A stretch of DNA of 64,000 nucleotides, from positions 661,268 to 725,267 of the forward strand of contig RPFO01000065.1 of the NCBI GenBank assembly GCA_009746045.1, given 5' to 3'. The translations under genes were made by a program, and so were the position numbers. The DNA is from Mesostigma viride (Eukaryota > Streptophyta > Mesostigmatophyceae > Mesostigmatales > Mesostigmataceae). The notes under the pieces were generated by a model. That model saw nothing but the letters and a program-made list of their open reading frames with translations. It was not told the DNA's origin and searched no databases. How positions within the stretch are numbered: position 1 is the stretch's first letter; each line of letters starts with the position of its first letter. This document shows, in pieces, positions 1 to 64,000 of the stretch.

Positions 1-451
1 CAAACAGAAGCTGATGCTGGCGCCTGTCAGATACGGCCCACGTAGTTGCAACAATTTCTTGGCCGAACGGCACCAATGTTGGCCATACAAGCCGTGCTCC
101 ACGACCCCCGAATGCCAGCATAATGGGTTCAGGGCCATGGAGGGAGAGTGCAGGAAAAGCAGGTTGCAGATGAATGTGCACCGCTACAACAGTAGCTGGT
201 GGCAGAACAGGCATCACCCATTCGTGGCATCACCCATTCGTGGGGAATCATCCCGCATGAGTCACACACCAAGCATGGGAAAAAAAGAAAATCTCCTCTC
301 CGCAAGCGGACATGAAGCAGAAAATGCAACCAATTCCCAAAGAGGTGTGGGTGGGCACTGGCCAACATCTCCTGCTAACGCTGCCTCCAAGTCAATCTGC
401 CTCCTCGTTCTCCCACGTAGAGGACAGTGACACATCGAGGGAGCCACCCAC

Positions 452-3400
452 CTGCAGCAGCGGGCAGCTGGGTCGCCGCGTATCATACAGCAGCACACAA
501 TCCTGCGTGGCGACACCGAACAAGAAGCAAGGAGCCGCGCCCGGTGGCCGCTCCCACATGGTTCCCAGAGCGTGGAGGCGGGGTAGGCTACGGGAGGAGA
601 GCTGGTGGAGCCAGCTGGCCTGACCGCGCTCCGGCACGTAGCTGTCCCGATCCAAATCCACCAGGACATTACCCGCAGGACGGGGCATGCCGGGGGAGGC
701 AGCAGAACCATCATGATGGCTGGAGGCATCTGAGGCAACCCCCCCCCGCCGCTCCCTCAAGTCTACGAGGGAGGCCCCCCGCCGGTTCGCCAGCACAAGC
801 GTGCGCGGGTGCGCGCCGTACTCGCACCGCCACCACTCCTCGGCACCACCGCGAGGGCCGCTCGTTGGTACGGCACTGCCAGAGGCACCATCGGCGGAGC
901 GGGTCCCTCGGTCAAGGCAAGGGGCGGTACTTTTGAGGCATTGTCCGACAGCGCGCGTGGCTACGCATGCCGGCGCCCAGGAGGGCCGTGCTGTGCCAGG
1001 GAGGAAGGTAGTTTGGGGACGGTCCTCAGAAGTTAATGGATCCTCGGTTTGGAAGGTCACGTCCACCGCTTGCAGCACACCGCCCTCCGTCACCGTCGCC
1101 AGCTCGCCCGTCAGGTGAGGGTTCCAGGTGACCTGGAGCGGCGTGCATTGCGCGATTCAGATAACGCGTACGCTTATGTCAGTGTTTCATGAGAGCTTAC
1201 TTGGTCTTTCATGAGAGCATACTTGGACTTTCATGAAAGCTTATTTGGTGTTTCATGAGAACGCGGCTGCGTTGTACCCACCTGTGATGTGCCCACCTTG
1301 CTCAGGTGCACCGATGAAAATGCCAGAAGCCACGATGCAACATAATCTAGCAGGGTGAGGCAAACATGGGAAGCTTCTTATCCTGCCGCCATCTGGCGGT
1401 GGGAGGGGTCCATATGGGGCCGAAACAAAAGGTTGTGGCACACAAGGTGAGGGCACCAGCTTTCACTATGCCGAACACTGACTCAGGCTGTGGATACCCG
1501 CCGCACAACGCCACGCCTGATGGGGACACAACGCCTGATAGGGACACAGCTCCTGATAGGGACACAGCTCCTGATAGGGACACAACGGGATAATGGGGAC
1601 AAATGGTCGCAGAAACAAGTGCACACGTGCACATGGGGCGACCCTGTTTCTTGGCGGCTGCCTACATCTATGAATGTTTCAGGCCTCCGTTGGTAGGGAC
1701 ATAGAGCATATGATGGTCCCTGTGCCTGCCGCCCAAGGATGTGAAAAATGCTCAGCCCACCGATTCGGCCCTATTAGTGCAGTTTGCAAGCGAGTTATTC
1801 GGACAGCAACGCCGGCAACCAGCCCGCCCCAACAAGATCCCGAGTTTTCCTCCGTCATGATGCTGGCATCATAACGTAGCCGTGGCCGACACCCCCATAT
1901 GTAATGATGGGGGAGTCGGCGTTTTGAACGAGAACGTGGGATTGGTCCACATAGGAACAATGCAGCCTCGCGGACAGAATTGTTGGCATAAGTTGCGAGC
2001 GTGCAGGAGGTCCCCATGCCCACATGACAGAGGCAGCTATGACCTGGCACCGGTGGCCTCTGGTGTGGCAGCAAGCACAGCCAGGCCAAGAGTGTGCCAC
2101 TGCATAGTGTGGCGAAAAAAATTTGCTGTGGACTCACATGTGCCAGCGCTTGCTGGTACTGCAGCCGCGCGATCCGTTGTAATGCCGGCGGCACGTAAGC
2201 CTCCTGCGACACGTTGCACATGAGAGAGTCATAAGGCATTGAAGAGGCCGCCTTCGCAATCAACCATGAACTCGGCGATCATGTACACCATATCATAAGT
2301 ATACCTCCCGGTGAACATTTCGGCATGTACCTGCACCTCATGCCATTCATGAACTCCATGCCTTACCTCGTCTCTTCGGACATATCGCTCTCCAAGGTAA
2401 GGGGGCGGGTCGCTCACCAGAGAAGCGGCGGGGTAAGGACAGCGCCACACATCGCATGGTGGGCTTAAGCGGCAGAGAGGAAAGAAGGGGGGGGGGGGGG
2501 AAGAGCGCACAGAGAGGGTATTCTTTCCATGGGATGACGGGCAGAAAAGCTGCAGCATGGGGCACGCGAAGAACGATGGCTGCTCGGTTCATGTGCCAAA
2601 AAATGCACCGATGGAATCAAGGAGCCCAACAGCAGCGCACCCTACAGCAGTGCACCCTACAGCAGCGCACACTATAGTGGCAGTGCACCTGGCAGTGTAC
2701 TGCAGCCTATAGCATGCGGGTAATCATCGGCATGCGGCCTCTGCCCGCTGGAGTAACGTGGGACGTTGCACGACAGGGAAGAGGGAAATGCAGGCATGCA
2801 ACTGACAGGCATCCATCCCCCCATCTCATCGTAGATGTCGCACATTTGTGGCCTGCTGCCAAACATGATCTTCTGCAGCTACCTTCCCCCCCCCCCTCTA
2901 CACAGAGACACGGCGATGATGACATGGCTGTGGCCAGAGCATCACAGCGTCGCAAGGCCGCCACTTTGCCACGTTGGGTTCCACTTGTAGCGCGCGCACC
3001 TCGTCGCCGTACACGTCCATGGGGGGCTGGGGGCCGCGCATCACGAACAGCGCCGATGTGTACAGGGTGCGCGCCGCCAGCAGGCCCACAGCACCTGAGG
3101 GCTCAAGCACGGCCGCGGGGCCGGTGCCGGTGACCAGGGCGGTGGAGGCGCCATCAAAGGTGGAGCATATCTGGGGGCATAGCAGCAGGGGGGAAAGGGG
3201 TTTGGGGTAAACACGGCATGGTTGCAAGTACGTGTCGTGCACAGGTTATCCTGGTATTAGGCCGTGAGTGTGGGGGAAGTAGTGCCCATGGGATGGTGTT
3301 TGCCAGAATAACAACCAGCTGTCACCGCCTCGCATGAAGTAACATGCGAGGGTACATGGGGGGGTAACTTACACACCCTATGCTTGCGACCACTAGGTGG

Positions 3401-4317
3401 CGGCGATAGGCTGAGGCACGCATGTCTTGCTTTTAGGACTGCAGAGACTACCGAAATGTGTGTGCATGTGTGTGTGTTTGTGTCTGTGTGCGAGCAAGTA
3501 AGAGGGTGTGAGCAAGGGGGTTGGGGGTGGAGGGTAGAAGGGGAAGAGAGGGAGGAAGAGAAAAAAGGGGTGGGTGAAGGGATGGAGAAAGTTGTTGCCA
3601 TGAGAAGCTATAGCTGTGGTGGGAAAAACAAGCTAGGCAATGCCAAGAGCAGGTACCTGGCAATTCCTCAGTACTACAAATACCCGGGATGAGTAGCAGG
3701 AGCCAGTAGGTACCTGGCGAATTTTCCCGGGGACACTGGGAGGTCGGCCGGCTTCATGCACCAAGTATGGATGAGCCTCAAATACTGGTGATAATTCATC
3801 GCTATCCCACGACGGGTGCGGCTGACAGCAGTCTACGACCGTGGTGCCGACGATGTCTTGATGGACGCCCGTCGGGTGGTGCAGCACAAGCGTGCCTGGG
3901 GCTGCCTGGGAACAGGAGACAGAGAGAGAAGAGCCAGCATGCAGACGTAGCAGCAGGACATGAGCATTAGGCGATGGCTGGCGATGGAACCATGAACAGT
4001 GCATGCAGGATTGCAAGCAAGGGGCGCCGACATGCTAAGGATGCACGTTGGAGAGTGGAAGTGTCAGCACGGACACCGGGTACAAACACAGATGCTGATG
4101 TCAGCTGGCTATGTGTAACGACAGAACAAACCCAGTAAGGGCCGCAAAACAAGAGCCCGCATACCGTGAACCCTGCCAGGGTGTTCCCATCATTAGCGGC
4201 CCCGAAGAGTGACAGCTGCTGGTGGTTAGTGGCGGCCTCATACAGTAGGGGCTGGGCCAGCAACGTTGGGATGCTGACATCTGGCGCTGTCTCCTGCAAG
4301 TTGGTGCGTTGCTCTTG
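452..4317 (-). CDS. TAF1C/RRN6-like beta-propeller protein, 3' part of gene (partial)
   Basis: Five exons, all phase 0, read continuously on the minus strand: 4317-4165, 3905-3714, 3170-3000, 2203-2138 and 1132-452. All introns are GT-AG. The joined protein (about 388 aa) has the character of the RNA polymerase I factor TAF1C/RRN6: a propeller-like stretch, then WNPHLTGELATVTEGG, then EYGAHPRTLVLA followed by VDLRE, and near the end GVATQDCVLLYDTRRP. In that family such segments form WD-like blades and the protein acts in the nucleolar pre-initiation complex at rDNA promoters. The family name is inferred from remembered motifs, not a search. The 5' start lies to the right of 4317; a coding-looking stretch near 4450-4640 may be an upstream exon but no good donor was found. 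The 3' end lies beyond base 452, probably off the window. Confidence that this is a gene is higher than for its name. Confidence 0.6.
1140..1265. repeat. intronic minisatellite, about 26 bp x 4
   Basis: Four degenerate units built on 'tttcatgagagcttacttgg' lie just before the 3' splice site of the large TAF1C-like exon (minus strand). Confidence 0.8.
1509..1592. repeat. short tandem repeat, about 18 bp x 4-5
   Basis: Units of 'cctgatagggacacaac' or the 'gct' variant lie in the same intron as the repeat at 1140-1265. Confidence 0.8.
2626..2705. repeat. degenerate tandem repeat, about 16 bp
   Basis: Units like 'acagcagcgcaccct' repeat three to four times and then decay. The repeat is intronic in the TAF1C-like gene; the rest of the 2204-2999 intron shows no coding exon. 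Confidence 0.6.
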
Positions 4318-4662
4318 CTGGTGTACGCCACAGAGATGCAACCAGGCAGGGGGGGGGGGGGGCGGGGGGGGGAACAGAGCAGAGGTGATCAAGCGGCGAT
4401 GAGAGAGTGATATGGTGGGGACATTGGCTTCCTGTGGGTGATTATATGTTGCCCGGACACCAACGGCCAGGGTCATAGTCACTGCCATTGTCAAGGCGCA
4501 GCCGTTGGAAGAGGCTGGGTGCATCGCCTCTGATACAACGTCTGCTTGCAAGCAATTTGGCAGGCACGCTTGCAGGCACCAGAGGAATGGTGGCAATTCC
4601 CTTGGAATTCAAGGGTCCTGTGCCACTCACATGGGAGGATTGGTAATGTTTGTGCAAACAAC

Positions 4663-5522
<860 letters not shown>

Positions 5523-5560
5523 AATGAGGATGCCAGGCAAATCAGCTGTCGGTACACATA

Positions 5561-5791
5561 CAGTCATTCACGCCTTAAGTTGGGTTCGTGGTTTTTGAGG
5601 GGTCAACCCAACTTAAGGCGTGAACCCAACTTAAGGCGTGAATGACTCTACTAAATTCTACTAATTTGAACTAAAGATACTAAAACATACTATTCTGAAC
5701 TACTTTGAACTTGGAACGCCGGAATTCAATTCGACCCAACTTAAGGCGTGAACCCAACTTAAGCCAACCCAACTTAAGGCGTGAATGACTG
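5561..5791. mobile_element. 231 bp MITE with about 28 bp terminal inverted repeats, TA target duplication
   Basis: The ends are exact reverse complements: 'cagtcattcacgccttaagt' at the left and its complement at the right, with the match continuing into TTGGGTT. The element is flanked by TA on both sides (5559-5560 and 5792-5793), as in the Tc1/mariner superfamily. Internal repeats of the motif 'aacccaacttaaggcgtga' sit near both ends. There is no coding capacity. Confidence 0.85.
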
Positions 5792-5793
5792 TA

Positions 5794-7213
5794 CCGGCTT
5801 GGGGGGCTCTCCAGGGAGGGGGACATCAGTTGCTGGCGACAGCAACACTTGGCCCGGCCCGGCTCGCCTCAGCAGCGCCGGATGTATACCTGCAACAACA
5901 TGGATAATCGTGATATTCGAAGAGCGGTGATAGGTGGCGTGTGTTTAGAAATTGGTCAAGAGCTTCTTAATTGTCACCTGCTAGCCTCGCATGACTTAAC
6001 TTAACGGAAAAAATCGCCATGCATACCGTGTTCGCGCCGAACGCATCTCTTCAGAAAAAAATGGGGATCGCCGTCGGCTTTCCGCAGCAAGTGCACTCCG
6101 CCCGCTCGTCCGAATCCAATAGTGGACAGTGGGTCGCCTACCCCCCTTGACGTCCACATTTACAAGGTACGAATATATTGTATGAGCTAGAAGTGACATG
6201 TCCACCAAATCCGCCAAGAAGTTGCATAATTGTGTTCCCGTCCAACTTCGGCCGCGTCAGTGGCATTTACCGCGTCACATTGAAGCCCAGAAGCCCGACA
6301 GATATGAGCCTCTTGTAACTTAGGATAATCCATCGCTCATTTTCACGGTTTCAAACGCGGGCACCGTTTCATGCTTTGCAGGGGGGAAATAGTATTATAA
6401 CCAAAGGGCCTAGTGTGCACGTTGTGGTGTGATGCAGTCCGACAAAATGCCCTTGACCTTAGCGCATTAGTTGAAGGTGAAAATCAAAGCGGAGTAATAA
6501 GATATTTTTTATGCGTGGTAAGCAGTGCGTGCTTACATATATGATTGTGTCCATGTTGTAATACTTGTGGTCTCATGGATAATGTAATACTTGGCTGCGG
6601 AAATCTCCCGTTTTTTAGCGTAATTCACTAATAATTTGTAAGGGGTCGGCTATGGCGCTACATACTAGCGATAGTGATCGGCAAAAGTTAACTACGGGCA
6701 GATGCAATGAAGGCAGTTATTCTGTCTGCCGATATCGGACGTGCCGGCATTAGCATTAACGGTAGCTTGAGTTGGGTGTTTTCGTATGGCAGATCTCCTG
6801 TAGCGCACTATGGCGACCGGGACCTGGACGCCGCGCCACGGGGGTGCTATTTTGGAAACCATCTTACCTCGGGGAAATGGTAACTTGGGCCCAACGACGC
6901 GACAAAACTAAATTATGGCTGCACGATGCTGGCATGGGAAGCTATTGGCCGAGGCAGAGGGTTATTACAATAACTTCTCTGGTATCCAAATGCAATCCAC
7001 AATATACCATTTGTCACAGCTTGCAATTCCTTGCATTTTATAATACATCCGCAGCAAGGGCTTCATTAACCGCTCATATAGGGGGCAAATTCCTGGACCA
7101 ACACTTGGTATGAGCGACGGGTTTACTTCAATGGAGGTCTATTATTCCCACAAGTTGTAAAATTGGCAAGCGTCTTCTCGCAAAAAATAGGCTACCTTTA
7201 AAGTTCCGAAACC
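5794..7213. other. intergenic region upstream of the SPATA4-like gene
   Basis: It is relatively AT-rich. No convincing exon, RNA gene or repeat array was seen. It should contain the promoter of the gene starting at 7214, but no clear core element is identifiable. Confidence 0.5.
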
Positions 7214-14127
<6,914 letters not shown>

Positions 14128-14520
14128 GGGCTTGGATTTTTTATGAGGGCCCTGGGGTCGCCCTCGCATAGCAAGGCAGTGGAACCCAACCACAACGCAG
14201 GTAGTGTGGGCCGCACGCTTATATTGACTTTTGTGCATCCATGGCATCCACCAGATATATGGGGGCTCATGCGACCTTACGCTGTATGGCCATCCAACCT
14301 GAGTGTATGTTAGAATACAAAGTACCTTGTCGAGGTTACACAGGGGCTTCATGAGGTATGGGTCATTAGAGGTGTGGCAGATACTCCAGCATGCCTGGTG
14401 CTCGACTCAGGGTGAGGGGGCGTCTGATTTCGGCACCTATGTGGGCCTGCAGAAAATTCGCACGGTTATGGCTGAGTTCCTCCAAAAGGTGCCGAATCAT
14501 TTGCTCTGGAAGTGGGGATC

Positions 14521-14945
14521 AGACAACTACAATTCAATGTATCTTAAACAATGTAGGGCCTTTCCACATTTGCTGCCGTCCAGGCGCGAATTGGGAGGAC
14601 TCGGATTGGTCCGGGCCGGAAAAATAGGTTTGAGGTTTAATCGGCGCGGCGAAATAGCGGTGAATTGATCGGGACCTCCTTTCCACAACCAGATCCGATC
14701 CGTACCGTCCTGGCGCTTTCCCCGCCGGTTTTTACAACTCGACCTACCTTTCTTGACCCTAATTCTGATCGGAACTGGCCGGAACTGCTCTTTTGCAGTT
14801 CCGGGAGTTCCACCCCAGTTCCGGTCGAAATTAGAGGTCGCGACCTAATTGGACGGTCAAGTGTGGAAACCTCTAGTTCCGGAAGCGGCCGAATTAGGAC
14901 CCTCGCTGCCCGGAACTGACGAATGTGGAAAGGGCCGTAGTTGTC
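14521..14945. mobile_element. non-coding inverted-repeat element (MITE-like)
   Basis: Outer 'agacaactac' (14521-14530) and inner 'gggcctttccacatt' (14556-14570) recur as reverse complements at about 14922-14947. The left arm carries about 25 extra bases between the two blocks. The interior is rich in 'ttccgg' and 'ggaactg' motifs. No target duplication could be fixed. Confidence 0.6.
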
Positions 14946-15219
14946 TCACTTTGTGTAACTGCAGCAACATTTGTGACCTGTGCCGCACAGGTCTGTAGCT
15001 AGATCAATGCGCTATAGCTGCTGGCTGTAGCATGGGATGATCAAACATGCATGTGTGTGCACATATCGAGCCAGCTAGCTAATCTAGTGATCTTGTGAGC
15101 TATAGGGCATGATCCAATTAATTGGTGATCTCCGGTATGATGCTCCTTGCCGATTCAGAGGAGGAATTTAGATTCATGTATCCGCATATCATAGAGACAA
15201 TCCGCATATAACTAAAATT

Positions 15220-15350
15220 GGTGCGAGAGGTCCCCAGTTCGATTCCGGCCTGGATTCATTTGCAGATCGCGTTTTTCCGCGTTTTCCGCGGACCGGCACT
15301 GAACGCAAATGGTTTTCACCTTTGCGGCGTGCCAAATCAGAATATAACTT
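15220..15350 (+). repeat. tRNA-related SINE-like repeat, copy 1
   Basis: The sequence 'gtgcgagaggtccccagttc' followed by 'gattccggcc' resembles a tRNA T-arm and B box. It continues into a body with nested 'cgcgttttccgcg' motifs. A second copy lies about 620 bp downstream. No intact tRNA fold was found. Confidence 0.55.
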
Positions 15351-15530
15351 GATAGTGATTTCCTTTGTTTTTAATTGCCGTCAGGACCCCCTCCATGCAG
15401 CTCTTCCTACAGATTGACAGCCACGCAGCTCCCACGGTCTTGATTTGCCCCTTCGATCCTCCGGCATCCAGACTCATGCGGCTATATGGGCCTTGATAGG
15501 GGTCTCCTGTCACGTATGTTAGCTATGTCA

Positions 15531-15650
15531 ACGAGACAACTGGAGCGCGCAGGCCAGAAATCTGGAGAATGCGGACCATGCATGGTACGTAGCTTGAGCG
15601 TGCCGTTATCTCATCCGCGTCTTCGATCGTGGATTGTTCAGGATGATGGA
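15531..15650 (+). repeat. dispersed short repeat (possible tRNA-derived SINE), plus copy 1
   Basis: This belongs to a four-copy family whose core reads 'gcgcaggccagaaatc', then 'ccatggtagctcgagcc', then 'cgtgttcgagtcg', then 'ttcaggatgatg'. The second and third motifs resemble pol III A and B boxes about 35 nt apart. Other copies are at 16912, 39898 and 49371. Confidence 0.65.
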
Positions 15651-15839
15651 TATTTAATGGAGATCTCGCGTGCAGACACGTGTGTAGTACTCCTACACAC
15701 AGATCTCGAGTGATTTATCTAGTACCAAATCCGAAAGGCTTGCATCACTCCCCGGACAGGAGAAATTTTGCGGATGACTGTAGGTGTAAGTTGGCGATGC
15801 CATGGTAACCGGAGACGTCCGTCCTATTGTCAGCAAAAT

Positions 15840-15962
15840 TTGGTGCGAGAGGTCCCCAGTTCGATTCAGGTCGGATTCATTTGTAGATCGCGTTTTCCGC
15901 GTTTTCCGCGGCCCGGCACTGAACGCAAAGGTTTTCACCTTTGCGGAGTGTCTGATCAGAAT
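15840..15962 (+). repeat. tRNA-related SINE-like repeat, copy 2
   Basis: It matches copy 1 at 15220-15350 closely, including the B-box-like stretch and the 'gaacgcaaaggttttcacc' segment. Confidence 0.55.
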
Positions 15963-16255
15963 TTAATGGAGATGGATGTCGTCCGCACACAACAGTGGGG
16001 CCGGTACTGGCAGTCATGCAAAACTGACAGTAGGTCAGTCGCAAGCTCCATGGGGAGTTGCGACTAGGTACTGGGGCCGGGTTTCGACGACGTCTGCGTG
16101 AGGTACGCCGTCGGATGTCAGAAATGCTATCAGTGGCATTTGGTTCACTTGCGCCTGCGTGAGCTACGCTGGCGAATGTCAGTATTGCTACGGCAGTACA
16201 CTTGGCGACGGATGTCGGAATGCTGAATTAATTGCTATAAGTGCGTGGGCTTTTG

Positions 16256-16571
16256 GGAATTACTCTCTGCTGAGATGCCATGTGTACACCAGCTATACGG
16301 CCTAGCCACATACCCTCCACCCCATATGTCATGCAGGCCTTCTAGGCCCTCTCCTCAAGCCCCCCCTGGGTGCCTGTGCTTGTTAAGGAGGCATGAACCA
16401 TCATGGCGGTGCAGGTGCACCTTGTGCACCCAGAGCAGGTGCTAGTTGTACATCCTCAACCTGCAGGTTGTAGCCCTGATTGTATTACAAACCCATAGAT
16501 GGCCCTTTCTCAGGGCTATGTGTTACATATGCTCCCAACGGAGCTATGATTTTAATTAATTAATTAATTAA
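16256..16571 (+). mobile_element. short retroposon / LINE 3' end with hairpin and TTAA tail
   Basis: It ends in 'gggctatgtgttacatatg', hairpin 'ctcccaacggag', and a tail of four to five AATT units. It lies between 'gggcttttgg' and 'ttttggttcccgcc', consistent with a short target duplication inside the 440 bp repeat whose other copy is at 49030. The body matches the 3' regions at 21.9 and 25.7 kb. Confidence 0.7.
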
Positions 16572-16572
16572 T

Positions 16573-17016
16573 TTTGGTTCCCGCCGCACATTTGAAAGTG
16601 CTGTCCTCCGGATTTTTGCCTTAACACCGTGTGCAGTTCTTGGACGTTTGGAATCATGGCATGGCTAACGTAATGACTGACCAGCTAGACCTTTTCAGTG
16701 GTTTTCCATTTGCTCGTAAATGGTGGGAGAGCGATCGCAGCAATGGTGCTCACCACTATGTAGACACTCCCGGCCAGTTAGGCTCGAAACACACGCCCTG
16801 ATCAAGCAAGCTGTTTCCGGCCCCACCGTCTAGGTCATCTAGTCGCTCTACACGTAAGCCACTGCCATAATTTCAATGCACAAGGCTACACATTTCCATC
16901 CCCATTCATATTCATCATCCTGAACGACTCGAACACGCGGACAAGATAACGGCAGGCTCGAGCTACCCTGGTCCGGATTCTCCCGATTTCTGGCCTGCGC
17001 TGACCAGTTGTCCCCT
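16573..17016 (+). repeat. 440 bp dispersed repeat, copy 1
   Basis: It is nearly identical, apart from small indels, to 49030-49471 in the same orientation. It contains 'gtcctccgg', 'gagcgatcgcagcaatggtg' and, at 16912-17015, a minus-strand copy of the short SINE-like family. No plausible open frame spans it. Confidence 0.85.
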
Positions 17017-17322
17017 TGATAAGTACGGCAGTTCGTCTGCGTCAGTTGCCAGGCCTGCGAATGTCAGTATTGCTACGGCGGTATACTTGGTGACGGACAT
17101 CGGTAAGCTGAATTGCTGCTGCAGTTTATTAATTGCGTCTGCATGCATGAGTTGCGCCTGCGAATGTCATACAGCATCGCTAAGGCAGTACGTGTACCGA
17201 TCGGTGACAGTTAATTAGTTAATAATGGATCCATATACGCACGGTCACTCTACGTTCGGTGCATGAGTGAACGTGAACTTTAAACTCGGAGGCTGCAGTA
17301 CGTAGGCTGCGTACCCGCCGGC

Positions 17323-19396
17323 CCGCTGGAGCTGGAGCTGTCCAGACTCCGGCTGGAGCTGGAGCTGGAGCAGGAGCTGGAGCTGGAGCTGGAGCTGGAG
17401 ATGGAGCTGGAGCTGGAGCTGGAGCTGGAGCTGGAGCTGGAGCTGGAGCTGGAGCTGGAGCTGGAGCTGGAGCTGGAGCTTGAGCTGGAGCTGGAGCGGG
17501 AGCGGGGGCTGGAGCTGGAGCTGGAGCGGGAGCTGGAGCTGGAGCTGGAGCTGTCCAGAGCTGGAGCTGGAGCTGGAGCTGGAGCTGGAGCTGGAGCTGG
17601 AGCTGGAGCTGGAGCTGTCCAGAGCTGGAGCTGGAGCTGGAGCTGGAGCGGGAGCTGGAGCTGGAGCTGGAGCTGGAGCCGGAGCTGGAGCTGGAGCTGG
17701 AGCCGGAGCTGGAGCTGGAGCTGGAGCTGAAGCTGAAGCTGGAGCTGGAGCTGGAGCTGGAGCTGGAGCTAGAGCTTGAGCAGTGGAGCTGGAGCTGGAG
17801 CTGGAGCTGGAGCTGGAGCTGGAGCTGGAGCTGGAGCTGGAGCTGGAGCTGGAGCTGGAGCTGGAGCTGGAGCTGGAGCTGGAGCTGGAGCTGGAGCTGG
17901 AGCTGGAGCTGGAGCTGGAGCTGGAGCTGGAGCTGGAGCTGGAGCTGGAGCTGGAGCTGGAGCTGGAGCTGGAGCTGGAGCTGGAGCTGGAGCTGGAGCT
18001 GGAGCTGGAGCTGGAGCTGGAGCTGGAGCTGGAGCTGGAGCTGGAGCTGGAGCTGGAGCTGGAGCTGGAGCTGGAGCTGGAGCTGGAGCTGGAGCTGGAG
18101 CTGGAGCTGGAGCGGGAGCGGGAGCTGGAGCCAGGGAGCGGGAGCTGGAGCTGGAGCTGGAGCTGGAGCTGGAGCTGGAGCTGGCCGGAGCTGGAGCTGG
18201 AGCTGGAGCTGGAGCTGGAGCTGGCCGGAGCTGGAGCTGGAGCTGGAGCTGGAGCTGTCCAGAGCTGGAGCTGGAGCTGGAGCTGGAGCGGGAGTTGGAG
18301 CTGGAGCTGGAGCCGGAGCTGGAGCTGGAGCCGGAGCTGGAGCTGGAGCTGGAGCTGGAGCTGGAGCTGGAGCTGGAGCTGGAGCTGGAGCTGGAGCTGG
18401 AGCTGGAGCTGGAGCTGGAGCTGGAGCTGGAGCTGGAGCTGGAGCTGGAGCTGGAGCTGGAGCTGGAGCTGGAGCTGGAGCTGGAGCTGGAGCTGGAGCT
18501 GGAGCTGGAGCTGGAGCTGGAGCTGGAGCTGGAGCTGGAGCTGGAGCTGGAGCTGGAGCGGGAGTTGGAGCTGGAGCTGGAGCTGGAGCTGGAGCTGGAG
18601 CTGGAGCTGGAGCTGGAGCTGGAGCTGGAGCTGGAGCTGGAGCTGGAGCTGGAGCTGGAGCTGGAGCTGGAGCTGGAGCTGGAGCTGGAGCTGGAGCTGG
18701 AGCTGGAGCTGGAGCTGGAGCTGGAGCTGGAGCTGGAGCTGGAGCTGGAGCTGGAGCTGGAGCTGGAGCTGGAGCTGGAGCTGGAGCCGGAGCTGGAGCT
18801 GGAGCTGGAGCTGGAGCTGGAGCTGGAGCTGGAGCTGGAGCTGGAGCTGGAGCTGGAGCTGGAGCTGGAGCTGGAGCTGGAGCTGGAGCTGGAGCTGGAG
18901 CTGGAGCTGGAGCTGGAGCTGGAGCTGGAGCTGGAGCTGGAGCTGGAGCTGGAGCTGGAGCTGTCCAGAGCTGGAGCTGGAGCTGGAGCTGGAGCTGGAG
19001 CTGGAGCTGGAGCTGGAGCTGGAGCTGGAGCTGGAGCTGGAGCTGGAGCTGGAGCTGGAGCTGGAGCTGGAGCTGGAGCTGGAGCTGGAGCTGGAGCTGG
19101 AGCTGGAGCTGGAGCTGGAGCTGGAGCTGGAGCTGGAGCTGGAGCTGGAGCTGGAGCTGGAGCCGGAGCCGGAGCTGGAGCTGGAGCTGAAGCTGGAGTT
19201 GGAGCTGGAGCTGGAGCTGGAGCTGGAGCTGGAGCTGGAGCTGGAGCTGGAGCTGGAGCTGGAGCTGGAGCTGGAGCTGGAGCTGGAGCTGGAGCTGGAG
19301 CTGGAGCTGGAGCTGGAGCTGGAGCTGGAGCTGGAGCTGGAGCTGGAGCTGGAGCTGGAGCCGGAGCTGGAGCTGGAGCTGGAGCTGGAGCTGGAG
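17323..19396. repeat. GGAGCT hexanucleotide satellite, about 2.07 kb
   Basis: About 345 copies of a 6 bp unit carry sparse variants: GGAGCG, GGAGCC, TGGAGTT, and a recurring 'ctgtccagagctgg' interruption at about 17551, 17613, 18257 and 18960. All six frames are open because the unit lacks stops, giving false ORFs of more than 700 codons. Confidence 0.97.
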
Positions 19397-19420
19397 AACG
19401 GCCGGGATTTGTAGGACTTC

Positions 19421-19526
19421 AATGCGACGCTGATTATGCCAGACCAAGTGTCCATTGACGACGCTGATTATGCCAGACCAAGTGTCGATTGACGACGCTG
19501 ATTACGCCAGACCAAGTGTCGATTGA
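19421..19526. repeat. 37 bp tandem repeat x 3 beside the GGAGCT satellite
   Basis: Three units of 'gacgctgattatgccagacc' plus 'aagtgtcgattgac' abut the right end of the satellite. Confidence 0.9.
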
Positions 19527-21480
19527 ACACCCTGGTGCAGACTTCTTACACGTGTCTTGACTGGGTTATCGGTTTTATGCCACACGTTGCATTTGATGTT
19601 AGCAGTCCTGTGTTTTGATATAGTACTCAATCGGGAAAAGCGAGGATTGCAAGTTTGCAACGGGTGCGTGCCAGGCGCATGATGAGCCTGCGCAGTTGGC
19701 CGCCGACTCTAAAAACACCGCATTACCGGCAATATGGCACAGGCATGGCCTGTATATATTAGCACTGGGACGAGATCGCCTTTGACATCAACGCACCTGG
19801 CTACTGGACTCGCCGCCCAGGAGCCTTCATGGAAGACGTGTTTTTCGGCACGCACGCCTCGCTTGTAGCCCTGTGCTCGCACCTCATTTCCCACCACCGC
19901 GGCCGCTGGCCACTACATTTCGCCACCGCGGAAACCCAATTTATGCGAGAATGTGGTTCCGTCAATACGGCGGGGGTTACAAATTCAATTTCGAAGTTCG
20001 GCACCGTCGGATACCAGTAAAGCAACACTTGTTATCTAGAATCGCGCCATTTGGCATCAATTGGCCAGTTCTGAAAATTCGATGAAATCTCTAGTCGTTG
20101 GTCGAATCTTTCCCTCCGATTCCGATGACGAAATTTGAGTACGAATTTCTTAGTACAGTCCACCGTTTTGTTCGGTTCAGTATATTCCCACGCCGCTTGC
20201 TGACCTGACGGAGGCCGAATTCGTACTGAAGACTAGCGAAAGTGCGCTCGATACTAAACATTGCTACTTCCGAGATGTCTGACGAAATTCCTGCTAGGTC
20301 CATGCTTTGGTACTGGACGGATGCTGAAAATCACTGTGGCTCTGTCCGAACGAGGAAAATTGTCAGAAATCTACTCTCGATACGAACGTAACGAAATTTC
20401 CTAGTATCTGACGCTCGGAGACCTGCCACCGTTTTCCCCTACTAGACCGAACCACATTCCCCGCTAAAAAAGGTGTCCTAGGCGGCGAAATGTAGTGCCA
20501 GGTGGCCAGCCTGCCGACCCCACCGAGGCTCTCCTCCCGATAGGCAGGCTGGGCGGACCTGCTCAAGCATGCACGTCCACGCCACCTCCACCACCTCCAC
20601 CAATGATCGCGGCACAGCTTAAACAACAAGCCCTCGACCTCCGCGTGGAGGCCGACCGCACCAAGGGCAGCCACAATGTCATCGTCAAGCACTTCGACCA
20701 GCTGGCAGGTGAGGACTCGACGACTCTTCTTACGGCATTTAAGCGCGACATCACTACAATACGGTTCGTAGGAGACGCGAAATGAGTGAGAATGTTACCC
20801 GAGCGGTAACGAGGATTCGCACCGTTGATTTTAACATATGTTTCTTTTTTTGCGCCATTTGGCGAGCATCGACTGGAGCCTGAACCTAGCGGGGGGAATC
20901 GTGCGGGGGAATCTTGCGGGGGAATCTTGCGGGGAAAAATTCCGAACGTGAATTTAGCGAAGTCCTACATTTTGCTTGGGTACACGGTACTACAGTTTCG
21001 TAACTGAAAATTTTCTGTAGTTGCGTTGGTGTTTCGTACGTTCCGCTGAAATTTTCGTGTTCAGTACCCAGATCACAATTTGATCCGGGCGCAAAATGAT
21101 TGGCTGTACGGTAAGAACCAAAAACGAAATTTTAGTATCTAAGTTCCGCAGCGCTTGCTGAATTTGCCCCGGAAGCCCGGGGGCACTTTCCCCGCTGAAA
21201 AAGGTGTCCGCGGAAGCGTATTGTAGTGATTCTTGCCCCCATGCACAATTTACTGGTGAGCTGCGCATGTCGGCTGTTCGCCTCCCCCGCGCGCGGGGTA
21301 AGGCTGGCCCGGCACCCGTGCTCAGACCTCACCTTTAAGTACATGGCGGACGCGAGCTATGGCCGACCTACCTCCAGATACGGCAAAGCGCAATGGGGAA
21401 ACCGGTATACTGGATCGGGGGGGACGTCATCCACGTCGACCACAAGCCTTGGCAGGCACCCCCAGTCTAGGGAATAAAGC
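19527..21480. other. gene-poor segment, probably old transposon sequence
   Basis: No recognisable gene. Two related stretches, 'ccccgctaaaaaaggtgtcc' near 20461 and 'ccccgctgaaaaaggtgtcc' near 21190, each followed by 'tgtagtg', suggest repeated or inverted elements. A proline-rich frame at 20495-20785 is unrecognised and not called. Confidence 0.4.
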
Positions 21481-21937
21481 AGTAGTGTAGATTAGTAGTA
21501 AGGCTTGGCCTACCACGCGGCCCCAGCGCATGTGCGCCCATAGTGGCCATGGATGATGCATTTACGAATTAGCCACGCCCTGCCTATTATTAATGGACCC
21601 CCCATGGATGGGCTGCATTAAGAATTAGCCGTCAGCCCTGCCTATATAGAGAGTCACGGCTCTCTGATAAGAAGCCATGCCTAGCTTTTGTATAGCCGCG
21701 TTGATCTTCCCCCACCATGACGTGGCTCCCCCTTCGCTGGGTATAGCTAGCTTGATAGATCATGGGGGTGCAGGTGCCCTGGTGCACCTCGAGAAAGTGT
21801 CGTTTACATTCCCACCCTTGCAGGAAGTAGCTTAGAATGTACTAAAAGCCATATGCCCCTTCTCTGGGATATGTGCTACATTTACTCCCGGCAACGGAGT
21901 TCGATCTGTTCCTAATTAATTAGTTAATTAATGGCCT
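21480..21937 (+). mobile_element. LINE-family 3' region with hairpin and TTAATTAA tail
   Basis: It is collinear with 25370-25719: 'ggatgggctgcattaagaat', 'ctcttgtatagcc'-like, 'gggtgcaggtgccctggtgc', 'gccatatgccccttctc', then a 'ctcccggcaacggag' hairpin and a TAATTAATTAG tail. It is a 5'-truncated copy. Confidence 0.8.
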
Positions 21938-22249
21938 GTATGCAGGACTAAGCGGTTGGTTGAAATGTTGTGGCTGCATGCGGATGTTCAGCAGGCAGTT
22001 AGAGCAGTTATGGCGTGCAAGCCGGCAGTAATGGCGCAGGCCAGGTTAGCAGATCGATGTCGAACAGTTGAACAGTAAATTTTTGTGAGAATATATTCAG
22101 TGAGAATGATAAATTATGGACGTGAGATCGGCATGCAACATAAGGAAAACCCCAAAAAGAAGAAGAACCCTAAAGGAAATAATAGTAATCTGACACGGAC
22201 ATGCAAGGATCCCCCCCCACCTTTCCCACTGAAGACACCATCCCGGCAC

Positions 22250-22975
22250 CCTCCTTAAGGAAGCTTTCGAGCAGCACGTGACCCCCCTTACGAGGCAACA
22301 CTGGCAGCTAAGCTCGACGGCACGGTTTACAGGATGCTCCGACAGTGCCTGAATGTAGGGTTTTCCCAGCGTAGACCTGTCATTAGAGTCTTTTCTTCAG
22401 GGTATGCCTGGTATTTCGGACGAGATTAGGCAGCGTAGGATAGCATTTGTAGGACATCTTGCTCGCACCAGCCATGAGGTCGACACCGCCCTGGGTACGT
22501 CTGGCCGGCCCCCATGCAGCGGCTTGGCCAACGTACCACTTACCAGGGCGGCATATTTTGACCTGGCCTGGCCCCAAGGACATTCTCAGGAAGCGAGGTA
22601 AACCTGCCATGAACTACGCCCAGATGTTGTTTGCCGACCTAGTGGTCCCAGCTCAGTTTGAACACCCGGCATCCACTCCCTCTCCCTCAGTTCTTAATGG
22701 ACTGCCATGCAGAACAAGAATTAGCGGTGGCAGAAGATTGTCCAGGCTCACACACCAGCCCCTGTGGGCAAGCCCCCCCCCCCCAAGAGGAAGGGGCGTT
22801 TTGCTGAGTAGTGTAGTTAGGATTTTCTAGACTAGATAGCTTAGAGTTATAGGTTAGTTCGATTACGCGGCTTCCTCCACCTCCACCCCCCACCCAGGAA
22901 TATGTGCTACATGATCTCCCCACGGAGGCATGTTATAATTTAATTTAACATAGATCTAGATTAACCACAATCTAA
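22250..22975 (+). pseudogene. 5'-truncated LINE ORF2 C-terminus with 3' tail
   Basis: Frames around 22290-22600 read AAKLDGTVYRMLRQCLNV and, after a shift, SDEIRQRRIAFVGHLARTSH. This resembles the C-terminal region of LINE ORF2 proteins, where an R-R-x-x-F-x-G-H-x-x-R pattern follows the reverse transcriptase. The copy is interrupted by frame changes and stops. Downstream come 'gaatatgtgctacatgatct', hairpin 'ctccccacggag' and an ATTTAATTTAA tail. It is a dead fragment. The assignment rests on motif recognition. Confidence 0.6.
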
Positions 22976-23820
22976 CTTAACATTATAGGGGATGGGACAT
23001 ATCTAAAGTGCACTTTTCTGGAAAACAGACCTGTGAATGGGATAAAAATCCAGTTATGCTTGGGAACCATAAATATGTGAAAAAAAAATTTTCCAGCCAC
23101 TTGGGGGTGGTACTACCCCCCAGCATGACCCAGTTATGAGCTAAAAATAGATAAAGACGCTATTTTTGGCCGATTTTTCCTAGGAGACTGGGCAAACCAA
23201 AAGTGACCAAACCACAGATTTTCCTAAAATCCCCACCCTTGCAAATAAATCTGGCTACTCAGGACCACAAAATAAGCACGTTTAGACTATTTGATGGGGT
23301 TTAGCCCAAAACACGTATTTTTTTGGTCCTAAAAAAATAAATCAAATAGTAGACACATGCAAAAATTCCAGTGATGATATTTATAGTAGGCCTAGGGTGG
23401 GAATTTCACTCTCACAAAGTTTGAGCTCATTCTGAGCACGTTTACTCATGTTGATGGGTGTAAACATGCAAAAACAAAATGACAGAAAATCCCGCTTATG
23501 AGCACAAACACCAGACCTAGCTATTACACCCTTAGTAGCCCACCACCAACTGGGCCAAACCAAGTCAAATTAATTCATTTATGATGTTAAAAAGCTTGCC
23601 ACAAAATCCCAGGTCATTCTGAGCTAGTTTGGTCATAATACAGCATGGCAGTGTAGGTAACGAAAATTATGGCTGACGGCGGTATGGCTGACGGCGGAGT
23701 TCAGATCTTTTGCATCTGAGCCCCAAATTCGGTCAGACCACTCGCATTCGATGCGCTTTTTTGAGACGCACCCGCCAGTATAATCGGTTACGGCTGAAAC
23801 GCAGTATTGCGGAAGTTATC
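22976..23820. other. AT-rich intergenic stretch, nothing recognised
   Basis: No open frame of note, no array, and no clear repeat with the rest of the window. It separates two LINE copies. Confidence 0.4.
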
Positions 23821-23835
23821 ACGTGACAGGCAGCT

Positions 23836-25215
23836 ATGACGACCTCTATTAAGCAAAACGGGGTTTGGAAAAGGAGCTTACCGGCTCCCAGCCCAACCCG
23901 CTCGCCATCGTTCTTGCCCAGCCGCCTGGGCTCGCCAACCCACCGCCAGCAGCCCCATCGCCCAGCGCCTCGCCTGAGCCCAAGAAACCCTGCCACGCTC
24001 GCAACTGGAGCAAGTTCCTCCCCGGCGACCGACGATTCGCCTGGACCGTGTGGCAAGAATTGTCGCCGCAGGAATGCATTGAGGTTCTCCAGTTCCTCGA
24101 ACAGGAGCGGAAGCTCTTCGTGCCCAAGGGGGGGGCGGCTATCGACTACAATGGAGACATGTCCTGGCTCTATGCTTTGGACGAAGTACAACAACGCCTG
24201 ATTATCTTGACCAGCCAATTCCAGAGCCACCTCTCCGACCTCACCCGCACGCTCCGCACCCCAGCCCCCGAACAGCCGGCAGCCCCATCGGCTTCCTCCC
24301 TCTGCAAGGATGACCTCCGCGCAGTGCTGGAGGAGCACGTGACCTGGCCGCTGGCCGAGCAGCTGCATGACATCGCTGAACACCACGCTCAACAAGGTCG
24401 AGGCCCGGGTCTCCAACGTGGAAACCAAGGTCGTCCACAAGCTCCAACCCCAGTTCACGGCTCTACACACCGCGGAGCAGGCTTCGGAAAAGCATGCTAC
24501 ACTTGTCTCTCGCCTTAACCAGGTGGAGGGAAAGTGTGGCGTGCTCCTGAAGAAGCTTGAGGCCATCACCGCCCACACCGAGGCCCTGGCCACACAGGTC
24601 CCCAAGATAGCGGAGCAGACGGCCACCATTGCATCCCAGCCACCCCGGCAGGATGCTGGCGACCTCCCGCCGCTCTCCTACGCGGACCTGCTGCGGTCAG
24701 CGACCGCCTCCACCACCGACGCCATCGCCACAAAGCTCCAGGAGCTGGAGAACCACCGCCAGGCCCAGCAACGGGAGGTCACCGACCGCGCTCGCCGCGA
24801 GTGCCGAGTGGTGCTACGTCGCTTCCCCCAGAAGCCAGGTGAGACGTCAACCTCTCTTGCTGACGAGCTCAAGAACCAGCTTCTTACCCTCATGGGCCTG
24901 GTAGGTGAGGTAGCACTGAGCGGGTGCCACCGCCTTCCCCACTCACGGGACAAGGCGGCTCCCCCACCAGTCCTCCTCACCTTCCCCTCCCCTGAGGATA
25001 AGCAGCGGTTCCTCTCTCGTCGCAAGCGGTTGCACGACCTCACCTGGACGCTGGATGACGACCTCACCCCCGCTCAGCAACAGCAGCGACGCGACCTGTG
25101 GCCGGAATACCTCCGCCATAAGCAGGACCCCCAGAAGCCCAAGGTGTACTGCATGGAGGGGCGGGGACCTGATGATCAACCACAAGATGTGGACGCCCCC
25201 AGCGGGCTAGAATAG
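23836..25215 (+). pseudogene. LINE (L1-type) ORF1 protein with one frameshift
   Basis: Two overlapping frames join into one product of about 450 codons if a +1 shift near 24365 is allowed (23865-24365, then 24367-25215). The first part is Pro/Ala-rich, then contains NWSKFLPGDRRFAWTVWQ. The second starts with a heptad-like coiled coil (NTTLNKVEARVSNVETK onward). An RRM-like region follows, with RRECRVVLRRFPQKPGE and PVLLTFPSPEDKQRFLSRRK, then LTWTLDDDLTPAQQQQRRDL. Coiled coil, RRM and a C-terminal domain in that order is the plan of L1-clade ORF1 RNA-binding proteins. The start is unclear: the ATG at 23836 is in another frame and the listed frame opens at TTG 23865. No ORF2 follows; the stop leads straight into the family 3' UTR. 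Confidence 0.75.
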
Positions 25216-25719
25216 CAATAGCCCTAGATTGTAACCCTTGGCGTCACTGCCGCTAAGGCAGCCATGCCTAGACTATTTGCCTAGCTGTGCCAACACACCT
25301 AGTCACGTGCCGCCAACGCACGGTCCACAACCAGCCATAGCCTAGTACAGCCATGCTACGCCCTGGCTATGTTTAGCCAAGCCATGCCTATAATGGGACC
25401 CCCCCATGGATGTTGCATTAAGAATTTAGCCATGCTATGCCATGCAGAGAGATGCTCTCTGTCGAGAAGCCATGTCCTAGCTCTTGTATAGCCATGCTGA
25501 TCTTCCTCCCTCACAGGCATGCTCCCCCCCTTACCCGGGCATAGCGTGATAGACCATGAGGGTGCAGGTGCCCTGGTGCACCTAGAGCAAGGGTAGCTTA
25601 CATTCCCACCCTTGCATGAAGTAGCCTAGGATGTATTAAAAGCCATATGCCCCTTCTCAGGGATATGCGCTACATTGACTCCCAACGGAGCGATGTTGAT
25701 AATTAATTAATTAATTACA
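25216..25719 (+). mobile_element. 3' UTR and tail of the ORF1-bearing LINE
   Basis: It ends with 'gatatgcgctacattgact', hairpin 'ctcccaacggag', then 'cgatgttgataattaattaa'. It is collinear with the truncated copies at 21.5-21.9 and 16.3-16.6 kb, which ties those copies to this LINE family. Confidence 0.85.
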
Positions 25720-25872
25720 GCATGGTCACAGCTGCCAACCTCATGCCTGGTACAACATGGCACGAGAGGTGACACAGGCAGCTACCCCAACCAAGCATGT
25801 CCCATAAAGTTATATCATGGCCAAACAATGAAAGCATTGTCATGCAGTTTTCATAACACAATTAGGCCTCGT

Positions 25873-28432
25873 TCAGCCCTCATCTGACTCGTCCCCCATG
25901 CAGTTGGGGCAGAACCATGCTCCCTCCGGGATGGTCTTCAGCGTGAGGCCCAGGCAGAGCATGTGCGCCCCATGCTCTTCCCGGCCTGCACCTGCCTCAC
26001 ACAGCAGGAAGGGGTTGGCCTCCTTGTGATCGCTGCCCAAGCACCTAATGCAACGAGCAGCAGCAATGCCACTGCCCGTGCTGCTGGCACTGCTGCTGCT
26101 GTCATCCCCTCCACTGTCCCCCTTCTCCACCCGGCTGGCTGGCCCCTTCCCCTTCCTCTTTGTCTGCTGCCCCCCCCCCTGCCCAACCCCCTCCTCATAC
26201 CCACAGCCCCTGCCGTACGTGGCCCCCTTGTGTTCCTTATCCTCCCTCCAGTGCTTTCCCTTCCTGAGTACCTCCCTCTTCTTCTTAGCCCGCTTTCAGC
26301 CGGGCCGGTCCTGCTTCAGTGCCTGCTGGCGCCGGTGCACGCTCCAACCGCAGCGTGTCCAGCTGGGCTAGGACTGCTGGGGTGACTGTGATGCCCAGCT
26401 TGGGAGCTAAGGGCATCCAGAAGTCCTCCCCCTTTTGGGCCTTCAGGATGCCCATCGCCGTCGCGTACGGCCATCGCTGCCCCGCGAACCCCCCCTGCCC
26501 CCCAGGCACGAAGCCCACCTGCTGTGAGTGGTGGAACTCATTGAGGTTGGATGAGGAACCAGGGTTGCAGCGTTCAAGGAGGGCAGGGGATGAGTACTTG
26601 GCAAAGGCATGCTCCACCACCCCCCACACGTCCACTGTCACCCCCTTGTTGTTCACCTCCGCCTTGGGCAGCCACCTCCCCCCAACTGGTGTCCAGCCCG
26701 GCTCATCACTCCTCCCGTTCACTACACCACACCATACCTCCTTGGTGCTCACCCCCAACACCTCTATGACATTGGCATACTTCTCACAGTTGTCATGAAT
26801 GTTGAAGTAGTGTGCTCTCAGGTTGGCCATGGCACGTGACAGCCACTCCCCCTTCTGCCCCTGGTTGATGTGGATGCAATACCTGAAGCTAGTGCACATG
26901 TGCGTGATCACATCCTCAGTAAGCACCTTGGGCAACCCAGACAAGTGCTCCTTGCGTGCTGCTAGCAGTGCACCATGCAGGCAGATGCCTAGGTGGTTGA
27001 TGTCCTCAAACTTCTCAGGAATGTGCCCGCTAGCCTGAATCCCCTTGTGCTCTCTCACCTGGTGGGCAAACCAAGTGGTGTCGCCACTGATCCGACACGA
27101 CCTGGTGGGCATACAACCGCTGCCCTAGAGGCTTGGGCAGCTTGGGCCCCTCCCTCACCTCCTCCACCTGCCCCAAGCTGATCCCGACATCGAGTGACAT
27201 GAGGTCCTCAAGGAGGAAGATGGCCCCTAGAGCCTCCATGGCCTTGCTATTGCCCGTGTGGTTCTTCCAGCACGCGTGCGCCTGGACTGCACTGCTGCTG
27301 CTGCTAGCCTGCTCACACGTGCCACACCACTTGCCACTCACGTGGAAGCCTATCACTAGCCCAGTGCCTTGGTGGATGATCAACTGCTGCCCCCACAGGC
27401 TACGGTACCCCCTGTTTGCCCAGCTGCCATCAAACGACACCCTACACCCCTGCCTGCCATGCTCATCCATCTCAAACCTGCCCTCATTCACCTCCCACTT
27501 CCTCACCGTCTCCCTATTTCCATGATTACCTCCTTGAGGTACTCCATGATTACCTCCTCCACCGCATATCCACATCCTTGTCAAACGTCACATGCCCACG
27601 GGGAAATTTGACCCCTAGAACCGTTGCAAGGCGGAGCACCTTTGCTCTTGAAAGTGCAAACAACACGGCACAGGTAGCTAGCAAGCTAGTGCAGGCATTA
27701 CGCCTCACACCTGGCCTAAGCTCACAGTTGGGCTCCAGAAGGGGAAAGGGCATCCACCATGGCTCAGTAGGCTCGCCCGCGCCCTTGCCCTTCCCATCAG
27801 AGGCATCCGGCTAGCATCCGGGCGGCAGAAAGGGTTCGTGCACCACAAGACTACCTCGGACGGGGAGCCTGCTCCACCGAGAGCACGGGCATTAAAAGTC
27901 TTGTCAGCTACACCTAGCTTCAACGTTGTGCCATAGCAGCAAGGTCAAGGTGGCAACAAGTCCTTCCAATGCATGTGAATCAACCACCACCCTGGGCATC
28001 TGGAGTGGCAAACCCTTGTCGGCTACCGGGGGGGGGGGAGGAGCAGGCTTCTCCATGACGCAGCTAACCTGCTTACCCTTCTTCAAAATTTTCTTGGGCG
28101 ACGGCCAGTACACGCTTGGAGTTTTCTTGCTGCGCTCCGCGCGCGGGGGTGTCCCCCCCTGAGCTTGCTGGACACCCCCGCTTTAATTCCTGCCCATGCG
28201 CCTCGGCCGTCGCCTCGCTAATTCCTGCAGCATCCAGGCGTTTGCTCGTCACCCAAATAGTCCCCACTGCTGGACGCCCACCCTTCCTGCGCTTTGTTGA
28301 ACCCCGGGGCCTGCCAACTGGGCGTGCCACGTGCTGCACAGCAGGCCTCGCAGCCTCGCCGCTACCCTCAAATTCCATTTCCTGGCCTCTGCGCTGCTGC
28401 TGCGCCTTTTTCGCCCTTGAATTACTCGGCAT
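25873..28432 (-). pseudogene. Mutator-like (MULE) transposase with AT-hook and PHD finger, frameshifted
   Basis: Read from 28432 leftward. The N-terminus has an AT-hook-like VGRPRGSTKRRKGGRPAVG (about 28300). After frame changes comes the catalytic region: VSFDGSWANRGYRSLWGQQ, GFHVSGKWCGTCE and HACWKNHTGNSKAMEALGA (27500-27240). A further shift near 27050-27110 precedes CTSFRYCIHINQGQ and LRAHYFNIHDNCEKYANV (26900-26750). A Lys/Arg-rich linker leads to a C-terminal PHD finger: RCIRCLG, LLCE, HMLCL, IPEGAWFCPNC (26060-25890). The D-G-S-W block and the later C/H pattern match a Mutator-like transposase domain found in many eukaryotes. At least three frameshifts make it a probable pseudogene. 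Intron use could explain some frame changes, but not the one inside the catalytic half. Confidence 0.7.
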
Positions 28433-29352
28433 TGCTCAGTTATTGCGTAAACAAAAAATTCAGGCCCTGTCGCCGCTGGACCTAAACCCAACGTAGTTGG
28501 CACCGGGGTCGGGCCAGCGCATGCGAATTATTGTCTCAACCCTTTCTGGCAACCGCCTAGCAGTTCCGTCATCATTCCGCCACCCCAGCAATGCAGCAAA
28601 CCAGCGGTATGCTGCGTTGCGAAAAAATTGGGGGGGTCGTCGAGGCTCTGGGGGGGGCGATGGTTAAGGCCCGCAGAACCTTTCTCAATCAGCCAATCTT
28701 TGCGCAAGATTGATATCAGATGGTAGTCCTGGTATTTATTTTGACGTTGCCATCCCCACAGTAGCAGTTGGCACTCAATTTCGAGCTCTTCATCCGCGTA
28801 GTCAATCGCCATTATCACGTCGCACACACGCTCGCACACACACACGCAAAAATTTGTGGTCCGGAGTACGTCGGTACCGTCCCGAATTTTTTGGCGCCAC
28901 AAAATTCCGATATGTCCCGTCCCCTTAATATCTCCATTAATTAATAGCTCTAGATGAAATTCTAATCATTTAAAAAGATTCACCATGAATTGTGAATGTC
29001 CATTTATTTCATGTTATTGTTTACTTGTCACACCTAAAAAACTAAAGACACACACCAAGAATCGGCTTACAATTGTTCACTGGCAGATTACGTCATTGAC
29101 GGATGATATACTAAGAACATAGGTTGGAGGGATCCTAACCCAGGTACCCACCTCATGCATGTTATGGATTCGTGCCTACCATGACTTTTGTCATTGTTGC
29201 AGCCCTAAACTTCGCAGAACCCTTCACAAAGAAGTCACCAGCGTTCCCTACAGATCATACCATTACTACACACATACGATGGCATCCTTTGTAACCGTTT
29301 ATAGCCTCTTCAGGCGTACTCAGTTTACCGCATCTCCTCGTATGATCATAGT
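28433..29352. other. intergenic stretch, nothing recognised
   Basis: It contains an 'acacacgctcgcacacacac' stretch near 28825 and otherwise no coding or repeat signal. It separates the MULE remnant from the 3' end of the DJ-1-domain gene. Confidence 0.4.
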
Positions 29353-32300
29353 TTACCGCCTCTTCTGGATCTCACTCAAGAACACATCGTTGAACTTCTC
29401 CACCATGCCCGGGTGCTTGCCGCAGATCAGGTTGCCATCCACGGTCAGCTCTGCCGTGCCCTCGCCCTCGTACTGCACGTTGCCACCCGCCGCCGTGACG
29501 TCACCGACACTGATGTTTCCGAATCACACCAACACACAAAGGAGTAGCATACATGGCAGGCAGATCACATGAAGTCGGTGCCTTTTTTAGAATGCATGCC
29601 CACGCATTTCTAAGCATGCAAGGCAGTGCAGACGATGACTCGCTGGGCATCGGTGTGTGGTGGCGCCTTTAGACTGTCCGTCGCTACTTGTGACCCATGA
29701 GTGCCTCTGATGCTGGACAAGCCTCTGCTGCTGACATCGCACGTGAAGCCAGCCAGGGTGAAAGTAAGCAGCCGATGGTAACCAGTCATCATCCCAGGCA
29801 CCGACAAGGCCTAGCACATCCATAAACTTATGGTTGTAGCTGTAGGGGCCTTCCACGCTGGGTTTGATGCAACCAATTTAATTGGGCACGCCGGTCACTG
29901 GACCGGTCCCTGTACTGTAAAATTGTCTGGAGCCACCCTTATGTCCTGACCAATTTCCTTTCCCCAAGTTACGAGGACGCGGGCAGTCTGTCGTCACGTT
30001 GTGAGCTACTATGGGCTACTACGTACTTGGCCAACGACACCAATTTCGGCCTGTCCCACCCCAAAAGGGGGAAATTGGTTTTGCCCAGCCAAAAGTACGG
30101 ACAGATCTGAACTTTTTGAGGAAATTGGTGACCAGCGTGGAAGGGTCCGGACCTCAAATTGGAATACCGTGCCCCAGCGTGGAAGGGCCTGGACGAAATA
30201 GGTCGTATACCCCTAAAAAAAGTTGGTCCGCACCCAGCTGGAAGGCCCCATAAACCTATACAGCACAATCGGAATCACTCGTGTTGTTTAACACGCTTGG
30301 CGTTGCTTACACTTAACTCTGCTGAGTTTTCTAACTCCTCGCCTCGGCCCCCCCCCCCCCCCCCCCCTCACCTCCAAACTATACATGTGAAGGCTATACC
30401 CATGTCCACAACAGAAGCCAGCTGGCCAAGCATTAAAAAGAATTGTCATAACGTCACTTACATGTTGTGCGCACAGGTGACCTGATGCAGCACGTGTGGC
30501 GAAGACCGACCGCAGGAGGATGGGCGTAAACAGACGAAACAGGCACCCGCCAGCATGGCCGCAAAACACATACAGTCAGCAATTGCCATCCAGTTGATGT
30601 GTCAAGGGTTGGACTTCAAACCGGCTCACTTGAATGTCAGCAGCACATGCAACTGCTGCAGCGCCACCCGCATCCATGAGCTCTTTTCGCTGCAACGTGC
30701 CCTCAAACTAAGTGGACACCCCGGTTTCAACTCCACCGCAAGACCTCCAAGGAGGAAAGACAAGACAGGAAGCGAGTGCATCTCTTTCACCACCAACACA
30801 CTCGCGCACTGGGACGTGGAGGGCATGACATACACCTGGCAGGGTGCACGGGAGGCCATCGCGGCTACTCATCAAGGGGCCATCGCCTCACAGCCAGCAC
30901 ACAGCAGTATTCTCAGGTCCCACCTCGCCACTAGCACACGGCACAATTCTCAGGTCCCATCTCGCCACTAGCACACGGCACAATTATCAGGTCTCATATC
31001 GCCACTAGCACACGGCACAATTATCAGGTCCCATATCGCCACTAGCACACGGCACAATTATCAGGTCTCACCTCGCCACGGTTCTCTGTGCTTAGCGTAT
31101 TCGTACACAAGCGCAGAGTTTCGCATCTCTACGCATCTCTACGCTTGTTGGGCAGCCTCCGTTCTTCTTTATTCTCAACCTCCCACCAGCCCATGGCACG
31201 AGGGTTCCCACTGGGTGTCCGTGGGACGCGTCTGCTGCTTACCGTCACACTTAGCAGCTCACTGCTTACTGCTCACCGTCACGTCCCGTTTCCCAAACAT
31301 ACCCCCACCTGGTGCTCGCGAAGCAAGAGGGTGGGGTGCTCTAGAGCAACTACGCCCGCTCTGCATCCTGTGCAGTGTTGTGTGAGTTCATGGTGAGTGT
31401 GCATACATGGGGTTTGTGTGTGTGGGTATCCGGGGGTTGTGTGTCCACCGGGGTCTACAGTGTGTAAGCGCATGCGTGGAGGTCATGCGCGCACCTTCTT
31501 GCCCTTGAGCAGCGTGGGGTCTGCGCAGAAGAGCCACAGGCTGTGGCAGATGTGGCCAAACGGAACGTTCTGCGCAGCACATGGCCGAGAGAGGGGGCGG
31601 GCGGGGGTCGGGTTGGGGTGCAATCCCAGGCAGGGTCGCGCATGCACACCGCATGGCGTCGCAAGAAGTTAGTGAGTCGCGAGGGGTCCACAGGTGTCAC
31701 GGTGGAAGAAGCTAGTTACGGTGGCATGAAGCCAGAGCCATGCCGGTCAACAATAAGTCTCTCGTGGGTTCGACAACAGCTACAGGCAACACAGGCACAG
31801 GGGAAGCCATGGGGCACTACATCAGACGTCCTTAGCCAAAAAAAGTGCCGGGATCAAGGGGGGGCTTTCCCGAGCGGGGAGTCCAGCTACTCCAGCATGG
31901 CGTAACGCCCGCAAGCTGACAACTTCTATGTTGGCGCACTCCATCGGGCACCGCCCGGCTGCCTTGGGCCTGCACGGTTCCCACACCGTTAATGACAGCA
32001 GCCCCTTGCATCACCACGAGTCATGCCCCTGTGGGGATCACGCCCCGATGTCCCGGCCCCACCAACAACAGGGAATTTCTCCAAGGCCGCATCGTGCCCC
32101 TCCCACGCGGCACGCTGCACACCCCCCGCGCCGCGTGCTACAACGAGCATCATCAATTCGTTCCAACACGCCGTCCCCTAAGGGAAACACGGAGCACAGC
32201 AGTACCACTTCTCTATGTCCCTGCGCCATCCACAGACCATCGCAGACACGGCACCCCACCACGGAGCACCGCTCGCGCGCCTCACCTTGGCCATTCCCTG

Positions 32301-35300
32301 GCGGCAGAACTCGACACCTGGCGCGTCGCTCTTCTTGCCCTTCCACACCTTGACCTGGTAGCGCAGACGGTCCATCGCGTACGCGCCGATGACAAGGATG
32401 CCCGCGTAGTCCTCTGGCTTGACCTGGCGGCGTGGTAGGGGCCACAGGGGAGCAAGGAGCAATGGTCAGTTACCAGGGAGAGAGGGGCTTGACCTGGTGG
32501 CACAGCAAAACAAGACAAACACACAAACAATTTATGATAGTGGGACCATACATGATAGTCAGTTAGCAGGGAAAGAGGGGATTGACCTGATGCCGCTGCA
32601 GGGGCCATGGCGGTGAGGAGCCAGGGTGAATCATACAGGGGCTACCACAAGGGGGGGATCCGCAGGTAGACACCATGCTTACAAGGACACCTATGTCAAC
32701 AATCCCTCTGGGTTACAACAAGAACTTCCACGGCATTCAGCAGCACACCCACACACAGTCACCCACAACCAATCGCAGCTATCTTTGACCCGCTGGCGCA
32801 CGCCCCCTACCCCCCCCCCACAGCCCCCGCCCTGCATCACCGGCATGTGCAAGGCACCCACCTTGGTCACGCAGGTAGTGCAGAAGACCTCCTCCTCGAT
32901 GCGGCCGTCGGTCGGGTTGGAGGTGAACCGGATGCCGTCACCCCCCCACAGGTAGGAGACGTATTCGATATCATACCCGGCACGAGGGTAGTACTCGTTG
33001 TACGACCGGAACTCAAACGGGTCAAAGTGCTCCTCAATCAACACAGCGATCTTGCCCTTGCGGGGGCCCACCGCGGGCACGATCCCCTTGGCATTCGGCT
33101 TGAGCACGCCACCAGCCGACCCGCTGCTGCCGGTGGTTGTCCCGCTGCTGGTGCCAAAGTACATGTCGAAGAAGGTCTTGTAGACGTCGCGGAGGAAGTA
33201 GAGGTGTTCGTACTTCTTGTAGCAGCCGCCGCGGTCACCAGTGCGGATCCACACCACGTCGCCGTACGCCGTCATCTCACCCGTGTTGATGTCAAAGCAG
33301 ACCCAGTCAAAGGAGACATCTTCGCCGCTGAAGGTCACGCGGGGCCACGTCATGCGCACGCGCGGGTTGGCCAGCATCGCCCACCAGGAGGACTCGTAGA
33401 CATTGCCCTTGCCGCGGCCCAGCCAGTAGCCCTTCAGGCCGTCGGGGGTGGGCACCGCGCTGATGCTGCTCTCGCTGTCGTAGAGCGAGTCCTTGGTGAA
33501 GTACATCAGCTCGTCGCGGTACTCATTGAAGAGGACCTGGGGAGCAAATAGGCAGGATGACAGGTAAGGATACAGGAAGGGATGAGGAACATGTGCTTCT
33601 TCATAAGCTCGCCAGAGAAGTCGTTGACCAGAACATCCTCCTGGTCACTCACTATGAGCCCGGTCTACTCTCTTATGCGAACATCCAACCATGGGTTCAC
33701 TCACTCCATCAACCCAGGCCATCACTCAATCGCGAGGCAAAGGTACGCACCATGGGCACACTGTACTCCTGCATGGTGCCGTCATTCCAGCACACCGATG
33801 GCGTTGCTGCCAGCAATGCCAGCCGGTCGTCCTACCCGTATCCAACGTGACCCCCTGTACTCCTTGGTATCATCATACCACTTTGCCCGTTCAAGCGCTC
33901 CTCCTGAGTCACCACAAGCCCTCTCCATCCTTCCACCCACTGCCACAGTTCCTCACGAGCAGAAAGAAAATGTCGCCCAAAAGGGTGCACCCCCTCACCA
34001 TCAGCCTTCGGCACTCCTCCTTGATACCATCCTACGCCACCATCATGCTGCTACCAACATACGGTCCATCGACCCCGTTGCCGTGACCCACCGTGAGCCC
34101 GCTGTACTCCTCCTCCACTCCGTCGATGACGAACGTCTTGTTCTGCTTGTCGCCGTCACGCAGCGCCTGGCAGTGCGTGAGCCACCAGACCTTGTTCTCG
34201 TTCTCCACGGTGAGCGGGTTGCCGTACGAGCCGCGGATCTTGGACAGTGGCGTGTTGCGCTCCGTACGGCGGTAGATGCGGATGCCCTGGATGCGCAGCG
34301 CGTCCTCGATGATGAGAGGCGGGCGGCGGTCCGCCTGGTGGTCATGTGATAGGGGGGCCACACACATTAATTACAGCATGCAGTGCAAGCGGTGGGCATA
34401 ATGCACATTTAGGGGCATTCCTTGCTGGGTCATTGTCAAGAGGCGATGCCAGGTGGGCACAGAGTGTGAGCCATCCACGCGGCGAGATACGAGGGCATTC
34501 GGCACAAGCCAATTCGGCGGCGCGGGCACATGCGCATCCAGCACAAAGGAGATAGCCAACCAGGTGAGGCGGGTAAAAGCTTTCGTCTCTTACGTTCACC
34601 CTAGCAGCCGCGAACCGGGCAAAGGGAGTCCACCTGCTCACCCCCCCGTACTGGCTGGAAAATCTGGTGAAGCGCATTCATACGCGGGTCATTATATGTT
34701 GTGAATCTTTGCACATCGGCAGGCGGACGACGAGGCCAGGTAAAGGACCCTATTGGATATTGGATGAGAACCAAGAGGCAACTCTATAGGTTGCTCATAA
34801 CACCTGACAAGCGGGGAAAGGTTGCGCCCCTATTGCTAGCCTTCTGAGGTGAAAAACTGCTTATCCTCGCATACCGAGGTATGAGCCGTTTATGCTAGCG
34901 TACTGGGAGCATGGACTACGGGCTACGTATACCAGCACACACATGCCGAGAGCGTGAGCTAATTATGCTACCATACCGAGAGCATGGGCCAGTGATGCTA
35001 CCACACTGAGAACGCCTGGACTAGCCATGTTACCACAGCAAGAGCTTGGGCTAGTAACGCTAACACACCGAGAGCGTGGAGAAGTCGGCGATGAAATCCT
35101 TGGACGCGAGTGAGGAGGGGATGGTCATGTTGGTGTTGGCAAACACGGCGCCCAGGTTCAGCTTGATGCTCGAGTAGTAGTTGCTGGCGCACGCAGGACC
35201 GGGGGGGGAGGCAGAGTGGGGGTAAGGCCCGGGGGGGGGGGGGGAGGATGGGCAGGGAAGCACGGCCAGGCAGAAGACGAGTTGAGAAGGAGGGAGGGGG

Positions 35301-36519
35301 AGGCGCGCGGGCACAAGGCGGTCGTGTGGGCGCATTCTCTGGAACGGGCAAGATTTGTGTGACGTGGTGAGTAACCAAGGATGTTCGTGGGAGCAGATGG
35401 GATCGTATACAGAACAGCTGCACGGGCTAAGTTGGGTTACTTGCCGAGAACATGGCACGATCGACAATGACCCCTTCATGCACGAAGTATTCATAGTACA
35501 GCCCCTGCACCTCCCTAGATAATGGAGAGCCCTGATGCAACATGTGACGGCATCGTCGGATGGCGCAATCCTTGAAAAGGAAGATGAGAACAGACGGCTT
35601 CCATTCATGTCCGAGGGTGTAGCATGGCCAGGCACAATGAAGCATGGACCAGCAGCCGATAACATCCATTTGCTGGAAGTGGGAGAAAATGCGACATGTG
35701 GGCCAAGCTGAAAAACATGTGGTGAACGATGCATGGTTACATAACCACGCTCCACATGAAAACACCAGAAAATAGCAATAGTTTCTGGAAACGAGGAAGA
35801 AAAAAATCCCACAGTGGTTTTACGTAGTAGGATGACATACTAGGACGGTAGAATAGTAGTAACGTTTCAATGCAGTGCTAGCCTTGCCGGGGAGGGACAG
35901 CTGCACATCCATCACGGCAATCCACAAGGATAAGAAATGCGAAGTCCAAAAGTGCCGTGTTGCGTGCCTGTTGGACCTTTGCAGGTGAGATACGCGTACG
36001 TAAGAAGGTACTGCAGTGCGGACGCTAGAACAGCTAAACAACATTATACAGCCAGCAAATCTTAAATTTCTTGCGAACACAACTCGAGGCCTATCCACAC
36101 TAGGTCGTCGGAATTCCATCTTTCACTGAAGGGGGGAATTTATGAAAGCGTCAGCACAAACTTTCTGCGATTTGGTGGTCGTGGGACGGTCCGCACCTAG
36201 GGAAGCTGCTCATCTTCTGGAGGTACTCCTGAGCATCATTGATGTCCTTCTGCGTGTAGGTGCCCGCGCGCACAACGAGGGCATCGCGAGAGCCAGTAGC
36301 ACAGACCGAGGCGGGCTTCGCCGCAGCAGCCTGGGCACCCCAGAAGGCAGACCTAATTGCATTCCCGGACGGGGCCAAGGAAACCCTCCCTCCCCGCACT
36401 GGGGCAGCAACGGCTGGCAAAGAGCGCGACGCATTAGCCTTTGATGGAACTGCTCTGGAGCTGCTGAATGCAGCCACAGAGCGAGAAATGGAAACGGATG
36501 CCACGGAGGCGGACGCCAT
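29353..36519 (-). CDS. plastid-type protein with novel N-terminal region fused to a DJ-1/PfpI domain
   Basis: Eight exons, all phases consistent: 36519-36197, 35183-35069, 34334-34092, 33536-32862, 32423-32286, 31569-31495, 30481-30462 (20 nt) and 29509-29353 (TAA). The total is 1746 nt, 581 aa. Residues 1 to about 75 are rich in Ser, Ala and Arg without acidic residues (MASASVASVSISRSVAAFSS), as in chloroplast transit peptides. Residues about 85-353 are unrecognised; the part around VSFDWVCFDINTGEMTAYGD could be an NTF2/SnoaL-like fold. A Ser/Gly/Thr linker lies at about 354-372. The DJ-1/PfpI domain begins near 388 (GKIAVLIEEHFDPFEF), with acidic residues at about 395-396 and the nucleophile elbow GHICHSLW (Cys506-His507). 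It ends with ELTVDGNLICGKHPGMVEKF. Family members are cysteine-dependent amidases, glyoxalase-like enzymes or redox chaperones; the activity here is unknown. Confidence 0.88.
30909..31079. repeat. about 42 bp x 4 intronic minisatellite
   Basis: Units read 'cgccactagcacacggcac' plus 'aattatcaggtc' with C/T variants. It lies in the intron between exons 6 and 7 of the DJ-1-domain gene. There are no spacers, so it is not a CRISPR array. Confidence 0.92.
32423..32590 (-). repeat. triplicated 3' splice-site segment of the DJ-1-domain gene
   Basis: On the minus strand the acceptor and exon-5 start CCAG/GTCAAGCC (junction at 32423) recurs upstream as CACCAG/GTCAAGCCCC (about 32493) and CATCAG/GTCAATCCCC (about 32586). 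The two upstream copies share 'ctctctccctggtaactgac'-like flanks. Confidence 0.7.
34860..35080 (-). repeat. about 30-33 bp minisatellite starting at the 5' splice site of intron 2
   Basis: On the minus strand the exon end and donor CACGCTCTCG/GTGTGTTAGCG (junction at 35069) is followed by about five degraded copies, such as CATGCTCTCGGTATGGTAGC. Each spans the last exon bases, the donor and about 20 intron bases. Confidence 0.75.
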
Positions 36520-36528
36520 TGTTGCAAT

Positions 36529-37145
36529 ACGATGACTGCCCGGATCCCGGAGCCTCAACGCACGGGACAAACCCCCCACAAGATATGGCAACAAGATCTC
36601 TGCGTGCACCAACTGGACATGGCACGGGACCGGTTGGGCCCGAAAGATCCTTCCCAGCCCGGCAGACCGGCACAGGTGGAACGTTGCATTGCACGGTGGC
36701 ATCAGGCATGGCACGAGCGGAACTATCTGGTAGCTAGGCCCTAATAGCAGGGGCCCAGGGCTCATTCTTACCCATTTCATCAGGAAGTACCCGCCACTGG
36801 GATTACAGAAGGTTGTGCAGTCTTATGCCAGCAGACCCTCGACTTGTCCGCGCCGCGCCGCCTGCTGCCGTGGGCCTGTCTGCCACATGGGCCTGGGTTG
36901 CCTCCGTCCAGAAAGTGCCAAATATCTTCTTGAACGCTTGAACTACATATTGCCGTACGAGATTCTTCAACCTTCAAACAAAATGTTTGTTGCAGGCAGC
37001 CAAGCTCGTGGCTTGGTCGTTGAGTCGCCTTCGCCATGTCACGTCAAAAATTCAAGGCAGTCCTCTGCCCCACCTGGACACCTCGAAGCGTTGCGCACAT
37101 GACACACCCTCGTGGCATACTATCTCTTATCAGTGTCACAGCATA
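36529..37145. repeat. 617 bp unit, first copy of a tandem duplication (holds the empty insertion site)
   Basis: It starts ten bases upstream of the DJ-1-domain gene ATG. It matches 37146-37255 plus 44270-44787 almost exactly; differences noticed are a G/T near 36843 vs 44475 and an A/G near 36744 vs 44387. It contains 'gaccggttggg' at 36628-36638, uninterrupted. Confidence 0.92.
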
Positions 37146-37255
37146 ACGATGACTGCCCGGATCCCGGAGCCTCAACGCACGGGACAAACCCCCCACAAGA
37201 TATGGCAACAAGATCTCTGCGTGCACCAACTGGACATGGCACGGGACCGGTTGGG
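37146..37255. repeat. second copy of the duplication, left part, ending in an 11 bp target-site duplication
   Basis: It corresponds to 36529-36638 and stops after 'gaccggttggg' (37245-37255), where the 7 kb insertion begins. Confidence 0.92.
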
Positions 37256-37269
37256 GGTTCTGGCTCGCA

Positions 37270-37924
37270 CACTCATGAGTTAAAAACTCACCCCCGGACC
37301 AGAATCAGACCGGGGATCGTCGCCGCGCCAGGTTGCGAGCTACTCCAAGCAGGCCGTGGACTGCCCTAGCGGCGTATCCAGACGGGAAGTCTGCGTAACC
37401 AGCGTAAACCAGACTCCAGCATGCCGTAAGTACAGGTAAAAGCTGTTAAAACCCCATGCCAGAGACAGCTGCTGACAAAGTTACAGTGCAGCGGGCACCC
37501 CCGGCAGCCATAGCGGGAACGATAGTCCGGCAATTGACGGGGGCGGCATGGATGTTTATTAAACGTAGATTGATTATATTTAACGTACAAGGTAGCGTTA
37601 CCTGCAATCCAATAAATGAGGCATTGTAGCGTGGATTTTCTCCAGAGCTTTACCGTGTTTGTCGTGGCAGAATGTTCCAATGCAGTAGATCAAGTGACGC
37701 CATTACTATCGATGTTCCTTTGCATTGCTGCATCTGCCAATTGTTTTTCACTTAAAAGATTGATATTGCCTTGTCATGTCGCCAGGTAGACCGATATCCA
37801 AGCGAGTTACGGGCGACTTTGCTCGCGATCATAAATGTAGGAGCACGCATTAATTAAACCGGACTTGCTTGGGGTCAGGTCCCGATGGTGCGTTGTCGAG
37901 CGAGAGCCCACCAAGCAGGCGTGC
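37270..37924 (+). repeat. left terminal inverted arm
   Basis: It begins 'cactcatgagttaaaaactc' and runs through 'ccagacgggaagtctgcg' to 'aagcaggcgtgct'. The reverse complement is at 42639-43479. Confidence 0.9.
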
Positions 37925-38978
37925 TTATTGTTTATAATTATTATGATCATGAACCTGCCTTATTGCCAGCATGAGTTCAGCTAGACTGTGGCCACTTTTG
38001 GTGCCGTGATGCTACAGTCATACCGTTGGCAGCCATTTTCCGTTTTCCTCAAGCGCTGGAATGCACAACTTCTCCATACTTATCCCGCCCGGCATGTCAG
38101 TGACCGTTCCCCAGGTATAGAACACTTCATGGCTTATTCATACTTGCTGGTTTGGGGCAGCGTATTTGCTTCTATCACCAGCAGCGCTTCACCTGACACT
38201 TTCGTTTGACTGCAGAGCCCCAACGTGATGCCTTGGCGTTGGCGGTGGTCCTCAAGCGCGTACTGTCTGAAGGACAGTATCATGGTATGACATTGGTAAG
38301 CTTTTGCGTTTGGTTTTGGCAGAGCTCTTGCCAGCAGCCGGGGCAGAATAGCAGCAGTATTGTCAATACCTGTTCTTATGCTTGCTCAACACGATAAATC
38401 ATGTAGTCTGTTTCTCTGATGAAGACATTGGTTGGCAGTCGTATCAATAGTGTTGCCTGCAATTTTCCCAGACCGGATACGCCTGTATGGTTGGCGATTA
38501 CGGTTACTAGCATTTCTTCTTAGAGCCCGGGAGTCATGTTGAGATCAAGGTGACTAATGTGACATTGCTTTCTCTTTGCTAATGTTACTAGGGTTGTGGT
38601 GCCGGGATGCTGCATGTTGCTAACTGAGAAAAGCAGGATTCGTCCTTCAGAAAGAGACTAATATGACAGCAGGTAATATCTAGCACATCATCGTTCCCTT
38701 AGTGAACTCGTTGCATGTATACATCCTGCTTCCACGCTTGCTTCCTTGCTTTTGGTTGCTGGCTGGCCGGCCGGCTGGTTGGCGTGTATTGCTTGTTCCC
38801 ATAAACATTTGTATACGTACACGCACGCTCATGTTGTCATGCACGCACAAGACCGCACCAAAGCAACCAACCAATGTAACAAGCTCCCATATCCCATGGT
38901 CATGACTCCCCACCCTACCCAACAGCTGCACCTCATGCCCACTGCTTACACCATGGTTGTCATGCCAAACTGCTGCCA

Positions 38979-39435
38979 TGGCCGTCATGGCTGTCGTTGC
39001 TGTCGTTGCTGTCGTGGCTGTCGTGGCTGTCGTGGCTGTCGTGGCTGTCGTGGCTGTCGTGGCTGTCGTGGCTGTCGTGGCTGTCGTGGCTGTCGTGGCT
39101 GTCGTGGCTGTCGTGGCTGTCGTGGCTGTCGTGGCTGTCGTGGCTGTCGTGGCTGTCGTGGCTGTCGTGGCTGTCGTGGCTGTCGTGGCTGTCGTGGCTG
39201 TCGTGGCTGTCGTGGCTGTCGTGGCTGTCGTGGCTGTCGTGGCTGTCGTGGCTGTCGTGGCTGTCGTGGCTGTCGTGGCTGTCGTGGCTGTCGTGGCTGT
39301 CGTGGCTGTCGTGGTTGTCGTGGCTGTCGTGGCTGTCGTGGCTGTCGTGGCTGTCGCGGCTGTCGTGGCTGTCGTGGCTGTCGTGGCTGTCGTGGCTGTC
39401 GTGGCTGTCGTGGCTGTCATGGCTGTCATGGCCGT
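38979..39435 (+). repeat. 9 bp minisatellite GGCTGTCGT, about 50 units
   Basis: It is a nearly pure array with rare GTT, CGC and CAT variants. Its period of three codons makes all six frames open; none is a credible gene. Confidence 0.97.
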
Positions 39436-39897
39436 CTTGGCAATTGCCAGGGGAACTCGGTGAGTGCCAGTTCAAGATGCTCGAGGGCAAGTGGGCTAGG
39501 GCGTTTGGCAATGCGCACGCAGGTGCATGCCGGACACTTGTTCTTTGTAACGTAGTACAGGCAGTGCAGACGGGCTGGACATGCAAATACTTGCTGTCCT
39601 TAGCAAGTGGCCAGCCCAAGCAAGATGCACATGCATGCAACCCATCGCTGTGTGTAATGTCTTGTATCCACACTCCGTAGGTACCTGGCATGCACATGGT
39701 CTGAACTTGCAGAATTTCACTCCAACAACATGTGGCTGGCAGCAAGCATTGAGGTAACTGCAACTGTAAATCTGTAACGACTAATCTCACGCATCCAGGA
39801 ATAGTTGTCTCCATTATTGTATGGGAGGGAGGGGTAGGGTTGATAGGGATTCTACTTGGTAGGGTTGAGAGAGCACGAACGTGAAAAGATCAAGGAG

Positions 39898-40000
39898 ACA
39901 ACCAGCGCAGGCCAGAAATCGGGAGAATCCGGTCCATGGTAGCTCGAGCCTGCCGTTATCTTTTCCGCGTTTTCGAGTCGTTCAGGATGATGAATATGAA
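39898..40000 (+). repeat. dispersed short repeat (possible SINE), plus copy 2
   Basis: It begins 'acaaccagcgcaggcc', with 'ccatggtagctcgagcctgc' and 'gagtcgttcaggatgatgaa'. It matches the copies at 15531, 16912 and 49371. Confidence 0.75.
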
Positions 40001-40149
40001 GTGAGACAACTATGCCTGGACGCATGGCGATCCAACGCCGTGGAAGGACTAGGGTAGTTGTCTGATAGGAAAGACGCGAAGGCCGCGGAAGCCGCGTGGC
40101 TATCTCTAGGAAGACCTGCATGGAGGGAGCTAGACAGAGGGTAGCGAGA

Positions 40150-40220
40150 AATGTTGATGGGGAAAACACACACACACACATGCACACACACACACATACA
40201 CACACACACACACACACGCC
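40150..40220. repeat. CA microsatellite
   Basis: An 'acacacac' tract with 'tgc' and 'tac' interruptions. Confidence 0.9.
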
Positions 40221-40530
40221 ACCAGCAGCAACAAAAACAACCAAAACTAAGAAGGAAAAGAGGGAACACATACGCACATGCATACACGAAGGGATCAGAA
40301 TACACGAAGGGGCTAAAATAAGAAGTAAGGAGTATACATCTCTTTGATACATTACAGAGCTGGTTGTCTCTTTGATACATTACAGAGGGAAAAAGAAAAA
40401 GGAAAAGGAAAGAAAGAAAAAAGAAAAGATTTAACGTAAATGGTAGTCATACGAACAATAATAAATAAAGACAAAGTAAAGAGTAATAATTATAACAAAA
40501 ACCAAAATGGAATAAAGAATGCACGGAGAT

Positions 40531-40592
40531 GGAATTAATTAATTAATTAATTAGACTCGTGCTCCCGTTGGGGAGTCACGGAGCATTAACCC
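40531..40592 (-). mobile_element. retroposon 3' end (hairpin plus TTAA tail), minus strand
   Basis: On the minus strand it reads 'gctccgtgactccccaacgg' then 'gagcacgagtc' then AATTAATT repeats. The hairpin pairs CTCCC with GGGAG around CAAC, with an outer GTG/CAC stem. The 5' body, to the right, is not delimited. Confidence 0.7.
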
Positions 40593-41889
40593 CGATGGAT
40601 GGATGGGTGGGTGCAAACAGTCCTACCGGTCTAAGCTATCTACATCAGCCACCTACGACATCTATCTAACAGCATTACTAACTACAACATCTATCTATAC
40701 AGCATCACGCTGCCCTAGGGGAGCTGTCTGGCGTGCCTCCCGCGGGTTTGCACACGCGGGCGCTTCCCCACAGGATGGAAAGCATGGAGATGGAAATTAA
40801 TGTGTAGCCTTGTTTTGTTTAAGTGGTGTGTCTCACATAAGTCACGTGAACAAAATGGAACTAAGATTACGTGCACCATCTGCGAGCATAGTTGTCTCAC
40901 TTCATATGCACAGCTATGATGGGTACTCTTGATACATGCTTCACAAGGGCAATGCATGTAGTGGATCTCTACCGGAACTGGCGGGGGGGGAGAATCAGGC
41001 ATACAGGCAATGCGGACTTCTCCATGGGATATGCAGATGGTATGTCGCAGTATTACTATGTTCTTGGGACATCAACTACAACAATAAAAAGTACAACAAT
41101 AAAACAGCCTAGCATTTGGGTGTGCACTTGGTTGTCTTGAAGAAGATGTCTTCAAAAAGTTATATACAGAGTAAGGGCGAGAAACCCACAGATACATGGC
41201 ATTATTCCAACAAAGTGAATTACATGGTCACACTCTAATGCAGCCAGCCAGTTCAGGATTGAGGTAGGCAGCACATGTGACTTTTATATGCTGGCCGTCA
41301 GGCTAGCTAGTTATTGGCGCGCAGCACCATCAGCTCAGCTCTGGCCAAGGTAATGGAAACACAGAACATCACTTGTGAACCGAATGTAGCACAGACATGG
41401 CTGTTCACATCAGCAACGTGAGAGATGCACATGATCAAAGAGACATGATGCCTGCAAGAAAGCCATCAAGCCACCGACATGCCAACGCAAGCCAGCAAAC
41501 ATGCAGCAAGCACAGCAAACACCTACCACAGTGATGATATCACACCCCCAATCTGCCAATCCCTAGATAGTAGATACCTAGCTGAGGCTGCGGGTGGGGC
41601 CTGCTCAGGTGTTCAAAGGCTAGGGTTGGATTCGGAAAATGTTGGGTGGTTACCTGCCAAAAATCGCCCCACATTCTGTACAGCACTTGAGTGCTCCGTG
41701 ACCTCTCAGCCGAGGCTTAGGTTCCATCAATAACTTGCGCCAGCAAGGCAAACAATCAAAGACAGCCACCAATGCAAGCAATACAGCTATGCAAATAACC
41801 CAGAAAAACAAGTAGGCACAAGTCAGCGATGCAAGCCGCTTAGTCAGTCTTAATGCATGCAATGACCTCCTTGTGGCGACAACAAAGGG

Positions 41890-42545
41890 AGTCATGGCAG
41901 TCATGACAGCCATGACAGCCAAGACAGCAAGGACAGCCATGAAAGCTGAAAGCCATGACAGCAAGGACAGCCAAGACAGCACAAGGACAGCCGCAATGGC
42001 CATGACAGCCATGACAGCCATGACAGCCATGACAGCCATGACAGCCATGACAACCATGACAGCCATGACAGCCATGACAGCCATGACAGCCATGAAAGCT
42101 GACAGCCATGACAGCCATGACAGCCATGACAGCCATGACAGCCATGACAGCCATGACAGCCATGACAGCCATGACAGCCATGACAGCCATGACAGCCATC
42201 AAAGCTGAAAGCCATGACAGCCATGACAGCCATGACAGCCATGACAGCCATGACAGCCATGACAGCCATGACAGCCATGACAGCCATGACAGCCATGACA
42301 GCCATGACAGCCATGACAGCCATGACAGCCATGACAGCCATGACAGCCATGACAGCCATGACAGCCATGACAGCCATGACAGCCATGACAGCCATGACAG
42401 CCATGACAGCCATGACAGCCATGACAGCCATGACAGCCATGACAGCCATGACAGCCATGACAGCCATGACAGCCATGACAGCCATGACAGCCATGACAGC
42501 CATGAAAGCTGAAAGCCATGACAGCAAGGACAGCCAAGACAGCAC
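41890..42545 (-). repeat. 9 bp minisatellite (CATGACAGC on plus strand), about 60 units
   Basis: On the minus strand the unit is GGCTGTCAT, the array at 38979 with one G-to-A change, in inverted orientation. Two 'gaaagctgaaag'-type spacers punctuate it, and one end segment ('aaggacagccaagacagcac') occurs at both ends. Confidence 0.96.
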
Positions 42546-42638
42546 AAGGACAGCCGCAATGGCCATGGCGGCAATGACTGCCCAGGAGCGAACAGTAACA
42601 TCATCAACACAAGTATGCAACCATAACCAACACTAACG

Positions 42639-43479
42639 CGTGCTTGATGGGCTCTCGCTCACCAACGCACCATCGGGACCTGACCCAAAGCAAGTCCGGT
42701 TTTACGCGCGCTCCTACATTCATCGACCAACGATGGACAACGCGGAAGAGTCAAGACAGCTCGCAGGAAAGAAAATAACACCAGCAACCCCGCTCGCCAG
42801 TTGTATGTTACAACTGTTGCCAGCGACCCCGCTCGCCAGTTGCATCTTACACTTGTTTATGGCGAGCAGAGTCGCCCGTAAGTCGCCTGGATATCGGTCC
42901 GCCTGGCGACATAACAAGGCAATATCAATCTTTTAAGTGAAAATGAATTGGCAGATGCAGCAATGCGAAGGAACAATCGATAGTAATGGCGTCACTTGAT
43001 CTACTGCATTGGAACATTCTGCCACGACAAAACGGTAAAGCTCTGGAGAAAATCCACGCTACAATGCCTCATTTATTGGATTGCAGGTAACGCTACCTTG
43101 TCATACTCTTAGCAACAAGATATGGAAGCGTCAATCTGCGTTTAATAAACATCCTTGCCGCCCCCGTTAATTTCCGGAATATCCCTCCCGCTATGGCTGC
43201 CGGGGGTGCCCGCTGCACTGTAACTTTGTCAGCAGCTGTCTCTGGCATAGGGTTTTAACAGCTTTTACCTGTACTTACGGCATGGCTACATTACACCTTT
43301 TGTAGTACACCTACCGACGTGAGTTGAGGCTGGAGTCTGGTTTACGCTGGTTACGCAGACTTCCCGTCTGGATACGCCGCAAGGGCAGTCCACGGCATTC
43401 TTGGAGTAGCTCGCAACCAGGCGCGGCGGCGATCCCCGGTCTGATTCTGGTCCGGGGGTGAGTTTTTAACTCATGAGTG
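42639..43479 (-). repeat. right terminal inverted arm
   Basis: It is the reverse complement of 37270-37924, with extra sequence mainly at 42720-42880 where a short segment ('cccgctcgccagttg') is duplicated. It ends 'tttttaactcatgagtg'. Confidence 0.9.
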
Positions 43480-43487
43480 AAAAAAAT

Positions 43488-44262
43488 ACACCGTCCGCAT
43501 TGGAAGTTCTAACTAAATAATTAGCTTCTGGAAAATGTTCTGGCTGAAAACCATAAAAAAAACAAAAGAAAATTAATTAATTAACTCCGGGGGCTGAGGA
43601 CTGGACTCAACAAACAAACAAACAAAATTAATTAATTAACTCATGTGGGCACGGTGTCGTCGCCCTGTGAGAAAACAAACAAACACTTTATATTATATAA
43701 AAGTACATAAAACCTTCGAAAATACCTTGGACAGGCGGGGAACATGAAATATCGTGAAAATCGAAAAAAAACCGCGAGACTCAGGCCGAGCGCGGGGTGA
43801 GGCGCGAACCAAGTGAACCGCTTTTGCATCCAGCAATCCACGCTCTACTGCCTCGGCAGGGCACGTCGGTCGGTACTCAGTAGAGGCTGAGGCCTGAGCG
43901 TGTCTACAGATGTACATGTAAGATGTACTACTCATGTGCGATACTGGGCCTTGAGCAATTAAATAGGGTATCACTGACCTGAGACCTCCACTGACTATAG
44001 CCTGTGGCCGCCGAAAGGGGGGCCGCCGGGCCGGGTTGGGGACGGCGTGTACCATATCTACCAAACAAACAAAAGAAATTTAATTAAATAAGTACCCAAG
44101 TGCCGTGAACGGCTGCAGGACAAACAAACAAACAAAAGGTTTTAATTAAATAATAAAAACCCGGGACTCTAACTGGCTCCCCAACAAACAATCCAGGGTT
44201 ATTCGTAATGCAAATACGGCAAAAATTGACCCATAATAACAAACTTCCAATGCGGACGGTGT
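43488..44262. mobile_element. nested 775 bp element with 21 bp inverted ends
   Basis: The ends are 'acaccgtccgcattggaag' plus 'tt' and the exact reverse complement at 44242-44262. The interior holds AATTAATTAA tails next to 'acaaacaaacaaac' tracts at 43572-44140 and a possible tRNA-like B box on the minus strand near 43810 (ggttcgcgcctc). No coding sequence was seen. Confidence 0.7.
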
Positions 44263-44269
44263 AATCTCC

Positions 44270-44787
44270 GACCGGTTGGGCCCGAAAGATCCTTCCCAGC
44301 CCGGCAGACCGGCACAGGTGGAACGTTGCATTGCACGGTGGCATCAGGCATGGCACGAGCGGAACTATCTGGTAGCTAGGCCCTAGTAGCAGGGGCCCAG
44401 GGCTCATTCTTACCCATTTCATCAGGAAGTACCCGCCACTGGGATTACAGAAGGTTGTGCAGTCTTATGCCAGCATACCCTCGACTTGTCCGCGCCGCGC
44501 CGCCTGCTGCCGTGGGCCTGTCTGCCACATGGGCCTGGGTTGCCTCCGTCCAGAAAGTGCCAAATATCTTCTTGAACGCTTGAACTACATATTGCCGTAC
44601 GAGATTCTTCAACCTTCAAACAAAATGTTTGTTGCAGGCAGCCAAGCTCGTGGCTTGGTCGTTGAGTCGCCTTCGCCATGTCACGTCAAAAATTCAAGGC
44701 AGTCCTCTGCCCCACCTGGACACCTCGAAGCGTTGCGCACATGACACACCCTCGTGGCATACTATCTCTTATCAGTGTCACAGCATA
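44270..44787. repeat. second copy of the duplication, right part
   Basis: It resumes after the insertion with 'gaccggttgggcccgaaag' and matches 36628-37145 at nearly every base. It ends at 'cagtgtcacagcataac', after which unique sequence leads to the POT gene at 45092. Confidence 0.92.
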
Positions 44788-45091
44788 ACTAAAAGGTTAG
44801 CCATAGACTGCGAATATACGTCGTCGCTGAGGCCCGCAACTTTCCGAGCGTGTATTCTTGTTAATGCTCTTCAGCATTCTTCCATAATTCTGCAAGTCCG
44901 AGAACATGGGTTTGGCGGCCTTGTACACAATACCGTGACCAGCCCGTCCACCCGGCTGTGCAAGCATTCTCGTAATGGACGCAGGGATTACGAAGCTTAG
45001 CATTTCTACTACGATTGCTTGAAAATCTTCGAGAGGAATTCGAGAATTTGCGTTTCCTGATTTCAGTAGGAAAATACGTCGCCTTGCCAAT

Positions 45092-48026
45092 ATGGCCGAC
45101 AAAAAAGGAAACTATGAGGATGCTGATGCAGACGGGAACGGCCGCATCACCGAGCCATTTCTCTCGCCTGAGGCAACCTCCAGCTCTGAATTTCAAAGAA
45201 GCAGCATACCGACTCGAGCATACTATATTCTGGTAGTGGAATTTTGCGAGCGACTATGCTTCTATGGCGCCAGGTATGGGGCGATCGTGGGCCTATCGTT
45301 ACTGCACGCACCTGCTAACTTCTTGACACGGACAGGTGAACATACACATACTTGCCCGTGCTTAGTGGTTGTGGTGACGCTATTGTACGGAGGGCATGAT
45401 GAGAAAAATTCCTGATGTGGGATGTTACCAGCGGTATGCGCCACGGGCGGCCGGCCAGACGGGTCATTTCCTACCCATTTTCGTAGCGCAGCAGCCCTTT
45501 AGATATACTCGGGCCTGTTGTCCACTAGGATTTTGTCACTCGCATTTTGGAATTGCAAGGCCAGTGCTTGGGTACGTGCCGTTTGCTGTCAATTTCATAT
45601 CTAGGGAAACACAGCGACGTCTCTCGGAAGCATGCACGCTTTCACCAACTTTCTGACTCAGATATCCATCCATGAGATGCAGCGCCAATTAGAACCCCGG
45701 ACACGTGCACTGTAGTCAGACATTTTGGTGAGAAGACGTGGGGGGGAAGTAAGTGGTGGGGGGAAGGGGGCGGGGGAGGGGCATCTTCTTTGGTTCCCTG
45801 ATTCCAACTGCTGAATATGCGTCACTTGCTGAGGCACCCACGCACATGCTTATGGGCAGCGAGACTGAGCAGTGCCTGCAGGTTAAGTGCTGCATTATGT
45901 GCAGGGATGTGGTAAGTTGAACCGGTGGCCATCTTAACCAATGCTTATTAGGTGTTTATCGTAACCGATGCCTATTAGGTGGTCATCTTAACAAATGCGT
46001 ATTGTGTGGTCATCGTAACCAATGCTTATTCGGTGGTCATCGTGACCAATGCTTACGACAGCAGGGCGGCCCGCCTTGCTTCAGTTGCTGCTCCCGCTCC
46101 CCGCCCCTGTAATATGTGCTACTCCCATACCTCCGAATTCCCATTCTTTGCGATCACCTTTGCCCGCCGTACTCCTTCTTCTATCTCCCGTCCCCGCCCC
46201 AAGCCAGGTCTTCATGCTGATCCCTCTTGTTGCCCCCATCTCCCCTGGTTGCCCTCGGTTTCGCCCGCTTGCCCCCATCCCCCACCCTACGCATGCCCCT
46301 GCCACCAGCCTGGTCTTCATGCGCTATATGCTGCAGATGCTGGGCCTGTCCATGGAGGTGGCCAACTTCGCCTCCTCCTGCTTCAATTTCTGGGCCTACT
46401 TCACCGCTCTGCTGGGCGGTTACACCGCCGATGCCTTGCTCGGCAAATTCCGCACCATCCTCCTCTTCGGGCTCGTCTACCTCGTCGGCATGACCACGCT
46501 GACCGCATCCGCAACACGGTACCTGTGGGTCGACTTCCCCACCACCGCGGGGCCAGTCGCCACATGGGCATTCTTCGCGGCCCTCTTCCTGGTGGCCACG
46601 GGGACGGGGGGTATCAAGTCGAACGTGTCCACCATGGTGGGCGACCAGCTAGCCGCATGCTCCTCGGAAGACATCGAGCGGGTGTTCCGCTGGTTCTACT
46701 GGTCCATCAACGCAGGGGCCCTGATTGGTCAACTCGTGTCGCCCACACTGAGCGACTTAGGACCCTTCAAGCGTGACTCAGCCGGGGACGTGATGGGTAC
46801 GTCCTTCTGGCTGTCCTACTTGTTCCCCACCGCCGCGTTCGCCGTCGGCATATCGGTGTTCATCGCAGGTGGCCGGCTGTACCGCCACGTCCCCCCCGCG
46901 GGCAGCATCCTGTCCACCTTCGCGGGCGCGCTAAATTCGGCGCGCACCAACCGGTCGCACGCGCCACGCCCGCTTGACCGCTCCCGCACGTACCTGTCGT
47001 ACATCGACCAAGCGCTGTACAGTCCTCAGGTGAGTGCTGTAGAGATTATTCTAAGTCGTTTTGTTGCACGTGAAAGTTATGCCTTTTAACGAAGCTGTTG
47101 TTGGTTGCACGTTCAATTGTGTGTTAACTAATGTCCAAGCAGTGAGCTCTAGTTTTTTAGGTGCACGGCAACATGTCGAGTCTTTCTCGCTGGGCATGGC
47201 ATCATCATTGCTGACTTTTATGTTCGCCTCGGCTCCACACCAATGCCCTTATGGGCTGCCTCATGGCCACACCCTTATGGGCCGCTCCCCACCACCACCC
47301 TTACCCCATCGGCAGGTGGTTGCGGACCTCCAGCGCGTGTTGGACACGTGCCGTGTGTTCCTCTTCTTCCCCGTCTACTGGCTGCTCTACAACCAGATGC
47401 AGTCCAACTTCATCGCACAGGGAGGGTGGCTGCGTCGCCCCAGCTGGCTCACCGCGGAGCAGCTCAACCTGCTCGACGCTGCCATCATCGTTATTCTTGT
47501 ACCCGTCTTTGACCGCTACATCTTCCCCGCGCTGCGCAAGCACCTGGGCGTCGCCCTGGGACCCATGGCCCGCATGACCGTTGGCTTCTGCCTCGCCGCG
47601 CTCGCGATGGTGTACACGGCTGTGTTGCAGCACGCGGTCGCCTCCGCTGGGTACTGGCGTCCGGACGGGTCCTACGTCGCCCCCGTTGACCAGCGAGTGT
47701 CCATTTGGTGGCAGGCAGTGCCGTACATGCTGATTGGGATTAGCGAGATCTTCACATCCATCTCCGCACTGGAGTTTGCGTACGGCGCTGCGCCGAAATC
47801 CATGCGCTCGCTCGTCATGTCGCTATTTTTATCCACCAGTGCCGCGGGCAGCGCGCTGGGCATGGTCATCGCGCCCTATTGCGCGCCACAGAACTTCACA
47901 GGTATCTTTTTGGGGTTTGGCGGCGCCATGCTGGCGCTCGCAGCCGTGTTTTGGGCGCGGTTCAAGAACTTTGCGCCGGGGGGGGAGCACGATGTGTACA
48001 CCGTAGTCTCGCCGAGTGAAGTTTGA
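45092..48026 (+). CDS. proton-dependent oligopeptide transporter (POT/PTR family)
   Basis: Three exons with matching phases: 45092-45273, 46309-47029 and 47316-48026 (TGA). The total is 1614 nt, 537 aa, close to the usual family length. Exon 1 carries a hydrophilic N-terminus and the signature VVEFCERLCFYGA, a version of the ExxERFxYYG motif of the first helix, which couples H+ to peptide uptake. Exon 2 holds further helices, including FASSCFNFWAYFTALLGGY, an ATGTGGIKSNVSTMVGDQ segment (the PTR GTGGIK region) and FRWFYWSINAGALIGQL. Exon 3 contains the C-terminal helices with PVYWLLYNQMQSNF and VPYMLIGISEIFTSISALEF, both typical. It is a plasma- or vacuolar-membrane symporter by family; the substrate cannot be read. 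It is divergent from the DJ-1-domain gene; the 7 kb transposon lies in their shared upstream region. Confidence 0.92.
45918..46062. repeat. about 33 bp x 4 minisatellite in intron 1 of the POT gene
   Basis: Units follow 'ggtggtcatcgtaaccaatg' plus 'cttatt', with variants. Confidence 0.85.
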
Positions 48027-48289
48027 TGGGCATGCTCAATATTGAGTATGTCAGCATGGTATGCGCACCATGGACTGTACATGTGCGGCCATCACAGTGG
48101 CACTTTGCTTACAGAATGCCTAATTGGATATATGCAGCGTGCCTCCTCAGTTGACTGTGCAAGGTTATGACCTGAGATGCTGTTTGCCGGCCTGTAGACA
48201 TAAGCGCTAGGAGGTGCTGGCAAACAAAGATGAGTTGATGGCTGGCACTTGTCATGGGAACTCGAGATTCTATGACGGTTTCGATTTTA

Positions 48290-48352
48290 AAAAAATTAAA
48301 ATTAAATTAAATTATAACATGACTCCGTTGGGAGATCATGTAGCACATATTC
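48290..48352 (-). mobile_element. retroposon 3' end (hairpin plus ATTT-rich tail), minus strand
   Basis: On the minus strand it reads 'atatgtgctacatgatctcc' then 'caacggagtcatg' then 'ttataatttaatttaatttt'. It is the same subfamily as the copy at 22900-22975. Confidence 0.7.
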
Positions 48353-48514
48353 CCCCGTTTTCAGTCCCCCGAGCACTGCCGCCCGCCCCAGCGCTCCCCC
48401 TCCCTGATTGAACCTGGCTATGCCCCGTCCGCGGGTGCCCAGAGTAGTGGCCAGCGGATGAGAAATGTCACGGCGCCATCGAAGGTGTGCCGGCTTGGTG
48501 AACGCGCAACCTTT

Positions 48515-48565
48515 CATTAATTAGAGACACGCCCCCGTTGGGGAGTCGTTGAGCACAATGATACC
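48515..48565 (-). mobile_element. retroposon 3' end (hairpin plus short tail), minus strand
   Basis: On the minus strand it reads 'gctcaacgactccccaacgg' then 'gggcgtgtctctaattaatg'. It is related to the copies at 40531 and 50250. Confidence 0.6.
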
Positions 48566-49029
48566 GTATTATTTTACTGCATGCTTTCCATCGGCCTGTT
48601 TGTCGTACAACGAGAGGGGTTGCAGAGAGTCCCCTCTTCGTTCATGCCCGAAGGCAAGCCACAGTTGCATTCAACACTCTCTACAATAGTCAACACTAAA
48701 TGCATCTCGACCATGTGCACACGGTGTGACATGGATAAGAAGAGGCTGACCACTACTGTGGGTCACTAAGACTTAAGTGTGCGGGGTATACAGGGTGCAT
48801 TGGCTGAACAACTGAATTTAGCCGGGAGTATGCTGAGCCATACAAGATGGTGTCATCTAGGTTGCGGCCTTACTGATGTAGCAAGGCCATACATGTATAG
48901 TATCTCCGCACATCTGAACCCTGTGCTGCCAGATCTGCTTTGCGTCCGTTCCGAGCTTGGCACTGGATTCGTTGTCCACATCGTCGCGTCGCTGCAGCAA
49001 CACGATGTTTTCTGGCATACGCGGGCTTT

Positions 49030-49471
49030 TGGTTCCCGCCGCACATTTGAAAGTGCTGTCCTCCGGCTTTTTGCCTTTGCACCGTGTGCAGTTCTTGGAC
49101 GTTTGGAATCATGGCATGGCGCTAACGTGATGACTGACTAGCTAGACCTTTTCAGTGGTTTTCCATTTGCGGGCATTTCCTCGTAAATGGTGGGAGAGCG
49201 ATCGCAGCAATGGTGCTCACCACTAGACACTCCCGGCCAGTTAGGCTCGAAACACACGCCCTGATCAAGCATGCTGTTTCCGGCCCCACCGTCTAGGTCA
49301 TCTAGTCGCTCTACACGTAAGCCAGCCATAATTTCAATGCACAAGGATACACATTTCCATCACCATTCATCTTCATCATCCTGAACGACTCGAACACGCG
49401 GACAAGATAACGGCAGGCTCGAGCTACCATGGTCCGGATTCTCCCGATTTCTGGCCTGCGCTGGTTGTCTC
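49030..49471 (+). repeat. 440 bp dispersed repeat, copy 2
   Basis: It is the direct counterpart of 16573-17016 and, at 49371-49471, includes a minus-strand copy of the short SINE-like family. Here it is not interrupted by the retroposon found at the 16 kb copy's left end. Confidence 0.85.
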
Positions 49472-50249
49472 CTTGATACATGTAGCTAGGCCATGCAGCA
49501 GCCTTTGATCTACCTGGATGGAGAAAGCGGTCTGGATCTCACGCCACCCAATGAATCGTTCATGCGGTTGGTGGATGCCTTGGCTCGACCCAGCTGCTCC
49601 CTGAGCAACCCTGCGCCCAGCCAGCCCCGATTTAATACCTTCACGAATCATGCCCACTGAGGTACGTGGTCGCTGCACGGCTGGCGCTTGCACAGGCCTG
49701 CCGCTGCGGCAAGAGGACCTGTACCCGTACCAGGAGCGGCCATGAATTACCCAATGGCATACACAATACCACACACACACGGAGGAGGTGGAGACACTTG
49801 CAGAAAAATCATTAGCCACACAGCCCCCATGCAACCAGCACAAGGCGGCATGACGCTCTTGGGACCGCCTTACTGGACGAGCGATGATGGACGGGAAACC
49901 CAAAGGGCTGACATCCCGGGCAACTGGCAGCGAACGACTTCAGAGCTTTGGTTCCGCTCCCAGGCCGAACTGTCGGGGCCCTGGATCGCCCCCTCCGCTG
50001 GACCGTGCTGCGGCCTGTGGGTGCTGCCCCTGCGCGCCCCGCGGCTAGCCGAGGCGGACCTTATAAGCCCTCGCGAGCGCCACAAGTGGGCCACAAGTGA
50101 TGTGGACTACCTGGTCCCACAGCTCTCCGGCCCCTTGGTGGACGGCCACCACGACAAGTGGACTCCCAAGGAACGGGCTGCTGCAAACTCCACCCTCTGA
50201 AACGATGCCGCCATGGGGGTGGGCAATATCTCACCATACATTAGTCCAT

Positions 50250-50310
50250 CAGGGTTAAGACTCCGTGACTCCCCAACGGGAGCACGAGTTGAACTCATCA
50301 CTTATTCAAT
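50250..50310 (+). mobile_element. retroposon 3' end (hairpin, degraded tail)
   Basis: 'actccgtgactccccaacgg' then 'gagcacgag' gives the full stem CTC-GTG-CTCCC / GGGAG-CAC-GAG with a CAAC loop. The AATT tail is absent or decayed. An unrecognised open frame (49688-50200) precedes it and may belong to the element. Confidence 0.6.
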
Positions 50311-50361
50311 ATCTCACCAGAGGTTGCCAAGGCGCATCCACCGCACCTTGTTGGCATGCTT

Positions 50362-52379
50362 CTATTCCCTGCCTGCCCGTGAGATCTCCAAAATCTCAAT
50401 AATGCCCGCGAGCTGGGCCACGTCCTCGTCTGGCATGAAGTGTGCGGGGCTGAGCGACACGTCGCAGTGCAGGCCCCACTTGTAGAGGCAGAACTGGATG
50501 GAGTGGTGCCCACTGCAGCCACGCAGTGCATCCCATGAGGCACAAGATGGAGGCAGTCAGGAATTCAGCCGTCTGAGAGAGGGAGGGCCGGTTAGTAAAA
50601 GCTGGCGTGCACCTTTGAGACCTTGCATGCCGTCCATGCAAGCAACGGCTAAGCCCCCCGGAAATCCTAATTCAGCACGCCATGCAGGGCAAGCCAGGGT
50701 GCACTTTACGTATATTGGCATGCATGACAGGTGGCGTCACGATGCCCCATGATGCAATAAAGAAGGTGCTACAAGATCGAGCAGATAGCATTCTACCACC
50801 CGTGCAGTGAAATATCTACAAAGCCACTTTTTCAAAAAATTCAAACTATTACTGAGGACATTAATTTTAGAAAGTAGAAACTGGGTTGCCCTGCAAACTA
50901 GATATCCTAAAAGGGTAAGAAAATTTCTAGTTTTGGTCCCAGAAGGTGCCAGCATTCGACTTGGGGACTACCTCTAAGGGTTCCCTGAATATGGGGGGTA
51001 AGGGGGGTTCCACACTTGACTCGACTTTGGGTTGCCGACGGGCGAAAATCCATAGGTTTTCTAGTCAAAGTAGCATCGACATCAATTGGCACAGTACGGC
51101 CCATTGCGCAATTCCCTGGATTTCGTGCAGCCAGCAAATGGACCTGGTCACACTTATTCAAACTGCTTGGCCACGCCACGCTGTGGACGAGGGAACAGTG
51201 GGGGGATGTTGAAGTACTTCAGCGGACTTGTGCGCTCGGGGTGGTCTGGGACATGACTGTGCAAGATAGATCTATCCGAATTTCGATATTCCCATCCTTA
51301 CTGCGTAGTTCGCGGTCACTATTGACTATACAGAAGTTGCCCGATCTCCGGCCATAACGTAGTCCGGGCAAGTGTGACGGGGTAGTTCGTCGAACCCCCC
51401 CATACTTCTGGCAGTTTTAGTCAAGCGTGGGAAGCCCCTACGGGTGTTTCCACACTTGACTTCGACTGGGCGAAATCTAAGGTATTTCGGTGAAATCTAG
51501 AGGCCAACACGCGGTTACACATGTGGACTGGGCAAAATCTTGCTATGTCCTACGGACTAGCTAAAACGGGGCGGAATCCCGGCATTCGGCTAGATTTCGA
51601 CTATCTTTCCCTGGCCTCCTTCCGCACCGGGCCCAAGGGTAAATGCAACTAGGCTGGAAGTAACCACAAATGTGGACCAGGTGGCGTGGCGCCGGCAAGC
51701 CTGTCACAATTGAGGCTTCAAATATATATATTGCACGCGCCTGCCTGCACCGCCGGTACCCGTGCCAAGGAATGGAGCGGGCCCGCAAGCGCGGCGGGCT
51801 GATGATGAAACCGCTCGCCCGGAAGGCGCCAAAGCCGGCCGCAACGAAGGCATCGGCCGGTGCCTCGGCATCCCCCATGGTACCGTTTCTTGGGCACTTG
51901 GCACAGGAGGACCGCAATGTCCTCTGGAGGAATGGTGCCCATGACACCGCACATTTCCTCCTGGTTAGCGAGAAACTGAGTTTTGCCGCTGGGGCCAGCT
52001 ATGCCGCGGATTCCGTTGTGGATAACCGGCTCCCCAGCCGCAGCGGAAGCGGCGACTGTGCCCACGGCTTGCTGGCCGTGCGGCCGTGAGAGGTGTGGCC
52101 GCCGAACGGCAGCCGGCAAATCGTAGCAGATCTTGGATACTCACCGTAGGTTGATCGAGCTAGGAAATTCACACAGATGACGAGAAATGCCTTGCGGCCA
52201 GGAAAAGCCAAATTTGATGATGGGCTGGTCATGGAGTTCGTGTTTGCCAGTGTTAGATGCTCAGTTGATAGAACAATTCTTTATATGCTTAAACATGTCC
52301 GCGCCTGAAAAGTTGTCCAGTTTTGGGGGGCGTTGCAGTTGCTTCCTTTACGGTTGGCTATACCTGACAACTTGATTTT

Positions 52380-52420
<41 letters not shown>

Positions 52421-55400
52421 AGAAGAAGAAGAAGAAGAAGAAGAAGAAGAAGAAGAAGAAGAAGAAGAAGAAGAAGAAGAAGAAGAAGAAGAAGAAGAAG
52501 AAGAAGAAGAAGAAGAAGAAGAAGAAGAAGAAGAAGAAGAAGAAGAAGAAGAAGAAGAAGAAGAAGAAGAAGAAGAAGAAGAAGAAGAAGAAGAAGAAGA
52601 AGAAGAAGAAGAAGAAGAAGAAGAAGAAGAAGAAGAAGAAGACGAAGAAGAAGAAGAAGCCTGCTGGGCATCATTATTCCGCAATAATCATTGCGTAATA
52701 GCATGCTCTACGATCTGGGTTATTCTTGGGCGATCCATGCAAATTTACTGGGCAGAAAATGGCCGTGTATAGAGGAGTAAGGACTTCAGTGGTTGGATAA
52801 AGCAAACGTCGATGCACGGAGCCCAAGTTGGGCTCCGTGCATCGACGTTCTGCCCAAGAGCTGCTATGACTGCAGCGGACAAGTGTACAAGGCCATGGTT
52901 GAGCTAAACATGCAGCAGTGGGTTCACGGGATTGCTTTCCTCCTTGTTTCGCAACTACCGAACGATATCCAACGCAACATGTGGATATTCCTTATTACAA
53001 AATTGGCAACGAGCAACAGCGGACGTTGGCCGGCTTACTTAACGGAAACGGGTGAAAGGTATGCACTTCCTACGCATAGTAGACAGTGCCAAATCCGGGG
53101 AAGTTGACGCCATTATCTCACGAAGGTTGGCCACAATGCAAAATTGGAAAAAGGCTTGGAGAATTGATCGATAAATGAAGGGGTTGGAAATCTAAGGTCA
53201 AAATGAAGTAGAAACTGAGCAAGTGTTGTATGGAAATGCTGCAGTAAAATGGTCCTTCCATTCTAGATCCTGTCAGAAGGGCAGTTTTCATAACCAGATA
53301 GCGCTTTGCAAGGCTGCTCTTGGACAGATGCTAGCAAGGCAGCCTAGGGCAAAAGCAAGGTGGTGTTCTTCTCCTCTTGTCTGCCCCCTTTCCTATAAGG
53401 AGTTCCTGAACATGCCAAGGTATAAAATTTGATGGTTTTTTTTAATAACAGGATTGGCTTTAAAACAATTAGGCAGCGTTTACAGAAGCGCACATATAGT
53501 GTGCAACGCCAAGCAAAGCCTACCATCATAGAGGCGGGTGCATGGTAATACAGGGGTGCAGGAGACAGCACAAACATAGGGTGGTGGAAAGGCATTACAA
53601 AAGAGCAGTTTTCATTCATTTAGACGCCTAGCTTGCTTTATATGCTGCCTTTAGTCCTGGTTTAAGGGCCTTGCGTAATGCTATGCCACCACTTCAGTTG
53701 GTTTGGTGTGGCTTTTCCCACCACTTCAAAGCATACGCCTATTACAGGCGACAATGTCGATGTTTGCCAGCATGACAAGAGCATGCCCATGCATGCATTA
53801 TTGTTCCCTGTGAACTGCACGGCCACATGCTGGGGTGGTAGGATTTCGACACTTAAGTGCACTAGTTTTTATGTGTGACTGCCGCTCCCCTTCCCATTCA
53901 GAGAAGTTATCATGCGGTGTATAAAGTGTGAGGCAAGATGACCTTGATATGCTGGCAGATTCTGTAGTCATTATTCATGCCAGCGGCTACTAAATGGTCC
54001 TTGATTGTGCTGGTGAAAGTGCCAAACTACTGTACACTTTTCTGGGAGTGCTTCAAGGGCTTCAACAGGCATGCTAATTCAACCAAGATATAAGCGAGTA
54101 AGTTGTTACTTGCGGTGTAAATAGGACCATTGGCTGAAATGCCGCTGTAAAATATACTTGTGCACCATGGCATTATTTGTGCTCAAACAGAATGCTATTG
54201 GTCCCAAGTTGAGTGGCTGACACCCAGCTACGCCTCCAGCATGGCGCTGACGTCAGACCTCACATATGATCCCTATCTCCCATCGACCATAATTTAGCAC
54301 GGCCATGTTTGCTACAATGAGACAACGAGCTGTGTGCGTCTCCTTATACTGCCCTTGCATTTTACATCCAATCCTAAATCCATTTCCATAGGTCTTTACT
54401 ACACGTCTGTATGTCTGCTACGCGTCTCTAGGTCTGCTGACCTACAAGGGCGTTTTGAAATTCCTAGAAATACGGCCGTGGCATTAATTGCCATACATAA
54501 CATCTCCATTTTGTAGGAAATATTTCACCGCACCGCCTTGGTAGATATTTCACCGCACAGGAGGTAGTATGCCAACTTGCTCTTATGGACACACCATACC
54601 ATACCATTCAACAATATGAAACAATGGAAGTCAAGATGGCGACGCCTATAGTTGCTGCCCGCTAGCAAGCAGCAAAACACCCACCATTGAGAATCTCGAC
54701 GCGCACGCAACAACGAGGAAGAACAAACTATTACAACTATCGAACATTAGTGCCGTGGTTATGCTTCCAGCTGTTGATCCTTGGACTTCAGGCTAGGAAC
54801 TTGAAATGGGAAGTAAACTTTCTTGCAATGGAAAGTAAACTTGAATGGCCCACGCACACCGGGGTTGACAGTGGCATGTCCTGCTCAATCTGGGCAATGG
54901 CTGAGGCGGCCAGTAGGTAATGATGTGGGGGAAGATACACCCTACTATGCGCCTAGAACCATGATGGCATAGTTACACGTGGAACAACTTACCTCCTGTG
55001 CTGGAATGCCGTGATGAATTTTGCCTTGGGGCACCTTTGAAGGAAAAACGTCACGGTGGCGAACAGGTCATCAAAATCTGCAAGTTTACATCATGGCATG
55101 CGGCGCAGCACGCAGTTATCCTTGTGCCATGCTACAAAACAGGCATACCTCAGAGCCTATACACAGTTATCATACATATGGGCGGGGTAGCATCCCCCAG
55201 AGCCTATACAAGCATGCCTTACGATGGACACGACACTTCACCCACGGTGCGCGTTGGGAGCCCGTGACACTGGGCCATGCGTGGCTGTGCGCTGGCTAGG
55301 CATGCATGAGCTGAGGCACGATACCTCACCTGCGCTGTCGTAGAGGACGTCCGCCCCCAGGATGAAGTCAAAGGGCCCCTTCTCCAGCAGGGACATCAGG

Positions 55401-58146
55401 TCAGTCGTGAATTGGCCCCAGCTCAAGCCAACAACCTGCGGATGGGCAAGGGGGGGCAAACAACAGCAGGTAAAAGCGGATTTTGCAAGCGTAACAGCTT
55501 TCACATCGGCCATGCCTGGTTTGGCCGGGAGACGGTTCCTCTTGCCACGGATGGCAGAGCGGGACTCAACCACATTCGCCGGAGAACAGCAGACGGCCAA
55601 AGAGCTTGGATGTGGATGGCTACCGTCGCGATCGATCATGGTGCATTTCTTCACAGCGCTACTCTCGCCCATATGCCGATGGATTAGGGAACATGCAATA
55701 CGGCGCTATTCTCGCCCATATGCCGATGGATTAGGAAACATGCAATACGGCGCTATTCTCGCCCATATGCCGATGGATTAGGGAATATGCAATCCCCAAG
55801 CACAGTGAATGCCTGCCCGACACCCTGTGCCACCCCAAGCCTAGCCTTATGCCACTCTGCCACTCTGCCACCCTGCCACCCTGCCACCCTGCCACCCTGC
55901 CACCCTGCCACCCTGCCACCCTGCCACCCTGCCACCCGACCACCCTGGACGTAGCCTAGCGCTAGCCACCCTACCACCAATGTCCCTCCATGACAACCCA
56001 CCACTCCAGAATGTGGGATAAGAAATGTGAGAACGGGGCTACCCGCCGCAAGCACCACCGCCGCTGGCACACACAATTTTTTGCTCCAACTCCATGGCTA
56101 GCTGGTGTGCCATCATTCATGTGCATCGACTGTCATTTATGTTCCATGCATAAACCCTAGCTCACACCCTACCTCGCATTTGGTGTGCACCGAGGGTGTC
56201 CACACCTCACTCATGAACAAACCTCGCAGTTGGCGTGATTGAGCTCTGCGTTGGCTCGAACATTTGCCAGCACCTGCGTGCCGCAAGCGTAGGGCAGCAC
56301 GGCCCAACACCGGTCACCAAGGGCCAAGCATCCATGCAGAGGTTCGGGTACGCAAGGGGTGCGCACACGCACGCTGTGGAGCCCATGCAGGGTTCAGGGG
56401 TCAGGCAAGCCAGCACTCAGCAGTGCCGGTACGCTCACGGACAAAAGCGGGCAGGGACCAACCATTAGCCTTCGAAAAGCAAGGTGTGTTCAAGCACATG
56501 CAGGCATCCACAGCTGCCCTCCCCATTGCTCAAGTGTTTGTAGACGGTACAGCCGCGGTAGATGTACACCAGCAGCGAGTAGTTTGCGTGCAAAATTAGC
56601 TCGAGGCCACTCATGAGGTCCATATTTTAGACTAGCTGTGGACATATATGTACAGATTACGTCTTTGGGAGACATCCACTGTATCTTAAATTGGAGGAAC
56701 CACTGTATCTTAAATTGGGGGATTCAGTGCTCCGTGGTCCCCCAACGGTGACACGAGACTAATTCATTAACGAATACGTACACCACCCACCCATGGAAGA
56801 CAGGGGACCGTGCCCGCGGTTGGATGCCATAGAAGCCATTTTCCCAGAAATGGCGCTACACCTGTCTGTAGAGACTTATAGAGAGGGTGGGTGGCTGAAG
56901 CGAAACAGAGATTGTGCCAGGACTGACAACAGAAGCTTGGGAGGACGTGGGTGGGTTTCGCCCCAACGTTGGAACGAGGATGGGGGGTGCCCTACACCAT
57001 AGTACACCCTATGGTAAGTGCGGCAGTCCACTAGTGGAACATCCATGCCTGTTCCCCCCCCGGGCTCCGGGATGCCCACACGGAGCAACAGTAATCTAGC
57101 TTAATTTCTCCTCCCCCTCCCCCCCCTTGGTTGAAAGTGGATGACAGTTGGCAGCACCACGTTGTACCCAAAGCAGGACACTGGCGCACGCACCGCGGCC
57201 TCATCCGCCTTGTCGGTGAGGACAAGACGTGCTGCCCCGACAGCATGGGCCACCAGCCCTGGCAACGCAGTGCCGGCACCCAGCTGTCAACACAAACAGT
57301 CCAACACAACCGGGGGGGAAGGCAGGGGCTAAATGAGTGGACAAGAAAAGAGCAATCAACTGCATGCTCCCGTCGACTGTTTCTAATCACCACACTCGTG
57401 ATGGATCCACCGCCCGTGCTGGTTGTGGTGCCCTACTCAAATATATGCATAGCCCCCCCACCCGCACCCACACCCTATCCCCACCGACACACGCCCGCAC
57501 ACACACGCGCACACACGCTCGCACACGCACATACACACTCGCGAGGGAGTTATGCTAATGGTGCCAGACATGAATCATACTTTCTTCCTCAAAATTCTAG
57601 TCACCGGCTTTCCCACATCCGCAGCCGACTTCGGGCTCAAGTAGGCTTCCAGAGGTGCTTTACTACTGTGTACTGAATATCAAACATACGTATACACATA
57701 GAGCTGCCCTAAGAGCCCAACATGCCGCTCACACGTGTGCGGTCATAGCTACCACACCACCAGACCATCACAACCGCTAGTACAAAATACCCCGAGTCTA
57801 ATTTTTATTAATCGGCAATGTTAGGGAATGCCCGCCTGCATGTGTGGAACGAGGTGACCGTGATCGCCAGGCCCCCTACATATAAGGGAAGCGTTGGACA
57901 AGTTCTAAAGTGTCCCCTCGTGGTCAAAAAGGGGGGCCGAGAAAAGACGGGAGACCACAAAAGAATATCGGATGCACTTATACTTTGGTGTGCATTCTTG
58001 CATCCTACATACAGTAAAGGGGCTTGTCGGCGTACCTCTATCACACTGGATCCCTGGAATCGCTGCCGTTGATGCCACACATAATGCCCGAGGGCCAGGC
58101 TGCTTGGCCAGGGGTACAATCCGTAGCTCTTCAAAGGGTCATCGAT
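50362..58146 (-). CDS. METTL23-like (Methyltransf_16) methyltransferase, first exon not found
   Basis: Six exons with matching phases: 58146-58036, 57283-57194, 56273-56223, 55435-55330, 55077-54993 and 50512-50362 (TAG). Together they give 197 aa, near the usual length. The order of motifs is that of METTL23. YGLYPWPSSLALGHYVW comes first. LGAGTALPGLVAHAVGAA is SAM-binding motif I, followed by LVLTDKADEAA. VLANVRANAELNHANCE and VVGLSWGQF come next. GPFDFILGADVLYD is motif IV-like. DFDDLFATVTFFLQRCPKAK and SGHHSIQFCLYKWGLHCDV close the protein. The family methylates protein residues (METTL23 itself is linked to histone arginine); the target here is unknown. The upstream ATG exon was not located, so the 5' end is incomplete. 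The last intron (50513-54992) is 4.5 kb and holds repeats. Confidence 0.85.
52382..52661. repeat. AGC / AAG trinucleotide microsatellite
   Basis: About 11 AGC units are followed by about 80 AAG units with a single ACG variant. It lies within the last METTL23-like intron. Confidence 0.97.
52805..52849. repeat. perfect 22 bp palindrome with 1 nt centre
   Basis: The arms 'aacgtcgatgcacggagccc' plus 'aa' and the exact reverse complement are separated by one G. It stands alone: no tail, T-run or related copy was seen nearby. Confidence 0.9.
52850..53107 (+). other. open frame of unknown nature in the METTL23-like intron
   Basis: The frame from 52793 to 53107 reads KSCYDCSGQVYKAMVELN and later LPNDIQRNMWIFLITKLAT. 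The composition looks protein-like, so it could be a fragment of a retroelement or host gene. I do not recognise the family. No splice partners were found. Confidence 0.25.
55659..55793. repeat. 47 bp x 3 minisatellite
   Basis: Units run 'ctctcgcccatatgccgatg' then 'gattagggaacatgcaatac' then 'ggcgctatt'. It lies in the METTL23-like intron between 55435 and 56223. Confidence 0.92.
55856..55945. repeat. 8 bp GCCACCCT repeat, about 10 units
   Basis: A near-perfect short array, 60 bp right of the 47 bp minisatellite in the same intron. Confidence 0.93.
56718..56778 (+). mobile_element. degraded retroposon 3' end
   Basis: 'cagtgctccgtggtccccca' then 'acggtgacacgagactaatt' aligns with the copies at 40531 and 50250 but with a broken inner stem. 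Confidence 0.5.
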
Positions 58147-59315
58147 CTGTCAATTGCGCAGTTACGAGACACGACCTTGCATGAAAACGGCGAGTAAACA
58201 GGGCGTTGTCCTTAGGCCCCCATGTATGACGTGGAATGTAATGGCCGTGACCACTTAACGAAAAGAGAACTCCCAATTATCATTCGAACCAATTGTTACT
58301 GCAAAATATTAACCCACCGCAAGCTGCTGCTTTATTATGACCCTTTCCGGGTGACCCTTTTCCCCAATTTCTATGCAGGACTGCGACTCCATGTCGGCAT
58401 GATGATGAGATATAAGTTATGCGATGCTACATTTGCGGCATTGTGTAACGGCCAAGGCGATTATCTTCTTCAAGTCACACACCAAACGTTGGTGGACTAC
58501 ACACTGGGTCACCGCCATCATAAACCGTTGAACTCCACCAGCTGCCGTTAAAAATCTAAGACACGCGTTTTCCCCGATATCCTTTTCCTACTGCACTAAG
58601 AGTGCGTGGGAACTTACGACCCTATAAATTTAATTAATGCGGGAACGTGCCAGCCATAAATTCTTGTTCATGTTGTGGCACGAAAGACTACTTGGGCCAA
58701 TTTCGGTATCTGACCCGAGTCACCTCAGGACTGAGAACACTGGCAATCAGCCATGTCATGGCATGACTCGATCTTTTCCCGCCACATGGCTCGCCCTCAA
58801 TGCAAGCGCAGGAGCCCGAAGATCAAGGTTCCCGAGACCTGTGGCTATAGTGTTTTTGTACTAGCTAGTACAGAATTTCTGGACATAACCGGCTGATTAG
58901 TGGTTCCTCCATCATCCAGCTCACCCGCGCAGGTGGGTAGTAGTAGGTCGCGAGAATAATCGGATGAATTTGCTGAGGATTGCCCATGCGGGATATCATC
59001 AAATTATATTTTGCTGGAGGTGGGAAATAATGGCTACGAGCAAGTCGCTGAGCAAGTAAACATAGCCGGCAGTAAGGGTTTGAAGGGAGAAGTGCTTAAA
59101 ACTTTCCCCCCCTCCCTGTTATTACTTTGCCCACGACATTAAGCTGGCCGGCGAGGTCGGAAATGTCAGTCATGATCCAAACCTCCGTGTGGGGAGCGAC
59201 CCATGCTGAAAATGTCGTCGGTGGGAGTACCGGCCCACGCAGTCAGAATCGGCGTAGCTCGGCCGGTCGGGTAGAGGCCTCACCATGTTTGAGGACAAGG
59301 GCGTCTAAGGGAGAT
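58147..59315. other. region between the divergent METTL23-like and SET genes
   Basis: It should hold the missing first METTL23-like exon and both promoters. An open frame at 58222-58551 (plus) is unrecognised and not called. A small AT stretch 'tttaattaatgcggg' is at 58628. Confidence 0.4.
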
Positions 59316-62300
59316 ATGTTTGCCTCTGCTGTCAATGGTATCCATGCTGGTCAACGGCTCGGCTGGTGCACGGTAACGCCCCGTCTTCAACCGGGACTGT
59401 CCTTGGGACGGCCTGGTCGCACTATGCCTCGCGCCGCGACCGCCGCCTTGGAGGCTTCGAAAGCGAACACGGAGCTCGTCAAATGGCTGATATCTAAAGG
59501 CCTCCCGCCGCAGGTACGCTCAACCGCCCAACCCAACCCGTTACGATATATTAGCATCGTAGCCTGCCAAAAACGCGCCTCTGGCCGTTCTGCCTCCGCC
59601 CATGCCGGTGGAAACGAGTGCGTCTGCTATACTGTTAAGTGTCGTTGTATGATAATTGGAGGCTAGTTTCCGTACCTAGCGTAAATGTCTGCGCACATAC
59701 CTAGCCAGCAGCTGCTTCAACATGTACACATCTAGATGTCATGTGCACTAAACTTTTGCACGCTGAGAGCTCCGGAGTGTCCGTGATAACTGCCACATGT
59801 TTTCGCCCAATTGCTCACTTTCTATGCACCTACCTGTATGTCTGTGATGTTTAAGATGTTGGACGCCGGTGATCGCTACGGCATCCTAGGCACCTGAACG
59901 GCATGTGTGGGTGCATTCGTGTCCTGTTCACACACGCAGCTGTCACCTTGGTCACTTTCCAGACTGCAGTGGACTGTATACTGCACGGCACACATGCACT
60001 TAAGCATGCACTGAAGGGCATGTTACTGTGAGGCGCAAGTGGGGTACCCCGCCATTGGAAAGGGATGGGACATTGAATAGAGCATGTGGTTTCAAATATA
60101 TAGCACCTGCAGTCGCTGCGGCATCTATCAGCCACTACCGCATGCACTATTCGTTCCTGCGCTGCTTCACCCATGGTTTCCGGCAAGCTGACGTGCGCCA
60201 GTGCAAGTTATCGCCACTCAGCCTCGATGGTAAAGTGAAGGGCGTCCTATGATCCGAGTCATTTGGCATGATTCCAGTCAGCGTCTCGCTAATACAACGC
60301 CAGGTTGTTTGATAGATAATATTCAAAGTTTAATGATGTTGCATCTCCGAAACCAGGGTATATTTCCTATTGATGCGCTGCTTGTGCATTGGCCTAATGT
60401 TGTGATTTCCTATTGTTATGCGACAGCCGAATGTACTGTTATGGCTGCATGTCGTGCATGGCCTTGTGTAATAATACGGCCATTCTTTTCCTGATCTTTC
60501 TTATGCATTCCGTGTATGATTTTCTTGTCCAACATTCCCTGTTGCAACATGTCGTGGGTGACACGCCGCATGCGTGAAAAACACACCGCATGCCCCCGCC
60601 CAGCGCGTGATCCTGGACAACTGCAAAGGGGAGGGCGTCGGCGTCATCGCAGACACACGGCTGGAGGTGTGTAGAGTGGACGGGGGAGATACGCGGGCGC
60701 ATGGCGGGAGGTATACAGCCATCGCTGGGGTGGGAGGGACCATGGGTTGTGGGCGCACATGGTGGGAGGTGCCCAACCATCGGTGGGTTAGGAGGGACCA
60801 TGCCTCGCCATGGGGTCTGTCTGCTTGGAGGTGCAGGTGACAGGGAGCTGCTGGGAATCAAGCGCATTGCTATGATCTGTGTAGTGTTACGTCACCGCCC
60901 CATCCCTGCTTCCTGCTCCTCTATCCATTGTATGTTCACACCCTGGCCCCTGCCCCTGCCCTCTGCTACCTTCTCTGCCCCTTCTCTTCTATTGCCATCT
61001 CGCCCCTGTCCCAGCCCAATGACGTCGCCATCCGCATCCCCGACAGCCTGGCCGTGACGTCGGTGGACGTCAACAAGAACCCCGTGCTGGCGGCCGCCGC
61101 TAAGGGTGAGCGCTGGTCGCGTGCCAGGTGTCACCCTGGTGCTTGCCCTGCTGGGCAGAGCATCTAGATAAACACCTTTCAAGCAACAACCATGCTGATG
61201 ACACGACATGCTTACTTGTGATGGCTTGTGATGGCATCGTGTGGCGTTTTATCTTTGGGTGCCATGGTCCCATGGCAAGAGGGCTTGATGTGGTGCTCTG
61301 CTCGGCGGGCTGCTGCGGCAGCAGGCCTGGTGGCGGTGGAGTGCGCCCAGCTGCTGGCATCCTCATGCTCTCACCTTGCTGCTTGCCGGTGGTGATGGTG
61401 ATGATGCTTACAAGGCGCACTGGCTGACACTGCGTAGCAGCGTCCCCACAGAAACTGTAGCAGCGACCCCACGGGAGGGCCCCATGCATCTTGTACAGTA
61501 CCGTGTCAGGCCGTACCTGGGGTGTTTCCATGGGTCTGGTAACCCATAGGTCACAACATACTTCCCACACTAGCAAACTAGGTCACAACATACTTCCCAC
61601 ACTAGCAAACTAGGTCACAACATACTTCCCACTCTAGCAAACTAGGTCACAACATACTTCCCACACTAGCAAACTAGGTCACAACATACTTCCCACACTA
61701 GCAAACTAGGTCACAACATACTTCCCACTCTAGCAAACTAGGTCACAACATACTTCCCAGTACGCGTACCAGGTCACAACATACTTTCCTCACTAGCAAA
61801 CTAGGTCACAACATACTTCCCAGTACGCGCACCAGGTCACAACATACTTCCCACACTAGCAAACTAGGTCACAACATACTTCCCAGTACGCGTACCATTA
61901 AACATACATGTGGTGATCACCATTATTGTACATGCTCGCGGATCACACTGCCCTCATTCAGCCCTCATTAAACCCTCATTCAGCCATCATTCTCCCTCAT
62001 CCACCTCTCCAGGGATGTCCCTCCTTCTCCTGTACCTACACAGGCCCTCCCGTTCCATTTGCTCGCGTCCCCTTTGACTCGCGCGCCCTAGTTTGCTCAC
62101 ATCCCCTTCGACCAGCGCGCCCTGGTTTGCTCTGCGGGCTCTTGTACGGTAGACCTGCCAATCAGCCTATTGTTTCATGACCTAAACCGCGCGCATACTT
62201 GGCTCTCACAATCCCTTTACCTCTGTCCCCTTCTTCCCCGCACACTCCTCCCCCCGCTGTTCCCCCTTTATTTCACCCCCTCCTGTCCCCACCACCAGGC

Positions 62301-63871
62301 CGCGGCGACATCATCGGCTTCACGCTGTGGCTGATGATGGAGCGCCTCAAGGGAGCGTCCTCCGAGTGGGCGCCCTACGTGGCCAGCTTGCCCAGCGAGA
62401 CCATGTCGCCGCTCCTGTGGACGCAGCAGGAGCGGGACGCGCTGCTCAAGCCGTGCTTCGCCAGAAGTAAGTGATGCAACGAATCGTAACGATGCCAGAA
62501 GTAAGTGATGCAACAAATCGTAATGATGCCAGAAGTGATGCAACGAATCGTAATGATGCCAGAAGTGATGCACTGAATCATGATGATGCCAGAAGTGATG
62601 CAACGAATCGTAATGATGCCAGAAGTGATGCAACAAATCGTAATAATGCCAGAAGTAAGTGATGCAACGAATCGTGATGACGCCAGAAGTAAGTGATGCA
62701 ACGAATCGTGATGATGCCAGAAGTAAGTGATGCAACGAATCGTAATGATGCCAGAAGTAAGTGATGCAACGAATCGTAATGATGCCAGAAGTGATGCACT
62801 GAATCGTGATGATGCCAGAAGTGATGCAACGAATCGTAATGATGCCAGAAGTAAGTGATGCAACGAATCGTAATGATGCCAGAAGTGTTGCAACGAATCG
62901 TAATGATGCCAGAAGTGATGCAACAAATCGTAATAATGCCAGAAGTAAGTGATGCAACGAATCGTAATGATGCCAGAAGTAAGTGATGCAACGAATCGTA
63001 ATGATGCCAGAAGTAAGTGATGCAACGAATCGTAATGATGCCAGAAGTGATGCACTGAATCGTGATGATGCCAGAAGTGATGCAACGAATCGTAATGATG
63101 CCAGAAGTAAGTGATGCAACGAATCGTAATGATGCCAGAAGTGATGCAACGAATCATGATGATGCCAGAAGTGATGGAACGAATCGTAATGATGCCAGAA
63201 GTAAGTGATGCAACGAATCGTAATGATGCCAGAAGTAAGTGATGCAACGAATCGTAATGATGCCAGAAGTAAGTGATGCAACAAATCATGATGATGCCTG
63301 GACAGGCCCTATTCCACGGGAAGTGAGTGGTGGACAAGCCTGGCTTTGCAGGGCTGAGGAGTGGCCAAGCCTTGCTTTTGCCAGGACTAACGGGTGGACA
63401 AGCCTTGCTGTGCCAGGGCTAAGGGTTGAGCAAGCCTTGCTTTGCTGTGGGGAGTGATGCTGCCGGGAGTAAGGAGCAGTTGACAGGCAACGCGTGGCGA
63501 GGAGCAAGCGCTTGGCAAGCCATGAAGGGTGGGACGGGGGTGATGGACAAGGCATGTGTCGCAGGTAGTGCGCGATGGATGGATGTTCTAGTTGGTTGGG
63601 TGTCCTCATGTCTGTGGTGCCAACTTCTTTCTGACCCATGTTATATGCATCGGCCCCGCCTGCCTTGCCCCCGTCTCCTGCCTTGACTGTCACCCCCCTT
63701 TGCCTTCCGCCCCCTTTCCTCTTTGCGGCCCCCTTCCCTTTTTCCCCTTGCCGAACCCTTCCCCTTCCCCTTTTCCTTCCCCGCTCACCAGAGGAGGCGG
63801 AGACGCGACTTAAGTCGCTGCAGGAGACGTTCAACGAGCTGGAGGCGACCGCCTTCTCACAGGACCGACAG
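59316..63871 (+). CDS. SET-domain lysine methyltransferase, Rubisco-LSMT/SETD3 class, 5' part (partial)
   Basis: Five exons with matching phases: 59316-59513, 60604-60666, 61015-61105, 62299-62466 and 63792-63871; the gene continues off the window. The 200 aa seen begin with a basic, hydroxylated, transit-like leader (MFASAVNGIHAGQRLG), then LVKWLISKGLPPQ and RVILDNCKGEGVGVIADTRLE. PNDVAIRIPDSLAVTSVDV, GRGDIIGFTLWLMMERLKG and SSEWAPYVASLP follow, ending with a helical ETRLKSLQETFNELEATAF. This is the N-terminal half of the split SET domain of the Rubisco large-subunit methyltransferase/SETD3 class, whose plastid members methylate Rubisco or aldolase; the substrate here is unknown. The ATG at 59316 was chosen because it opens the leader; in-frame ATGs exist upstream at 59163 and 59172. 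The catalytic Tyr and the substrate-binding domain lie beyond the right edge. Confidence 0.85.
61549..61903. repeat. 32 bp x 11 intronic minisatellite
   Basis: Units are 'aggtcacaacatacttccca' plus 'cactagcaaact', with a recurrent 'gtacgcgtacc' variant end. It lies in the intron between exons 3 and 4 of the SET gene. Units are contiguous with no spacers. Confidence 0.95.
62461..63294 (+). repeat. 26-unit minisatellite built on the 5' splice site of SET intron 4
   Basis: Each unit begins CCAGAAGTAAGTGATGCAAC (34 bp, 14 units) or lacks four bases, CCAGAAGTGATGCAAC (30 bp, 12 units). The first unit's CCAGAA is the real exon end (62461-62466) and its GTAAGT is the real donor. Variant units ('cactgaatcgtgatg') recur at units 4, 11 and 19, showing higher-order duplication. 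Confidence 0.95.
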
Positions 63872-64000
63872 GTGAGGGTGCAGCGCCTTGTCTCAGGACG
63901 GACAGATGAGGGTGCAGCGCCTTGTCACAGGACGGACAGATGAGCGTGCAGCGCCTTGTCACTGGACCGACAGGTGAGGGTGCAGCGCCTTGTCACAGGG
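63861..64000 (+). repeat. 34 bp x 4 minisatellite spanning the 5' splice site of SET exon 5
   Basis: Units start at the last 11 exon bases (AGGACCGACAG) followed by GTGAGGGTGCAGCGCCTTGT. In units 2 and 3 the donor GT is AT; in unit 4 it is GT again. The array reaches the window edge. Confidence 0.95.

Follow-up and report, generated by a model that had tools for sequence, protein, structure and literature searches.

How can a gene carry a minisatellite that repeats the end of one of its own exons, together with the adjoining splice donor? The question is raised by a stretch of Mesostigma viride DNA, 64,000 nucleotides long, that we refer to as the window. Near the end of the window, exon 4 of a methyltransferase gene, Mv10632, runs into an array of 26 units. 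Boundary-spanning tandem repeats were termed 'mirages' in the amphioxus genes Adh3, BflGb6 and BflGb9, the last two being globin genes, and are reported to leave splicing undisturbed and to be unstable in length (PMC3087553). The exon 4 array is a member of this known kind. Our preferred explanation, to which we assign a probability of about 0.75, is that it arose by junction-spanning tandem duplication, and is tolerated since the 5'-most donor is used.

Host gene and position of the exon 4 donor

The exon peptide matched a single protein, M. viride Mv10632 (its EukProt name; jgi/Mesvir1), with 100% identity over 55 residues. This protein (P0001) has 538 amino acids and is a Rubisco-LSMT/SETD-type methyltransferase. 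A search with the full-length sequence, in which 7,996 candidates were scored, returned at least 58 proteins at E <= 1e-10, Mv10632 itself included. Among the matches listed, every one of these at least 58 proteins has the Rubisco-LSMT substrate-binding domain (PF09273). Two exons alone showed weak similarity to solved SETD6, SETD3 and RLSMT chains (E 0.11-0.48). A Pfam search with an 83-residue exon piece gave no match, and no relative of the exon peptide was found in a scan of viral contigs. Exons were placed in the window as follows.

59163-59513, plus strand: exon 1 of Mv10632 (100% match to P0001 residues 1-117)
60604-60666, plus strand: exon 2 (unique GT/AG solution)
61015-61105, plus strand: exon 3 (unique GT/AG solution)
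62299-62466, plus strand: exon 4, with its last 7 bases forming the start of array unit 1 (protein match and GT/AG solution)
63792-63871, plus strand: exon 5, with donor CAG|GTGAGG (protein match and GT/AG solution)

Only one GT/AG solution reproduces residues 1-250 of the annotated protein. Hence, exon 4 should end at position 62466, a placement made firm by the gene model and by homology. Splicing from the first donor would agree both with the annotated protein and with ten chosen homologues, which align across the junction (FAR|KEAET) without a gap. A previous sequence-only reading of this DNA claimed that the array starts inside the exon, and that the functional donor belongs to its first unit. 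This appears sound, given the exon end fixed by the annotated protein. Extending the placement into the following sequence of the same contig gave 12 placed exons. In the readable part of that sequence, we found neither residues 252-285 nor residues 460-502. A separate array, at positions 61547-61885, sits within intron 3.

Structure and growth of the exon 4 array

The main features of the array are listed here.

62460-63298, plus strand: junction-spanning minisatellite of 26 units (TRF and unit split), the sole place of this repeat in the assembly
62467-62472, plus strand: GTAAGT of unit 1, the donor of the annotated gene model
62472-62474, plus strand: TGA in frame with exon 4, which a later-donor or intron-retaining transcript would meet (translation)
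62682-63193, plus strand: two successive 256-bp blocks, each of 8 units (unit comparison)

TRF gives a period of 34, with 26.1 copies and a score of 1167; a second period, of 256 bp, is also reported. Splitting the array at GCCAGAA resolves 14 units that have GTAAGT (34 bp each) and 12 that lack AAGT (30 bp each). The shorter units read GTGATG in 11 cases and GTGTTG in one. Thus, the sequence-only reading was right to describe 26 copies of an exon end plus donor, and to count 14 intact junctions and 12 units that lost four bases. Two details are corrected: the exonic part of unit 1 is 7 bases (GCCAGAA, 62460-62466) rather than six, and one short unit departs from GTGATG. As in mirages, the repeat spans the exon-intron boundary, and splice signals are present in many but not all units (GTAAGT in 14 of 26). 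Minisatellites at exon boundaries in human duplicated genes (PMC2812944) have units of about 30 bp, which is like the array described here.

There are 13 unit types. The first (A) and last (M) are each present once, as are several inner types. Units 8-15 and units 16-23 correspond to the two 256-bp blocks, which differ at 7 positions. Identity is highest (0.942) when units that lie eight apart are compared. Hence, the array seems to have grown partly by duplication of 8-unit blocks. These internal duplications, in one assembly, suggest turnover. To locate related sequences, we used a 26-base unit probe, allowing up to 2 mismatches. This gave 14 matches in the 440-Mb assembly, all inside the exon 4 array, and the probe pattern read backwards gave none in the same assembly. 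Such confinement points to a local origin.

Could the array be a mobile intron (an introner), or the trace of intron gain through tandem duplication? Both models involve repeats that carry splice signals. Introners are repeats that overlap splice sites, as here (PMC7789003), and intron gain by tandem duplication involves duplication across an exon-intron boundary, again as here (PMC4974935). We consider either origin extremely unlikely. Introners form many-locus families with inverted repeats, whereas the Mesostigma unit is confined to one array. Classic gain by tandem duplication results in a new intron, with a copy of the exon end expected directly before the acceptor. In Mv10632, an existing intron has been lengthened on its donor side; the array adjoins the donor and ends at 63298, 493 bp before the acceptor (63791).

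Junction-spanning duplication, our preferred explanation, would run as follows. First, a short duplication would have placed in the intron a second set of the final 7 bases of the exon, the donor, and 27 bases of intron. Units and 8-unit blocks would have been duplicated afterwards, in the manner expected of unequal exchange, until there were 26 units. All copies lie downstream of the original donor and the exon would stay intact while the spliceosome takes the 5'-most site, which is why donor-side copies might be tolerated. Selection would tolerate donor copies and remove tandem duplications inside exons. It may also remove more of the acceptor copies, which lie upstream of the real site. We infer the duplication mechanism, first-donor use in the cell, and near-neutrality of the array. 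Several observations count against this explanation, among them the survey's intron-interior control, a donor-acceptor difference that depends on the cut, and the near-absence of donor-motif enrichment (see below). Another lies in the array itself. Unit columns 1-10, which hold the junction, are the same in all 26 units; of the remaining 20 columns, 10 vary. For the first 9 columns, invariance has p = 0.012 (uncorrected). Neutrality alone does not predict this.

Consequences of using a later donor

The sequence-only reading stated that the spliceosome faces many equivalent donors. This holds up: 14 units read GAA|GTAAGT and are computed to pair equally well with the 5' end of U1, at -6.4 kcal/mol. 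For the short units, computed pairing is -2.5 kcal/mol in 11 and -3.7 kcal/mol in one. It was further proposed that a later donor would insert array sequence into the SET protein. Here, the translation says otherwise. In the frame of exon 4, unit 1 reads GCC AGA AGT AAG TGA. Consequently, with any of the 25 later donors, or with the intron retained, translation would end at codon 227, and the predicted product is a 226-amino-acid stub. Choice of donor would therefore be a choice between normal and truncated protein. Note that boundary repeats in the human genes are reported, with RNA support, to generate novel introns and alternative transcripts (PMC2812944), whereas later donors in the Mesostigma array have a predicted stop only.

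One reading of this arrangement is regulated unproductive splicing, in which occasional later-donor transcripts, containing the stop, tune the amount of methyltransferase, so that the array is kept by selection. The 14 equal donors, every later one leading to a stop, would suit such a device, as would the invariant junction core. We think it very unlikely, since similar copies at the donors of unrelated kinase and chaperonin genes (see below) suggest a general process, rather than a gene-specific device.

Junction copies elsewhere in Mv10632 and in other genes

The donor of exon 5 (63871/63872) is also inside an array, unrelated to that of exon 4.

63850-64000, reaching the window's end, plus strand: second donor array, of 34-bp units, including about 22 exonic bases of exon 5 (TRF and reading)

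In visible units 2 and 3 of this array, AT is found where the donor GT stood. Unit 4 retains GTGAGG, and a stop in the exon 5 frame (63941-63943) precedes this donor. Across the gene, TRF places 3 of the 11 donors that could be read in arrays, namely those of exons 4 and 5 and of the exon that ends at C1468:745008, together with 1 of 11 readable acceptors (C1468:744352). This rate is biased upward, since the gene was chosen because of the exon 4 array. At C1468:745008, the array has 3.9 copies of 27 bp, with four AG|GTGAGG. The acceptor array (C1468:744220-744360; L010:9221-9361) has three identical CTCGCAG|ACGTC sites, 45 bp apart. The 45-base insert, TSPAKMFAAIILCSQ, is open and in frame, so use of an upstream acceptor would add 15 or 30 residues. 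In the neighbouring PTR2 transporter gene (P0059), no TRF array was found at 2 donors and 2 acceptors.

We surveyed junctions in two gene families only, kinases and CCT/Cpn60 chaperonins, with donors placed without RNA. Kinase regions comprised 20 partial-domain exons, out of 135 matches, followed by 20 more regions (10 donor and 10 acceptor sides). For chaperonins, six genes supplied 33 donor regions and 20 acceptor regions, taken from 58 matches. All regions were chosen from match tables before the sequence was read. At each donor, we aligned the final 30 bases of the exon with the 300 intron bases that follow, and the null was provided by cross-gene alignments (2,952 pairs). For the first 20 regions, donors were assigned by visual inspection of the sequence. 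The remainder were assigned using a small weight matrix, for which these visual calls formed part of the training set, with three hand fixes (L050, L081, and L096). Of 63 donors, 56 were scored. Those left out had no clear donor near the match (L031, L037, and L045) or, as called, left too short a piece of exon in the stretch (L049, L070, L082, and L095). Similarly, 46 of 50 acceptors were scored, leaving out L045, L116 (none found), and the pair L046 and L048, in both of which the exon continues upstream. Some acceptor calls are doubtful, above all L117 and L119; these were retained.

Copies of the exon tail exceeded the 99th percentile of the null at 14 of 56 donors, the 99.9th percentile at 13, and the null maximum at 10. 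By sample group, at the same cut-off (13), these 13 donors divide as 5/17, 2/9, and 6/30. Exon segments further from the donor behaved differently. At the 99.9% cut, 0/56 copies were detected for both the -60 to -30 and -90 to -60 segments, the latter having 1/56 at 99%. The difference between exon tail and inner exon (13 versus 0 of 56) has p = 0.0001. For the first 30 intron bases, 4/56 passed their own 99.9% cut and 14 passed at 99%. An intron interior control (+60 to +90) gave 6/56, which is not significantly different from the exon tail (p = 0.13). Hence, we make no claim that the junction is a duplication hotspot. Copies of the exon tail lie 34-221 bp from the donor, and GT is kept in 8 of 13. 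Weaker copies, seen by eye at L047, L057, L076, L080, L086, and L088, are below the 99.9% cut and were uncounted.

At acceptors, copies of the exon head were found in 3/46 cases, all from the first kinase group (3/17, 0/10, and 0/19). The +30 to +60 control gave 1/46 (L117, a doubtful call) and the +60 to +90 control gave none. Comparing donors with acceptors, Fisher's test gives p = 0.028 at the 99.9% cut and 0.135 at the maximum cut. Such an asymmetry would follow if junction-crossing copies survive by use of the 5'-most donor, though the numbers are small.

The clearest case in the survey is chaperonin region L091, where the end of the exon and its donor reappear at 48-bp intervals. Here, the first insert preserves the frame and contains no stop, and the same is true of a 48-base insert at L100. 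Together with the open insert at the Mv10632 acceptor array, these cases fit a reading in which copied splice sites serve protein variation, by adding or removing residues. We regard this as quite unlikely in general, and it is excluded for the exon 4 array, where every later donor leads to a stop. Among the 13 copied donors, 8 have an in-frame stop ahead of the copy. Only 3 of the 13 inserts are multiples of 3, and one of these contains a stop.

Contig C1 was scanned at 17 spaced 10-kb stretches, using predicted coding segments and reading by eye. In a protein kinase exon with Pfam support (L013, about 6013, minus strand), the end GGAGACCGGCAGCT|GT appears again downstream, as part of a 52-bp repeat. 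An ABC-2 transporter exon (L021, about 3548, minus strand) is followed by an array of 5.6 copies of 54 bp, starting about 9 bases past the donor. This array resembles the donor side but has no exonic bases, and merely adjoins the junction. Arrays with donor motifs at L021:1836 and L025:4216 were uncounted, there being no convincing adjoining coding exon by eye. Across all minisatellites (106 arrays in 248 kb), GTRAGT is found in 2 arrays, versus 2.0-2.4 expected, and AGGTRAG in 4, versus 0.7-1.0 expected. With donor motifs hardly enriched, we rejected the idea that minisatellites here are generally donor-derived. Other features of the window are as follows.

395-1156, minus strand: TAF1C-like beta-propeller piece (Pfam)
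17352-19396: hexamer GCTGGA, 342 copies over 2 kb
32235-35194, minus strand: run of predicted exons with no Pfam match (coding prediction)
45092-48023, plus strand: PTR2 transporter Mv10630

Window arrays at 1185-1260, 10296-10394, and 45924-46055 were inspected and had no overlap with a confirmable junction. With 51 TRF rows in the 64-kb window, and intron interiors duplicated at a rate similar to that of exon tails, one array might simply chance to abut an exon end in a minisatellite-rich genome. We consider such a coincidence very unlikely. The next donor of Mv10632, a third donor, and an acceptor are also in arrays, and copies of the exon tail accompany 13 of the 56 donors sampled. Part of this reading survives, namely that duplication affects introns generally, with junctions not exempt. 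Most economically, short tandem duplications would be frequent in M. viride introns, and those crossing a junction would persist because taking the 5'-most donor leaves the exon whole.

Intron growth and splice site choice in Mesostigma

Compared with mirages in amphioxus, the array described here is long (26 units, versus 3 or 6 in the two haplotypes of BflGb6; PMC3087553), its host is a streptophyte alga, and junction copies are seemingly common across the host's genome. Among the open-access papers listed in our searches, we recognised no description of mirages in algae or plants. The M. viride genome paper gives a mean intron length of 1,142 bp, with repeats occupying 30.1% of intron space, and full-length cDNA of strain NIES-296 was sequenced; excerpts of that paper make no mention of junction repeats (PMC6947507). 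What appears to be new is the frequency of junction copies in M. viride, affecting about a quarter of the donors sampled.

A broader proposal, which we hold tentatively and at somewhat less than even odds, is that junction-spanning tandem duplication is a main, ongoing route of intron growth in M. viride. About a quarter of donors would have copies of the exon end, and donors would exceed acceptors, because the 5'-most donor is taken but a copied acceptor would be met first. If the sampled rate holds, M. viride gene models merit checking at many junctions. Choice among equal donors, and the lengthening of introns, are hard to study outside built constructs, and this alga supplies natural examples: a single intron with 14 identical donors, among them the annotated site, three identical acceptors in Mv10632, and L091, with its 48-bp recurrence and open, in-frame insert. 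If the proposal is true, the M. viride genome would be a natural, large-scale experiment on how the spliceosome chooses among identical sites.
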